This document shows positions 1 to 64,000 of a stretch of DNA of 64,000 nucleotides, piece after piece. Source of the stretch: Thiothrix fructosivorans (lineage in GTDB: Bacteria; Pseudomonadota; Gammaproteobacteria; Thiotrichales; Thiotrichaceae); the NCBI RefSeq assembly GCF_017349355.1, contig NZ_JAFMPM010000008.1, positions 806,001 through 870,000 on the forward strand. The letters are read 5' to 3'. Each line of letters begins with the position of its first letter. Position 1 is the first letter of the stretch. A program made the position numbers and the translations under genes. The notes under the pieces are model-generated. The model saw only the letters and a list, made by a program, of their open reading frames with translations, did no database searches and was not told the DNA's origin.

Positions 1-118
1 CGTGGTCGCTGACCGTCCATACTTGCGCTGGGCGGATGACAACAGCGGGTGTTTCGGGTTCTTTACACGCACTGAGTGCGAGTAAGCAGAGCAAAGGAAG
101 AAAAGTGAGGTTCTTCAT
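1..118 (-). CDS. RND efflux membrane-fusion lipoprotein, N-terminus only (partial)
   Basis: Only the first 39 codons lie in the window; the gene continues past the left edge. The start ATG (118-116) overlaps the TGA of the tetR-type gene by 4 bp, so the two are translationally coupled. The N-terminus is a lipoprotein signal: a Lys, a hydrophobic stretch and a lipobox LSAC with Cys18, followed by a Pro/Glu-rich segment and an RPAQVWTV stretch. That pattern is typical of the start of a periplasmic adaptor of an RND pump. The RND transporter gene nearby carries the same kind of operator, which supports a role in that pump. Identity beyond lipoprotein is inferred. Confidence 0.6.
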   Translation of the reverse strand, partial: MKNLTFLPLLCLLALSACKEPETPAVVIRPAQVWTVSDH

Positions 119-753
119 GAAGTCTCCGGTGTCAGTGCGCCGCGCCACAGGGCGTTTAAGGCGGTGTCCAACATAAACAGGTAGTCGTTGTTACACGCAC
201 AAATCAGCGAGCGTTCTTGCATCAATTCTTTGAGTGGGGTAGGGCGCATCAATTGCCATAACCCTAAAATGAGTGCGTAGCTTTGCAGCATTAAGGCTTG
301 ATTGACCAGCGGGAAATGGCGTTGTAACGCGGTGACGGCGGTATTGAGGCGCACATAGGTACGTTCCTCGAAGGCATAACCGACTTCCAGCGGAATATGG
401 CGTTCCATCATGCCGTGGCATTGCGTGGCAATAGGCAGGAATGCGTTGGTAGCGGCGAGAAACTGTCGTGTGAGTGCGAACACATCTTTCATCTGCATGG
501 GCGTATCTTGTTCAGCGCGGGTGATCATGCTCTTGAAAAAATTTTCAACGTGCCGTTCGTGGATGGCGAGGAATAATTCTTCTTTACTGCGAAAATACAA
601 ATACACCGTGCCTTTGGCTAAACCAGCGGCGGCGGCAATCTCGGCAACGTTCGCCATACGCTCAGGCTGGGCAAGCCATTGCTGTTCAGCAGCATCGAGA
701 ATGGCTTCGCGGCGTTGTTCTTTGTCTTCAGGGTTGGTGGCACGGATTTGCAT
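115..753 (-). CDS. TetR/AcrR-family transcriptional repressor of an efflux locus
   Basis: 212 residues, normal for the family. An N-terminal helix-turn-helix lies at about residues 33-55 (AEIAAAAGLAKGTVYLYF), followed by an all-helical ligand/dimer domain without recognisable specificity motifs. The gene is the first of an operon: its stop overlaps the start of a membrane-fusion lipoprotein gene. Two near-identical 13-bp palindromes (TGAC-N5-GTCA) lie just upstream, and two more lie before the RND transporter gene at 4317. The likely role is autorepression plus repression of the pump, relieved by a pump substrate. The inducer cannot be read from the sequence. Confidence 0.9.
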   Translation of the reverse strand: MQIRATNPEDKEQRREAILDAAEQQWLAQPERMANVAEIAAAAGLAKGTVYLYFRSKEELFLAIHERHVENFFKSMITRAEQDTPMQMKDVFALTRQFLAATNAFLPIATQCHGMMERHIPLEVGYAFEERTYVRLNTAVTALQRHFPLVNQALMLQSYALILGLWQLMRPTPLKELMQERSLICACNNDYLFMLDTALNALWRGALTPETS

Positions 754-758
754 ATAAA

Positions 759-807
759 TGACTGCTGGTCAGTTGTGTATAGGGCAAGTCTAAATGACTC
801 GCGGTCA
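759..807. promoter_or_regulatory. Paired TetR-type operators upstream of tetR
   Basis: Two palindromic boxes, TGACTGCTGGTCA (759-771) and TGACTCGCGGTCA (795-807), each followed on the + strand by GTT. Their starts are 36 bp apart. They lie in the 118-bp region between the divergent tetR-type and HNH genes, so bound repressor could affect both. The same TGAC-N5-GTCA-GTT boxes occur at 4326-4338 and 4360-4372. Confidence 0.75.
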
Positions 808-871
808 GTTGTCGAGATTGTATGTAAAAATCGTATACAATACCCTGATCATTATTCGTTAGAGGAACATC

Positions 872-1222
872 ATGACACCGGAACAAGCCAAAATTGTCCA
901 AGCGGCTCGCAAAAATGCCGATGAACGCGCCAAAGGCTACCGCGAACAAGCCTTGAAACTGTATCCGTGGATTTGCGGACGCTGTACTCGCGAATTCTCG
1001 CACGCCAATTTGCGCGAATTAACCGTGCACCACCGTGACCACAACCACGACAATAATCCGCAAGATGGCAGCAACTGGGAGTTGCTGTGCTTGTATTGCC
1101 ACGACAACGAGCACCAAAAGCAGATTGAAGCAGTATACGGCGGCTCAGCCGGTACAAAAGGCCCCGCTGCGGCTACACATAACCCCTTTGCTGATCTCAA
1201 AGCGAAAATGCAGAAGAAGTGA
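872..1222 (+). CDS. YajD-like HNH nuclease family protein
   Basis: 116 residues. Two zinc knuckles, CGRC (35-38) and CLYC (73-76), frame an HNH core with LTVHHRDHNHDNN (50-62), NWE (69-71) and a closing H81. This is the layout of the small YajD-type HNH proteins widespread in gammaproteobacteria; their in vivo substrate is not established. The tail after residue 90 is low-complexity and Lys-rich. The gene diverges from tetR and faces the RND gene tail to tail, 23 bp away. It may fall under the TetR operators by position only. Confidence 0.8.
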   Translation: MTPEQAKIVQAARKNADERAKGYREQALKLYPWICGRCTREFSHANLRELTVHHRDHNHDNNPQDGSNWELLCLYCHDNEHQKQIEAVYGGSAGTKGPAAATHNPFADLKAKMQKK

Positions 1223-1245
1223 ATACGTGAGGTGTGGGTCGGGCT

Positions 1246-4200
1246 TCAGCCCGACAAACCCTCCGTTCGCGCTTTTCCAAACAAACGTCGTATCCCTTTC
1301 AACACATCATCCACAAACGTAAACACCACCGGCACGACCAGTAAGCTCAAAAACGTCGAAGCAATCAAGCCGCCAATCAACACAATCGCCATCGGTGCAC
1401 GGAAACTGGGGTCTGCCCCCAAGCCCAACGCCGTCGGCATCATCCCCGCCCCCATCGCAATCGTAGTCATCACAATCGGGCGTGCGCGTTTGTGGCACGC
1501 ATCGACCAGCGCATCAAACCGCCCCAGCCCGTGTTCATGCAGCCCTAACATCGCGTAATCCACCAGCAGAATCGAGTTTTTGGTCACAATCCCCATCAGC
1601 ATCAGCAAGCCAATCACCGACGGCATCGACAGGCTATTGCCCGTTACCAATAACGCCAGCAATGCGCCGCCCAGTGACAATGGCAATGCCGCCAGAATCG
1701 TGATGGGTTGTAAGAAATCGTGTAGCAGCAACACCAGCACAATGTAGATACACATAATCCCGATCAGCATTGCCGTGCCGAAACTGCCAAACAATTCCGC
1801 CATCGTTTCTGCATCACCGATATTCTGGCGTTTTACCCCAGCGGGTAGGGTTTGTAAGGATGGCAAGTTGTCCGCTTCCGCAATCACTTCGCCGAGGTTG
1901 CGCCCATTGAGTTCCACATCCAGCGTCACGTTTTGCTTGCGGTCGAAACGGTCGATTTGGGCGGGACCGCTGCCCATGCGTACTTCGGCAACATTGGCGA
2001 GGCTGACCATGCCTTTCGTGCCGGGAATCTTGATTTGGCGGATTTGCTCCAAGTCTTGGCGGAACGATTTATCCAGCCGTACCCGAATCGGAATTTGGCG
2101 TTGCGGTAAGTTCAGCTTCGGTAATTGCGCGGCAAAATCGCCATTGGTTGCTATTTGGATGGTGCTGGAAAGGGCTTGCGCCGTAATGCCTGCATTCGCT
2201 GCTCGCCCATAGTCAGGAATAATCTGGATTTCGGGGCGTTGCAAGCTGGAACTGGATGAAATATTGCCAATGCCTTGCAGGGTGCGCAAATCACGCGTCA
2301 CGCCATTCGCCGCCGTTTGCAGGGCTTGCGCATCGTCGCTGGCGAGGACGATTTGCATCTTTTCACCACCTAACCCAACCGTGACACGAGCACCCGGCAA
2401 GGCTTGCAAGCGGTGGCGAATATCGGTTTCGATCACGCCCTGTTTGCGGGTACGCTCCGTGCGGTTTTTCAGGACGATGCTCAAAGTCGCTTTGCGCACG
2501 TCGGCACTTGCACCCATGGCAAACGGGCCGCCGTCGCCGCTGAAATAGCCTACGGTGGTAAACACGCGGGTAATTTCGGGAACATTAGCGAGTAATTGGC
2601 GGGCTTGCTCGGCAATCGCGTAGGTGTCGTCGAGGGTGCTGCCCGGTTGCAATTCGATTTTGGCTGCCGTTTGTACGCCGTCATCTGCTGGGATAAAGCC
2701 GGTGGGTAACAGTGGAATAATCGCCAGCGATGCTACAAATAACCCAATGGCGGCAATCAAAGTAATGAAGCGATGCCGCAAGCACCAGCGCATCAGAATT
2801 AAGTAGTTGCGCATAATCGTGCCGTCGGGTGTATTCGGCTTGGGGTGCGCTTTCATGATGTACGCTGCCATCATCGGCGTGAGCAGCCGCGCCACAATCA
2901 GCGAAAAGAAAATCGCCACGGCAGCAGTAATCCCGAATGGCTCGAAGAATTTTCCGGGTATCCCGCCCATAAACGCGGTCGGCAGGAACACCGCAATCAG
3001 CGTAAACGTGGTGGCAATTACCGCCAGACCGATTTCGTCCGCTGCTTCCATCGAGGCTTGGTAAGGCGTTTTCCCCATGCGCAAGTGGCGTTCGATATTT
3101 TCCACTTCCACAATCGCGTCATCGACCAGTACCCCGACCACCAGCGCCATTGCTAGCAAGGTCAATAAGTTGAGGGAATAGCCGAAGTAGTGCATCACCG
3201 CAAAGGTAGGAATGATGGCGAGGGGCAGGGCGGCGGCAGATACCAGCGTTGCCCGCCAGTCGCGCAGGAAAATCAGTACCACCAGAATCGCGAGGGCTGC
3301 CCCTTCGTAGAGCAAGAGCATCGAGCCGTCGTAGTTTTCTTGCACGGGCGTTACGGTGTCGAAGGCTTCCTCAAACGTGACGTGCGGGTAGGCGGTTTTA
3401 AGCTGTTCGATGGTGGCACGCGCCGAGGCGGCAACGGCAACTTCGCTTGCGCCCTTGGTGCGGGTGATTTGGAAACCGATCACGGGTTTGCCATCTAACA
3501 GCGCGTAAGTGGAGCGTTCGGCGGCAGTGTCGTTGATATGGGCAATTTGATTGAGGCGTACTTCCCGTCCGTTGGAGAGCGGAATATCGAGCGTGGCAAT
3601 TTCAGCGGCGGTTTGTACGGCGGCAAGGGTGCGGATGGATTGAATGCTGCCACCGACATCGCCGCGTCCGCCGGATGCGTCTTGCTGGACTTGCAGCAAT
3701 TGGCGCGATACGTCGCTGCTGGTGACACCCAAGCCGCTCATCAAGGTGGGGTCGAGGTTGACTTGCACTTCGCGATCCACACCGCCGAGTCGTGAGACGC
3801 GCCCGACCCCTTTGGTTGCCAGCAATTCTTTGGTGACTTCATTATCGACAAACCACGACAAACCTTGCTCGTCGAGCTTGTCGGAGGTCACGGTGACGGT
3901 GAGAATCGGGCTGCCCGTTGTGCTGATTTTGGACACTACCGGGTCAGTCATGGCAGCAGGCAGACTGGCGCGAATGCTATCCACCGCATTGCGTACTTCG
4001 TTTTGCGCAATTTCGTTGTCTTTGTCGATGGTGAATTCGACGCTAACGATAGCCATGCCGTCAGTGAGGTTGGCGTAAATGTGTTTGATGCCGGTGAGAC
4101 TTGCCACGGCATTTTCGACTTTACGCACCACTTCGGTTTCAAGTTGCGCGGGTGATGCGCCCTCTAGCCCCATGCTGACGGTGATAATGGGGAGTTCAAT

Positions 4201-4317
4201 GTCGGGAAATTGCTGAATACCCAAGGCTTTGAAGCCGCCAATGCCGATAAAGGTCAGCAGCGCGAACAGCAGGATAGCGGGTACGGGATTGCGAATCGAC
4301 CAAGCGGATACGTTCAT
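1246..4317 (-). CDS. RND-family (HAE1) multidrug efflux transporter, inner-membrane pump
   Basis: 1023 residues, typical of AcrB/MdtB-type pumps. It shows the duplicated RND plan: TM1 near residues 12-32, a first periplasmic loop, TM2-6 with VGVLVDDAIVEVENIERH carrying the paired Asp of the proton relay, then a second half with TM7 near 520, a second periplasmic loop and TM8-12. The protein is a proton-driven antiporter that would work with a membrane-fusion protein and an outer-membrane channel. The adaptor gene probably starts at the left edge, beyond tetR, so the pump locus is split by the HNH and tetR genes. Two TetR-type operators lie directly upstream. Drug specificity cannot be read. 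Confidence 0.93.
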   Translation of the reverse strand: MNVSAWSIRNPVPAILLFALLTFIGIGGFKALGIQQFPDIELPIITVSMGLEGASPAQLETEVVRKVENAVASLTGIKHIYANLTDGMAIVSVEFTIDKDNEIAQNEVRNAVDSIRASLPAAMTDPVVSKISTTGSPILTVTVTSDKLDEQGLSWFVDNEVTKELLATKGVGRVSRLGGVDREVQVNLDPTLMSGLGVTSSDVSRQLLQVQQDASGGRGDVGGSIQSIRTLAAVQTAAEIATLDIPLSNGREVRLNQIAHINDTAAERSTYALLDGKPVIGFQITRTKGASEVAVAASARATIEQLKTAYPHVTFEEAFDTVTPVQENYDGSMLLLYEGAALAILVVLIFLRDWRATLVSAAALPLAIIPTFAVMHYFGYSLNLLTLLAMALVVGVLVDDAIVEVENIERHLRMGKTPYQASMEAADEIGLAVIATTFTLIAVFLPTAFMGGIPGKFFEPFGITAAVAIFFSLIVARLLTPMMAAYIMKAHPKPNTPDGTIMRNYLILMRWCLRHRFITLIAAIGLFVASLAIIPLLPTGFIPADDGVQTAAKIELQPGSTLDDTYAIAEQARQLLANVPEITRVFTTVGYFSGDGGPFAMGASADVRKATLSIVLKNRTERTRKQGVIETDIRHRLQALPGARVTVGLGGEKMQIVLASDDAQALQTAANGVTRDLRTLQGIGNISSSSSLQRPEIQIIPDYGRAANAGITAQALSSTIQIATNGDFAAQLPKLNLPQRQIPIRVRLDKSFRQDLEQIRQIKIPGTKGMVSLANVAEVRMGSGPAQIDRFDRKQNVTLDVELNGRNLGEVIAEADNLPSLQTLPAGVKRQNIGDAETMAELFGSFGTAMLIGIMCIYIVLVLLLHDFLQPITILAALPLSLGGALLALLVTGNSLSMPSVIGLLMLMGIVTKNSILLVDYAMLGLHEHGLGRFDALVDACHKRARPIVMTTIAMGAGMMPTALGLGADPSFRAPMAIVLIGGLIASTFLSLLVVPVVFTFVDDVLKGIRRLFGKARTEGLSG

Positions 4318-4325
4318 GGTGGTAA

Positions 4326-4372
4326 TGACTGCCAGTCAGTTATTTGGGCTGATCTTAAGTGACCAGTGGTCA
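4326..4372. promoter_or_regulatory. Paired TetR-type operators upstream of the RND pump gene
   Basis: TGACTGCCAGTCA (4326-4338) and TGACCAGTGGTCA (4360-4372), each followed by GTT. Box starts are 34 bp apart, close to the 36 bp seen at tetR. They fill the 60-bp gap between the RND start and the end of the NADAR gene. The four boxes together define the consensus TGACyn(c/g)ygGTCAGTT only loosely in the spacer but strictly in the arms. Confidence 0.75.
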
Positions 4373-4377
4373 GTTGT

Positions 4378-4938
4378 CTAGATGGTAAGCTGCTCTCGCA
4401 CTTGCATTAAGGCAAATCCGAGTAGGTTTAAGCCCTGCCACTCATGGGGGTTTTCGGCGGCTGGATGATCAGCCGCTAAGCCATTGCCCCATATTCTATC
4501 TACAGGGCTAGCTTCAACCAGTACACGATTACCAGTGTTGATCAGGAATTCGCCTAGTGCGGGGTGCTGTGAAAATTTGGCAATATTGGCGGCGACAACG
4601 ATGGCAAAACGGTGTTTTACCCATACTTTTTCATCGAAATGACGAATTTCTCTTCCCAGTGCTTTAGCTGCACCGGGATTTGGCGCAGTCAAAATGCGCT
4701 GTAGTGCCTCGTGATCGGCAAATAAACGCGCTTTTTCCGCCATCATGTAATGTTCTGCCGTTGGGTAGCGGATGCCGTTAACCTCGAACGCAGATTCAAA
4801 CCATTGACTGAAACATGTCTTGGTGGTGAACCCTGCTTGTGCTGGTTGGTGTCCCCAGAAGAAAAGAAATTTTGCGAACCCGCCGTGATCGAGATATTCG
4901 CAAAGCTCGGCATGAGAGGAAATGTTAACGTTGTGCAT
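4378..4938 (-). CDS. NADAR domain protein (YbiA/RibX-like)
   Basis: 186 residues from the ATG at 4938; an ATG one codon earlier is equally possible, and an upstream in-frame start would overlap the preceding gene more deeply. The NADAR core runs from about FSQWFESAF through YPTAEHYMMAEKA to DRIWGNGLA and GLNLLGFALMQVRE at the end. Family members cleave N-glycosidic bonds in damaged riboflavin precursors or remove ADP-ribose from nucleic acid. Which activity applies here is unknown. The start overlaps the upstream membrane-protein gene by 14 bp, so the two are probably cotranscribed. Confidence 0.85.
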   Translation of the reverse strand: MHNVNISSHAELCEYLDHGGFAKFLFFWGHQPAQAGFTTKTCFSQWFESAFEVNGIRYPTAEHYMMAEKARLFADHEALQRILTAPNPGAAKALGREIRHFDEKVWVKHRFAIVVAANIAKFSQHPALGEFLINTGNRVLVEASPVDRIWGNGLAADHPAAENPHEWQGLNLLGFALMQVREQLTI

Positions 4939-5395
4939 CATAATCCCAAGTGTGGATGTCACCCCATGGGCTAAACAAGAATTCAATTTTTCCTTCAGAG
5001 CCAGTGTATGTGTATGAATAGGAACAGTCTTTTTTGGAAAATTTAGCAGCCCCTAAATGATCGGGGTTGTATTTTAACTGTGCTAAATGTTTCCCGATTT
5101 TAGCGGCGGCATCTTGTTCTATATAGGTACAGGTAGGGTCTGCCAAAGTTAGCCAAGCAATGGAGAGAAATACCACCAGCAGACAAAGGGTGGCGTAAAT
5201 TTTGTTGTTAAACTTGCTACTGCTTAAAGCAATAATCTCGCAATGTATGGCTGCTCCCGCGATACCTAATAAAAATAAAAAAATCAAGAGCATAGCGCTA
5301 GCTCCACCATGCCCTCTACCCAGCCATGCTAAGATGAATCCCGTCAATGTGGGGAGCGATATCCACATAACAGAGACTTTTAAATATCGGTTCAT
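4925..5395 (-). CDS. Small membrane protein of unknown function
   Basis: 156 residues. Three hydrophobic segments are visible at about 8-25, 33-57 and 66-84, followed by a soluble C-terminal part with CTYIEQDAAAKIGKHL and a Tyr-rich CSYSYTYTGSEGKIEFLF stretch. It is not recognised. It sits directly upstream of the NADAR gene with a 14-bp overlap, suggesting a two-gene unit. The two Cys (in PTCTYI and KDCSY) could form a disulfide if this part is periplasmic; that is speculation. Confidence 0.65.
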   Translation of the reverse strand: MNRYLKVSVMWISLPTLTGFILAWLGRGHGGASAMLLIFLFLLGIAGAAIHCEIIALSSSKFNNKIYATLCLLVVFLSIAWLTLADPTCTYIEQDAAAKIGKHLAQLKYNPDHLGAAKFSKKDCSYSYTYTGSEGKIEFLFSPWGDIHTWDYDAQR

Positions 5396-5530
5396 TAAAT
5401 TCCCCCAACGGGATGTCAGCGATTCCGAAGGATTGTAGTCTGCCCTAGTGCCGAATACGACAAATCTCCAAGCCGTTTAGCCGCTTGTGCTATCATCGGC
5501 GGCTCTTTACAGCCGCAGCGGAGGCGGGGC

Positions 5531-8912
<3,382 letters not shown>

Positions 8913-8941
8913 CGAGAGCTGAAAAAAAACACTAACAGCAG

Positions 8942-8970
8942 TTGACAGCAACGGCTTCGATCATTATTAT
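8942..8970 (+). promoter_or_regulatory. Sigma-70 promoter of the tRNA cluster
   Basis: A perfect -35 TTGACA (8942-8947) and a -10 TATTAT (8965-8970) are separated by exactly 17 bp. Transcription would start near 8977, about 8 bp before the first tRNA-Gly. This is a strong consensus promoter, as expected for stable RNA. Confidence 0.8.
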
Positions 8971-8984
8971 TCGCAGCCTGTTCA

Positions 8985-9059
<75 letters not shown>

Positions 9060-9068
9060 AATTCAAAG

Positions 9069-9095
9069 AAAGCACGCATACCATCCGTGCTTTTT
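9069..9095 (+). terminator. Hairpin between the two tRNA-Gly genes
   Basis: AAAGCACG (9069-9076) pairs with CGTGCTTT (9086-9093) across a 9-nt loop, and the descending arm ends in TTTTT. It looks like an intrinsic terminator, or a processing/attenuation stem, placed between two identical tRNAs. It may lower read-through into the distal Gly and Cys genes. Confidence 0.5.
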
Positions 9096-9109
9096 GTAAC
9101 AAGTCAAAT

Positions 9110-9184
<75 letters not shown>

Positions 9185-9218
9185 ATTTCTATCTGCACCG
9201 TGGTTCATCCACAACTCA

Positions 9219-9292
9219 GGCTGAATAGCATAGTGGTAATGTACCGGATTGCAAATCCGAGTACCTCAGTTCGATTCTGAGTTCAGCCTCCA
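9219..9292 (+). tRNA. tRNA-Cys (GCA)
   Basis: 74 nt with encoded CCA. The acceptor stem GGCTGAA pairs with TTCAGCC, and the anticodon GCA (9251-9253) lies in the loop of a GGATT/AATCC stem. It lies 34 bp after the second tRNA-Gly and is probably part of the same transcript. Confidence 0.97.
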
Positions 9293-9374
9293 TTTCCTTA
9301 TAAATCAATCACTTATCTAATCAAGCACATTCCTGCACTATCGTATGGGAAGGTTTTGCTGTGTCTGTGAAAAG

Positions 9375-9449
9375 TGGCGGCCCCAGTAGGAATCGAACCT
9401 ACATCTACCCCTTAGGAGGGGGCCGTTTTATCCATTGAACTATGGGGCC
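9375..9449 (-). tRNA. tRNA-Arg (CCT)
   Basis: 75 nt with encoded CCA on the minus strand. The acceptor stem GGCCCCA pairs with TGGGGCC, and the loop CTCCTAA carries the CCT anticodon inside a CCCC/GGGG stem. It is transcribed away from the MscS-type gene, whose 3' end lies 20 bp beyond its 5' end. Confidence 0.96.
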
Positions 9450-9469
9450 AAACGGTGAGAGCGCGTATT

Positions 9470-11812
9470 CTAGCCTAAATCCGCCGGTTTGGCAGGTACT
9501 TCCTTTACCAAATGCACGGTACGCTGTGGAAACGGTATTTCAACCCCTTGATGGCGAAAGGCTTTGTCGATGGCGAGGTTTAAGTCGCTAATGACGGCCG
9601 TTTTGGCTTCTATATCGCGGATAAAGCAGCGCACTTCAAAACTCAGCGCATTATCTCCAAAGCCGAGGAAAAATACGTTAATTTTCATGTCAGTGCGCTC
9701 TTTGATAACCAACGGATGCGCATCGGCAGCTTCCCGCAAGATTTCCATAACCCGTTCGGTATCCGAGCCGTAAGCCACTCCAATCGGCAAAATGAGTCGC
9801 CCAAAATTATCGTTCAGCATCATATTGGTGACTTGCCCTGAAATGATTTCCGAATTTGGCACAATAATGTCGGAACGGTCAAACGTCTGGATGGTGGTGG
9901 AACGGATGCTGATGTCACGTACATAGCCTTCCGCCGCGCCTACCTTGATCCAATCGCCTCGGCGGATCGGGCGTTCAAACAGCAAAATCAGCCCTGATAC
10001 GAAGTTATTGACGATGTTTTGCAAGCCAAAACCAATCCCGACCGACAGCGCCCCAGCGATAATAGCCAGATTCTTGAACTCGATGCCCGCGACGGACAAA
10101 CCCAGTAGGATGGCGACTAGAATGCCACTATAACCGGATACCGTGGTAATGGCTTCACGCGCTCCTTTGCTCAAGGTGGTGCGGCGCAGCCAGCTTTCTG
10201 CCAGATTTTTCTTGAAGACCTGTGTCAAGCTGACTAAGAGTGACAGTACCAGCAAACCGCCAATAATCCGCAACGGTTCGAGTGTGAACCCAGCAATCTT
10301 GAAGCCGTTCGCGAGCGTAGAGAGCAGCAACGTAAAATTCTGCTCCGGCATCCCCCACAAGCGCAGCGACAAGATCAGGAATAGTCCCGAAACCACCAGT
10401 GTATTGGCGAGTCGCAACCACAGCAAACCGGGCACTATCTGTGTGCTTCTCAAGCCGAGTTGTTTACGTAGGCGTTGTTGCCAAGGGGTGCGTCCTTCAT
10501 CAAGACCGTCAAAGATTTCGGTGGGGATTTTGAGTGATAGCCATGCTGCCAGCAGTAGGAACAACGTGCCAAACACGCCCGTAAACAGAAAGACCGCAAA
10601 ATTGCGGTAGCCCAGCCACAGGCTTGCCACGGCAATCAGCAAGGCAGCGCCCGCCATCCAATGCAGCCGTGTGCGTTGGATGAAAAGGAAATGGTCGGAC
10701 ATGAGCCAGATCAGGCGAGCAAGGGCAAAACCAATCAGTGTGCCGATCACGACACGGATTAGCCCAACCAGACTACTGGGGGTGTTGACTTCGTGGCTGG
10801 CGGAATCCAGCAAGGGTGAATGAAACACGATGCCAATCAAAGTGGCAGCAATCAGCAGCCGCGCCCAAAAATACAATTGGTGTCCGGCTTGTTTATTGGC
10901 TGGGACTACGCCATCCACTTGCCCAGCACGGCGCAACAGCGAGTGCATTACGCCATAGCTCAGGCTAAACAGCAGCAACGCCAGCATGAATTGCAAGATA
11001 ATCGGAACGCCGCAAGGGGAAAAGTACAGGGAAAGTGCCGCCACCCCTGCAAACAACGCAAATGGTAGAAATCGCAATAAGCTAATCCAAACCGCTGCCA
11101 GCGTGGGGCTGGTGGCGTGAATGGGTGGCATGGTTTCGCGGTATTGCCGCCGTTTTTGGATGCTCCAGAAAATGCCTGCGCTTAAACCAGTTATCCCGTA
11201 AGCGAGCGCGATCCACAGGTTTGTCCAGTTGAGCGGCAGACTGCTGAAGGTGCGCAAAATGCCGTTAATTTCGGTTTTCCATACGCCCGATTCTAACAAA
11301 ATGATGGATAAATAGGTCAGCACCGAGGCAGCGGGCGCGAACAGTTGTTGTTTGAGCAGTGCTTGACGGGAGCGGCGGGTTTCTTCCAGCAAGGTGGTAG
11401 CGCGTAGATGCAGCAAGCGGCATTGCGACAGGGTTTTGTCGATTTGCTGTTTCTGGTCGGTGAGTTCTTCGCGCTTGCCTTTAACGTCGGCAGCATCGTC
11501 GGTATTGGCTTTGCCGAGGCTGTCGATGGCTTGCTGAGTTTGGGCTTGCTGCTGTTCTTGTTGGGTGATACAGGTTTGCGCCCGTTCTTCTAGCCCTACC
11601 GTGGTGGCGGTTAAGCTATCGAGATGGTTAATGTCTCTGCCACTTTGTTGCAGGAACGTTGTTTCGGCAATGTCCAACTGGCTGCTGAGGTCGTCCAGTT
11701 TGAGGTTGGAAAGCTCGGTTTCGGCTGCTTGTAATGGCAGCGCGAGCGTCAGGCAAGTCAGCAGCAGAAGCGTGCGCCAAGCGTGGATCAGGGGGGGGGT
11801 AAATTGGCTCAT
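9470..11812 (-). CDS. Large MscS-family mechanosensitive channel
   Basis: 780 residues from the ATG at 11812. The longer in-frame start is rejected because MSQFTPPLIHAWRTLLLLTC begins a clean signal peptide ending in LPLQA. A periplasmic coiled-coil region with Gln/Glu-rich QEQQQAQTQQ lies at about 80-160. Multiple membrane helices follow from about 170 to 560. The pore helix and beta domain of MscS follow, seen in GLQNIVNNFVSGLI, LLFERPIRRGDWIKV and SDIIVPNSEIISGQVTN. The protein should release solutes on hypo-osmotic shock. Its architecture resembles the long MscS paralogues (YbiO/MscM class) rather than minimal MscS. The start lies 8 bp after the stop of the upstream lyase-like gene. Confidence 0.9.
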   Translation of the reverse strand: MSQFTPPLIHAWRTLLLLTCLTLALPLQAAETELSNLKLDDLSSQLDIAETTFLQQSGRDINHLDSLTATTVGLEERAQTCITQQEQQQAQTQQAIDSLGKANTDDAADVKGKREELTDQKQQIDKTLSQCRLLHLRATTLLEETRRSRQALLKQQLFAPAASVLTYLSIILLESGVWKTEINGILRTFSSLPLNWTNLWIALAYGITGLSAGIFWSIQKRRQYRETMPPIHATSPTLAAVWISLLRFLPFALFAGVAALSLYFSPCGVPIILQFMLALLLFSLSYGVMHSLLRRAGQVDGVVPANKQAGHQLYFWARLLIAATLIGIVFHSPLLDSASHEVNTPSSLVGLIRVVIGTLIGFALARLIWLMSDHFLFIQRTRLHWMAGAALLIAVASLWLGYRNFAVFLFTGVFGTLFLLLAAWLSLKIPTEIFDGLDEGRTPWQQRLRKQLGLRSTQIVPGLLWLRLANTLVVSGLFLILSLRLWGMPEQNFTLLLSTLANGFKIAGFTLEPLRIIGGLLVLSLLVSLTQVFKKNLAESWLRRTTLSKGAREAITTVSGYSGILVAILLGLSVAGIEFKNLAIIAGALSVGIGFGLQNIVNNFVSGLILLFERPIRRGDWIKVGAAEGYVRDISIRSTTIQTFDRSDIIVPNSEIISGQVTNMMLNDNFGRLILPIGVAYGSDTERVMEILREAADAHPLVIKERTDMKINVFFLGFGDNALSFEVRCFIRDIEAKTAVISDLNLAIDKAFRHQGVEIPFPQRTVHLVKEVPAKPADLG

Positions 11813-11820
11813 GATGAACT

Positions 11821-12918
11821 TCAGTGTGGCGTGACGGAGAGAGTGAAATCGTCCAGATACAACGCTAAATTGCGGGGTGGTGCCCATTCTGCCCCTGTGC
11901 CACCGAAGAAGACGGCGAACAGGAAGCGTTCGATCTGAAGATTGTTGCTATTACGGAAGCGTAGGTCGTGTTTGTCTAGCACCGGTTTGCCATCCAGCCA
12001 CGTCGTGATAATGCCGTCACGTTTGCCGGGGGTGTTGAGGCGTACCAAGGTTTTGATGTGATACCACTGACCTTTTTCCACGGGGGGCATGTCCCACACG
12101 AGGAAGTCGCCGAAGTTTTTGGGTTGGTCAGGGTGATAGACGTATTGCCCCAGTTTGCCATCTTTATCCCACATCACGCGCACGCTCCAGCCATCGTTGC
12201 CGTTGGGTTTTACGCCGCCGACGCGGGGTTCAAAGCTGCCAATGCCGGGGAGTTTGCCACCGCGCACGAAGTCAAAATTTTCGGGGAATTTCACCCAGTA
12301 CGAGTAATACAGGCTGTCAAGCTGTGCGCCGATGTGCGGTTTCCAGTTGGCGCAATCCTTTTCATTGACACAACCGGATGCGCCTTTGGGGAGTTGGAGG
12401 CGCAAGGCTTGCCCTTGGGCGTTGCGGGCTTCAGCACCGTTGACAATGCTAACGTTGTTTAAACCCATGCTCCAGCCGGGGCAGTTCCAGTCGCGGAAGT
12501 AGTCTTTTTCGGTGTAATTGCCGGGGGTGTTTTGGTCGAACGTGATGCGTAGCGGTTTGCCGGAGGTGAGCGGGGTGTTGCCATCACAATAGGCATTGCT
12601 GTGGAAGGCTTTGTAGTAGAGGTTTTCCCCTGCTTTGGTCGCGGCGCGGGTGGGGATTTGCATACTGTCGAGATACGCCCACACGGGGTGATGGGAGGGG
12701 GGGCTGGGGTTGCCGTTGTAGAGCACCAGTACTTTGTCCCACTGCTTGTCGTGAGGATTCCATTGCAACTTGGCGGCAAGCTCGAAGGGTTGCGCGGTGT
12801 TGGTGGTGGGGACTGTGCGTACCCCGCTCACGCTGTTTTCTGCGAGTATCACACTCGGCAAGAACAAGGCGATTAGCAGAGTGATCAAGGATAAATGTGA
12901 GTAGTTTGCTGTGTTCAT
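11821..12918 (-). CDS. Secreted polysaccharide lyase family 14-like protein
   Basis: 365 residues from the ATG at 12918, which has an AAGG ribosome site. A signal peptide with a strongly hydrophobic core ends near ILAENS (about residue 26). The C-terminal half has the jelly-roll pattern of PL14-type domains: YYSYWVKFPENFDFVRGGKLPG, a GWSVRVMW strand, GQWYHIKTLVRLNTPGKRDG, TTWLDGKPV and the closing LALYLDDFTLS. Related proteins cleave alginate or other uronic polymers by beta-elimination. Substrate and activity are not shown here. It lies 8 bp upstream of the MscS-type gene, likely in one transcript. Confidence 0.75.
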   Translation of the reverse strand: MNTANYSHLSLITLLIALFLPSVILAENSVSGVRTVPTTNTAQPFELAAKLQWNPHDKQWDKVLVLYNGNPSPPSHHPVWAYLDSMQIPTRAATKAGENLYYKAFHSNAYCDGNTPLTSGKPLRITFDQNTPGNYTEKDYFRDWNCPGWSMGLNNVSIVNGAEARNAQGQALRLQLPKGASGCVNEKDCANWKPHIGAQLDSLYYSYWVKFPENFDFVRGGKLPGIGSFEPRVGGVKPNGNDGWSVRVMWDKDGKLGQYVYHPDQPKNFGDFLVWDMPPVEKGQWYHIKTLVRLNTPGKRDGIITTWLDGKPVLDKHDLRFRNSNNLQIERFLFAVFFGGTGAEWAPPRNLALYLDDFTLSVTPH

Positions 12919-12957
12919 GTGCCTTATCATAAACCAATGGCGCATTTCTTGCCTTAG

Positions 12958-16814
<3,857 letters not shown>

Positions 16815-16842
16815 CCTTTCGGTTTAAATCTGCTATCCTCCT

Positions 16843-16872
16843 ATGGCGGGCTTTGTCCCGCCATATTTATTT
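16843..16872 (+). terminator. Hairpin between eno and ftsB
   Basis: ATGGCGGG (16843-16850) pairs perfectly with CCCGCCAT (16857-16864) around a 6-nt loop and is followed by ATTTATTT. The interrupted U-tract suggests a partial terminator that lowers transcription of ftsB-ispD relative to the highly expressed eno. Confidence 0.5.
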
Positions 16873-16882
16873 CTGAAATACC

Positions 16883-17227
16883 ATGATTATGAATGTAACA
16901 CGCCTATTATTTTCAGTTCTCGGTTTATTGGCTTTTGTGCTGTTTGTGCGCTTGTGGGTAGGTGCGGGGAGTTACCCCGACATCGGGCGCTTAGAACAGC
17001 AAATTGAGCAACAAAACAAAGCTAACGATGAACAAGCCGAAGTCAAACGCTTGCTGCAAATGGACGTGGTAGGCTTATCCAAAGACGATGAAGCCGTGGA
17101 AGAGCACGCCCGTAGCGAGTTGGGCATGGTGCGTGACGGCGAAACCTATTATCAGGTGATTCTACGCACCGACCCTGAAGCCACCGCACCCGTGCCACAA
17201 GTCAAGGCAGCCCCGCATGTTGAATAA
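16883..17227 (+). CDS. ftsB: Cell division protein FtsB
   Basis: 114 residues. One N-terminal membrane helix (about 7-25) is followed by a periplasmic coiled coil rich in Gln/Glu (IGRLEQQIEQQNKANDEQAEVKR in outline) and the short conserved LGMVRDGETYYQVI segment. FtsB works with FtsL and FtsQ at the divisome. The C-terminal Pro/Ala tail overlaps ispD by 11 bp. A start at the second Met (16889) is also possible. Position between eno and ispD is diagnostic for ftsB. Confidence 0.9.
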   Translation: MIMNVTRLLFSVLGLLAFVLFVRLWVGAGSYPDIGRLEQQIEQQNKANDEQAEVKRLLQMDVVGLSKDDEAVEEHARSELGMVRDGETYYQVILRTDPEATAPVPQVKAAPHVE

Positions 17228-17939
17228 GGTGTGGGTAGTGATTCCCGCTGCCGGAGTCGGGGCGCGAATGCAAGCGGATCGCCCTAAGCAATACTTGCCG
17301 CTGGTGGGTAAAACCGTGATAGAACATACGTTGGCGTGTTTTGCGGAACATCCCGCTGTGGCAGGGATCGTGGTGGCGATTACCGATGGCGACCCGTATT
17401 GGGCAGAACTCACGTCGATTGCGCTCAGTGAGCAAGGTACTATCCATACCGCTCCCGGTGGGTGTGAACGTGCTGATTCGGTGCTAAATGCGCTGGATTA
17501 CTTGGTGAATACCTTGCAGGTGACAGCGGATACGCACGTTTTGGTGCATGATGCGGCTCGCCCGTGCTTGAGCCGTCACGATTTGGATGCTTTGTTGGCG
17601 GCTGGTGCGTCAGAAGCGGCGGGGGCAATTTTGGCAGTACCCGTGCGCGATACCATGAAACGTGCTCAAACGCATGGCTTGCGGATTTCCCACACCGAAG
17701 AGCGTAACGGTTTGTGGCACGCCCTCACGCCGCAAATGGCAGCGCTTGGTGTGTTGCGTGCAGCCTTGGCGGATGCGTTGCAGCGCGGTTTGGGAGTGAC
17801 GGATGAAGCGTCCGCTTTAGAACACGCGGGTTTGCACCCGTTGCTAGTTGAAGGTGATGCTCGCAATATTAAAATTACCCGCCCTGCCGATTTAGCGTTG
17901 GCAACGTTTTTCCTCTCGAACGCATCCAGCGGGCAATAA
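17217..17939 (+). CDS. ispD: 2-C-methyl-D-erythritol 4-phosphate cytidylyltransferase
   Basis: 240 residues. It transfers CMP to MEP in the non-mevalonate isoprenoid route. The nucleotide-binding start VVIPAAGVGARMQADRPKQY, HDAARPCLS and TDEASALEHAG are standard IspD motifs. It overlaps ftsB by 11 bp. Its partner ispF, often adjacent, is not present; the next genes face the other way. A strong hairpin terminator follows at once. Confidence 0.95.
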   Translation: MLNKVWVVIPAAGVGARMQADRPKQYLPLVGKTVIEHTLACFAEHPAVAGIVVAITDGDPYWAELTSIALSEQGTIHTAPGGCERADSVLNALDYLVNTLQVTADTHVLVHDAARPCLSRHDLDALLAAGASEAAGAILAVPVRDTMKRAQTHGLRISHTEERNGLWHALTPQMAALGVLRAALADALQRGLGVTDEASALEHAGLHPLLVEGDARNIKITRPADLALATFFLSNASSGQ

Positions 17940-17940
17940 A

Positions 17941-17970
17941 AAGCCCCGCATTGCACGGGGCTTCCCTTTT
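17941..17970. terminator. Terminator between ispD and glcF
   Basis: AAGCCCCG (17941-17948) pairs with CGGGGCTT (17956-17963) around a 7-nt loop, followed by CCCTTTT. It ends the ispD transcript and, with A-richness on the other side, may serve glcF as well. Confidence 0.8.
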
Positions 17971-17972
17971 CC

Positions 17973-18002
17973 AATGATGCCTCTGTTTAGTAAGGCATCA
18001 TT
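17973..18002. terminator. Second hairpin between ispD and glcF
   Basis: AATGATGCCT (17973-17982) pairs perfectly with AGGCATCATT (17993-18002) around a 10-nt loop. There is no clear U-run on either side, so it may instead protect the 3' ends of the convergent transcripts. Confidence 0.5.
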
Positions 18003-18022
18003 TCACCGACACTGAGCCAGTT

Positions 18023-19261
18023 TCATGCGCTGGTACGATCAAGCAAATGAATCCAGTGCATAACGGGCAAACTGCTGCCTTCCTGCAAATGCGTTTGGCA
18101 ACCGATATTCGCGGTAACAATCATTTCTGGTGTTTGCGCGGTCAGGTTTGCCAATTTGTTACGGCGTAATTGCTGGGCAAGTTCGGGTTGTAAGATCGAA
18201 TACGTTCCCGCTGAGCCGCAGCACAGGTGTTCATCCGCGACGGGAAGGAGCACGTAGCCGCAATCCGTGAGGATATTTTCTACCACACCTCGGATTTTCT
18301 GTCCGTGTTGCAGCGTGCAGGGCGGATGCCATGCTACACGCGTCGCGCTCGTGGGGGCGAGTTGCTGGTAGTTTTCTTTGATAATAATCTCACTAATGTC
18401 TTTGCACAGGTTGGCTATGCGTTCGGCTTTAATGGCGTATTCGGGGTCATGACGCAAGTGATGCGCGTATTCTTTTACCATCACACCGCAACCGCTGGCG
18501 GTGGTGACAATGGCTTCGATTGCGCCTTCTTTGCGGTATAGGTAAGGCCACCACGCATCAATATTGCGGCGCATGTAGTCGAGCGCATCGTCTGGCGCAC
18601 CTAGGTGTTGGCTGACTGCACCGCAACAGCCTGCTTTGGGTGCGGCAACAAGGCTGATACCGAGTTTATCGAGGACTCGCGCCGTGGCAGCGTTGATGTC
18701 GGGGGACAGAGCGGGTTGTACGCAGCCATCCAGCACCAAAATCCAGCGGTTATGACGTGCTTTCGGCCATGTTCCGGCGGGGCGTGGTTCAGTGATTTTA
18801 TTCGCCAATGTTTCGGGTAACAGCGGTTTGAAGGTGCGCCCCAGTTTCAGACCCAAGCCAAACGTGCTGCTATTGGGCAAGTAAGTGCGCAGGCGTTTAC
18901 GCAAGGTGTTATCGGCACGCTCGCGCCCTGCGTGTTGTTCGGCGAGATTGCGCCCGATGTCGAGTAACTTACCGTATTCCACACCGGAGGGGCAGGTGGT
19001 TTCACAAGCACGGCACAGCAGGCAGCGGTCAAGGTGTTGCAAGGTTTTGCGCCCGCTGTCGGGCGTGTTTTCCAGATGCCCTTCCATCAATTGTTTGATG
19101 AGGTAGATACGCCCGCGTGGCCCCTCATTTTCATCGCCTAACAACTGATAGGTGGGGCAGGTGGCGTTGCAAAAGCCGCAATGCACACAGCGTCGCAAAA
19201 TGTCTTCGGCAACTTTACCTTCTGGCGTTTGCCGCAAGGCGGTGAGTATCTGGGTTTGCAT
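18023..19261 (-). CDS. glcF: Glycolate oxidase iron-sulfur subunit GlcF
   Basis: 412 residues from the ATG at 19261, which overlaps the glcE stop as TAATG and has an AAGGA site; an upstream TTG start is less likely. Two [4Fe-4S] ferredoxin motifs lie at CVHCGFCNATCP (about 25-36) and CLLCRACETTCP (about 77-88). Two CCG-type heterodisulfide-reductase-like motifs follow (GCCGAVSQ and HLCCGSAGTY). The subunit passes electrons from the flavin subunits GlcD/GlcE to the respiratory chain as glycolate becomes glyoxylate. Glyoxylate can then feed malate synthase, which fits the mqo/aceA genes elsewhere in the window. Confidence 0.95.
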   Translation of the reverse strand: MQTQILTALRQTPEGKVAEDILRRCVHCGFCNATCPTYQLLGDENEGPRGRIYLIKQLMEGHLENTPDSGRKTLQHLDRCLLCRACETTCPSGVEYGKLLDIGRNLAEQHAGRERADNTLRKRLRTYLPNSSTFGLGLKLGRTFKPLLPETLANKITEPRPAGTWPKARHNRWILVLDGCVQPALSPDINAATARVLDKLGISLVAAPKAGCCGAVSQHLGAPDDALDYMRRNIDAWWPYLYRKEGAIEAIVTTASGCGVMVKEYAHHLRHDPEYAIKAERIANLCKDISEIIIKENYQQLAPTSATRVAWHPPCTLQHGQKIRGVVENILTDCGYVLLPVADEHLCCGSAGTYSILQPELAQQLRRNKLANLTAQTPEMIVTANIGCQTHLQEGSSLPVMHWIHLLDRTSA

Positions 19262-20334
19262 TACCAATCCTTGTACATGCGGCTGAGGTTGAAAATGCCG
19301 TGGGGATCCATCGCTTGTTTGAGGCGTTGTTGCACGTTGCGCATATTATCGGTTAACGGGTGGAACGGGTTAACCCCTGGCAAGCTGCCGCGATATACCG
19401 TGGCGTGACCGTCGCCTTTGTGCGCAATATTGCGGATCAGATTGACCGGAATATTGGTGTAGACCCAACGTTGCGAGCCACCCCATTCGACCAGTGAATT
19501 GCCTTCCAGACGGCTAATTACGCTAGTCGCAGGGGGGAAGGATAAACGCCAGAGAGGGCGGTCGTATTGCTGGAAAAATTCGTGCGTCTGGTTGCGCAAC
19601 GCTTGCCAAAACTGGTCAGCATTATTGAGCGGTTCGCCGCCGATTTTGCGGTGCGAGGCAAAAACGTGGCTAGGAACACCGCTGAGGCGTAGGTACAAAC
19701 AGCCGTCAAAATAGCAGGTAGCACTCAACGGGAAGGTGGATCGCCGCATGGTGGTGGTGAGTTCAAACGCTTCCTGACTGGGCATGTCGAGGGTCAAAGT
19801 GAGTTCGGTAACCGGGCGTGGCATGACTTTCAACGATACTTCCAGTATCACGCCGAGTGTGCCCATGGAGCCAGTGATCAGGCGCGAAATATCGTAACCC
19901 GCGACGTTTTTCATGACTTGCCCACCAAAGTTGGCGACTTTGCCGTAGCCCGTGATCAGTTTGACACCTAATACATGGTCACGTACCGAGCCTGCCCACG
20001 GGCGAGCAGGACCCGATAAACCGGCTGCGACTACGCCGCCAATGGTGGAGGCGGGGCTGAAGCAGGGCGGTTCAAACGCCAGCATTTGTCCGTTGGCGGC
20101 AAGTAGGGCTTCGATGTCTTGCAGTGGCGTGCCTGCGCGGGCGGTGATGCACAATTCCGAGGGTTCGTAGCTAATCACGCCGGTATGCGGCGACACGTTG
20201 AGGGCTGTGCCGCTGGTTTCATTGCCGTAAAAGGCTTTGCTACCGCCACCGATAATGGCTAAGGGTTGCTGCGCCGCAAGGGCTGCGGCGACCTGTGCTT
20301 GCAATGTCGAGGTTATATCGTTATCTGCGATCAT
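19261..20334 (-). CDS. glcE: Glycolate oxidase FAD-binding subunit GlcE
   Basis: 357 residues. The PCMH-type FAD-binding fold is seen in LAIIGGGSKAFYG, ARAGTPLQDIEALL, GGVVAAGLSGPARPWAG and VMKNVAGYDISRL. It is shorter than GlcD and lacks a full C-terminal catalytic cap, as expected for GlcE. It lies between glcD (12 bp gap) and glcF (1-bp overlap), so the three subunits are one operon read leftward. Confidence 0.94.
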   Translation of the reverse strand: MIADNDITSTLQAQVAAALAAQQPLAIIGGGSKAFYGNETSGTALNVSPHTGVISYEPSELCITARAGTPLQDIEALLAANGQMLAFEPPCFSPASTIGGVVAAGLSGPARPWAGSVRDHVLGVKLITGYGKVANFGGQVMKNVAGYDISRLITGSMGTLGVILEVSLKVMPRPVTELTLTLDMPSQEAFELTTTMRRSTFPLSATCYFDGCLYLRLSGVPSHVFASHRKIGGEPLNNADQFWQALRNQTHEFFQQYDRPLWRLSFPPATSVISRLEGNSLVEWGGSQRWVYTNIPVNLIRNIAHKGDGHATVYRGSLPGVNPFHPLTDNMRNVQQRLKQAMDPHGIFNLSRMYKDW

Positions 20335-20346
20335 GTCAGGCCCGAA

Positions 20347-21816
20347 TCAAAATCTTGGCAGTTCAGGATGGGAAAGCTGTCCGTGATGGACGTGCATTGC
20401 ACCCAGTTCTGCACAACGGTGCAAGGTAGGAACAGCTTTTCCGGGGTTTAATAATTCGTCAGGGTCGAACGCGCGTTTGACGGCATGGAAGACTTCGAGT
20501 TCTGCTTCGCCAAATTGCACACACATCGAGTCCAGCTTTTCATGCCCAACGCCGTGTTCACCCGTGATAGAACCACCGACTTTAACACATAACGCCAGAA
20601 TATCAGCACCGAAACGTTCGGCTTTTTCGAGTTCGCCGGGGCGATTGGCATCGTAAAGGATGAGCGGATGCAGGTTGCCATCCCCCGCATGGAAGACGTT
20701 GGCAACACCTAGCCCGTAGATTTGCGAGAAATCGTTAATTTTTTGCAGGACATGCGCGAGGTGCTTGCGCGGGATCGTGCCATCCATGCAGTAATAGTCG
20801 GGGGAAATGCGCCCTACGGCGGGGAAGGCGGATTTGCGTCCTGCCCATAGCCGTGCGCGTTCGGTAGCGGTTTTGGCAATGTGAATCGTGCCTGCGTGGT
20901 GGGCTTTGAGGATGGCGCTGACGCGGCTTACTTGGTCGCTCACTGCGTCTTCCGTGCCATCGAGTTCGCACAGCAAGATGGCGTTAGCGTCGAGCGGGTA
21001 GCCTGCGTGGATGAAGTCTTCGGCGGCGCGAATCGCGGGTTTATCCATCATTTCCAAGCCAGCGGGAATAATGCCTCGGCTGATAATGGCGGCTACCGCA
21101 TCGCCTGCGTCTTTGATGGCGGCAAAGTCTGCCATTAATACTTGCACGGTTTCAGGTTTGACGGTGAGTTTCACCATCACTTCAACCACGATGCCTAACA
21201 TGCCTTCTGAGCCGGTCATGAGGGCGAGCAGGTCGTAGCCGGGGGTGTCTTGGCGGTCATTGCCGATGGTAAGCAATTCGCCCTCGATGGTGACGACTTT
21301 GATTTCGAGGATATTGTGGACGGTTAAGCCGTACTTGAGGCAATGCACCCCGCCGGAATTTTCCGCGACATTGCCGCCAATCGAGCAGGCAATTTGTGAG
21401 GAAGGGTCGGGGGCGTAAAACAAGCCGAGGTGATCGACCGCTTGGCTAATCGCGAGATTGCGTACACCGGGCTGGACGCGTGCGTGCAGGTTGGCGGTGT
21501 CGATGGCGAGGATTTGCTTGAAACGGGCAAGGCTTAACACGATGCCATCTGCGTGGGGGAGTGCGCCGCCGGATAAGCCTGTGCCTGCACCGCGTGCGAC
21601 CACGGGAATTTTCAGGCGCGAACAGGTTTTCATGATCAGTTGCACTTGTTCGGTGGTGGTTGGCAGCACCACCGCCAGCGGCAAATGACGGTACGCGGTC
21701 AGACCATCACACTCGTAGGGGTGCAAATCTTCCTTCGCCGTGAGAATCGCTTCGGGCGGTAAAATGTCGTTGAGTTGCCGGAGCAACTGACGTTTGGGGT
21801 CTGTGGCAGTGTTCAC
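20347..21816 (-). CDS. glcD: Glycolate oxidase subunit GlcD
   Basis: 489 residues. The FAD-linked oxidase core includes VVARGAGTGLSGGA, the GGNVAENSGGVHCLKYGLT segment and, late in the protein, HAGDGNLHP and GSITGEHGVGHEK. It binds FAD and oxidises glycolate (and possibly D-lactate). First gene of the glcDEF operon. The 220-bp gap to the divergent serS gene contains a 17-bp inverted repeat that could be an operator. No glcC regulator is adjacent. Confidence 0.95.
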   Translation of the reverse strand: MNTATDPKRQLLRQLNDILPPEAILTAKEDLHPYECDGLTAYRHLPLAVVLPTTTEQVQLIMKTCSRLKIPVVARGAGTGLSGGALPHADGIVLSLARFKQILAIDTANLHARVQPGVRNLAISQAVDHLGLFYAPDPSSQIACSIGGNVAENSGGVHCLKYGLTVHNILEIKVVTIEGELLTIGNDRQDTPGYDLLALMTGSEGMLGIVVEVMVKLTVKPETVQVLMADFAAIKDAGDAVAAIISRGIIPAGLEMMDKPAIRAAEDFIHAGYPLDANAILLCELDGTEDAVSDQVSRVSAILKAHHAGTIHIAKTATERARLWAGRKSAFPAVGRISPDYYCMDGTIPRKHLAHVLQKINDFSQIYGLGVANVFHAGDGNLHPLILYDANRPGELEKAERFGADILALCVKVGGSITGEHGVGHEKLDSMCVQFGEAELEVFHAVKRAFDPDELLNPGKAVPTLHRCAELGAMHVHHGQLSHPELPRF

Positions 21817-21917
21817 GAATGGGCTGACCTTGTTGTAACGAGGGGCTAATGTAGCGTATTTCCAACAAAAACTGAATTTTAGCTGGATTTTTGGGGAATT
21901 GGGATGTATCTGATAGG

Positions 21918-21934
21918 CGGATACCTCTTATCCG
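21918..21934. promoter_or_regulatory. Inverted repeat between glcD and serS
   Basis: CGGATA (21918-21923) and TATCCG (21929-21934) form a perfect 6-bp inverted repeat with a 5-bp spacer. It lies about 100 bp from both divergent starts. It is a candidate operator only; no matching second copy was noticed in the window. Confidence 0.35.
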
Positions 21935-22003
21935 ATGACCGATGATGATGGTCTGCACCTCTGTCAAGTGTTGTGTGTCGAATGGTAATCTGGGTTAAGA
22001 TAG

Positions 22004-23308
<1,305 letters not shown>

Positions 23309-23322
23309 GAAATCAGTGAAAT

Positions 23323-23385
23323 ACTGCATCAACTTGATTCTGCGCAATGTAAAGCGTGAGCGGTAGCGTATGATGCAGTTTTTTT
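23323..23385 (+). terminator. Probable serS terminator
   Basis: ACTGCATCA (23323-23331) pairs perfectly with TGATGCAGT (23371-23379), followed by a run of seven T (23379-23385). The 39-nt loop is long. Inside it, TTGATTCTGCGCAA (23334-23347) matches one and a half arms of an FNR/Anr box (TTGAT-N4-ATCAA), which would suit oxygen control of ccoG, but the match is imperfect. Confidence 0.5.
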
Positions 23386-23422
23386 GCCCGTCCGGCACAG
23401 CCAACGATTGGATATTGCAACA

Positions 23423-24823
23423 ATGAGTACTGAACACGTTATTCAGCCTAAATCTTCCCTTCAACCGCGTTCGGTAGAAGGGCGTTTTCGTAACATCAAA
23501 ACGGGCATTTTAGTCTTAGCTTACGCGGTATTTTTCTTGCTACCGTGGATACGCTGGGAACGCGCGGTCGGCCCTGATCAGGCTATCCTGTTTGATATTC
23601 CGGGGCGGCGCTATTACATGTTTGATCTGGTCATGCACGCACAAGATATTTTCTGGTTAACGGCATTATTGTTCTTGGCGGCGGTGTTATTGTTCTTTGT
23701 CACGACGCTGTTTGGGCGGGTCTTCTGCGGCTATTTTTGTTTCCAAACCTTGTGGACGGATGCATTTCGTTTGATCGAACGGTTTATACAGGGTGATCGC
23801 GTAGCGCGGTTGCGATTGGATAAACAGCCGTGGAATATGGAGAAAATCCGTAAAGTCGGTTTGACGCATGGCTTGTGGTTGTTCTTGGCGATGTGGACGG
23901 GCTTGAGCTTTGCGCTGTACTGGGGCGATGCGTTTACGCTGACAGGTCAGTTCTTTACCGGTAATGCGCCATCAGCGCTGTATGGCACGGTCATTATCCT
24001 GATGACGACGACCTACTTGACCGCCGGTTGGGCAAAAGAATACGTGTGCTTACATATGTGTCCTTATTCCCGTTTCCAAAGCGTTATGTTTGACCAAGAT
24101 ACTATGATCGTGTCGTATGACATGAACCGTGGCGAAGGCAAAACAGGACGTGTCAAACCGATTAAAGAATTACGCGATCAAGCTACCCGCCAAGCACAAG
24201 GTCACGGCGATTGCGTGGATTGCGGTTTGTGTGTGCAAGTTTGCCCAACGGGTATCGACATTCGTGAAGGTCTGCAAATCGGTTGTATCCACTGCGCCCT
24301 GTGTATTGATGCGTGCGATGGCATTATGGATAAGCAAGGCTGGAAGCGCGGTCTGGTGCGTTATACCTCTGAGCATGGTTTAGAGGGTAAAAAGACCAAA
24401 ATCCTCAAGCTGCGTACTGTAGGTTACGGTTTAGCGACGTTGCTGGCAGCCATTTACTTGGTGTGGAGCATTGCGAGCAGCAAATTACTGGAAGTGACCG
24501 CTGTACAGATTCGTAGCCCGTTATACGTCACGATGTCGGATGGGCGTATCCAAAACAGTTACGAGGTTAAAATCAACAATAAAACGATGGAAGCAGCACG
24601 CTATAGCTTGGCGATTGAGAATTTGCCGAATGCCGAGATGGAGTTGCAGATCAATGATTTGAGCTTGAAACCTGATTCGACCATGCGTGTTTTAGCAAAA
24701 ATCCGTTATACTAAGCAGCCGGGTGAGCATGGTGCGAACCGTGACTTCCAGTTTAAATTGACCCCATTGGAAGGCAAGGTGACAGAGCCTGTCATTATCC
24801 CTTCACACTTTATGACTCCTTAA
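23423..24823 (+). CDS. ccoG: Cytochrome c oxidase accessory protein CcoG (FixG/RdxA)
   Basis: 466 residues from the ATG at 23423. Hydrophobic segments lie near 28-48, 75-97, 150-175 and 185-205, with a further one near 345. A polyferredoxin part carries CVDCGLCVQVCP and CIHCALCIDACD, and HMCPYSRFQ lies in the fourth membrane region. The C-terminal domain is Ig-like. CcoG reduces Cu(II) for cbb3 oxidase assembly. It heads ccoG-fixH-ccoI-ccoS. The structural genes ccoNOP are not in the window; serS occupies the upstream position. Confidence 0.93.
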   Translation: MSTEHVIQPKSSLQPRSVEGRFRNIKTGILVLAYAVFFLLPWIRWERAVGPDQAILFDIPGRRYYMFDLVMHAQDIFWLTALLFLAAVLLFFVTTLFGRVFCGYFCFQTLWTDAFRLIERFIQGDRVARLRLDKQPWNMEKIRKVGLTHGLWLFLAMWTGLSFALYWGDAFTLTGQFFTGNAPSALYGTVIILMTTTYLTAGWAKEYVCLHMCPYSRFQSVMFDQDTMIVSYDMNRGEGKTGRVKPIKELRDQATRQAQGHGDCVDCGLCVQVCPTGIDIREGLQIGCIHCALCIDACDGIMDKQGWKRGLVRYTSEHGLEGKKTKILKLRTVGYGLATLLAAIYLVWSIASSKLLEVTAVQIRSPLYVTMSDGRIQNSYEVKINNKTMEAARYSLAIENLPNAEMELQINDLSLKPDSTMRVLAKIRYTKQPGEHGANRDFQFKLTPLEGKVTEPVIIPSHFMTP

Positions 24824-24830
24824 AGGTTGC

Positions 24831-25652
24831 ATGGAAAATCAAAATATTGCGTTCACATTAGGGGTAGGCGTCCTAGCGTCGTTTGCCCTATTTTTCTTGT
24901 TTTACAAGGTGATGAAACGCCCCGGTAAGTTGGCATCATTGCTGACTTTCTTGGTGGTACAAGCGGTTTATGTGCCGGTTGCAGTGTTGCATTGGGCGAG
25001 TTTGGATGTGTTCGCTATCCATTTCGCGTTCTTTACGATGGCGGCGGTATTGCCCGGTATTATTGTTGGCAATAAACGCGGTGCAGCCGGTGATAAAGGG
25101 CGCTTCCATTGGGGTCCCGGCATTATTATTGGCTTTTTCATGATTTTGGTGGTGGTCGATTCCACCATTATTACCTTGGCAAACAGCGGCGCGAGTTCTG
25201 ATTTTATCCGCAAATTTTTGCCTGACCCGCGTCGTGAAAGTGCGCAAAACGTAGTCTCAGCCTTCCCCGGCACAGTGTCTAATGACTACCAAAAGAAATA
25301 CGATCTGTACAATAACTACATTGCCCAACTTAGGACGCAGAAAGAGCGCGGTTGGCAAGTGGCGGATGGTTGGCTGGAAAAGCCGCAACCCAGTCAGCCG
25401 ACACCGTTCCGTATCCATGTAACGGATAAAGCTGGGCAGCCAGTCAGCAGTGCCAAAGTACAATTATCGTTTTTACGCCCCTCCAATAAAGCGATGGATG
25501 TGAATCTGGAGTTATTGGAAGCAGAACCCGGCTTCTATGGTCAGTCCGTCGTGTTACCTGCCCAAGGTGCGTGGACGATGGTGTTGTCGATCAAGCGTGG
25601 CGAAGAAGTCCACGAAATCAAAGGCGAAACATGGGTCGGTGATCAACCGTGA
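24831..25652 (+). CDS. FixH-family protein with an extra N-terminal membrane domain
   Basis: 273 residues, clearly longer than the usual FixH of about 160-170. The N-terminal 85 residues hold three hydrophobic segments (about 6-26, 38-58 and 62-80). The rest is FixH-like: one helix (about 96-116), a PDPRRESAQNVVSAFPG linker and a beta-rich periplasmic domain with FRIHVTDKAGQPVSSAKVQLSF and APAQGAWTMVLS-like strands. FixH helps copper delivery or maturation of cbb3 oxidase. The gene starts 7 bp after ccoG and ends 6 bp before the ccoI start. The fusion looks genuine because the frame is open throughout. Confidence 0.8.
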   Translation: MENQNIAFTLGVGVLASFALFFLFYKVMKRPGKLASLLTFLVVQAVYVPVAVLHWASLDVFAIHFAFFTMAAVLPGIIVGNKRGAAGDKGRFHWGPGIIIGFFMILVVVDSTIITLANSGASSDFIRKFLPDPRRESAQNVVSAFPGTVSNDYQKKYDLYNNYIAQLRTQKERGWQVADGWLEKPQPSQPTPFRIHVTDKAGQPVSSAKVQLSFLRPSNKAMDVNLELLEAEPGFYGQSVVLPAQGAWTMVLSIKRGEEVHEIKGETWVGDQP

Positions 25653-25658
25653 GTGTGT

Positions 25659-28091
25659 ATGACTGAAACTGCCTTTCAGGTTGCGGCTGGCGATTGCTTC
25701 CATTGTGGGCAACCGATTCCAGCAGGTGCTTTATACCCCGTTGAGATTGATGCGCAAACCCGTAAGATGTGTTGCACGGGTTGTCAGGCAGTGGCGACAG
25801 CTATCGTCGACAATAACCTGACGGATTATTACCGTTTCCGCACCGAGATTGGCGATAAGCCTGACGATTTAGTGCCGGAAGCCCTGCGTCAGTTACAAGT
25901 GTATGACGCGCCTGAATTGCAAAAATCCTTCGTGCGCGATACCGGTGGCAATATCCGCGAAGCTTCATTGATTCTGGAAGGCATCGTTTGCGCCGCTTGC
26001 GTGTGGCTGAATGAACACCACGTTAAGCAATTGGCGGGCGTGTTAGAATTTCGCGTTAACTACTCCACCCACCGCGCTACCCTGAAATGGGATAACGCCC
26101 GCTTGCCGCTCAGTACGGTGTTGCAAGCCATCTCGGAAATCGGTTATCACGCGCATCCCTTCGACCCCGGTCGTCTTGAATCCATGCAAAAAAAGGAAAA
26201 GTCGGCGGCACTGCGGCGCATTGCCGTGGCGGGCTTGGGCATGATGCAGGTGATGATGATTGCCGTGTCGATGTATATCGGTGCGGTTTCCGACATGGAT
26301 ACCGAGATGCGCGGTTTTCTGCGCTGGATCAGTTTGGTGATGACCACCCCCGTTGTGTTCTATTCGGCACGCGTCTTTTTTAGCTCGGCATGGCGTGACT
26401 TACGACGTGGGCGTTTCGGCATGGATGTGCCGGTTTCGCTGGCTATCGCGATTGCTTTTTCCGCGAGTGTGTGGGCGACTTTGATGGGTGGGGGGGAAGT
26501 CTACTTTGACTCCGTGACCATGTTCACCTTTTTGTTGCTGACGGGGCGCTATTTGGAAATGGCGGCACGGCACAAAGCGGGGCAGGTAGCAGAAGAATTA
26601 GTGCGCCTGATGCCTGCTACCGCCACCCGTTTACGCAATGGTGAGCAAGAAGTTGTACCCGTTAGCCAGCTTGAGTTTGGTGATCACGTCCTAATCAAAC
26701 CGGGTGAGGTTGTGCCTGCCGATGGGGTAGTGATAGAGGGCGTTAGCAGTACCAATGAGTCGTTGCTGACAGGTGAAAGCCTGCCGTGTCATAAACAGCG
26801 CGGTGATGCGCTGGTTGGTGGCACACTGAATATTGAAAGCCCGTTAACCATGCGCGTAGACAAGGTCGGCGACAACACGGTGTTGGCATCCATTATCCGC
26901 TTACTCGAACGGGCGCAGGCAGAAAAGCCCGAATTAGCGCGTTTAGCGGAAAAAGTTGCGTCACGTTTTGTACCGATTATCCTACTCACCGCCGTGGGTG
27001 TCTTTGTATGGTGGTATCAACATGAGCCATCGCAAGCCTTCTGGATTGCTTTGTCGGTGTTAGTGGTCACTTGCCCGTGTGCGTTTTCTCTAGCAACGCC
27101 CGCAGCGTTGACTGCCGCGACAGGCTTACTCACATCCAAGGGTGTGTTAACCACGCGAGGTCATGCGCTGGAAACCTTGGCAAGGGTAAATCACATTATT
27201 TTTGATAAAACCGGTACGTTGTCACACGGTCATTTAGAAGTGGTGGATTTCCAAATATTGGGTAGTACTTCAGCGTTGGTGTGTCAGCAAGTCGCGGCTG
27301 GTTTGGAAACTGCTTCTGAACATCCCGTGGCGCAGGCGATTATGCGTTTGAGTGACAGTCCTGCGCGTTTTGAAGACTTAAGCGCTGAGTCTGGGCGGGG
27401 TGTGAAAGGTGTGTACCAGCAGAAGCAGTACCGTATTGGTACACAGTCGTTTGTTCAAGAATTAACAGGCTGTGCTGTGCCAGCGGGTGTGCCCGTGCCG
27501 AATGCACGTTCACAGGTGTTTCTTGGCACGGTTGAGGATGGTTGGTTGGCGGTGATCAGTTTAGCCGATCAGTTACGTGCGGAAGCGGCGCAGATGGTTG
27601 CCGAGTTGCAAGCTTTGGGTGTTAACGTGACCTTATTGAGCGGTGATGCACCCAGTGTGGTGGCGGCGGTTGCCCAGCAATTAGCGATTCCCACCGCGCT
27701 GGGTGGACAGTTACCGGACGACAAACTTGCTTATCTGCGTGAGTTGCAAGCGCAAGGTGCGGTAGTAGCAATGGTGGGTGACGGCGTGAATGATGCGCCT
27801 GTATTGGCGGGTGCACAGGTGTCGATTGCCATGGGCAGCGGCTCACAATTAGCCCAAGCCAGCGCTGACATGGTGTTGCTATCAGAGAAGCTTCAACAAT
27901 TGCCGTTTGCGATTCGCACGGCACGGCGTATGCAAGTAATTATTAAACAAAACTTTCTTTGGACAATTGCCTATAATGTGTTGGCAATTCCTTTAGCGGC
28001 AGCAGGTATTATTGCGCCGTGGATGGCAGCAATCGGTATGTCAGCTAGCTCGCTAGTCGTCGTATTGAATGCATTACGTCTGAAAAATTAA
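25659..28091 (+). CDS. ccoI: Copper-transporting P-type ATPase CcoI (FixI)
   Basis: 810 residues from the ATG at 25659; a GTG two codons earlier is possible. The N-terminus has a Cys-rich CFHCGQ...CCTGCQAV cluster, then a heavy-metal domain with GIVCAACVW. Membrane helices follow, with the ion-binding CPC in VTCPCAFSLATP (about 472-474), TGES in the actuator domain, the phosphorylated Asp in DKTGT (about 515) and GDGVNDAP. It exports copper for insertion into cbb3-type cytochrome oxidase. The order CcoG-FixH-CcoI-CcoS is the standard maturation operon. Confidence 0.94.
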   Translation: MTETAFQVAAGDCFHCGQPIPAGALYPVEIDAQTRKMCCTGCQAVATAIVDNNLTDYYRFRTEIGDKPDDLVPEALRQLQVYDAPELQKSFVRDTGGNIREASLILEGIVCAACVWLNEHHVKQLAGVLEFRVNYSTHRATLKWDNARLPLSTVLQAISEIGYHAHPFDPGRLESMQKKEKSAALRRIAVAGLGMMQVMMIAVSMYIGAVSDMDTEMRGFLRWISLVMTTPVVFYSARVFFSSAWRDLRRGRFGMDVPVSLAIAIAFSASVWATLMGGGEVYFDSVTMFTFLLLTGRYLEMAARHKAGQVAEELVRLMPATATRLRNGEQEVVPVSQLEFGDHVLIKPGEVVPADGVVIEGVSSTNESLLTGESLPCHKQRGDALVGGTLNIESPLTMRVDKVGDNTVLASIIRLLERAQAEKPELARLAEKVASRFVPIILLTAVGVFVWWYQHEPSQAFWIALSVLVVTCPCAFSLATPAALTAATGLLTSKGVLTTRGHALETLARVNHIIFDKTGTLSHGHLEVVDFQILGSTSALVCQQVAAGLETASEHPVAQAIMRLSDSPARFEDLSAESGRGVKGVYQQKQYRIGTQSFVQELTGCAVPAGVPVPNARSQVFLGTVEDGWLAVISLADQLRAEAAQMVAELQALGVNVTLLSGDAPSVVAAVAQQLAIPTALGGQLPDDKLAYLRELQAQGAVVAMVGDGVNDAPVLAGAQVSIAMGSGSQLAQASADMVLLSEKLQQLPFAIRTARRMQVIIKQNFLWTIAYNVLAIPLAAAGIIAPWMAAIGMSASSLVVVLNALRLKN

Positions 28092-28134
28092 CGCTTTGGG
28101 TCTATAATGGTCGGTTTACTCAGGATGTAACACG

Positions 28135-28347
28135 ATGGAAGCTTTGTATCTGCTGATTCCGATTGCACTGGGTGTTATGGTTGTGGTGGTGATTGCCTTC
28201 ATCTATACCGTCAAAAGCGGGCAATACGATGATTTAGAAGGCCCCGCTCACCGCATCCTGATGGATGATGATGACCCGCGTATCCCGCGATCACCGAAAC
28301 CACCTGTGGCGCAAGCCTCAACCGGTAGCGATGATCAAAACGCTTAG
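28135..28347 (+). CDS. ccoS: Cbb3-type cytochrome oxidase assembly protein CcoS
   Basis: 70 residues. One N-terminal membrane helix (about 3-26) is followed by the conserved [19 protein letters not shown] stretch that identifies CcoS. The C-terminal tail is variable. CcoS is needed for haem and copper insertion into the oxidase. It lies 43 bp after ccoI, whose gap contains a GGATG sequence before the start. Confidence 0.93.
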
Positions 28348-28455
28348 TCTGGTGACGATAGAAGAGTGTGCCGCTTATCGCCGCTTAATACCTCTATATC
28401 ATTTTGTTCATAAACCTGAACATATCATTAACCATAATGTGAAAATTGTTCTATG

Positions 28456-28511
28456 CTATCTATAACAAATTCCTCTGGTGAGAACTGGTAGGTTTTTAGA
28501 TAGATTTTTTT
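28456..28511 (+). terminator. Possible terminator of ccoGHIS
   Basis: CTATCTA (28456-28462) can pair with TAGATAG (28497-28503), followed by A and seven T. Loop 34 nt, arms AT-rich, so support is weak. The rest of the 274-bp gap to the LysR-type gene shows no gene; an ORF overlapping the ccoS end is not convincing. Confidence 0.35.
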
Positions 28512-28533
28512 AATCGTTGATCAGTAGTAAATA

Positions 28534-28581
28534 TCCGGGAATGGATGACCGGAACAGGGATGGCAAGGATGGATTCCCTGT
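28534..28581 (+). other. Two consecutive hairpins in the leader of the LysR-type gene
   Basis: TCCGG/CCGGA (28534-28538 with 28549-28553) and ACAGGGA/TCCCTGT (28554-28560 with 28575-28581) form adjacent stems about 40-90 nt before the start codon. No known riboswitch class is recognised. They could influence translation or be fortuitous. Confidence 0.3.
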
Positions 28582-28621
28582 GGGGTTTGCTAGGACTGGT
28601 AATAGGAGAATAGGTAATCAT

Positions 28622-29530
28622 ATGGCTGATAGAAGATTACAGGTCTTTCATGCGGTGGCTCGACTGTTGAGCTTCACCAAGGCAGCAGAAGTGCTGCACA
28701 TGACGCAACCGGCGGTCACATTCCAGATTCGTCAGTTGGAAGATCAGTTTGATACTCGTCTGTTCGACCGGACACACAACCGTGTATCCCTCACAGAAGC
28801 GGGCAAAATCGTGTTCGAGTACTCCGAGCGTATTTTCGAGCAATACAGCGAAATGGAAAATGCCATTCGTGAAATGACGAATGACATCAGTGGTTCACTG
28901 ACCATCGGTGCGAGCACGACTATTTCTGAGTACATGTTGCCGTCGCTGTTGGGTGAATTCAATTCCAAGAACCCCGATGTCAGATTGCGTTTGCGTGTGT
29001 CTAACACCGAAGGCATTGTGTCAATGGTGGAAAACAACGTGATTGATCTTGGCGTTGTCGAAGGCATGGTCAACAACAAAAACTTGTTGGTAGAAGTCTG
29101 CCGTCAAGATGATTTGGTATTGATCGTTCCGCCGACACACGCCTTGGCAGGCAAAACAGCCGTCAAGTTGAAAGACGTGCTGGATTACCCGTTCATCTGC
29201 CGTGAAGAAGGTTCAGGCACACGTGAAGTGGTTCTCGACTACCTGTATGCCTTGGGTATGGATAAGCACGCGATGAACGCTTGTTTGGAACTGGGTAGCC
29301 CAGAAGCGGTAAAAGGTGCAGTTGAAGCAGGCATGGGCGTTTCCATTGTCTCCAGCGCCAGCATCGGCAAAGAACTGAAACTCGGTTCACTGGTTGCTAT
29401 CCCGCTTGACCCACCCTTGACCCGTGACTTCTCTTTTGTGCGCCAGCGTCAAAAGTTCAAAGTCCGTGCGATGGAAGAATTGCTAGAGTTTGCACGCAGC
29501 TACTGCGAAAACCTCAAAAAGCAGAAATAA
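28622..29530 (+). CDS. LysR-family transcriptional regulator
   Basis: 302 residues from the ATG at 28622; a longer in-frame start would add an unfolded-looking 35-residue extension. A winged helix-turn-helix covers residues 1-60 (FTKAAEVLHMTQPAVTFQIRQLE). The periplasmic-binding-like effector domain covers about 90-295 (GASTTISEYMLPSLL, GVVEG, REEGSGTREV). The pattern resembles regulators of sulfur or carbon assimilation (CysB/CbbR/YeiE neighbourhoods), but the target cannot be named. An AGGAG lies about 15 nt upstream. Confidence 0.88.
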   Translation: MADRRLQVFHAVARLLSFTKAAEVLHMTQPAVTFQIRQLEDQFDTRLFDRTHNRVSLTEAGKIVFEYSERIFEQYSEMENAIREMTNDISGSLTIGASTTISEYMLPSLLGEFNSKNPDVRLRLRVSNTEGIVSMVENNVIDLGVVEGMVNNKNLLVEVCRQDDLVLIVPPTHALAGKTAVKLKDVLDYPFICREEGSGTREVVLDYLYALGMDKHAMNACLELGSPEAVKGAVEAGMGVSIVSSASIGKELKLGSLVAIPLDPPLTRDFSFVRQRQKFKVRAMEELLEFARSYCENLKKQK

Positions 29531-29596
29531 CATCCGCAGTGGGTGCAGCTTATCTTGCTGTACCCTCGGATGATTAGCATTACACAGGAAATCCCC

Positions 29597-30049
29597 ATGT
29601 TACCCGGTATGCCACAATCAACCGGCTCTGCCGAAGAAAAGCGTCTTCGCAAGCTATACCGCGACATGCGTTCACAGGATCAGGCAACCCTACTGCGGTT
29701 TGCCGAATTCCTCGCAGGCTCACCCACGCTTGACGCTGAACCCATGACCGAATTCCCCACTCCAGAAAGTATTCCGCGCCCCGAACAGGAAAGTGTCGTC
29801 AAAGCGATTAAGCGCCTGACTGCTACGTACCCGATGGTGCCGCGTGAGCGTTTATTGAATGAAACCTCCAGCCTGATGACCGCGCATGTGATTCATGGCA
29901 AGTCAGCGACCATGGTGATTGATGAGCTGGAAGTGATGTTTGCACAGCACTACACTACGCTGAAAATCGAATTTGAGGATAAAGCAACTCCAGCTTCACT
30001 CCAAGCCGAACACACGGGCATGGATGTGTCCAATCTGATCACGGACTGA
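29597..30049 (+). CDS. Conserved protein of unknown function
   Basis: 150 residues from the ATG at 29597, chosen because ACAGGAAATCCCC gives a well-spaced ribosome site. Predicted mostly helical and soluble: [25 protein letters not shown] near the start in outline, a Pro-rich linker ([13 protein letters not shown]), then a helical domain with [21 protein letters not shown] and [14 protein letters not shown]. No catalytic motif is visible. It follows the LysR-type gene by 66 bp, and its last 54 bp overlap the 3' end of uvrB on the other strand, so the two transcripts could interfere. Confidence 0.7.
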
Positions 30050-32020
30050 TGCCGCTTGCTCGAACTCCAAATTCTTGGCGTGCTGGAACATCTTTTCTTC
30101 CAACTTTTTGATCTGCTTAAGTGCCTGATCGGGCGTTAAGCTGCGGTATTCTGCTGCGTCTTCGGCGACTTTCTTTTCCCCTCGTGTTTTGCCTTTACCC
30201 TTAGTGGCATTGGCGTAAGCGCCTTCCATCACATCAGCAATGCGCTTACGAATGGTTTGCGGGGTAATGCCCAGTGCTTCATTGTGGGCAAGCTGTTTAG
30301 TGCGGCGTCGACTGGTTTCATTCATCGCTTTACGCATCGACTCGGTGATTTTGTCGGCATACAGAATCGCTTTGCCTTCAGAATTGCGGGCGGCGCGTCC
30401 GATGGTTTGGATCAGGGAGCGTTCGGAACGCAGGAAACCTTCCTTGTCTGCATCCAGAATCGCCACCAGTGACACTTCCGGTATATCCAAGCCTTCCCGC
30501 AGCAAGTTAATCCCGATCAGTGCATCGAATTCGCCTTTGCGCAAGTCGCGAATGATTTCGACGCGCTCTACGGTGTCGATGTCGGAATGCAGGTAACGTA
30601 CCTTGATGCCGTGTTCCATCAAGTAATCGGTGAGGTCTTCCGCCATGCGTTTGGTTAGGGTCGTGACCAATACGCGTTCGTTGCGTAAGGCGCGTTCGCT
30701 GATTTCAGACATCACATTATCGACTTGCGAGAGAATGGGGCGAACTTCGACTTCGGGATCGACCAGTCCGGTGGGACGTACCACCTGTTCGGCGATATTG
30801 TCGGAATGTTCCAGCTCATATGTGCCGGGGGTGGCGGAAACATGGATGGCTTGCGGAATCAGTTTCTCGAATTCATCAAAGCGCAGTGGGCGGTTGTCGA
30901 GTGCCGAGGGCAGGCGGAAACCGTAATCGACCAGCGTGCTTTTGCGTGAATAGTCGCCTTTGTACATGCCGCCGAATTGCGGGATGGTGACGTGGGCTTC
31001 GTCGATGAACACGATGGCATTGCGTGGCAAGTAATCGAACAGGCACGGCGGCGGTTCACCGGCGGGGCGTTTCGATAGGTAACGTGAATAGTTTTCGATG
31101 CCGGAACAATAGCCGGTTTCGACGATCATTTCGATGTCGTACTGGGTGCGCTGTTCGAGGCGTTGTGCTTCCACCAAACGGTCGTTTTCACGTAATACGG
31201 TGAGGCGTTCTTTGAGTTCGGCTTTGATGTAGTCGATAGCTGCCAGCAGCACTTCACGCGGGGTAACGTAGTGCGTTTTCGGGTAAACCGTGAGGCGTGG
31301 CACGCGGCGCAGCACCTCGCCCGTCAGCGGGTCGAAATAGCTGAGGTTTTCGATTTCGTCGTCGAAGAGTTCGATGCGAATGGCTTCTTTGTCGGATTCG
31401 GCGGGGTGAATGTCGATGACTTCGCCACGTACCCGAAACGTGCCGCGTTGTAGGTCAATGTCGTTGCGGGTGTATTGCATTTCGGCGAGGCGGCGCAGCA
31501 GGGTGCGTTGGTCGATGCGGTCGCCGCGCACCAGAATCAGCAGCATTTTCAGATACGATTCGGGGTCGCCCAAGCCGTAAATCGACGAAACCGTGGCGAT
31601 AATAATGACATCTTTGCGTTCGAACAGGTTGCGGGTGGCGGAAAGGCGCATTTGTTCAATGTGGTCGTTGATGGCGGAATCTTTTTCGATGTACACGTCT
31701 TTGGACGGCACATAAGCTTCCGGTTGGTAATAATCGAAGTATGAAACGAAGTATTCCACCGCATTGTTTGGAAAAAATTCCTTCATCTCGCCATAAAGCT
31801 GTGCTGCCAGTGTTTTATTGTGCACCAGAATAATCGCTGGGCGCTGGGTTTGCTGGATGATATTCGCCATCGTGAAGGTTTTGCCCGAACCTGTCACCCC
31901 CAGCAAGGTTTGGTGCAGCAAGCCGTCGTTTAAGCCATTGACCAGCGAGCGAATCGCTTCGGGTTGGTCGCCAGCGGGCTGGTAGGTGGTGTGAAGCTGG
32001 AAAGTATTCGCTTCAGTCAT
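29996..32020 (-). CDS. uvrB: Excinuclease ABC subunit B (UvrB)
   Basis: 674 residues from the ATG at 32020. Walker A TGSGKT lies near residue 45, the beta-hairpin region near YYQPEAYVP, helicase motifs [12 protein letters not shown]-like and QTIGRAARN follow, and a UvrC-binding UVR helix pair closes the protein ([18 protein letters not shown]). It verifies damage in nucleotide excision repair. Its start overlaps the stop of the upstream TetR-type gene by 8 bp, an unusual pairing. The 3' end overlaps the convergent unknown gene by 54 bp. Confidence 0.97.
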
Positions 32021-32609
32021 GGAGAATGCCTGTACGGATAGTTTGCAGCAATTGCGCGGTGTATTCCGGCAAGGGGCGTTCGATGACGCCATCCAGTCGC
32101 AACTGGATCATGCGGATTGCCCCGCCAAAGATGCTGGACGTAATGACCCACGGATCGAGCGCGACGAAATCACCGTTGTCGATGCCTTGGTGCACGATCT
32201 GACGCATTTTGGTAAACGGCGCTGAATGGCACGCCAGCGGGTCTTCGGAAATAAATTCGGTGTGCTTGGCGTGGAACGCGAAGGCGATGATATTGCGGTG
32301 GGTTTCGGTGTAGCCAAAGAGCTGCTGGATAATGGCTTCGCATTGCCGCCAAGGGGTTGGATATGCCGCGATGACCGCATCCACCAACTCGTCGATTTCA
32401 TTGAGGATGTGTTTGTACAGTGCTTGCGCCACGCCTTCTTTGCCGCCGAAATGGTTGTAAATCGAGCCGATGCTGACTTGCGCACGCTTTTGCACTTCGT
32501 GGATGGAGACATTGTGGTAGCCATTTTCGACAAACAAGTCTAACGCTGCAGTCAGAATACGGCAGTCGATCGGTTCGGGCAGGGTAGGACACTTCTTTAA
32601 GTACGGCAT
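32013..32609 (-). CDS. TetR-family regulator, divergent from formaldehyde genes
   Basis: 198 residues from the ATG at 32609; a longer start would run into the adhC promoter. The helix-turn-helix is at about 30-55 ([20 protein letters not shown]). The C-terminal ligand domain has PDP-like and Cys/His residues but no diagnostic motif. It is divergent from adhC-fghA and overlaps uvrB by 8 bp. A perfect AATGAA-CA-TTCATT palindrome sits in the adhC promoter, a plausible operator. The inference is a formaldehyde- or aldehyde-responsive repressor that also drives uvrB. Confidence 0.88.
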
Positions 32610-32645
32610 ACCGACAAGCCTAGCTAATCCCCTGACAAATAGCAA

Positions 32646-32674
32646 TTGACAGAAATGAACATTCATTCTACTTT
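32646..32674 (+). promoter_or_regulatory. adhC promoter with embedded TetR-type operator
   Basis: A consensus -35 TTGACA (32646-32651) and a -10 TACTTT (32669-32674) are 17 bp apart. The spacer holds AATGAACATTCATT (32654-32667), a perfect 6-bp inverted repeat around CA. A repressor here would block polymerase directly. The nearest regulator gene is the divergent TetR-type gene starting at 32609. Confidence 0.7.
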
Positions 32675-32704
32675 TGAGGAACAATACATTTAGGAGTAGA
32701 GCGT

Positions 32705-33814
32705 ATGAAATGCCGTGCAGCCGTGGCGTGGGAGCCAAAAAAACCACTGGTGATTGAAGAAATCGAAGTCGAAAAGCCGCGTGAAGGCGAAGTCTTGTTG
32801 CGGGTAGTGGCCTCTGGTGTGTGCCATACCGATGCGTTCACCCTGTCAGGTGATGACCCAGAAGGTGCATTTCCGTGCATTCTCGGTCACGAAGGTGGTT
32901 GTATTGTGGAAGAATGTGGCCCCGGTGTGAAAAACCTGAAACCGGGTGATCACGTTATCCCGCTGTATATTCCCGAATGCGGTGAATGCGAATACTGCCA
33001 TTCCACCAAATCGAATTTGTGCCAATCCATCGCTTCGACGGTGTGGACAGGCTATATGCCAGACCATACGCGCCGCTTTACCTGTAAAGGGCAGCCGATT
33101 TACCACTACATGGGCTGTTCTACGTTCTCGGAATACACCGTTGTGCCGGAAATCGCGTTGGCGAAGATCAACCCTGCCGCACCGTTGGATAAGGTGTGCT
33201 TGCTGGGCTGTGGCGTAACCACGGGGATTGGTGCGGTGCTGAATACTGCCAAGGTCGAGCCGGGTTCTACCGTTGCTGTATTCGGGCTGGGTGGCATCGG
33301 TTTGTCGTGCATCCAAGGCGCGGTTATGGCGAAAGCCGGGCGCATTATTGCCATCGACATTAACCCCGGCAAGTGGGCAATGGCGCAAGCACTGGGCGCG
33401 ACCGATTTCGTTAACCCCAAAGACGTGAACGGTTCGATCAGCGAATACATCAAGGAAATCACCAACGGCGGCGTGGATTATTCCTTCGAGTGCATCGGCA
33501 ATGTTCATGTGATGCGTGATGCGCTGGAATGCACGCACATGGGTTGGGGCGTTTCCACCGTAATCGGGGTGGCAGGGGCTGGGCAGGAAATTTCCACTCG
33601 TCCGTTCAATCTAGTCGTCGGGCGTACTTGGAAAGGGTCAGCTTTCGGTGGCGTGAAAGGGCGCACTGAATTGCCGGGTTATGTGGAGCGTTATATGAGC
33701 GGCGAAATCGAGCTGGATAGTATGGTTACGCACACCATGCCGCTGGATGACATTAACCGTGCGTTTGATTTAATGCACAGCGGCGAAAGTATCCGTTCCG
33801 TGATTATTTTCTAA
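32705..33814 (+). CDS. adhC: S-(hydroxymethyl)glutathione dehydrogenase (class III alcohol dehydrogenase)
   Basis: 369 residues. It oxidises the formaldehyde-glutathione adduct with NAD+ to S-formylglutathione. Catalytic zinc ligands are in SGVCHTDAF and ILGHEGG; the structural zinc uses the four Cys of [17 protein letters not shown]. The NAD-binding [13 protein letters not shown] and the class III C-terminal [13 protein letters not shown] are present. An AGGAG lies before the ATG. fghA follows after 9 bp, giving the two-step glutathione pathway. It could also act as an S-nitrosoglutathione reductase. Confidence 0.96.
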
Positions 33815-33823
33815 GGATGGCGT

Positions 33824-34660
33824 ATGAAGCTGATTGAAAGTGTTAAAGAATTCGGCGGCTATCTCAACCGTTACACTCATGATTCAGTGGCGTGCCAGAG
33901 CGAGATGACGTTTTCGGCGTACTTGCCGCCACAGGCTGCGCACGGCAATGTGCCTGCGCTGTATTGGCTGTCGGGGTTGACCTGTACCGATGATAATTTT
34001 CGGGTGAAGGCGGGTGCGCAACGTTACGCCGCCGAGCATGGCATTGCGCTGATTATTCCTGATACCAGCCCACGTGGGGATAGCGTGCCGGATGTACCAG
34101 AACATTATGATCTGGGGCAAGGTGCGGGCTTCTACGTCAATGCGATTCAGCCGCCGTGGGATAAGCATTTCCGCATGTACGATTATGTGGTGGAGGAATT
34201 GCCTCATTTGGTGGAGGCAAACTTGCCGCTGATTCCGGGGCTGAAATCCATCAGCGGGCATTCGATGGGTGGGCACGGTGCGTTGATTGCCGCGCTGAAA
34301 AATCCCATTGCATACCGTTCAGTGTCGGCCTTTGCGCCGATTTGCCATCCGCTCAATGGCGCGTGGGGCAAGGGCTGTTTCGCGGCGTATTTGGGTGAGA
34401 CTACCGCGTTGTGGGAAGCCTATGATGCGACCTGCTTGGTGCAAGCAGGGGCGCGTGTGCCGGAGATCTTGATTGACCAAGGCACGGCGGATGAATTTCT
34501 GATGGAGGGGCAATTGCTGCCGGAGGTGTTCCAAGTGGCGTGTTTGCAGGCTGAGCAGACGTTGTCATTGCGGATGCAGGAAGGCTACGACCACAGCTAC
34601 CACTTCATCGCCACCTTCATCGGTGAACACATGGCATGGCACGCGCAGGCGTTGAGATGA
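33824..34660 (+). CDS. fghA: S-formylglutathione hydrolase
   Basis: 278 residues. An esterase of the alpha/beta-hydrolase fold with the nucleophile Ser147 in SGHSMGGHGAL, Asp in IDQGTADEFL and His in YDHSYHFIATFI. It hydrolyses S-formylglutathione to formate and glutathione. It lies 9 bp after adhC, and both would be controlled from the adhC promoter. A conserved LSGLTCTDDNF segment near residue 55 is typical of the family. It ends 9 bp from the convergent queE stop. Confidence 0.95.
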   Translation: MKLIESVKEFGGYLNRYTHDSVACQSEMTFSAYLPPQAAHGNVPALYWLSGLTCTDDNFRVKAGAQRYAAEHGIALIIPDTSPRGDSVPDVPEHYDLGQGAGFYVNAIQPPWDKHFRMYDYVVEELPHLVEANLPLIPGLKSISGHSMGGHGALIAALKNPIAYRSVSAFAPICHPLNGAWGKGCFAAYLGETTALWEAYDATCLVQAGARVPEILIDQGTADEFLMEGQLLPEVFQVACLQAEQTLSLRMQEGYDHSYHFIATFIGEHMAWHAQALR

Positions 34661-34669
34661 GAGGGAATT

Positions 34670-35311
34670 CTACGGTATCCCCAACAACTTGTGAGTTTGT
34701 ACGCTGAGTTTCCACTGCGGGTGCTGCATACAATACGTAATTGCTGCCTTGGTATTCTGCGCCTGTGCCGCCCCATCCATTGCTTGCAGGTAGAAGTGCT
34801 GGAAGTCCAGCCCTGCAAAGCGTTCTGGCATGGCTAGATGTTGCGGGTACACCAATTTAAGTTCATTGCCATGCGTTAGTACGATCTCGCTGTCGGCTTT
34901 GGGGCTGACGCAGAGCCAGTCGATGCCTGCGGGGGCGGGTTTGGTGCCGTTGGTTTCTACCGCAATCTCGAAGTTTTCTTGGTGTAAAGCGTCGATCAGG
35001 GCTTTATCCAATTGCAACAGCGGTTCGCCGCCGGTGAAGACGATGAAGCGGTTCATGTCTTTTTTTACGCCGATCCACCATTCTTGAATGATCGCCGCGA
35101 CCAGTGCTTTGGGATCGCGGAATTTGCCGCCGTTGATGCCATCCACGCCTACAAAGTCGGTGTCGCAGAAGTTGCAGACGGCTTTGGCGCGGTCGGCTTC
35201 AACCCCTGACCAGAGATTGCAGCCAGCGAAGCGGCAAAAGATCGCGGGGCGACCGGCGTGGAAGCCTTCGCCTTGCAGGGTGTAGAAAATTTCTTTGACG
35301 GAATAGGTCAT
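34670..35311 (-). CDS. queE: 7-carboxy-7-deazaguanine synthase QueE
   Basis: 213 residues from the ATG at 35311, which overlaps the QueD-like stop as ATGA; longer starts fall inside that gene. It is a small radical-SAM enzyme that makes 7-carboxy-7-deazaguanine on the way to preQ0 and queuosine. The cluster motif is the QueE-type C-X14-C-X2-C, from Cys in FAGCNLW to CNFCDTD. TGGEPLLQ binds SAM and VETNGT follows. Cotranscribed with the QueD-like gene. Confidence 0.93.
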   Translation of the reverse strand: MTYSVKEIFYTLQGEGFHAGRPAIFCRFAGCNLWSGVEADRAKAVCNFCDTDFVGVDGINGGKFRDPKALVAAIIQEWWIGVKKDMNRFIVFTGGEPLLQLDKALIDALHQENFEIAVETNGTKPAPAGIDWLCVSPKADSEIVLTHGNELKLVYPQHLAMPERFAGLDFQHFYLQAMDGAAQAQNTKAAITYCMQHPQWKLSVQTHKLLGIP

Positions 35312-36396
35312 ACAGGCAATCCCGGTTCGTGTGCGCCCCATGATAGCACCACGCCACAGCCCGGTGTTTCGTACAGGTCGATGCGGTCGAGTTGCGGCAA
35401 GCCTGCGGCGGCTTGGGCGCGAATCCAACGTGCAACGCTGGCGGGGTCGGGTTCGTCTAGCCCGGTTAGGTCGTTGAGGTTGTGGTGGTCGAGCTGTTTG
35501 TAGATCGGGTTGAATTGCGTTTTTACGTCGCCGTAATCGACTGTCCAGCCCATTACGGTGTCGAGTGGGGCGGTGAGGTGCAGGCGTAGTAAGTAGCTGT
35601 GTCCGTGCAGGCGGCGCACGCTGTCGGCGGGGTCGGCGCGGTTGAGGGTTAGGGCGCTTTCAAAGCGTTGGTCTTTCCAGATGCGGTAATGTTGCCCGTC
35701 GTAGTGGCAGCCTGCGGTGACGGTTTCGTAGACGCTGACCCATGAGAGCGCGTCGAGTTCGGGCTTGAGGCGTTCCCACAGCCATGCGGCGAGGGTTTCG
35801 CTGGTGGGGTTGTTCAAGCCTTGGATGTCGTTGAGGCAGTGGTGGTGCAATTGGTCGTGCAAGGGTTGCCAGACGGCGGCGAGGCGGTCGAAGTCTACGC
35901 CCATGTCTTGCGCTTGCAGGTTTTGGTTGGCGTGTAGGATGACCTCGAAACCGTGACCGTGCATCCGTCCGCATTGGTGTCCGGGGGCGACGTTGGGGAG
36001 GCGGTGCGCGGCTTCAAAGCGGAAGCGTCGCCAGATGTGGGCGTTATCGGCAAGGTCGAGGTCTGCGCCTTGGTGCAAGGTGCTTTGCACGCCGACTGAG
36101 GCGACGCTGGGCAGGGCGAGGCGGGCGCGTATCCAACGGGCGAGGTTTTCATCCGTGGGCATCGGCAGGAATTGATTGAGGTCGTTGTAGTCGAGTGGCG
36201 CAACGCTGTGGGCGAGTTGTTGGCGTAGGGCTTCGACGGAGCTTGCACCTTGGGCGCGGACTTTGGCGAGAAAGCTGTGTCCGTGCAGGCGGCGGGCGGG
36301 GTGTGCGGCGGAAAGGGGGGATTGCCCTAGGGCATTTTCGACGCGGCAGGCGGCTTCAAAGGGGGCGGCGGCGACGTAAAACAGGGTTTCGTTCAT
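35308..36396 (-). CDS. Three-domain QueD/PTPS-like protein (6-carboxytetrahydropterin synthase family)
   Basis: 362 residues, about three times a normal QueD (about 120). Three PTPS-like repeats cover roughly 1-118, 122-240 and 243-362. Each has RRLHGHS- or RMHGHG-like and LD(Y/H)-N-L-type segments. Domain 2 keeps the zinc histidines (H131, H146, H148), the catalytic Cys142 and pterin-anchoring E224, but has HHHCLN where QueD has LDH. Domain 3 has lost the first zinc His (FESALTL) and the Cys but keeps LDHHNLND (D303, H304). Domain 1 has LDYNDLN and no zinc triad. In known PTPS the triad forms across subunits, so a single composite site between domains 2 and 3 is plausible. It overlaps queE by 4 bp, which supports a role in preQ0 synthesis. 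Confidence 0.85.
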   Translation of the reverse strand: MNETLFYVAAAPFEAACRVENALGQSPLSAAHPARRLHGHSFLAKVRAQGASSVEALRQQLAHSVAPLDYNDLNQFLPMPTDENLARWIRARLALPSVASVGVQSTLHQGADLDLADNAHIWRRFRFEAAHRLPNVAPGHQCGRMHGHGFEVILHANQNLQAQDMGVDFDRLAAVWQPLHDQLHHHCLNDIQGLNNPTSETLAAWLWERLKPELDALSWVSVYETVTAGCHYDGQHYRIWKDQRFESALTLNRADPADSVRRLHGHSYLLRLHLTAPLDTVMGWTVDYGDVKTQFNPIYKQLDHHNLNDLTGLDEPDPASVARWIRAQAAAGLPQLDRIDLYETPGCGVVLSWGAHEPGLPV

Positions 36397-36550
36397 GGGA
36401 TGGAGGGGGCTTGCTGGGAATCAAGCGGGAATTATGGCGTAGGCGGGGGCGTTGCGCTATGTTTTCGGTGTGTGTTAATAAATCCGATCTCAGCGGAAGA
36501 GGCGCGACTCCTATATGTGGGTGGTTTGTGAAAATTTGTCAAAAATAAAT

Positions 36551-39500
36551 TTATTCTATTTTTATATCAATTATTCTAATAATTACATTAAATATTAACT
36601 TGAAATTTTCAATATCAAAACTATTAAATTTCTCTGCATCATTTACAACGTTACTTGTGAAATCATTCTTAGAAATGGCAATGTTGTTTTTCCATTCAAT
36701 ATCATCTCTTAAATAGACTTCCTTATCTCTATCTAAAATATCAAGTTCGCTAGTATTTCTTTTTGGAGTTATATATTTGCCACATTTGCTATTTCCATTA
36801 GGGAGAAAGTTTTTTCCTATAAATATCTTTTTCCCATTCTTATCTTCTGTTGTCAAGTCTTCTTCTTTGTAATAGAATTCAATGCAAATTCTATCTAGTT
36901 CATCACTTATTTTTGGGATGCAAAAAGAATATACATTATTCCCATGATCATTAAATTCATTTTGTGCATATTTTTTTATATAAGTGTTATTATCTCTGTC
37001 AAATATAAAAATATATTTTTTTGGTTGTTCAGTTTTACAATAAGTTTGAACCATTCTATCTAGTTCTCCATCTCCCATATTCATATCTTCATATTCTTTA
37101 AAATGAATATCCAGGTCGCTATAAAGTCCATCTTTTTGAAATCGTTCTAATGCTTTCTTTAAGTGTTTCCAATCAGTTTTACCTTCTGTGATAATTAGTG
37201 GCTTATTATTGCTTTCTTTTTCCTCTTCGATTATTGAACCTATACGAATATATTTTTTATTCTCAATTAGTATATCTTTAGTTGATTTCTCCACCTGAAT
37301 AGCTATAAGTATTTTTTCGTTTATTTTTATTGTTTTAAATTCAAAGATTTCAAAATAAGTTGAATACTTAATGGATTTTTGAGTTAATTCCGCAACATTA
37401 AAATCACTATTTATTCCTACTATTCCAGATTCTTCAGAATATCCAATTATTAAATAACCACCATTGGTATTTGCTAGTGATGCCATAATTTGTGCTATTT
37501 TCAAAGAAGATGGTAAAATGGCTTCACAGGCTACCTCTTCATTTTTAGGATTATTAATAATATCAATTATTTTTTCTTTCTCATTTTTAATTATCGGTAT
37601 TTGATTGATTTTTGTATCTCTAAGTATTTTTCCAAAAGTTAATTTTCTAGGTGTTGATATTCCATCTTCATACCATAATTCAGATTCTGAGTATTCCAAT
37701 GTGTCTAATTCTGATGGGTAGTGAATAACAACCTTTCCATTATCAGAGGGTCTTGGAATTATATAAATATCTTTACCATTTTTCAAAATACCTGAAAGTA
37801 CAGTTATTGCACTATTGTCTACATTATCACAATTATATGTATCTAAGCTATTAAGGTGTTTCAAAACTCTTTCTTTTGACCGTTGCAATAATCCTTGAAT
37901 ATATTGCATTTTTTCTATAGATGATTCAGATGTATGATAATAGTTGTCTGAGATCTTCTTTATCTCATTAAAGTCATTTTCTGTTGTATCTAAAGTGGCT
38001 ATAGCTTCTTTTTTAGAAAAGACTTCTTCTTTTTCTTTAGGCATAGAATTTGTAGGCAATTCAATTTCTTCATTTTCAAAATATTCTATTATTTCAAATT
38101 CATTATCAGCTTTTAGTAAAAATCCTAGTTTATCTTCGTAACCTTTGATGTCTAAATACCCACATAAAACCTTTGGAAGTTCTAGCATTGATGTATTTGA
38201 ACTCCAAGGTGTGGTTACAAGTAATCTGTTTTCTTCTAAATGAGTTTTGACAGATTTTAAAATAATCCCATCATAAGATAATAAAAGTTTTGAGACTTCA
38301 TCTATATGAAGGAAAGAAATTTTTTCCTCTAAAATTGCACTATTAAATGTATCGTCAAGTTTTTTAATCCATTTTTTTAGAAAATGAAAAATATTTTCTA
38401 ATTTGCATTTCAAATCAGATTCTATTCTTTCTCCCTCAATTGCTATACTAAAACTACTCTGTCTTAATATTTCAACTCCTAAAGAAGCTAAAAGAGCTTC
38501 AATATTTGGATGAGATTTATTCTCTTCATTTAGCGCAATAAAATGATGCATCTTTTGAAAAACAGAGTTATTTCCATCTGCATAATATTTCAGTTCACTA
38601 CATGAAATAATATTATCATCTTCATCAGATAAATATGATAGTGAAGCCCAAGAACTTACTATATTTTTTTCATCCGTTCCCCAGTGAGTAGATAAGTCTA
38701 AAAGAGCTTTAAAAATTAATTGAACTATTTTTTTATTATTGTTTTTTATTTTTCCATCATCATTTTTATCGTCCGTAATTTTCGTCAAAATTTCTAAATA
38801 GTCATCTAATAATAATTGAGTTTTAAATTGAAAGAATAATTTCCAATCTTGATTTAACTCTGCTCCATCAAAAACAGCAAGATATTTTCCTGCAATAACT
38901 TTTATATCATCTGTATTTAAAAATACATCTTTAGATTTTTCACAGATTCCTTTTGTTGTGGGTATACATGGATTGTTTTTTATATACCATTTAGGATAGT
39001 TTTCAACACTATTACCAGTATTTCTTCCTGGATATTGTGGATTTCCCCAATATGCCTGAGCTGTTTGAGAAAGTTTTAAAAGAGAAGTGTCATTAATTAT
39101 ATAACCCCAAAATAATTTAGAAAATTCTAAATTTGATAAATTAAAGATATGTTTAATATATATGTTATTTTTATATTCATCGGCAGTAAAAATAGTGTGA
39201 TATGGTTGAAATTTCTTATCTGGTTCTTCAAAATATTCTTTCCTAAAGTCATACTCTTTAATCAGAATGGCTTTATTCTTTTTTTCATTAATAACAATGG
39301 GATCTATTGATTCTTGAATACCCATTTTCTTAAAAAATAGCCTAACTTCATCTTTGTCATTATCTAAAAGTAAGTAATCTTCGCTTAAAAAAATATTATC
39401 ACTTAAAACTGTTTCAAGTTTAAGTTTTGGATTGTAATTATCTGAAAAATAGCACTCTGATAAAGGAAGTAAAGTACCTTTGGTTGTTAAAATCCGAAGT

Positions 39501-41419
39501 TTATTTAGTTGTTCAAGATAACTATTGATGTTCTCTTTCTTATATAAATTATATATGGTTTGTATTGTCTCTATAGCATTTTTGTTTGTTATATAAGTAG
39601 ACGCATTTGGTATAATGGTTTTTAGTAAAAAGGAAATATCAGTTTTTTCTATCACTCCTAGCTTTTCTAACCAAGCTCTTATAGGTTGTTTGTCGATTAG
39701 TGAGGATTGTATTTTTGCGTGAAGAAATGAGAGTTCACTATCAGGATTATTCCATGTTTTATCATCAGGTGTTGGAAAGTAAATATTGTTAGGATAATTT
39801 AATTTGTTTTTATGATCATATAAAAAAGCCCAACTTGTCAATTTATCTTTAGGAAAAGAAGAGTTGGTAATTTCAGATTTATTTTTAAAATACTCTATAA
39901 GCTGAATATTTTTTTCAACTGTATGCTCGGATTTAAAATTATTAAAACTAAGAAAGGTAGGTATATCACTCCATGAAAAACTTGCCACCCCGATTTCTTT
40001 GAGTTTATAATCAGGAGTAATAAAAGGTGATTTAATTATCTTGTTTTCTCCACCAATTTTATGCTTAATGAAAGTTTTTATTATTTCACGGCCTATAAAT
40101 GGTTTTTCTGATAAAAAAGTCTCGTCCATTATGGCTTCATCAACTTTTAATAATGTATTTTCTTTTGATAAAATAAATGCTACGGTTTGAATTGCTTCAT
40201 CAATTCCTGCATCATAAGCATCACTTAAATCGTCATTGTAATTTAATTTTATAGGAATTAAATTATAAGCTTGACTGGAATATTCTCCTTTTACTAACGT
40301 CGCTATCCATTCGAATAGTTTGATGCTGATGGATTTAAATAGCCACTGATTCCATTTTGAATCAGTATGCAAAGATTCCCTGTTTGCTGATGTTAAAAAA
40401 GTACTATTCACCAAAATAGGTAAAGAATATCTTTTCTCATCTGTAGGCAAGTAGGCATACAATAAATTTTCATTTCGGGATAATCTTTTTAAGCTATTAT
40501 TTTCTTTTTTAATAGCCAAAGTTATTTCTATGTTATTCGCGTTCTTTAATTTTTTAGGAATATTAGTATCAAATTGCAATATGGTTTTTAATTTTTCAGG
40601 TACAGATAAGGTTATATTATTTATAAGCCATTTGGCTAATATTTCAGTATCTTTTTTTAATACTAATTTATTTTCATTCCTATCTATATTAATAATTGTT
40701 GCAATTTCATTGATTTCAAATTTAATAGAATTTATTTTTTTTAGAAATAAGAACATATTAACATTTAATGACAACTCTTTAATGGCTTTTTCTATTTCAT
40801 CTGGTTTTAAAACTTTTATAATGGTTGCGACATTCCAATTTCCACCAGATAGAAATATTTGTATGTCGTAATCTAAGTCGCTATTCTCTAAATTAATATA
40901 AATTGGAATAATTTGCCATGGGTATAAGAATTCTCTATCATTATCTTTCTCCCATTGTTCTTGATTTTCACTATATTCTTCTTTCCATTTCTCTTTCCAT
41001 CCAAAATTATGTCCAGCATCAAATTTAAAATACTCATTGCTACTAAATATTGTAACTTTATTTGATTGACCAAAAACAGATTTAAATCCTATGCCTTTAA
41101 AGCCTGTTTTTGTTGTATCAGATTTTTTTGTACCATTGTTAATGCTACAAAGACCTTTAACATCTCTAGGACTAAATGGCTTGCCTGTATGTGCAAGAAC
41201 TAAAGTGTCATTACAAAGTTTAATAATAACATCTACATTTTCCTCTTCAATAGCAGAATCATCTGCATTTTGTAATAATTCATAAACAAAACGCTTTGAG
41301 TCTGTATATAAATCAGTCGAGAGTGATTTTAGTGATTCTGCTTGATTTATTGCTTGGCTAGGGTCGAGGTAGTTTGTATTGCTCAGATATAAAGATTCAA
41401 TTGTGTCTTTGATATTCAT
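36551..41419 (-). CDS. Very large GHKL ATPase / AlbA_2 / TOPRIM-like fusion protein, probable defence protein
   Basis: 1622 residues. The N-terminal 200 residues have the sacsin/Hsp90-like ATPase signature: E47-LLQN51-ADDS, the HTGKPFS variant of the ADP-binding loop (77-83) and GFKGIGFKSVF (106-116). About 1,000 residues of unassigned helical sequence follow. Residues about 1295-1400 match AlbA_2/Schlafen-like domains (LANTNGGYLIIGYSEE). Residues about 1405-1622 look like a TOPRIM domain: LIITEGKTDW with E1412 and FIFDRDN with D1474 and D1476. Composition is about 25-30% G+C by eye, far below its neighbours, a sign of transfer. It lies between queD and two Uma2 genes. An antiphage role is inferred from architecture. 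The ATG at 41419 has AAGGA 15 nt upstream. Confidence 0.8.
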   Translation of the reverse strand: MNIKDTIESLYLSNTNYLDPSQAINQAESLKSLSTDLYTDSKRFVYELLQNADDSAIEEENVDVIIKLCNDTLVLAHTGKPFSPRDVKGLCSINNGTKKSDTTKTGFKGIGFKSVFGQSNKVTIFSSNEYFKFDAGHNFGWKEKWKEEYSENQEQWEKDNDREFLYPWQIIPIYINLENSDLDYDIQIFLSGGNWNVATIIKVLKPDEIEKAIKELSLNVNMFLFLKKINSIKFEINEIATIINIDRNENKLVLKKDTEILAKWLINNITLSVPEKLKTILQFDTNIPKKLKNANNIEITLAIKKENNSLKRLSRNENLLYAYLPTDEKRYSLPILVNSTFLTSANRESLHTDSKWNQWLFKSISIKLFEWIATLVKGEYSSQAYNLIPIKLNYNDDLSDAYDAGIDEAIQTVAFILSKENTLLKVDEAIMDETFLSEKPFIGREIIKTFIKHKIGGENKIIKSPFITPDYKLKEIGVASFSWSDIPTFLSFNNFKSEHTVEKNIQLIEYFKNKSEITNSSFPKDKLTSWAFLYDHKNKLNYPNNIYFPTPDDKTWNNPDSELSFLHAKIQSSLIDKQPIRAWLEKLGVIEKTDISFLLKTIIPNASTYITNKNAIETIQTIYNLYKKENINSYLEQLNKLRILTTKGTLLPLSECYFSDNYNPKLKLETVLSDNIFLSEDYLLLDNDKDEVRLFFKKMGIQESIDPIVINEKKNKAILIKEYDFRKEYFEEPDKKFQPYHTIFTADEYKNNIYIKHIFNLSNLEFSKLFWGYIINDTSLLKLSQTAQAYWGNPQYPGRNTGNSVENYPKWYIKNNPCIPTTKGICEKSKDVFLNTDDIKVIAGKYLAVFDGAELNQDWKLFFQFKTQLLLDDYLEILTKITDDKNDDGKIKNNNKKIVQLIFKALLDLSTHWGTDEKNIVSSWASLSYLSDEDDNIISCSELKYYADGNNSVFQKMHHFIALNEENKSHPNIEALLASLGVEILRQSSFSIAIEGERIESDLKCKLENIFHFLKKWIKKLDDTFNSAILEEKISFLHIDEVSKLLLSYDGIILKSVKTHLEENRLLVTTPWSSNTSMLELPKVLCGYLDIKGYEDKLGFLLKADNEFEIIEYFENEEIELPTNSMPKEKEEVFSKKEAIATLDTTENDFNEIKKISDNYYHTSESSIEKMQYIQGLLQRSKERVLKHLNSLDTYNCDNVDNSAITVLSGILKNGKDIYIIPRPSDNGKVVIHYPSELDTLEYSESELWYEDGISTPRKLTFGKILRDTKINQIPIIKNEKEKIIDIINNPKNEEVACEAILPSSLKIAQIMASLANTNGGYLIIGYSEESGIVGINSDFNVAELTQKSIKYSTYFEIFEFKTIKINEKILIAIQVEKSTKDILIENKKYIRIGSIIEEEKESNNKPLIITEGKTDWKHLKKALERFQKDGLYSDLDIHFKEYEDMNMGDGELDRMVQTYCKTEQPKKYIFIFDRDNNTYIKKYAQNEFNDHGNNVYSFCIPKISDELDRICIEFYYKEEDLTTEDKNGKKIFIGKNFLPNGNSKCGKYITPKRNTSELDILDRDKEVYLRDDIEWKNNIAISKNDFTSNVVNDAEKFNSFDIENFKLIFNVIIRIIDIKIE

Positions 41420-41424
41420 TTTTA

Positions 41425-41556
41425 TTATTTGTGTTCCTTGGTTTTGTGGTCATAACGATGGTGTATACCATCGGCAGTTGAGTTCTCGGTTTTGATATTT
41501 TTCACGACCATTTTATTATCAATGAGTTGCGGATTTTCAAGAAACCGAGTTTTCAT
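41425..41556 (-). CDS. Possible 43-residue leader ORF ahead of the large ATPase gene
   Basis: An uninterrupted frame starts at the ATG of 41556 and stops 5 bp before the large gene. It reads basic and hydrophilic (MKTRFLENPQLIDNK at the start, HHRYDHKTKEHK at the end). The frame is open upstream to a TTG at 41598, and an internal ATG lies at 41511. The AAGGA ribosome site of the large gene lies inside it, which would permit coupling. No clear ribosome site precedes it. It may be a leader peptide, a remnant or chance. Confidence 0.35.
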   Translation of the reverse strand: MKTRFLENPQLIDNKMVVKNIKTENSTADGIHHRYDHKTKEHK

Positions 41557-41571
41557 TTGCCGATGGTGTAT
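41456..41571. repeat. Direct and inverted repeats upstream of the large ATPase gene
   Basis: CGATGGTGTAT occurs at 41456-41466 and again at 41561-41571, 105 bp apart. The first copy is part of CGATGG-TGTATA-CCATCG, a perfect short palindrome. A longer imperfect inverted repeat joins 41468-41492 and 41542-41566: the outer CCATCGGCA and inner CTCGGTTT blocks match exactly and the middle 8 bp vary. Together they could fold into a cruciform over the promoter, or mark an integration scar. Confidence 0.6.
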
Positions 41572-41817
41572 TTTGGGATTGTCGTCGCTGTCTTCCAAAG
41601 CACCATATGCATCGCTGACACGCTACCGCCCTGCCACGTTAAAACCAGCATAGGGTCGGTTGCGTGTTTTTATGATTGGTATGGCAGTTGTCGTCAGTAT
41701 TTGACGAATTGCCCGAAACTCTACCATAAGCTGACGAAAAATACCCACTTAATAATGCGCTGACCCAATCACGCGGACATCCGCCTCAAGAAAGCCATTG
41801 GCGCATTCTAGCTGGCG
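41557..41817. other. Intergenic stretch without a convincing gene
   Basis: Between the repeat region and the first Uma2 stop, frames on both strands are short. A 78-codon + strand frame with a TTG start lacks a ribosome site and overlaps the repeats. Composition is intermediate between the AT-rich gene and the chromosome, so this probably contains one edge of the transferred segment. Confidence 0.4.
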
Positions 41818-42417
41818 TTACGCATCCGTCTCAGCGGGTTGGGTGAAATCAACGCCTTCGTAGATGTCCGCGAGGGTCAGGGTGGCTTCGGGGCAAGGCA
41901 GCGTAATCGTTTGTTCCAATGAATCAAACCGTGCCACATCCCAAGCGCCTTCTGCATCACGGTAAAATAGCGTCACTTGTGGCTGATCTTGCGCCACGAT
42001 CAGGTAAACCTGCAACGATGCCAGCTTTTGGTAAGCGATCAGCTTTTCGGTGAAATCCTTCCACTCCGTGGATTTGGAGGTGACTTCCACGATCAGACAC
42101 GGTTTTTCCAGATAATATTCATCGGCTTCATCCTGCTCACAACTAACGATCACATCCGGGTAATAAAATATCTTACGTTTGCTTATCCGAACTTTGACAG
42201 TCAACATGTGCAAATAGCAGTGTGTATTTTTTGTGGCTAAGCGCAACGCAAACGCAATATTCAAAGCAATATCGTTATGCCGCAGCGAAGTACCCGCCAT
42301 CGCATACACCACACCATCCACATACTCATGGCGTATTTCCGCGAGTTTTTCCCCTTCCAGATATTTCTGTTCAGTTATGTAAGTGGGATTTTCAGCGGTA
42401 TTTTTTATTGCCCGCAT
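41818..42417 (-). CDS. Uma2-family PD-(D/E)XK nuclease-like protein (copy 2)
   Basis: 199 residues. Core motifs: YITEQKYLEGE and EYVDGVVYAMAG near the N-terminus, then YYPDVIVSC (first acidic residue), CLIVEVTSKST (Glu of the ExK-like motif) and KDFTEKLIAYQ. Uma2 (DUF820) proteins are predicted endonucleases found in large numbers in cyanobacteria and some filamentous proteobacteria, with unknown roles. It follows a close paralogue by 16 bp; the two agree at roughly 60% of positions by eye, especially from YYPDV to YLIVAQD. Last gene before the repeat region. Confidence 0.88.
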   Translation of the reverse strand: MRAIKNTAENPTYITEQKYLEGEKLAEIRHEYVDGVVYAMAGTSLRHNDIALNIAFALRLATKNTHCYLHMLTVKVRISKRKIFYYPDVIVSCEQDEADEYYLEKPCLIVEVTSKSTEWKDFTEKLIAYQKLASLQVYLIVAQDQPQVTLFYRDAEGAWDVARFDSLEQTITLPCPEATLTLADIYEGVDFTQPAETDA

Positions 42418-42433
42418 GGTGTTGTTCCGGTTG

Positions 42434-43039
42434 CTACCTATCGGGTTCGGCGGGTTGCGTGAAGTCTACGCCTGCGTAAATGTCGGCGAGTGCTAAGGGT
42501 GTGTCAAGGCAGGGCAGGGTGATTTCCTGATCCAAGTCTTCAAACGCGGCGACCCACCATGTGCCGTCATCGGCTTGGCGGTAATAAAAGGTGACGTGGG
42601 GCTTGTCTTGCGCAACGATCAGATAAGCCTGCAAGGACTCTAAGGCTTGATACGCTAGCAATTTTTCGCTGCGGTCTTTCCAATCCGTGGATTTGGATGT
42701 TACCTCGACAATCAAACACGGCTGTTCCACATAATAGGCATCTGCATTATCAGGGGTGCAAGTCAGCACTACATCGGGGTAATAAAAAGATTTGCGCTTA
42801 CTTGCTCGCACTTTTACGTCAGAACTATAGACATCGCACGGTGTGCCATCTTGCCGCTGTAACGGTAAATGTCTAACGATATTCAAGGCAATACGGTTAT
42901 GTCGCCGACTTGTACCCGCCATCGCATATATCTGTCCGTCCACGTATTCATGGCGGAATTCAGCGGTTTTCTCTCCTTCCAGATACGCCTGTTCGGTGAT
43001 GTACCCGGAATTTTCGGGAGTATTTTTTACTGCCAGCAT
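42434..43039 (-). CDS. Uma2-family PD-(D/E)XK nuclease-like protein (copy 1)
   Basis: 201 residues. Same architecture as its neighbour: D89 in YYPDVV, E112 and K116 in LIVEVTSKST, D122 and K126 in the following helix, and the shared C-terminal DIYAGVDFTQPAE. The catalytic set of a PD-(D/E)XK fold appears complete. It starts 24 bp after the queC stop and may be cotranscribed. The pair is a local tandem duplication, since nucleotide and protein similarity extend to both ends. Confidence 0.88.
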   Translation of the reverse strand: MLAVKNTPENSGYITEQAYLEGEKTAEFRHEYVDGQIYAMAGTSRRHNRIALNIVRHLPLQRQDGTPCDVYSSDVKVRASKRKSFYYPDVVLTCTPDNADAYYVEQPCLIVEVTSKSTDWKDRSEKLLAYQALESLQAYLIVAQDKPHVTFYYRQADDGTWWVAAFEDLDQEITLPCLDTPLALADIYAGVDFTQPAEPDR

Positions 43040-43063
43040 GATGGTATCGCTCTGGTTGCTACC

Positions 43064-43756
43064 TTAAGTTTGATCATAGCGCAGCAATAACGGGTCAGCC
43101 ACGCCCGCCTCAGCAAAGCCCTTGGCGCGGAGCAGGCAAGAGTCGCATTGCCCACACGGTTTGCCGTCATCACTGGGGTCATAGCAACTGCTGGTGAGAC
43201 TGTAGTCTACGCCTAGCGCCATGCCCTTGATGATAATGTCAGCCTTGCTCATCTCCAGCAGCGGCGCGTGGATGCTGAGTTTATTGCCCTCAACCCCGCT
43301 TTTGGTCGCAAGGTTTGCCATCGTCTCAAACGCGCTGATGAATTCTGGGCGGCAATCGGGGTAGCCAGAATAATCGAGCGCATTAACCCCCACGAAGATA
43401 TGGTTAGCGTGCAGCACTTCCGCCCAGCCCAGCGCGAACGACAGGAAAATCGTATTGCGGGCGGGGACGTAGGTGATCGGAATGTCGGTTTCCATCGCGG
43501 CGGTGTCGCGCCCTTTGGGAACATCAATATCAGCCGTCAACGCCGACCCGCCAAAAGCACGCAGGTTAATATCAGCAATGACGTGTTCCTTGACCTGCAT
43601 CGCCGCCGCCACCCGTTGCGCGGAGGCGAGTTCGACGCTGTGGCGTTGCCCGTAGCGGAACGAGAGCGCGTAGGGTTCATAGCCTTGCGCTTTGGCAATG
43701 GCGAGGACGGTGGTGGAATCGAGTCCGCCACTGAGAAGAATGACTGCTTTTTTCAT
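43064..43756 (-). CDS. queC: 7-cyano-7-deazaguanine (preQ0) synthase QueC
   Basis: 230 residues. The PP-loop ATP-pyrophosphatase motif [10 protein letters not shown] lies at residues 7-16, and the zinc-binding [17 protein letters not shown] cluster near the C-terminus. It turns 7-carboxy-7-deazaguanine into preQ0. With queE and the QueD-like gene it supplies all three steps from dihydroneopterin triphosphate, but here it is parted from them by about 6.7 kb. It follows the AlbA_2 gene by 11 bp on the same strand. No tgt-like DNA transglycosylase is near, so ordinary queuosine synthesis is likelier than DNA modification. Confidence 0.95.
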
Positions 43757-43767
43757 GGTCGTCTCGA

Positions 43768-44934
43768 CTAGCTTAGAGGAGGAAAGGGTGGTCGCTGGAT
43801 AATTGCTTTAAACAAATTGTTGTCACGATCATCGACAAACTCAATATCGGGGTAGGCACTTAAGGCGCGTACAATGCCGCTGCCTAAGCCCCGATAAGGC
43901 AACATGCGGCTGGCAAACGACACCAAAATCGGGTTACGGATATTGGAATTACCCAGTTTGATTTTGGTGATGGTCAAATTGTTGGGTAAATGCCCCGGAC
44001 TGATAATTTCTATCCGATCTTTAAAAATAAACAGGCGGATGGTGGCAGAGACAAAATAATCCCGATGCAGCAGTGCGTTCGTAATCAGTTCTTCAAACAC
44101 AATGCGGGGAATTTCCAACTCACCCAAGGAATTGACGCTTTGCCCTGCTTGTACATGATGCAGGTTACGCATGACGAAACCGATGGCTTGCTGGAACACA
44201 TCCAACATTTTGCCACTCATATCCTGACTGTCCAAGTAAGTCGTGGCATTTAAGTCTGTGCCGGGAAAGGCAATGGCTTTGATGATGAAGGTGGGCAAGT
44301 GAAAACTGGGGTTACGCACAAAGAGCAATGCGCCCGCCACATTAAACACGCCATCCCGCATCAGGTTCATGTTTTCCAGCAGGGTAGGCAGGGGGATTTC
44401 TAGTTCATCGACGACAGTGTTTAAGTGTTTTTGCAGGAAAGAGGCGAAATAATCTTTATCCAAATCCTTGACCGTCAAGCCTTTGGCGGGGATTTCATCG
44501 CCATGCAACAAACCAGCCGCTTGGTACATCCGTTGGATTTCTTCGCGGGCAGTGACTTTGCGTTTGTCTGCGCCGCTTTTTATCCAGATCAAACCGTTGT
44601 TATCCATGTAAGGTTTGCTGATGCCTTGGGGGATTTGAATGACCATCACCAAGCCACCTGTCGTGGCAACATTTTCAGTTTGCGGATTGATAGGAGGGCG
44701 CACGGATTGCGAGGCTGCATTCGCAATCAGTTGGTTCAAGCGTCCGATGTCTTCACGGGTTAAGCCTGCAAATGAGCCATCATCTTTGACACCGATCAGG
44801 ATCATGCCACCAATCCCGTTGCTGAATGCCACCATTTCAGCAGCCAAGGCGTTGATGTTGGTTACGTCGGACTTGAACTGATGTTGCCCGTCTTCGCCCC
44901 GGTCGATGATGGCTTGCAGTGCGGTGGTGTCCAT
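43768..44934 (-). CDS. AlbA_2 domain / GHKL ATP-binding protein (COG2865-like)
   Basis: 388 residues. The N-terminal AlbA_2 (divergent AAA_4) domain covers about 15-125, with [19 protein letters not shown] and YIRxGS-like [12 protein letters not shown]. The middle is unassigned. A C-terminal ATPase-like part is marked by [15 protein letters not shown] and EIISPGHLP with [10 protein letters not shown]. Proteins of this layout are often annotated as transcriptional regulators or RecG-like helicases; function is not established. It lacks the usual C-terminal winged helix. It shares the AlbA_2 domain with the large fusion protein 2.4 kb away, with queC and the Uma2 genes between. Confidence 0.85.
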
Positions 44935-45035
44935 GCTGTGTGTTGATCCTGAGATTGACGTGGTTTTCAGTTTAGCATAAAGCCTTTTCCGGTATACTGC
45001 GGCGTTTTAGCTAACATTTGGGATAGCCGCCCGTC

Positions 45036-46229
45036 ATGAATCCTGATCTCGCTCGCTTGCAAGCCTACCCGTTTGAACGCATTCGCACCTTGCTGCAAGG
45101 TGTTAGCCCTGCCGATTTGCCCGCTGTATCGTTGGCAATGGGTGAGCCGAAACACCCGACTCCCGCGTTTATTCACGCCGCGATTACTGCGAATATGGGC
45201 GGCTTGGCGAATTACCCACTGACCAAAGGCATTGCAGCGTTACGTGAAGCCATTGCGACGTGGTTGACGCGGCGTTTTCAGCTCCCTGAAGGCGCGGTCG
45301 ATGCCGAGCAACACGTCATCCCCGTCAACGGCACACGTGAAGCCTTGTTTGCGTTTGCACAAGCGGTAGTAGATCGTACTGCCGATGCCGCTGTTGTCAT
45401 GCCTAACCCGTTTTACCAGATTTACGAAGGCGCGGCATTTTTAGCGGGCGCTGAACCCGTGTTCTTGAATTGCACGGTAGAGAATGGCTTCATCCCCGAT
45501 TTTGCCGCTGTGCCTGCTGCGACCTGGCAGCGTTGCCAGTTGCTCTACCTGTGCAGCCCCGGCAATCCCACGGGTGCGGTGATGCCGCTGGCAACCTTGC
45601 AACAGGTGCTGAAACTGGCGGAAGAGCATGATTTTATCGTCGCCTCCGACGAATGTTATTCCGAACTCTACGCCGACGAAGCTAACCCCCCACCGGGCTT
45701 ATTGCAAGCCGCTGCCGCAATGGGGAATACTGCGTGGAAACGTTGCGTGGTCTTTCATAGCTTGTCGAAACGCTCCAATGCACCGGGGATGCGTTCCGGC
45801 TTCGTGGCGGGGGATGCGGCAATTCTCCAACAGTTTTTGCTGTTTCGCACCTACCACGGTTGTGCAATGCCACCCCCGTTCCAAGCGGCAAGCGTGGCAG
45901 CGTGGGCGGATGAGGCGCATGTATTGGAAAATCGGGTGTTGTATCGGCAGAAATTCGCCGCAGTGATGGATATACTCGCACCCGTGCTGGACGTGACCTT
46001 GCCCCCCGCCGGTTTTTACCTGTGGCCAAAAACGCCGGTGGATGACACCGTGTTTACCCGCGAATTGTTTGCTCGCGCTCATGTGAATGTTGTCCCCGGC
46101 AGCTATTTGTCGCGGGAAGCCGACGGGATGAACCCCGGTGCAAACCGGATTCGTTTGGCACTGGTTGCCCCGTTGAATGAATGTATTGAAGCGGCGGAAC
46201 GTATCCGGCGCGTCGTTGAAACCCTATAA
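45036..46229 (+). CDS. dapC: Succinyldiaminopimelate aminotransferase DapC
   Basis: 397 residues, a class I/II PLP aminotransferase. Visible: substrate loop [42 protein letters not shown], the Schiff-base Lys in [17 protein letters not shown], and the C-terminal Arg in [10 protein letters not shown]. Adjacency to dapD, 14 bp downstream of its stop, identifies it as DapC in the succinylase branch of lysine and meso-diaminopimelate synthesis. It diverges from the AlbA_2 gene. Confidence 0.93.
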
Positions 46230-46243
46230 ATTTGGAGAAAAGA

Positions 46244-47077
46244 ATGTCAGACGTAAGCCAACTGCAAAGCATTATCGAAGAAGCCTTCGAGCGCCGTGCC
46301 GACATCAACCCGCGCAATGCTGAAGCGCAAACCCGCGATGCGGTGAACGAGGCGTTGGAACTGCTGAATGCCGGTAAATTGCGCATTGCCACCCAACACG
46401 GCGTGGGCAACTGGGAAGTAAACCAGTGGCTGAAAAAAGCGGTGCTGCTATCGTTCCGTTTGAATGAAAACGAAGTGATGGATGGCGGTTGTACTAATTA
46501 CTACGACAAAGTGCCGTCCAAATTTGCGGGCATGAGTGCGGATGAATTTGCCGCTGGTGGTGTGCGCGTTGTGCCGAATGCGATTGCACGCCGTGGTGCG
46601 TATATTGCTCCGGGCTGTGTGCTGATGCCGTCTTACGTCAATATCGGCGCGTATGTGGATAGCGGCACGATGGTGGATACGTGGGCAACCGTGGGTTCTT
46701 GCGCACAAATTGGTAAGAACGTGCATTTGTCCGGCGGCGTAGGCATCGGCGGTGTGTTAGAGCCATTGCAAGCGGGGCCAACCATTATTGAAGACAACTG
46801 CTTCATCGGCGCACGTTCTGAAGTGGTCGAAGGCGTGATCGTGGAAGAGGGCGCGGTGATTTCAATGGGCGTTTACATCGGTCAAAGCACGCGCATTTAT
46901 GACCGTGAAACCGGCGAAGTCACCTATGGGCGTATTCCGGCGGGTTCGGTGGTGGTGTCCGGCAACCTGCCATCCAGCGATGGCAAGTACAGCTTATATT
47001 GCGCGGTGATCGTCAAGAAAGTTGACGCGAAAACCCGCAGCAAAGTGGGTATCAACGAACTGTTGCGCGACATCTAA
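46244..47077 (+). CDS. dapD: Tetrahydrodipicolinate N-succinyltransferase DapD
   Basis: 277 residues from the ATG at 46244, behind a TTGGAGAAAAG site; a TTG 12 bp earlier is less likely. The left-handed beta-helix hexapeptide repeats lie in the middle ([37 protein letters not shown]). It succinylates tetrahydrodipicolinate; DapC acts next. Its stop overlaps the end of the convergent broken gene by 4 bp. Confidence 0.96.
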
Positions 47078-48006
47078 CGCAACATCTGGAGCAGCGCCCG
47101 ATACTTGGGTGCTGCTTCTGCTGCTTGATTAATATGCTCTTTCACCCCCCAACTGCCGTAAGCCTGATAGGTGCGCGGTGCTGAAAACGCCACAAACAGG
47201 CTATTCCCCGTAATCTTTTGCCAGCCCTCTAGAAACTCGATGTACATGGCTTCCATTGGCTGTGCCCGGTTTGCGCCAACGTATTGCGGATTGGGGAACT
47301 CGCGAATGGAACGCGATTTACGATCCACCAAATGTTGCCCACCTTCATATGCAATCAATTTCACGCCGTATTGTTTGGCAAGATCCGCCTGCTTTTGCAC
47401 CATTGTCAGCACGTTTTGGATGGCATACGCGTTGCGGTCATCTTTTAACAGCTTGAAGACATCTTCGGTGCTGCGCACTTCCGCTTGCTGGCGTTCGTGG
47501 ACATAAAAATACGGTGCAATCGCAAACGCATCGATGTGCTCGGCAGCATTGTTATACTCCAGCAAGATGGTGCTCAGTCTGGGGTTAGCTGACCAGCCGC
47601 TGAGGACGCGCACCAGTCGGTTGGCATTGCCGAAGACTTGTTCCCAAATGCGAAACACTTCCAAGGAACGTTTGACGTAAAACTTGTGACCGGCTTGCGG
47701 CGGATCAGTATCGAGCTTTTGTTGTAGCCCCATTTGCTTGGTGTAATGCGCTTGGGTGAAGGCTGGATTCCACGCTTCGTTGGTGTATTCGACGTAGGCT
47801 TTCAAGTGGGGGCGCAGGTGTTGGCGCACATAGTCGGCGTATTGCCGCACCAGATTGTCATCCGCCGCGTGAGGCAGCGTAAACCACGCGTCAGCATTGA
47901 GGCGATTAGCTAAGGCAACCATGACTTCCAACGGTGCGCCGCGCACGCCTTCTTTGCCTGCCCACGTTGCTTGTGATACACGCGGCAATTGTTCCCACGT
48001 ACTCAC
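47074..48006 (-). pseudogene. Secreted TIM-barrel glycosidase-like gene, 3' part, cut by an IS66 element
   Basis: The 3' portion of a gene interrupted by the insertion sequence at 48007-49646. Joined to the 5' part at 49647-50341 through one copy of the 8-bp duplication, the frame is exactly restored (NPVSTWEQL) and gives 539 residues. This part has YVEYTNEAWNPAF, an NE motif typical of clan A glycoside hydrolases, and later VKLIAYEGGQHL with a possible nucleophile Glu. The apparent N-terminus of the longer frame is antisense transposase sequence and is not real. Absence of a start and signal peptide makes a working product unlikely. Confidence 0.85.
47999..48006. repeat. IS target-site duplication, left copy
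   Basis: GTACTCAC abuts the left IS end and recurs exactly at 49647-49654. Eight bp is the duplication length known for IS66-family elements. Confidence 0.9.
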
Positions 48007-49646
48007 GTAACTGAACAGTCCCCCCTTACCCAAACGCACTAAATTTGCGACACTCCCCCGATGACCCAACAACTGAAAGACCACAGCCTCAAACAGCTTA
48101 ACAGCCAGTACCTTGCCAAGCTCACGCCGGAGGAACTGCTGCACCTGTCGACCAAGTTGTTGCATGACCTGAAAGAAGCGCGGGAACAGATCAACCAAAA
48201 CTCCAACAACTCCTCCAAACCACCCAGCAGCGGTTTCCCGTGGGAAACGTCACCCAAAACGGTGGCTTTGCCCGAAACAGAAGGGGTGGGTGCAGCCAGA
48301 GGAAAGCCAACCCCGGAACCAGAAGCTGTGGCGGGCACAAAGCCAGCCCAACCAGCCAAACGCAAAGCGGGTAAACAACCCGGCGCACCGGGTTATGGTC
48401 GGGTATGGCATCCGCCCATCAATGCAGACGAACACCATTACCCCAGCCGATGTGAAGCCTGTGGCAGGTCCCTGGATGCGGCTGTCTCCCGTATTTATAC
48501 CGCCTATGACAGTGTGGACATCCAGTTTGGCACGGATGGGAACCCCGGACTGACCGTCATCACCACCCGCCACCACCTTCACGATAGCGTATGCACCTGC
48601 GGTCATGTGAGCCGCCATATCCCGCATCGCCAAGCTCCCGACCCGTTATACCCGGAGGTTGATGTGGGCGAGTGGCGGCTGATTGGGGGCAATCTGGCGG
48701 CACTTATTGTCCACCTACGGCTGCGCTCACGCTTGTCACTGCGTGGCACACAAGAACTGTTGCGGGAGGTGTTGGGCATTCCCCTAAGTGTCGGGGTGTT
48801 GCAGCAATGTTTTGAGGAAGCAGCCGCGAGTGCTTCTCCATTGGAAGATGCCTTGGTGGAAGGGCTGTTGGCAGAAGCCACCGCTGACGGCGGGGTGCTG
48901 TATATTGATGAAACCTCTTGGAAAGAGCGTGGCGAAGCCCTGTGGCTATGGACATTCGTCACCACCCTCAGCGTTTGTTTCTACGTAGGGCAGCGCACCA
49001 TTGAAATGCTCGACAACGTGATTAGCCCCCACTTTGGGGGCTGGCTGATGAGTGATGGCTATGCCGCTTACCGCCACCACCCCAAACGCTTGCGTTGCTG
49101 GGCGCACCTGATCCGCAAAGCCCGTGGGCTGGCAGAATCACTGGACAAAGACGGGCGGACGTTTGGCAACTTCACCCTCGCTTGGCTGAGGGTATTACAG
49201 GACGACATTTACGCTTGGCGGGCAGCAGGCGGCACGGTGGGGACGCAAACCGACGTGATCCGTCAACGCCATCAGGCAAAACTCCTGGAATTCAGGGCAT
49301 TATGCTTGATCCATGCCGTATCTGCCCATGACAAGACGGCGGCACTGGCGAAAGAGTTCATCAATGATTGGGATGCCATTTTCCGAATCCTTGACCACCC
49401 GTGGCTTCCCTTGACCAATAATGAGGCTGAGCGGGCGTTGCGCCATTGGGTGATCCTGCGCAAAACCAACCATGGCACAAAGAGTGCTACGGGGAGCCGT
49501 GCGTTTGCCATGCTGGCCAGCATCATCGGTACTTGCCGCAAACGTGGACAGTCTGCCTTGGCTTATCTTGCCAGTGTTATTACCGCTGCCCGCGCTGGCT
49601 TTGCCCTGCCCGCTTTACCGCAAGGGGTGGGGATGTGATCAATTAC
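48007..49646 (+). mobile_element. IS66-family insertion sequence, single-transposase type
   Basis: 1640 bp, bounded by the 8-bp repeat GTACTCAC on both sides. Ends read inward as GTAACTGAACAGTCCCCC (left) and GTAATTGATCACATCCCC (right): they share GTAA, TGA, CA and a terminal C-run, an imperfect terminal inverted repeat that begins with the GTAA usual for the family. Only the large transposase is present; the small accessory genes tnpA and tnpB of classical IS66 are absent, as in the ISBst12-like subgroup. It has split a secreted-enzyme gene and carries its transposase on the opposite strand to that gene. Confidence 0.92.
48061..49638 (+). CDS. IS66-family transposase (TnpC type)
   Basis: 525 residues, full length with no frameshift, so probably active. 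An N-terminal coiled-coil/Pro-rich region with NSNNSSKPPSS is followed by a zinc-binding part (CEACGRSL, CTCGHV) and a DDE core: Asp in YIDETSW, Asp in MSDGYAAY and Glu in NNEAERALR. A conserved CWAHLIRKA lies between. It ends 8 bp before the right IS end. It catalyses transposition with an 8-bp target duplication. Confidence 0.96.
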   Translation: MTQQLKDHSLKQLNSQYLAKLTPEELLHLSTKLLHDLKEAREQINQNSNNSSKPPSSGFPWETSPKTVALPETEGVGAARGKPTPEPEAVAGTKPAQPAKRKAGKQPGAPGYGRVWHPPINADEHHYPSRCEACGRSLDAAVSRIYTAYDSVDIQFGTDGNPGLTVITTRHHLHDSVCTCGHVSRHIPHRQAPDPLYPEVDVGEWRLIGGNLAALIVHLRLRSRLSLRGTQELLREVLGIPLSVGVLQQCFEEAAASASPLEDALVEGLLAEATADGGVLYIDETSWKERGEALWLWTFVTTLSVCFYVGQRTIEMLDNVISPHFGGWLMSDGYAAYRHHPKRLRCWAHLIRKARGLAESLDKDGRTFGNFTLAWLRVLQDDIYAWRAAGGTVGTQTDVIRQRHQAKLLEFRALCLIHAVSAHDKTAALAKEFINDWDAIFRILDHPWLPLTNNEAERALRHWVILRKTNHGTKSATGSRAFAMLASIIGTCRKRGQSALAYLASVITAARAGFALPALPQGVGM

Positions 49647-49654
49647 GTACTCAC
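49647..49654. repeat. IS target-site duplication, right copy
   Basis: GTACTCAC directly after the right IS end, identical to 47999-48006. Confidence 0.9.
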
Positions 49655-50341
49655 AGGGTTGCGAGTAATGCCCGACATATTCATGAAGCGCAGCGTTTTG
49701 AAGTCGCGCATGAAGTTGAGGTAATCAGGGTTAAACAGAATGCTGTCATAATGCGTCGCAAAATCCTGATAGTCGCCGTCGCATTGGCTGGCGCTATTGA
49801 CGCGCTGAAACGGGTCGTGGGCGCAAATGCCACCCGGCAACAATACGCGAATATTGCGCAAGTGATTCTCAGGGTTAGATTGTTTGATGAGAAGCACTAC
49901 TTTAAAGAATTGGTCAGCACCCGCCGCAATTTGGATAATGTCTTTGCCAGCCGTGTGCGTGATGAGTTTGGCATCGTCTTGGTAGACCAGTTCGCCTTCG
50001 CCGTCGTATAGCACGGTGTATTGACCATCGGGCAATGTCCCCGCCGGTAGCCAGTGCAATAAGTTAGTACCTGCTTGTCCGCCGTGCAAATTTTGCGGCC
50101 AGCCGTCGGCATCGTAAGCAATGCTGCCGTGGGTTAGGTTAGCATCCGCTTCTGCAAACGGCAGTGCCATTTTGAACAGGTTGACGAAGGGTACGCTGGC
50201 ATCGACCTGCATGACTTCATTGGTATTCATGCCGATGGGTAAATGCGCCGCGTGTGCCGACAGTGTGGTAGATAAGAGACAGAAAACGCTGGAAATAATA
50301 AGCTGAACAAATTTTTTTATTAGTGCCACGCAGAGTACCAT
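49647..50341 (-). pseudogene. Secreted TIM-barrel glycosidase-like gene, 5' part, cut by an IS66 element
   Basis: The first 231 codons of the interrupted gene. A signal peptide (hydrophobic about 8-28, cleavage near LSAHA) precedes a beta-rich N-terminal domain (LPAGTLPDGQYTVLYDGEGEL) and the start of the barrel region (LRFMNMSGITRNP). The frame runs two bases past the duplication and stops at once inside the IS, so a truncated secreted product could still be made. The reconstructed family resembles secreted cellulose- or glycan-binding hydrolase-like proteins, but the exact family is not recognised. Confidence 0.85.
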
Positions 50342-50478
50342 GCAGTCGATAAGGTTGGGCGAACTATAGCAAGATACGTGATACCCATCACTTCATTCTG
50401 TGGCGCGTTCCCACTAGAATGCCGTTTGCCAGCCGTCGGCGGAACTTTTTGGGATTAACTATCCCTAATAGGGTAAAC

Positions 50479-50506
50479 TTGAAAGATAAGTTCGTACTAA
50501 TATACT
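50479..50506 (+). promoter_or_regulatory. Promoter of the lytic transglycosylase gene
   Basis: -35 TTGAAA (50479-50484) and -10 TATACT (50501-50506), spacer 16 bp. Just upstream CCCTA-A-TAGGG (50463-50473) is a short palindrome that might bind a regulator. Confidence 0.55.
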
Positions 50507-50534
50507 AAGTGCTGGTTTGATTTGGGGAAAATGA

Positions 50535-51188
50535 ATGACAGGCTTGAAAAGCGCTATTTTTATTACATTACTGGGCGTTACGGCGTTCCAATCGGTTCAT
50601 GCGTCTGGCTGTAGCATGAATGCGGGCGTGGTTAACAAAAATGCCGCCGCGCACGCGGAATCCATCCAAAAATATTCTGAAAAGTATGGGGTTAGCGCTG
50701 ATATTGTGAAGGCGGTGATTGCCATTGAATCGTGCTACAACGCGCAAGCCGTGTCACCGATGGGGGCGCAAGGCTTGATGCAATTGATCCCCGCGACTGC
50801 CGAGCGGTTCGGGGTGGCGGATTCTTTCAATACCAGCCAAAACATCCACGGCGGCACGCGTTACTTGAGCTGGCTGATGAAGCGTTATAATGGCGATTTG
50901 TACAAGTCGATTGCGGCCTACAATGCGGGGGAAGGGGCAGTCGATAAGTATAAAGGTATCCCACCGTATGCGGAAACGCAGCAATATGTGCGCAAAGTAT
51001 TATCGGTGTACAACGGTTTGAGTGGTGGCGCAATGGTGTTACCGGCAGCTTATGTCTCCAATGGTAAGCAACACGCCGTGTCCACTGCTTCTGTTGCAGA
51101 GCCGGTAACGCCATTACGCATGGGGAAACCGGGGCGTTCGGGTTGGGCTGTCGCCAAGGCGAAAGCGCCGCATTTGTTTAAGCATTGA
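50535..51188 (+). CDS. Secreted lytic murein transglycosylase (SLT domain)
   Basis: 217 residues. A signal peptide ends near VHASG (about residue 24). The SLT domain covers about 40-160: catalytic Glu in IAIESCYN, SPMGAQGLMQLIPATA, GGTRYLSWL and AAYNAGEGAV. It cuts peptidoglycan with formation of 1,6-anhydroMurNAc. The C-terminal 50 residues are low-complexity. A ribosome site GGGGAAA precedes the ATG. It stands alone with its own promoter and a hairpin behind it. Confidence 0.92.
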   Translation: MTGLKSAIFITLLGVTAFQSVHASGCSMNAGVVNKNAAAHAESIQKYSEKYGVSADIVKAVIAIESCYNAQAVSPMGAQGLMQLIPATAERFGVADSFNTSQNIHGGTRYLSWLMKRYNGDLYKSIAAYNAGEGAVDKYKGIPPYAETQQYVRKVLSVYNGLSGGAMVLPAAYVSNGKQHAVSTASVAEPVTPLRMGKPGRSGWAVAKAKAPHLFKH

Positions 51189-51201
51189 GTATTTAAGCGC
51201 T

Positions 51202-51235
51202 GACCTGAATTATTCAGGTCGGGTGCAGCATTTTT
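51202..51235 (+). terminator. Hairpin after the transglycosylase gene
   Basis: GACCTGAA (51202-51209) pairs with TTCAGGTC (51213-51220) around a 3-nt loop. A second small stem TGCAG/CTGCA encloses the T-run about 11 nt later. It is probably a terminator, although the U-tract is displaced. Confidence 0.5.
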
Positions 51236-51354
51236 CTGCATGATAACAGGCTGTTCCGTGTCGGCAGTTGTTGTTTTCTGGATTTATTCGTGTACGGAAA
51301 TAACTTACTATACCCGTGTCGGCTAAATCATATAAAAATGAGGCATGAATAGAG

Positions 51355-52107
51355 ATGTTTGAATTAATCCAGTCTGGCGGGATCATGATGTTCCCCCTGC
51401 TTCTGAGTTCCGTGATTGCATTAGCGATTATCATTGAACGCTTCCTCGCCTTGCGCGTGAGTAAAGTTGTCCCCGCGAGCGACATTGAACGCGCCCGTAA
51501 GTTGGCTGGCATCAGCAAGTTAGCCGAGGCTCAAGTCGATGAATTACGCAATGGCTCGTTGCTAGGTCGCGTGTTAGCGACAGGTTTGGAAAGCCGCGAA
51601 CTCCCGCGCCATATCATGAAAGAAAACGTCGAGGAAGCGGGTCGGCACGTCGTGCAAGAATTAGAGCGCTATTTGCCTGCATTGGGCACGATTATTACCA
51701 TTGCACCGATGATGGGGCTGTTGGGTACAGTGCTTGGTATGATTGGCGTGTTCAGCGCCATTAATACGGCGGGTGTTGGCAATCCACAGCAAATGGCTGG
51801 CGGTATTTCTGAAGCCTTGATTACCACGGTGGCGGGTTTGCTGATTGCGATTACGACCTTGGTGTTTGAGCGTTATTTTAAAGCCAAAGTCGATGGCTTT
51901 GTGTCAGTCATGGAACGCGAAGCCTTGCGTTTGATCGAAATTGCCAATTCTAGCCGCAAAACCACGCCTAGCCCTGTCGCTGCTGCGACACCACGCCCTG
52001 CTGCGGCTGCACCTGCTGGGACAACGCCCGCCAGTGCTGCGGCTGCTGCCGCTATTGCGCAACAACGCGCGGCGGCGGCAGCAGGGCGCGGAGGTAAATC
52101 GGTATGA
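51355..52107 (+). CDS. exbB: ExbB/TolQ-family proton-channel protein
   Basis: 250 residues. Three membrane helices: about 12-30, 120-145 and 160-185, with the family motif LPALGTIITIAPMMGLLGTVLGMIGVF and GGISEALITTVAGLLIAI. It forms the proton channel with ExbD and energises a TonB- or Tol-type process. The C-terminal 45 residues are an unusual Ala/Pro/Thr-rich tail (AAAAPAGTTPASAAAAAAIA). It leads exbB-exbD-msbA-lpxK-ycaR-kdsB. In such operons the pair may serve outer-membrane transport generally. Confidence 0.92.
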   Translation: MFELIQSGGIMMFPLLLSSVIALAIIIERFLALRVSKVVPASDIERARKLAGISKLAEAQVDELRNGSLLGRVLATGLESRELPRHIMKENVEEAGRHVVQELERYLPALGTIITIAPMMGLLGTVLGMIGVFSAINTAGVGNPQQMAGGISEALITTVAGLLIAITTLVFERYFKAKVDGFVSVMEREALRLIEIANSSRKTTPSPVAAATPRPAAAAPAGTTPASAAAAAAIAQQRAAAAAGRGGKSV

Positions 52108-52538
52108 AATTCCGTGCCAAGGAACGTCGTGAAAGTACCGTTGACCTGACTTCGTTGATCGACGTGGTATTCATGCTGCTGATTTTTTTCATGGTGACCA
52201 CCACGTTCGATAAGAACGCCGAACTCAAGATTGAGTTGCCTACGGCTAGCAATACAGCAGCCGCTTCTGCGGAAGATAAGCTGGAATTGCTGATTGATGG
52301 GCAGGGGCGTTATTATATCAACGGACGTGAAGTATTGAACAACCAGCCGGAAACGCTGTTCCAAGCCATGAGCATGACCTTGGAGGAGATGGGCAACAAT
52401 ACGCCGCCGCTGGTGATTTCCGCTGATGCGGGTGTCAATTATCAAGCCGTCGTGACCGCAATGGATATTGCTGGACGGCTAGGCTTGACCAACTTCTCGA
52501 TGGCGACCTCGCAATCGGCACGCAAACCACAGGACTAG
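52104..52538 (+). CDS. exbD: ExbD/TolR-family protein
   Basis: 144 residues. One membrane helix at about 18-38 carries the conserved Asp of SLIDVVFMLLIFFMV that takes part in proton use. A periplasmic domain follows with LLIDGQGRYYINGREV and PPLVISADAGVNYQAVVTAMD. The ATG overlaps the exbB stop (ATGA) and msbA begins 1 bp after its stop. Confidence 0.93.
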   Translation: MKFRAKERRESTVDLTSLIDVVFMLLIFFMVTTTFDKNAELKIELPTASNTAAASAEDKLELLIDGQGRYYINGREVLNNQPETLFQAMSMTLEEMGNNTPPLVISADAGVNYQAVVTAMDIAGRLGLTNFSMATSQSARKPQD

Positions 52539-52539
52539 G

Positions 52540-54282
52540 ATGACCACACCGCGCACTACAGGCTGGCAAGTTTATCGACGATTGGTTGGTTATGCGCTGG
52601 GTTATTGGCAATATTTAGCACTGGCTGTGGTGGGGTTGGTGATCAGCGCTGCGACCCAGCCCTTATTTGCCTGGGGCTTAGAGCCATTGCTGGATAAGGC
52701 GATTTTGCAGCGCGATCCGACCACGATTGCATGGCTGCCCGTTGGTATTCTGGCATTATTTTTGGCGCGTGGTTTGGCGATGTTTTTGTCGGGCTACTAC
52801 ATTGGCTTGATTGGGCGCGAAGTCACGAAAACCTTACGGGATCAGGTCTTTGGGCACATGCTGCGGATGCCTGTGCGCTTTTTTGAAGCGTCGCAATCGG
52901 GCAAGTTACTGTCGTATGTCAGCCATCACATTGAGCAGGTATCTAACGCTAGCATTCGCGGCATTACCACCTTAGTGCAGGATTCCATGATCATCGTCGG
53001 TATGTTGGGGATGATGTTGTGGAAAAGCTGGCAATTAACCATCGGCATGTTGGTGATTGTGCCGCTGATTGCCGTGATTGTGGTGTATGCCACGCGCCGC
53101 TTACGCCATTTAAGCCATAAGGTGCAAGACTCGGTCGGTGATGTCACCCAGATTGCCAATGAAATGATCCGTGGCTACAAGGTCGTGCGCATTTTCAATG
53201 GCGAACAGTACGAAGCGCAACGTTTCAATAGCGCCAATGAACGCAATATTGAGCTGCAAATGAAGCGCATGGTGACAGAATTGCTGAGTACGCCGCTGGT
53301 ACAATTCATGGTGGCGGTGGCATTGGCGGCAATGGTTTTTGTGGCCACGCGTGTAGAAACGCTATCCCCCGGCATGTTCATGTCGTTCATTATGTCGATG
53401 ATTTTGCTGCTTACCCCGATCCGCAACCTCACCCAATTGAACGCACAATTGCAAACCGCGATTGCTGCCGGTGAGGGGATTTTTGAATTACTGGATAGCC
53501 CAACTGAACCTGATCACGGCACACAAACCTTGACTCCCTGCCATGGCGCGGTGACGTTCCGCGATGTATCGTTTGTGTACCCCGCTACTGACAAGCCGGT
53601 ATTAAGCCATATCAATCTGACCGTGCAGCCCGGTGAAAAGATTGCGCTGGTCGGTAAATCAGGCAGCGGCAAAACCACTTTGGTGAATTTATTGCCGCGC
53701 TTCCATGACATACATAGTGGCGAGATTTTGCTGGATGGTGTGCCATTGCAAGACCTGCGTTTGCACAATTTGCGTAGCCACATTGCTTACGTCGGGCAGG
53801 ACATTGTGCTGTTTAACGACAGTGTGCGTAATAATATTGCTTACGGCGAGATGCGCAGCGTGTCGGATGAACATGTTCGTGCTGCCGCCCAAGCCGCTCA
53901 TGCGCTGGAATTCATTGAAAAACTACCGCACGGTTTTGATACCTTGATCGGGGATAATGGCGTGATGCTTTCCGGTGGGCAACGTCAACGCCTCTCGATT
54001 GCGCGGGCGATTTTGTCAAATGCGCCGATTTTGATTCTGGATGAAGCCACTTCGGCATTGGATACCGAATCCGAACGCCATATTCAATCGGCACTGGATA
54101 ATTTGTTGAGCAATCGCACCACGTTCATGATTGCGCACCGCCTTTCTACCATCGAAAATGCTGACCGTATTTTGGTCATGCAGGATGGCGTGATTATTGA
54201 ATCCGGCAAGCACAGCGAATTGCTGGCGTTACAAGGGCAATACGCACGGCTACATGCGCTGCAATTCCACGATGAAACTTGA
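52540..54282 (+). CDS. msbA: Lipid A export ABC transporter MsbA
   Basis: 580 residues: a six-helix ABC membrane domain (about 1-310) fused to an ATPase. Walker A GKSGSGKT lies at about 372-379, signature LSGGQRQR near 477 and Walker B ILILDEATSALD near 496-507. It flips lipid A-core across the inner membrane. Linkage with lpxK, kdsB and exbBD separates it from other exporters. It overlaps lpxK by 11 bp. Confidence 0.95.
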   Translation: MTTPRTTGWQVYRRLVGYALGYWQYLALAVVGLVISAATQPLFAWGLEPLLDKAILQRDPTTIAWLPVGILALFLARGLAMFLSGYYIGLIGREVTKTLRDQVFGHMLRMPVRFFEASQSGKLLSYVSHHIEQVSNASIRGITTLVQDSMIIVGMLGMMLWKSWQLTIGMLVIVPLIAVIVVYATRRLRHLSHKVQDSVGDVTQIANEMIRGYKVVRIFNGEQYEAQRFNSANERNIELQMKRMVTELLSTPLVQFMVAVALAAMVFVATRVETLSPGMFMSFIMSMILLLTPIRNLTQLNAQLQTAIAAGEGIFELLDSPTEPDHGTQTLTPCHGAVTFRDVSFVYPATDKPVLSHINLTVQPGEKIALVGKSGSGKTTLVNLLPRFHDIHSGEILLDGVPLQDLRLHNLRSHIAYVGQDIVLFNDSVRNNIAYGEMRSVSDEHVRAAAQAAHALEFIEKLPHGFDTLIGDNGVMLSGGQRQRLSIARAILSNAPILILDEATSALDTESERHIQSALDNLLSNRTTFMIAHRLSTIENADRILVMQDGVIIESGKHSELLALQGQYARLHALQFHDET

Positions 54283-55198
54283 ACGTTGGTTGCTGAATGT
54301 TTGGTATGGGGATGATCGGCTAGGCAAATACCTGCTAGCGCCGCTGACAGGGCTGTTTTGTATTTTAGCGGCATTACGGCGTTGGCAACATAAACGCCAG
54401 CAAGTGAAACACCTTGTGCCGATTATTGTCGTTGGCAATATTTCGGTGGGGGGGACGGGGAAAACGCCGTTGGTGATTTGGTTGGTAGAACGCTTGCGTG
54501 CAGCGGGTTTCCAGCCGGGGGTGGTGAGCCGGGGGTATAAGAATACCCCGGATGACATCGGTGACGAACCTCGGCTCATCGTACAACGCACCAACGTCCC
54601 TCTGAGTGTCGGTAAAGACCGCAATCAAGCGATTACCGCGCTGCTGCAACAACACGCTTGCGACATCATTATTGCCGACGATGGTTTGCAGCATTACCGC
54701 ATGGGGCGTGATGTGGAAATCTGTGTGGTCGATGGGCAACGTCGCTTCGGCAACGGTTGGTGCTTGCCCGCCGGCCCCTTACGTGAACCGGTTTCTCGCC
54801 TAAAGTCCTGTGATTTTGTGGTGATCAACGGTGAAACCATGCAAATGCGTGGCGATACACTGGTGAATTTAGCCACGGCAGAGACGCAACCGTTATCCGC
54901 ATGGGCAGGCATCACGGTGCATGTGGTGACGGGCATTGGCAACCCGCAACGTTTCATCAGTACACTGGAACAAGCGGGTTTGCAGGTCATTCCCCACCTT
55001 TACCCGGATCATCACGCCTTCACTGGCGCAGAATTATGCTTTGACGACGCACATCCCATCCTCATGACCGAAAAAGATGCGGTAAAATGCCGTCAGTTTG
55101 CTGTGCAACACGCGTGGTATCTGCCTATTGAGGCGGTGCTGAGCGAAGATTTCGCACAAACCCTACTCACTCGTTTACAAGGATTGCCTCATGGATAA
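54272..55198 (+). CDS. lpxK: Tetraacyldisaccharide 4'-kinase LpxK
   Basis: 308 residues from the ATG at 54272; the longer in-frame start lies 85 bp inside msbA. The Walker A-like [14 protein letters not shown] lies at 55-68. DDGLQHYR and the LPAGPLREP segment are family-specific. It phosphorylates the 4' position of the lipid A precursor at the inner membrane. It overlaps msbA by 11 bp and the next gene by 8 bp. Confidence 0.95.
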
Positions 55199-55382
55199 GA
55201 AATTACTGGAAATTCTCGCTTGCCCCGTCACTAAAGGTGCGCTGATTTACGATAAGGCGAAGCAAGAATTGGTGTCGAAAGCGGCACGTTTGGCATACCC
55301 GATTCGTGACGGTATTCCGGTCATGCTGGAAGAAGAAGCACGTACTTTGACGCAAGAAGAAGTCGAGGCATTGCAGGCATGA
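55191..55382 (+). CDS. ycaR: Trm112/YcaR-like small zinc-ribbon-type protein
   Basis: 63 residues. It starts [20 protein letters not shown] and has [15 protein letters not shown], the hallmark of YcaR/UPF0434 (Trm112-like) proteins. Only one Cys of the first zinc pair remains (CPVT where CPxC is usual), so metal binding is doubtful. The family gene is almost always placed between lpxK and kdsB, as here, with overlaps of 8 and 4 bp. Confidence 0.93.
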
Positions 55383-56122
55383 ACACGGTATTGGTGATTC
55401 CAGCGCGGTATGCGTCGTCGCGCTTGCCCGGTAAACCCTTGCGTGACTTGGCGGGTAAACCGCTGATTCAGCATGTCCACGAGCGTGCTATCGCGGCGGG
55501 GTTTGCCACGGTGTTGGTGGCGACGGATGATGTGCGTATTCAACGTGTTTGCGAAAGTTTCGGGGCGCAAGTGGTCATGACCTCAACAACGCACGAAACG
55601 GGCAGTGATCGCTTAGCCGAAGTCGTGCAGCAACAAGGTTGGAGTGATGACACCATCGTGGTGAATTTGCAGGGCGATGAACCGCTCACACCTGTCGCTA
55701 ATTTGCATCAATTAGCGCGTAATTTGGCGCACAATCCGCAAGCCAGTATGGCAACGTTAGCGACACCTATTACGCATCTGGACGATTTTCATAATCCCAA
55801 TATCGTCAAAGTTGTGCGTGATGAGCAAGGTTTAGCCTTGTACTTTAGCCGTGCGCCGTTGCCATTTCAGCGTGATGCTGGTGTGGCATTGGCGCAATAT
55901 GCGCTGCGGCATATCGGTATGTATGCGTATCGGGCGGGTTTTCTCAAAGCTTTTGCCAGCCTACAGCCGTCGTTACCGGAACAGTTGGAAAAACTGGAGC
56001 AATTGCGAGCGTTGTCGCACGGTTATCGTATCCATGTTGATATTGCAATAGAAATACCGGGAGCAGGTGTGGATACGGAAGACGATGCGCATAAAGTTTC
56101 GGCTATTCTCGGTGGTAAATAA
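55379..56122 (+). CDS. kdsB: 3-deoxy-manno-octulosonate cytidylyltransferase KdsB
   Basis: 247 residues. It activates Kdo as CMP-Kdo for lipopolysaccharide. Motifs: [16 protein letters not shown] at the N-terminus, [10 protein letters not shown] for metal binding and [12 protein letters not shown]. It overlaps ycaR by 4 bp and closes the six-gene operon. KdsA, which makes the substrate precursor, is encoded in the other cell-envelope group near 15 kb. Confidence 0.96.
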
Positions 56123-56155
56123 GCGATATACATGACGATCAATATCAGAATATTC

Positions 56156-56192
56156 TAATAAGCATTTGTTTTTGTTTAATAATAAGCATTTG
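56156..56192 (+). repeat. 13-bp direct repeat upstream of the FadL-type gene
   Basis: TAATAAGCATTTG occurs at 56156-56168 and 56180-56192, start to start 24 bp, about two helical turns plus a few bp. The second copy runs into TTGACA (56190-56195), a consensus -35. It could be a pair of activator or repressor sites, or a small duplication. Confidence 0.5.
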
Positions 56193-56271
56193 ACACCTCA
56201 ATACTCCTCTGTCACTATTTCGCAACAATGTTGAGAATTCGCAAAAGTATAATGGAGAGGAGTGATTATTT

Positions 56272-57564
56272 ATGTTCAGAAAAACTACCTTGGCTGTGTC
56301 GATTTTATTAGCCATCGGTTCACAAGCCGTGTATGCAACGAACGGTCTAGCACCTACAGGTTTGGGTCAAACCCATAAAGCAATGGGTGGTGCTGCCGCT
56401 GGTTTTGCTGCGGGTACTATGAGTATGGCGACGAACCCCGCCGCCGCTTCCTTCGCACCAGAAGGTTATGATGTGGGCGTTGAAGTGTTCAAACCTAACC
56501 GTACTGCTTCGTTCAAGGGTACTGCGTTTGGTGCACCTGCGGACTCACCTGCCGATGGCAATGGTGATGAGATGTTCTTGATCCCTGAAGCGGGTTACAA
56601 GCGCGACATGAAGGGCGGCTTGTCCGTTGGTGTGGTGGCTTACGGTAACGGTGGGATGAATACTGCTTACGATCAGGGCGTGCCTTTTGGGCGTGGCTTC
56701 TTCTCCAGTACTCCGACTGCACCCGGTGCTAGTTCTTCAAGTATTGACCTCAAGCAAATCTTTGTTGCCCCGACTGCCAGCTACCGCGTGAACGATAATG
56801 TTGCGGTTGGTGCGTCGGTTAACCTCGTGGCACAGCGTTTTGAGGCCGAAGGCTTGGGTGCTTTTTCCGGTGCTAGCGTTAGCCCAACCAATTTGACCGA
56901 TAAGGGTGGCTCAAAATCCACGGGTGTGGGCGCAACTATTGGTGTTCAGGGAAAATTGTCTGACAAAGTATCCGCTGGTGTTGCTTACCGTTCTAAAGTC
57001 GGCATGAGCAAGCTCGACGAATACGCGGGTTTGTTCCCCAATGGCGGTGAGTTTGATGTGCCAGCCGCAACGACTGCCGGTATTGCCTTCCAAGCAACCC
57101 CGCAAACCTTGCTGGCAGCGGACGTTGAACAGATTGCTTACAGTGATGTTGCAGCGATCGGTAATTCTTCACTCGCGTTGCATAGTGGTTCAGCGATGGG
57201 TAGCGATAATGGCCCGGGCTTCGGTTGGAATGACCAAACAGTTTACAAGGTAGGGGTTAAGCAGCAGTTGAATGATGGTCTTGCGGTGATGGCTGGTTAC
57301 AACTATGGTAAAAATCCGGTAAAAAGTTCTGAAACAACGGTGAATGTTTTAGCGCCCGCCGTGGTTGAAAAACACATTTCCGTGGGTTTTGAGAAAAAAT
57401 TAACGCCTAAATCCAAACTGGTTGGTTCTTATATCCATGCTTTTGAAAATACGGTGACAGGTGATGCAACACCACCACCTGCGGCGACTGCGCCACCGTT
57501 GAGTGCGTATGATCTGACAATGGATCAAGATGCGGTCGGTATTGCTTATAGCGTCGAATTCTAA
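56272..57564 (+). CDS. OmpP1/FadL/TodX-family outer-membrane transport protein
   Basis: 430 residues. A signal peptide ends near VYATNG (about 22). The mature N-terminus NGLAPTGLGQTHKAMGGAAAGFA is the FadL-type hatch segment; alternating beta-strands follow and the chain ends in Phe, as outer-membrane barrels do. The family takes up hydrophobic compounds such as long-chain fatty acids; the ligand here is unknown. A GGAGAGGAG site precedes the start. It has its own promoter region with a direct repeat and a strong terminator. Confidence 0.9.
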   Translation: MFRKTTLAVSILLAIGSQAVYATNGLAPTGLGQTHKAMGGAAAGFAAGTMSMATNPAAASFAPEGYDVGVEVFKPNRTASFKGTAFGAPADSPADGNGDEMFLIPEAGYKRDMKGGLSVGVVAYGNGGMNTAYDQGVPFGRGFFSSTPTAPGASSSSIDLKQIFVAPTASYRVNDNVAVGASVNLVAQRFEAEGLGAFSGASVSPTNLTDKGGSKSTGVGATIGVQGKLSDKVSAGVAYRSKVGMSKLDEYAGLFPNGGEFDVPAATTAGIAFQATPQTLLAADVEQIAYSDVAAIGNSSLALHSGSAMGSDNGPGFGWNDQTVYKVGVKQQLNDGLAVMAGYNYGKNPVKSSETTVNVLAPAVVEKHISVGFEKKLTPKSKLVGSYIHAFENTVTGDATPPPAATAPPLSAYDLTMDQDAVGIAYSVEF

Positions 57565-57591
57565 TTTAAGATTTATTGCACGTAAAAGTAG

Positions 57592-57621
57592 AAAAGCGGG
57601 GTTTAGCCCCGCTTTTCTTTT
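57592..57621 (+). terminator. Terminator of the FadL-type gene
   Basis: AAAAGCGGGG (57592-57601) pairs perfectly with CCCCGCTTTT (57607-57616) around TTTAG, followed by CTTTT. Strong intrinsic terminator, partly bidirectional. The same GCGGGG stem recurs at 58221-58242. Confidence 0.85.
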
Positions 57622-57624
57622 ATG

Positions 57625-57721
57625 CCTTGGTAGAACAGTCAATAAGCCCGCACTTAACTGTTCCTAATAACCAATCTACCAGCCCTAATAATAGATTGGC
57701 TACCATCCCAAGGGTTTTTTT
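57625..57721. ncRNA. Candidate structured RNA with three-way junction and T7 tail
   Basis: The outer stem CCTTGGTAG (57625-57633) can pair with CTA (57700-57702) and CCAAGG (57708-57713) across a 5-nt bulge. It encloses two perfect hairpins: AACAGT/ACTGTT (57634-57639 with 57657-57662) and CCAATCTA/TAGATTGG (57671-57678 with 57692-57699). On the + strand the outer stem is followed by G and seven T (57715-57721), like a terminator. It could be a 3'-derived small RNA of the FadL-type gene or the 3' end of the minus-strand small gene. No family is recognised. Confidence 0.4.
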
Positions 57722-57737
57722 AGCCCGTTAATGCCAC

Positions 57738-58043
57738 TCAGATGAGTGGGTGTTCATGTGTTCCAAACAGGTGTGACGGCAAGCGTACACGCAGTAAGGA
57801 GGATGACGTTGCTAATGACATTGCCCCATGCGCCACCCCGTCGTGTGGCGTAATAATGTAATCAGGCACACCGCAGAGCGTATCGCTGTTGGCGTGGTAA
57901 ACCCGATCCATTTCTTCCCCTGCTTCAAATACCGTGAAGTACGAATTCTGATAGCGTTCAGCCTGTACGCGTGCATTGCGGCAGGCTTCTGAAAAAGTTT
58001 TGTGTGTTGAATGATAAGTACCGTCAAGAAAAACCTTGAACAT
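57738..58043 (-). CDS. Small protein of unknown function, paralogue of the gene at 58350
   Basis: 101 residues, soluble. The N-terminal 70 residues match the downstream paralogue: MFKVFLDGTYHSTHKTFSEA, YFTVFEAGEE and GVPDYIITPHDG. The last 30 residues differ and end in a His-containing tail. No known domain is recognised. A clear AGGAG precedes the ATG. The promoter has a CRP-like site and -10 box in the same geometry as its paralogue. Confidence 0.75.
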   Translation of the reverse strand: MFKVFLDGTYHSTHKTFSEACRNARVQAERYQNSYFTVFEAGEEMDRVYHANSDTLCGVPDYIITPHDGVAHGAMSLATSSSLLRVRLPSHLFGTHEHPLI

Positions 58044-58083
58044 GTTGAAAACTCCTGTTTGCCGTTCATGTTGCTATGGGTAA

Positions 58084-58126
58084 AGAATAGGGCAATTAGG
58101 CGGGGCAATATGTGACAGCAAACACA
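58084..58126 (-). promoter_or_regulatory. CRP/Vfr-type class II promoter of the 57738 gene
   Basis: On the minus strand TGTGTTTGCTGTCACA (58126-58111) fits TGTGA-N6-TCACA with one mismatch. A -10 TATTCT (58089-58084) follows after 21 bp. With a start 7 nt past the -10 box, the site centres near -41.5, the class II activator position. The surrounding gap to 58349 is AT-rich and holds only this promoter and the terminator at 58211. Confidence 0.7.
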
Positions 58127-58210
58127 CAATCAAAAAAACCATAATCAAATTTTTTTTGTTATTTTATTTTTTATTTATGATAATGGCTGTTTGATTTATT
58201 ATCAGAATCC

Positions 58211-58242
58211 ACAAAAAGAAAAAGCGGGGCAAGCCCCGCTTT
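58211..58242 (-). terminator. Terminator of the 58350 gene
   Basis: On the minus strand AAAGCGGGGC and GCCCCGCTTT form a near-perfect stem (58242-58233 with 58230-58221), followed by TTCTTTTTG. It lies about 110 bp after the gene end. Confidence 0.8.
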
Positions 58243-58349
58243 GAGATGCTTTATGTGTTCAGCGAGTAGCCCCATCCGCTGAATACACAAAGACTGTTTA
58301 ACGGATAAATAACATCCGTTTAGCCCTTATTTTTATAGAGTTGTTCTTT

Positions 58350-58667
58350 TTACATGCCCCTGGACATTCCAGTAGCGTAACGTGAAGCGGCTGCTACGTT
58401 GGCAATACCAGCTCTTCTGCGTTCAGTGACTTTCGTCACTTTCGCGGTTTCCTGCATGACCCCGTGTGGGGTGATAATGTAGGCGGGTACGCCTTTCATG
58501 ACTTCTTGTTCAGCATCCAGCAGTAGCTGTTCACCGCTATCACCTGCTTCAAATACGGTGAAGTAGGCTTGTTTGTTAATGTTTGCTTGCGTCCGTGCGT
58601 AGCGGCAAGCACCCGTGAACGTCTCGTGTGTAGAGTGATAGACGCCATCAAGATATACTTTGAACAT
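58350..58667 (-). CDS. Small protein of unknown function, paralogue of the gene at 57738
   Basis: 105 residues from the ATG at 58667, chosen for its alignment with the paralogue and its GGGAG site; the longer frame is rejected. Shared blocks: MFKVYLDGVYHSTHETFTGACRYAR in outline, YFTVFEAGDSGEQ and GVPAYIITPHG. The C-terminus is different and basic (VTKVTERRRAGIANVAAASRYA), suggesting nucleic-acid or membrane contact, which is speculative. It has the same promoter design as its paralogue and its own terminator, so each copy is a separate unit. Confidence 0.75.
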   Translation of the reverse strand: MFKVYLDGVYHSTHETFTGACRYARTQANINKQAYFTVFEAGDSGEQLLLDAEQEVMKGVPAYIITPHGVMQETAKVTKVTERRRAGIANVAAASRYATGMSRGM

Positions 58668-58703
58668 GTGGTTTGCTCCCGTTGTGTCATTTCCTGTGAG
58701 TGC

Positions 58704-58746
58704 AGAATAGGTAAAAAACACCCTCCAGAATGTGATAGCGAACACA
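58704..58746 (-). promoter_or_regulatory. CRP/Vfr-type class II promoter of the 58350 gene
   Basis: On the minus strand TGTGTTCGCTATCACA (58746-58731), then 21 bp, then the -10 TATTCT (58709-58704). Spacing and -10 are identical to the promoter at 58084-58126, while the spacer sequence differs. That pattern argues for selection on the sites. Confidence 0.72.
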
Positions 58747-58875
58747 CTTTTGGTTTTTTTGCGGAAAAGTTTTTTATCGGCTATTTTTTTGATTTATTGG
58801 CATCAATCGAATCACATCTATAATTTAATTTTATAGTTCCTGATGGGGCTGTGCAAAAAATGTTTAACGCCCTTG

Positions 58876-58940
58876 AAATGCTGCAATGCCGCATCCCACT
58901 TGGCTTTGCGCAGCATTTATCGATAGATTGTCGACAATCT
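58876..58940 (+). promoter_or_regulatory. Palindrome and inverted repeat upstream of mqo
   Basis: AGATTGTCGACAATCT (58925-58940) is a perfect 16-bp palindrome. AAATGCTGC (58876-58884) and GCAGCATTT (58910-58918) form a 9-bp inverted repeat with a 25-nt spacer. The palindrome core TTGTCGACAA fits the yGTM-KAC pattern of FadR-subfamily GntR regulators. A shorter core (TGTCGACA) also lies in the aceA promoter. The rest of the 362-bp gap (58668-59029) is AT-rich with no gene. Confidence 0.55.
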
Positions 58941-59029
58941 TGTGAAAAATCCTGTCATCATCTGTAGAAATCACCTGACTTCCCGGTCTATTATCCTGCT
59001 TTTCCTGTCTTTGGCTGTTGAAGGTGGTT

Positions 59030-60532
59030 ATGGTCGCGAAGAATGTAAACGTGGTACTGGTAGGGGCAGGTACAATGAGTGCCACCCTAGGTGTGTTACT
59101 CAAGCAATTGGATCCATTGTTGACAATCAGTATTGTTGAACGATTGGAAGATGTCGCTATGGAAAGTACCAGCGGTTGGAATAACGCTGGTACAGGTCAT
59201 GCGGCGTATTGCGAGCTGAATTACACCCCTGAGAAATCAGATGGTAGTGTCGATGTCAGCAAGGCATATGCCATTAATGAATCCTTTGAGCGTACCTTGC
59301 AGTTTTGGTCTTATTTAGTGCAGCAACAAGCACTGCCTGATCCTGCCTCCTTCATCAACCCGACGCCGCACATGAGTTTTGTGTGGGGTGAAAAGAATGT
59401 TAATTTCTTGCGCAATCGTTTTGCCGTCATGAGCCAACATCACATGTTTGCAGGCATGGAATACAGCGAAGACCCCGCCGTATTGAGTGAATGGATGCCG
59501 TTAGTGATGAATGGGCGTGACCCTGAACAGCTTGTCGCAGGCACGCGTGTGCTGCACGGTAGCGATATTAATTTCGGTTCACTGACGCGCAGCATGATCG
59601 GCTATCTGCAAGCGTTCGATAACGTTGATTTGCTTCTTAAACATGAAGTCAGAAGCTTGCGTAAGCTACCGGATGGCAAATGGAGCATTGTCACGCAGGA
59701 AACCGATAGCATTCTGGATACCTTAACCCTCACGGCCGATTTTGTGTTCTTGGGCGCGGGCGGTGGTGCATTGCCGTTGCTGCAAAAATCCGGCATTGAT
59801 GAGAGCAAAGGCTATGGTGGCTTCCCCGTCAGCGGTCAATGGTTAGTCTGTAAAAAACCGCAAATCGTTGAGCAACACTTTGCCAAGGTTTACGGCAAAG
59901 CCTCGATTGGCGCACCGCCGATGTCTGTCCCGCATTTGGATACGCGCATTATTGACGGTGAAAAAGCCTTGCTGTTTGGCCCTTTCGCGGGTTTCACCAC
60001 CAAGTTCCTCAAGGAAGGCTCGGTTTTTGACCTGATCGAATCGGTTAAACCCAATAATTTGTTACCTATGCTTAAAGTGGGGGCAGGCAGTGTGGACTTG
60101 ATTCGTTATCTGGTCACTGAAGTGATGCAGAACCACGAAGCACGCATGAACGCCCTGCGCGAATATTTCCCGAATGCACAAGCTGCTGATTGGACGCTTG
60201 CCAGTGCGGGGCAACGCGTGCAAATCATCAAGAAAGACCCGGTGAAAGGTGGCAAGCTTGAGTTCGGTACAGAAGTGATTACCGCAGCGGATGGTTCATT
60301 AGCCGCGTTGTTGGGTGCATCACCGGGGGCTTCGGTCACGGTGACAGCCATGTTGCAAGTATTGGAGAAGTGTTTCGCTGAAGAAATGGCTTCAGATGCT
60401 TGGAAAGGCAAGTTAAAGGAAATGATTCCGTCGTATGGCGAGTCCTTAGTGAATGATGCCGCCTTGCTTCAGCAGATTCGCCCGTCTACATTGTCGACAT
60501 TGAGATTAGTCAAGACAGACCCTAAGCATTGA
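59030..60532 (+). CDS. mqo: Malate:quinone oxidoreductase
   Basis: 500 residues from the ATG at 59030, with GAAGG before it; an upstream TTG is less likely. FAD-binding VVLVGAGTMSATLGVLL at the N-terminus, then ESTSGWNNAGTGHAAYCELNYTP and the C-terminal LLGASPGASVTV, all Mqo-specific. It oxidises malate to oxaloacetate and reduces quinone at the membrane, replacing or supplementing malate dehydrogenase. It is followed by aceA after 223 bp; both carry TGTCGACA-type sites and would cooperate when growing on C2 compounds. Confidence 0.96.
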   Translation: MVAKNVNVVLVGAGTMSATLGVLLKQLDPLLTISIVERLEDVAMESTSGWNNAGTGHAAYCELNYTPEKSDGSVDVSKAYAINESFERTLQFWSYLVQQQALPDPASFINPTPHMSFVWGEKNVNFLRNRFAVMSQHHMFAGMEYSEDPAVLSEWMPLVMNGRDPEQLVAGTRVLHGSDINFGSLTRSMIGYLQAFDNVDLLLKHEVRSLRKLPDGKWSIVTQETDSILDTLTLTADFVFLGAGGGALPLLQKSGIDESKGYGGFPVSGQWLVCKKPQIVEQHFAKVYGKASIGAPPMSVPHLDTRIIDGEKALLFGPFAGFTTKFLKEGSVFDLIESVKPNNLLPMLKVGAGSVDLIRYLVTEVMQNHEARMNALREYFPNAQAADWTLASAGQRVQIIKKDPVKGGKLEFGTEVITAADGSLAALLGASPGASVTVTAMLQVLEKCFAEEMASDAWKGKLKEMIPSYGESLVNDAALLQQIRPSTLSTLRLVKTDPKH

Positions 60533-60550
60533 TTCAGGCAATGGTAAGGA

Positions 60551-60579
60551 TTGAATTAATTTTATTGTCGACAGATTAT
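60551..60579 (+). promoter_or_regulatory. aceA promoter with TGTCGACA site
   Basis: -35 TTGAAT (60551-60556), spacer 17, -10 GATTAT (60574-60579). TGTCGACA (60566-60573) abuts the -10 box, a position suited to repression. The same 8-mer lies in the mqo palindrome and at 60492-60499 near the mqo 3' end. Confidence 0.5.
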
Positions 60580-60645
60580 CGGTTCATTACTATCCAATTC
60601 CCGGATAATTTAAATGATTGTCCGGCATTTCATAAAACAGCAAGA

Positions 60646-60707
60646 TTCGCATTAGCGAACTGAGAGAGGAATAAAGGATTGCCCTAGGCAACCAATGGCA
60701 GATTGCC
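60646..60707 (+). other. Hairpins in the long aceA leader
   Basis: Three short stems in tandem: TTCGC/GCGAA (60646-60659), TTGCC/GGCAA (60679-60691) and GGCA/TGCC (60697-60707). With the promoter above, the leader would be about 170 nt. No known riboswitch class is recognised. Confidence 0.35.
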
Positions 60708-60755
60708 GACATTTTACCGGTTTCGTTCACTTTTATTGACTCTGAGGAACACTAC

Positions 60756-62066
60756 ATGACAACTCGTGAAGCACAGATTGCAGCTCTGGAAAAAGACTGG
60801 GCAGAAAACCCACGTTGGGCAAACGTCAAGCGTACTTACAGCGCTGCTGACGTAGTACGCCTGCGCGGTTCTTTGCAAGTTGATCACACGCTGGCAAAGC
60901 GTGGTTCTGCTAAACTGTGGGATCTGGTAAACGGCGGCGCGAAAAAAGGCTACGTTAACGCATTCGGCGCGATCAGTGCTGGTCAAGCGATGCAACAAGC
61001 TAAAGCAGGTCTGGAAGCAGTTTACCTGTCCGGCTGGCAGGTTGCTGCTGATGGCAATACCTCAGAAACCATGTACCCTGACCAATCTCTGTACGCTTAT
61101 GATTCCGTACCAACCATGGTTCGCCGTATCAACAACACCTTCAAGCGTGCTGACGAAATCCAATGGGGTCGTGGCATCAGCCCAACTGACGAAGGCGGTA
61201 TCGACTACTTCCTGCCTATCGTCGCTGACGCAGAAGCCGGTTTCGGCGGCGTTCTGAACGCATTTGAACTGATGAAGAACATGATCACCGCAGGCGCGGC
61301 TGGCGTTCACTTTGAAGACCAATTGGCTGCGGTTAAGAAATGCGGTCACATGGGCGGCAAAGTATTGGTGCCAACTTCTGAAGCGGTTGAGAAGCTGATT
61401 TCTGCACGTTTCGCGGCTGACGTTATGGGCGTTCCTACCGTTATCTTGGCGCGTACTGACGCTGAAGCAGCTAACCTGATCACGTCTGACCACGACGCAA
61501 ACGACAAGCCGTTCCTGACGGGCGAGCGTACTGCTGAAGGTTTCTACCGCGTTAAGAACGGTCTGGAACAGTCCATCAGCCGTGGCGTTGCTTACGCGCC
61601 TTACGCTGACATGGTGTGGTGTGAAACGGGCAAGCCTGACCTTGGCTTTGCGCGTGAATTCGCCCAAGCGGTACAAGCAGCTTGCCCAGGCCAATTGTTG
61701 TCTTACAACTGCTCACCGTCGTTCAACTGGAAGAAAAACCTGTCTGACACGCAAATCGCTTCTTTCCAAGAAGATTTGGCAGCAATGGGTTACAAATACC
61801 AGTTCATCACTTTGGCGGGTATCCACGTCAACTGGTACAACAGCTTCCAGTTTGCACACGCTTACGCACGCGGCGAAGGCATGAAGCACTACGTCAATAT
61901 GGTTCAAGAACCTGAATTTGCTGCGCGTGAAAAAGGTTACACCTTCGTTTCTCACCAGCAAGAAGTGGGCGTTGGTTACTTCGATGACGTTACTACCGTT
62001 ATCCAAGGTGGTTCTTCATCCGTAACTGCGTTGACTGGCTCTACTGAAGAAGAGCAATTCCATTAA
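60756..62066 (+). CDS. aceA: Isocitrate lyase
   Basis: 436 residues. It splits isocitrate into succinate and glyoxylate in the glyoxylate shunt. Catalytic KKCGHMGGK carries Cys196, close to the E. coli numbering. Other motifs: WQVAADGN, DADAGFGG-like ADAEAGFGG, HFEDQ, and SPSFNWKKNL. A TGAGGAAC site precedes the ATG. No malate synthase gene lies in the window; glyoxylate could also come from glcDEF. A terminator follows. Confidence 0.97.
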   Translation: MTTREAQIAALEKDWAENPRWANVKRTYSAADVVRLRGSLQVDHTLAKRGSAKLWDLVNGGAKKGYVNAFGAISAGQAMQQAKAGLEAVYLSGWQVAADGNTSETMYPDQSLYAYDSVPTMVRRINNTFKRADEIQWGRGISPTDEGGIDYFLPIVADAEAGFGGVLNAFELMKNMITAGAAGVHFEDQLAAVKKCGHMGGKVLVPTSEAVEKLISARFAADVMGVPTVILARTDAEAANLITSDHDANDKPFLTGERTAEGFYRVKNGLEQSISRGVAYAPYADMVWCETGKPDLGFAREFAQAVQAACPGQLLSYNCSPSFNWKKNLSDTQIASFQEDLAAMGYKYQFITLAGIHVNWYNSFQFAHAYARGEGMKHYVNMVQEPEFAAREKGYTFVSHQQEVGVGYFDDVTTVIQGGSSSVTALTGSTEEEQFH

Positions 62067-62107
62067 GATTTAACGTTCAGACCGCACGGTTTGAATAAGT
62101 AATCTGG

Positions 62108-62138
62108 AAAAGCCCGGCGCTAACACGTCGGGCTTTTT
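62108..62138 (+). terminator. aceA terminator
   Basis: AAAAGCCCG (62108-62116) pairs with CGGGCTTTT (62129-62137) around a 12-nt loop and runs into five T. Confidence 0.85.
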
Positions 62139-62163
62139 AATTTCAGCCATTGCAAGGAGATTC

Positions 62164-62655
62164 ATGATGACATTCAAAACAGCCGATCTGCTCGACGACA
62201 ACGAAGACAAACCACTGCAAGTGGTGCAACCGGGTTTTAACAACTACGGTGGTCGTTCTAAATTTGCAGGCGAAATCGTCACGATCAAAATTTACGAAGA
62301 TAATTCATTGGTACGTGAGCTGGTTGCCGAAGATGGTAAGGGCAAAGTACTGGTGGTGGATGGCGGCGGTTCTACCCGTTGCGCCCTGCTGGGCGATATG
62401 CTCGCTGAAAAAGCCGTGAAAAACGGCTGGAACGGCATTGTCGTTTACGGTTTGATCCGCGATTCCGTGGATATTGGGCAGATGGACATCGGTGTGAAAG
62501 CTCTCGGTACTTTGCCGCTGAAGAGCGTCAAGCGTGGCGTAGGTTTGCGTAACGAAGTGGTGCGTTTCCACGACGTGGCGTTTACGCCCGGTGAATACCT
62601 GTATTCGGATGAGGACGGGATGATTGTGTCTCCCGTCCCTTTGCTCGGCGAATAA
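62164..62655 (+). CDS. rraA: RraA-family protein (RNase E regulator / HMG-CHA aldolase fold)
   Basis: 163 residues, the usual length. Characteristic [21 protein letters not shown] and [14 protein letters not shown], with the substrate-binding Arg/Asp. The first ATG is chosen because AAGGAGATTC precedes it. In E. coli RraA inhibits RNase E; related proteins are class II pyruvate aldolases, so the role here is not certain. It lies 10 bp from the convergent TRAP gene. Confidence 0.92.
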
Positions 62656-62665
62656 GCGGAATAAA

Positions 62666-64000
62666 CTACTTATCCAACTGGAAATTTAGCTCATTACTGT
62701 CTTTTTTGGCTGGCTCTGGTGGTTTTGCCGGAGCTTGCCCATCCAGATTAAACTGCAATTCATTACTGCCTGAACTCGCTGCGGGTTTGTTACTGCTTTC
62801 CATCTGGAAGTTGATTTCCTGACCCTGTGGTGCAGGTGCATGACCCTTATCCAGCAAGGTTGTCACCAACCCCGGTGAGAACATCACGATCAACGTCATG
62901 ATCATTTGCAGCCCCACCCACGGCAATGCGCCCCAGTAAATATCGCTGCTTTTCACCTCTTTCGGCGCAACCCCGCGCAAATAGAACAGTGCAAACCCAA
63001 ACGGCGGGTGCATGAATGAGGTTTGAATATTCACGCTCAAGGTAATCCCGAACCAGATCAATGCGCCGGTTGCCGCAGCTTGTTCATTGCCGCCAAAACT
63101 CGCCAGTAACACGGGGGTGAGAATCTTCTGCGCAACAGGTGCAAGCAACGGCACGAGAATGAACACGATCTCAAAAAAGTCGAGGAAGAACGCTAGAAAG
63201 AAAATAAACAGGTTGACGATCAACATAAAGCTGATCCAGCCACCGGGCAAATCCGAAAACAGGCTTTCCACCCAATGTCCGCCATCGACGCCCTGGAACA
63301 CCACCGAAAACGTGGTTGCGCCGATCAGGATGAAGATGACCATTGAGGTAATCCGTGCAGTATTTTTGTAGGCTTGGGTGATTAAGCTCCACCATTCTGC
63401 CGTGCCGCCGAGTTGTTTACGCCGCAAATATGCCAGCAACACCGCGCCCATCGCACCCATTGCGCCCGATTCGGTCGGCGTGGCAATGCCCAGCATGATC
63501 GTGCCCAATACCAAGAAAATCAGCACAGCGGTAGGAATAATGCCACGCAAGGCTTTCTTCCACAGGGCTGAACCTTTCAGCGTAATCTCATTTTCAGGAA
63601 TGCCGGGTAGCCATTCGGGTTTGATGCGGGTCAGGAAAAACGTGTACAGCATGAACAAGCCGATTTGCATGGCTGCCGGAATCCACGCGCCCAGATACAT
63701 GCTGCCCACGTCGGCACTCGCGGTCGGTGTTTTCAACTGGTCAGCCAGAATAATCAGCACCAACGAAGGCGGAACAATCTGCGCAATTGTGCCCGAAGCA
63801 GCCAATACGCCCGTGGTGTAGCGCATGTTATAGCCATAACGCATCATCACAGGGAGTGAAATCATCGCCATAGCAATCACTTGCGCCGCAACCGTGCCAG
63901 TAATTGCACCCAGCACAAAGCTCACCAAAATCACCGAATAACCCAAACCGCCGCGTACCCGCCCAAACAATTGCCCCATTGAATCGAGCATGTCTTCGGC
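62666..64000 (-). CDS. TRAP transporter large permease (DctM type), partial with an unusual C-terminal tail
   Basis: The reading frame is open to the right edge, so the N-terminus is missing; the first Met in view is internal (AEDMLDSMGQLFGRVRGGLG is a typical internal TRAP segment). At least ten hydrophobic segments, with ASGTIAQIVPPSLVLI and ATPTESGAMGA, mark DctM. It uses a sodium or proton gradient to take up organic acids with DctQ and DctP, which would lie beyond the edge. The last 50 residues form a Pro/Ser/Lys-rich tail with three copies of a short motif: EINFQME, NELQFNLD and NELNFQLD, not expected in the family. Confidence 0.9.
   Translation of the reverse strand, partial: AEDMLDSMGQLFGRVRGGLGYSVILVSFVLGAITGTVAAQVIAMAMISLPVMMRYGYNMRYTTGVLAASGTIAQIVPPSLVLIILADQLKTPTASADVGSMYLGAWIPAAMQIGLFMLYTFFLTRIKPEWLPGIPENEITLKGSALWKKALRGIIPTAVLIFLVLGTIMLGIATPTESGAMGAMGAVLLAYLRRKQLGGTAEWWSLITQAYKNTARITSMVIFILIGATTFSVVFQGVDGGHWVESLFSDLPGGWISFMLIVNLFIFFLAFFLDFFEIVFILVPLLAPVAQKILTPVLLASFGGNEQAAATGALIWFGITLSVNIQTSFMHPPFGFALFYLRGVAPKEVKSSDIYWGALPWVGLQMIMTLIVMFSPGLVTTLLDKGHAPAPQGQEINFQMESSNKPAASSGSNELQFNLDGQAPAKPPEPAKKDSNELNFQLDK

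Follow-up and report, generated by a model that had tools for sequence, protein, structure and literature searches.

The locus

The window, by which we mean the whole 64-kb stretch of DNA analysed here, contains an intact reading frame of 1622 codons which begins with ATG and has no internal stop codon. This tmtA-like gene is situated between a PTPS gene and two Uma2 genes, which are followed by QueC, i.e. in a queuosine cluster (Table 1). A Pfam scan of ten neighbours within the window returned queuosine, Uma2, and metabolic genes and no evident defence island.

Table 1. Features of the tmtA-like locus (window coordinates; residue numbers refer to the 1622-residue protein)
Feature	Position	Strand	Size or basis
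tmtA-like gene (sensor core + AlbA_2 + TOPRIM effector)	36551..41419	-	1622 aa
TmtA core, residues 1-1140, common to relatives with different tails	38000..41419	-	PADLOC PDLC03972; identity bins
Sacsin/Hsp90-like (GHKL) ATPase domain, residues 38-237; E47, N51, G106xxG109xG111	40709..41308	-	Pfam, NCBIfam, PDB
Variable linker and conserved 'RPSD...SE...ELWxEDG...IP' domain closing the core, residues 1141-1280	37580..37999	-	Alignment, identity bins
AlbA_2 (Schlafen-type) domain, residues 1305-1395, probable core-effector adaptor	37235..37507	-	Pfam, Foldseek
TOPRIM effector, retron-Eco2/RT-Toprim_I-C type, residues 1405-1622; E1412, D1416, D1474, D1476, E1514, K1584	36554..37207	-	PADLOC, A4/A7, model, Foldseek, PDB profile
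Flanking PTPS (QueD-like) gene	35308..36396	-	Pfam
Flanking QueC gene	43064..43756	-	Pfam; directly adjoins the PTPS gene in two congeners
Variable insertion site	36470..41568		Homology breaks versus four congeners
MITE-like 107-bp element (I3), right border	41464..41570		29-nt inverted ends, 79% complementary

Composition and insertion site

The G+C content is 0.265-0.275 in the four 1-kb segments lying wholly within the tmtA-like gene, mixed in the two border segments (0.444 and 0.406), and 0.479-0.598 in the nearest segments beyond. Over the rest of the window the 1-kb values range from 40.6 to 59.8%, the minimum overlapping the end of the gene. G+C at the third codon position is 17.9% as compared to 52-74% in five neighbouring genes. 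The earlier note had pointed to an AT-rich gene amid richer neighbours, and these values bear this out. By its composition the gene looks foreign, and this large gene was probably imported horizontally.

The PTPS gene was found at E <= 1e-50 in 9 of 20 genomes, own genome included, and the adjoining stretches were compared for six of the eight others. In two of them (L042 and L043) QueC follows directly after the PTPS gene. In four (L038-L041) homology to the window stops at 36466-36469; it resumes at 41569-41592 in three of these four, and in the fourth it does not return within the 12 kb compared. The site is variable, since L038-L041 carry other cargo there, read from the sequence as transposase-like, toxin-antitoxin-like, and group II intron-like genes. 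The MITE-like element at the right border has a second copy in the genome (85% over 114 bp, C8:334996-335109).

Both the kind of cargo found at this site in congeners and the MITE-like repeat at the border would suit a gene concerned with mobile-element maintenance, a toxin-antitoxin-like function, or a decaying passenger. We regard this explanation as highly improbable: the frame is intact, the candidate catalytic residues are kept, and no open reading frame of at least 90 aa lies between the tmtA-like gene and the Uma2 gene.

At E <= 1e-30 tmtA was absent from all 15 congeners searched. Presence in one of 16 genomes, own included, excludes a housekeeping gene. In the class sample tmtA was found in 2 of 369 genomes, the second being a partial match of 30% identity; further samples gave 1/249, 1/398, and 1/247, the phylum 1/398, and a search with the core of the relative L009 as query 1/240, all of which are to be read as rough rates, because the cut-offs varied (1e-30 to 1e-100), the samples overlap and count their anchoring genome, and in the large searches scoring was limited to two candidates for each listed genome. 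Homologues confined to housekeeping contexts and passed on vertically would, by the terms of the earlier note, have refuted its guess; those found here occur patchily and outside such contexts as well. Among 49 pattern matches that the core alignment gave in viral contigs there was no relative, and a search of E. coli genomes with 3918 bases of the relative L010 gave no match.

The core belongs to the TmtA family

The PADLOC profile for TmtA, PDLC03972, matches residues 1-1169 of the window protein with its positions 1-1148 of 1302 at E 5.5e-275, and five further TmtA profiles match more weakly. All ten members of the core alignment A1 are matched by PDLC03972. This match rules out a wholly unknown system, and the window protein is filed as a TmtA variant. 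The earlier note had guessed at a single-gene defence protein of a combination that it did not recognise. The guess is supported by the placement of the core in this defence family; the lack of recognition does not stand for the first ~1170 residues, which are catalogued TmtA, and does stand for the exchangeable tail described below, which is new. The novelty is thus the exchangeable tail and not the whole protein.

TmtA is, as we take it, the gene of the Tiamat system, which was reportedly described by Millman and colleagues in 2022. Literature searches under the name TmtA (together with PADLOC, or with phage and defense) found no paper, and in the literature searched an exchange of tails was nowhere described for Tiamat; it may already be noted elsewhere. 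PMC12926258 and PMC10482375 list the mechanism of Tiamat as unknown.

The core is closed by a variable linker and a conserved domain, which we call the ELW domain. A similar ELW-type domain ends another TmtA protein, L028, with 40% identity over residues 1155-1269.

At the head of the core, Pfam SACS was found above the Pfam cut-off at residues 38-237 (E 2.4e-10) and the NCBIfam sacsin ATP-binding domain NF047352 at residues 42-124 (E 7.5e-23). When the profile of alignment A1 was compared with the PDB, the only matches at E <= 0.1 were four sacsin chains (0.0017-0.0028; 5v47 at 0.0017). The N-box residues E47 and N51 and the GxxGxG glycines G106, G109, and G111 are invariant in the ten aligned homologues. 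Equally invariant is His77-x-Gly79, at the place where the DxG motif of GHKL/Hsp90 proteins would have an aspartate. In Hsp90-type ATPases this aspartate contacts adenine. Because it is replaced by the invariant His77, ATP binding and hydrolysis are not assured, and on these sequence features the use of ATP by the window protein is plausible, not certain.

The putative TOPRIM effector

A Pfam scan of the window protein gave no TOPRIM match. The PADLOC RT-Toprim_I-C profiles match residues 1391-1619 (E 3.3e-29), the matched part being the TOPRIM end of these profiles only (positions 316-527 of 529). Among 11 aligned TOPRIM domains the motif TEGKTD with E1412 and D1416 is invariant, as is K1584, and D-R-D (D1474 and D1476) is present in ten; the exception, L055, is poorly aligned in the middle region.

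Residues 1282-1622 were modelled with AlphaFold2 from 13 sequences (mean pLDDT 72.8, pTM 0.64). Taken in blocks of ten residues, the TOPRIM part has pLDDT values of 75-95, which fall to 31-60 over model residues 251-300 and to 56 in the final block. The best PDB match in Foldseek was retron Eco2 (9i2f) with E-values of 1.1e-6 and 4.2e-5, rmsd values of 17.4 and 5.3, and a TM-score by query length of 0.38; the OLD nuclease 6p74 was matched at E 0.3. The earlier note had asked for a fold check of the C-terminal region, and the region does model as TOPRIM. In a comparison of profiles with the PDB, the A5 profile (15 sequences) matched Retron Ec67 chains only, weakly, at E 0.0012 and over two short stretches, and with the smaller A4 profile Ec67 came first (0.011), followed by an unrelated protein (0.59). 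A fold search of BFVD yielded nothing at E <= 0.001. The model places the window TOPRIM closer to the effector of retron-Eco2 than to the OLD nucleases (E 1.1e-6 versus 0.3).

PMC12405507 reports that the Toprim domain of Eco2 is an RNase which is toxic alone and requires E374, D378, D460/D462, S513/E515, and K562. The printed profile alignment gives E1412 and D1416 as the counterparts of E374 and D378. By motif order, D1474/D1476 and E1514 match Eco2 sites, Cys1512 replacing the serine. K1584 is an uncertain counterpart of K562, because in the profile alignment it stands opposite a lysine near position 546.

Related TOPRIM domains occur on two kinds of protein: on ABC-type ATPases in L022 and L023 (PADLOC), in L048 (Pfam), and, judging by eye from P-loop-like starts, in L044, L047, L050, and L051, and on reverse transcriptases in L025 (PADLOC RT-Toprim, 4.1e-163) and L055 (8.3e-242; its similarity to the window TOPRIM domain spans 28 residues only). 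In L027 an ATPase-TOPRIM gene overlaps a type I restriction endonuclease gene (3.5e-160).

We considered two alternatives for the substrate of this domain. Within the same architecture the TOPRIM could cut DNA in the manner of OLD and GajA and so destroy DNA rather than RNA. The fusions to ABC-type ATPases in L022, L023, and L048 and the overlap with a restriction endonuclease gene in L027 speak for this, as does the DNA cleavage by the TOPRIMs of OLD and GajA (PMC10568477). We nevertheless hold a DNA-cutting enzyme to be unlikely, as the best fold and profile match is Eco2, an RNase, OLD 6p74 reaching only E 0.3, and another defence TOPRIM, AriB of PARIS, cuts tRNA (PMC12409363). An Eco2-type nuclease that most likely cuts RNA is therefore the alternative that we prefer.

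Related cores carry different tails

A single scan of genome contigs yielded ten relatives, which are 43-55% identical in their best segments. The tail is a caspase in six and a separate second gene in three, and the gene of the tenth is broken. In the caspase-tailed relatives (L003, L004, L005, L006, L008, and L010) core and tail are fused into one protein of 1680-1699 aa, and all six show GHG and DAC in the alignment; the PADLOC caspase profile matches six of the ten aligned members, and Pfam Peptidase_C14 was found in both proteins scanned (L003 and L005). In L002 and L009 a core gene of 1294 and 1289 aa, respectively, overlaps a 355-aa gene with an AlbA_2 domain (2.1e-18 and 5.5e-15) and, at its C-terminus, an R-x4-H motif read by eye. 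In L007 a core gene of 1321 aa overlaps a gene of 302 aa in which AlbA_2 scores under the cut-off (4.3e-4) and whose end weakly resembles the nuclease LmuA (7.6e-4). The tenth relative, L011, has several broken frames on a contig that ends before the tail, and it was excluded from alignment A1. Among the nine of the ten relatives with a visible tail no second TOPRIM-tailed core was found.

The second gene of L002 was modelled from the single sequence with a pLDDT of 33.6, so the putative HEPN domain in this gene is read from the motif RHLFSH by eye. A plasmid search with this gene gave two matches, both confined to the AlbA_2 part, and a viral scan with its C-terminal part found no relative.

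The place at which the tails begin to differ was located by comparing identities in bins of 60 residues. The caspase-tailed L008 and L007 are 68-93% identical per bin up to residue ~1140, 30, 48, 37, and 27% identical through the linker, the ELW domain, and AlbA_2, and 22, 18, 18, and 0% identical over the effector. For the two caspase-type proteins L008 and L003 the values stay at 60-97% until the last few residues. Because the identity of L008 and L007 collapses at this point, we conclude that related cores carry unrelated effectors and that the change starts near residue 1140.

In the core tree L007 is found among the caspase-type cores; the forks have values of 82-93 / 80-100, none at the program's starred level, and a single caspase group was recovered in none of 200 bootstrap trees. 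The cores nearest to that of the window are L002 and L009 (56%, fork 100/100). The four tail types require three changes on this tree. As three is the least possible number, the tree shows that tails have changed and does not show many repeated changes.

The AlbA_2 domain

Pfam SLFN_AlbA_2 matches residues 1305-1395 of the window protein above the cut-off (E 1.7e-8). It also lies above the Pfam cut-off in L003, L005, L002, and L009 and was seen by alignment in L004, L006, L008, and L010. Foldseek matched this part of the model to 3lmm (E 1.3e-3) and weakly to SLFN14 (E 0.07).

In Schlafen RNases acidic and lysine residues of AlbA_2 are catalytic. At the presumed counterparts of such residues the window copy has Ala and Glu as compared to Glu and Lys in the second gene of L009, and the caspase-type copies vary (alignment A6). 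AlbA_2 itself could be the nuclease, a Schlafen-type RNase to which the TOPRIM is accessory; its presence in the window protein and in all nine relatives with a visible tail (below the cut-off in L007) and the SLFN14 fold match would agree with this. Such a role is very doubtful, as the presumed catalytic positions are substituted in the window copy and a domain that stays constant while the tails change has the look of an adaptor. From its constancy in the alignments, AlbA_2 is a probable adaptor between core and effector.

The earlier note had read the protein as a GHKL/sacsin ATPase followed by AlbA_2 and TOPRIM, and Pfam, NCBIfam, PADLOC, and the predicted structure agree with this reading; E47, N51, the glycine motif, E1412, D1474, and D1476 are all located where that note had placed them. 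The domain signals and the residue conservation are far beyond chance.

Neighbours of the relatives

At nine relatives' loci two or three genes each were searched with PADLOC, the counts having no random-locus baseline. Lamassu (LmuA and LmuB) lies directly upstream of L003, L004, and L008, and IetAS adjoins L010, so that one of these two systems is found at four of the nine loci. The other five have no strong PADLOC neighbour among the two genes scanned at each: L005, L006, and L007 gave weak matches and L002 and L009 none. L002 adjoins a gene with an LA2681-type HEPN domain (Pfam). The neighbourhood survey of homologues proposed in the earlier note thus did turn up defence systems beside some of them.

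These results bear on the question of whether the protein has a specific anti-phage role at all. The sacsin-like core could be a chaperone whose nuclease tail tunes translation under stress, which would make the protein one of stress response or proteostasis. Sacsin is a chaperone with a HEPN domain, for which a role in stress at the RNA level has been hypothesised (PMC3710099). We consider a function of this kind very unlikely, as close relatives among the cores bear unrelated enzymes as tails, which suits conflict systems better, and so do the patchy occurrence, the foreign composition, and the presence of Lamassu or IetAS at four of nine loci.

Discussion

The reading which we consider likely is that of a single-gene, horizontally acquired anti-phage sensor-effector protein of the abortive-infection kind, consisting of a TmtA core and an Eco2-type TOPRIM effector. 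The core of ~1140 residues, with the sacsin/Hsp90-like ATPase at its head, would sense a product of infection and change its conformation, presumably in dependence on ATP. AlbA_2 would couple this conformational change to the tail. The tail would be an interchangeable effector, here a TOPRIM nuclease of the Eco2 retron kind that presumably depends on metal ions and most likely cuts RNA; phage production would then stop, probably at the expense of the cell.

The protein resembles several known systems in part. With TmtA/Tiamat it shares the design of one large gene for a sacsin-like ATPase, in addition to the core match over residues 1-1169. A plasmid-borne sacsin-like protein, L056, which turned up in a search starting from the window protein, is 21% identical in the core. 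L056 ends in NOV_C/DUF3883 (8.9e-17), whereas the window protein has AlbA_2 and TOPRIM instead, and NOV_C was found in none of the three PDLC03972-type proteins scanned whole with Pfam (window, L003, and L005).

The likeness to retron-Eco2 (Ec67, PADLOC type I-C) concerns the C-terminal TOPRIM with the TEGKTD and D-x-D residues and the best fold match. The sensor differs, being a sacsin-like ATPase in contrast to the reverse transcriptase with msDNA of Eco2, and membership in the retrons was rejected, as neither Pfam nor PADLOC matched a reverse transcriptase domain in the window protein. OLD, GajA, and PARIS AriA/AriB follow the same logic of an ATPase sensor and a TOPRIM effector. Unlike OLD-family proteins and PARIS, the window protein has an ATPase of the GHKL and not the ABC type, ~1100 more residues, and AlbA_2 in between; it is not an OLD nuclease, since an ABC ATPase is absent and the N-terminus is sacsin/GHKL (Pfam, NCBIfam). 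Sacsin and the plant NOV proteins have the N-terminal sacsin domain in common with the window protein, which shows no Pfam match to ubiquitin-like, DnaJ, HEPN, or NOV_C domains and has a nuclease tail instead. The Schlafen proteins share AlbA_2, which differs in the window copy by substitutions at the presumed catalytic positions and by its location inside a larger sensor-effector protein.

Beyond the single protein, we incline slightly towards the view that TmtA cores serve bacteria as a general platform for immune sensing, similar in logic to NLR and Avs proteins, in which effector cassettes may have been swapped as units near residue 1140. The cassettes would comprise a caspase protease, an Eco2-type TOPRIM RNase, an REase-like effector, and perhaps a HEPN RNase, with AlbA_2 as the common adaptor.

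A single TOPRIM subtype occurs together with reverse transcriptases of the retron type, with ABC ATPases, and with a GHKL ATPase. Sacsin-like ATPases, which are kin of the human ataxia protein, are tied by these findings to a sensor-effector design of immunity. If the platform view is true, the exchange of tails would explain how Tiamat-type systems act. With an exchangeable effector tail the mechanism of Tiamat becomes directly testable, the core being the presumed sensor and the caspase, TOPRIM, and other tails the presumed weapons.

Genomic surroundings of tmtA

The right border of the tmtA insertion carries a MITE-like element with 29-nt inverted ends, of which a second copy (85%) was found elsewhere in the genome. 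Judged from the sequence only, a variable site lies upstream of the PTPS gene in the genus, and in the congener stretches L038–L041 its cargo comprises transposase-, group II intron RT-, BrnTA-, PIN-, and HigBA-like genes. A Uma2 gene borders the corresponding site in three congeners as well. The PTPS-family protein of the window contains three stretches matching PTPS within its single chain. A few genes upstream of tmtA, which itself contains AlbA_2, lies another AlbA_2 gene; it is probably unrelated to tmtA.

Coordinates of the features
Feature	Position	Remark
PTPS-family protein gene	window 35308-36396	
MITE-like element	window 41464-41570	
Second copy of the MITE-like element	G000:C8:334996-335109	
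Two Uma2-type genes in tandem	window 41818-43039	adjoining QueC
AlbA_2 + HATPase_c_4 gene	window 43768-44934	separate from tmtA; Pfam
TmtA of Calothrix plasmid	L028:5172-8378	PDLC03967, 2.8e-153
ABC ATPase + Eco2-type TOPRIM gene	L048/L049:3726-5684	contigs listed as viral

Relatives of TmtA and of its TOPRIM domain

The TmtA of the Calothrix plasmid ends in an ELW-type domain, as does the core of the window protein. Near its gene is one labelled as a TIR protein, which Pfam reads as HTH + AAA_35. Directly upstream of the caspase-type tmtA in three Bacillota loci (L003, L004, and L008) Lamassu genes are situated, and a functional pairing of the two is possible.

The Eco2-type TOPRIM also occurs on ABC ATPases. 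By eye, the L048/L049 gene lies within an apparent type I RM operon. In two further loci, L044 and L047, genes that resemble those for phage portal and terminase, as read from the sequence only, adjoin the ABC ATPase–TOPRIM genes, which may occupy a prophage cargo site.

Reach of the Tiamat profiles

According to PMC12409356, Tiamat calls from plant-associated metagenomes were reportedly placed on plant sequences. Such calls would be consistent with plant sacsin/NOV-like proteins and are a warning that profiles of this kind extend to eukaryotic relatives.
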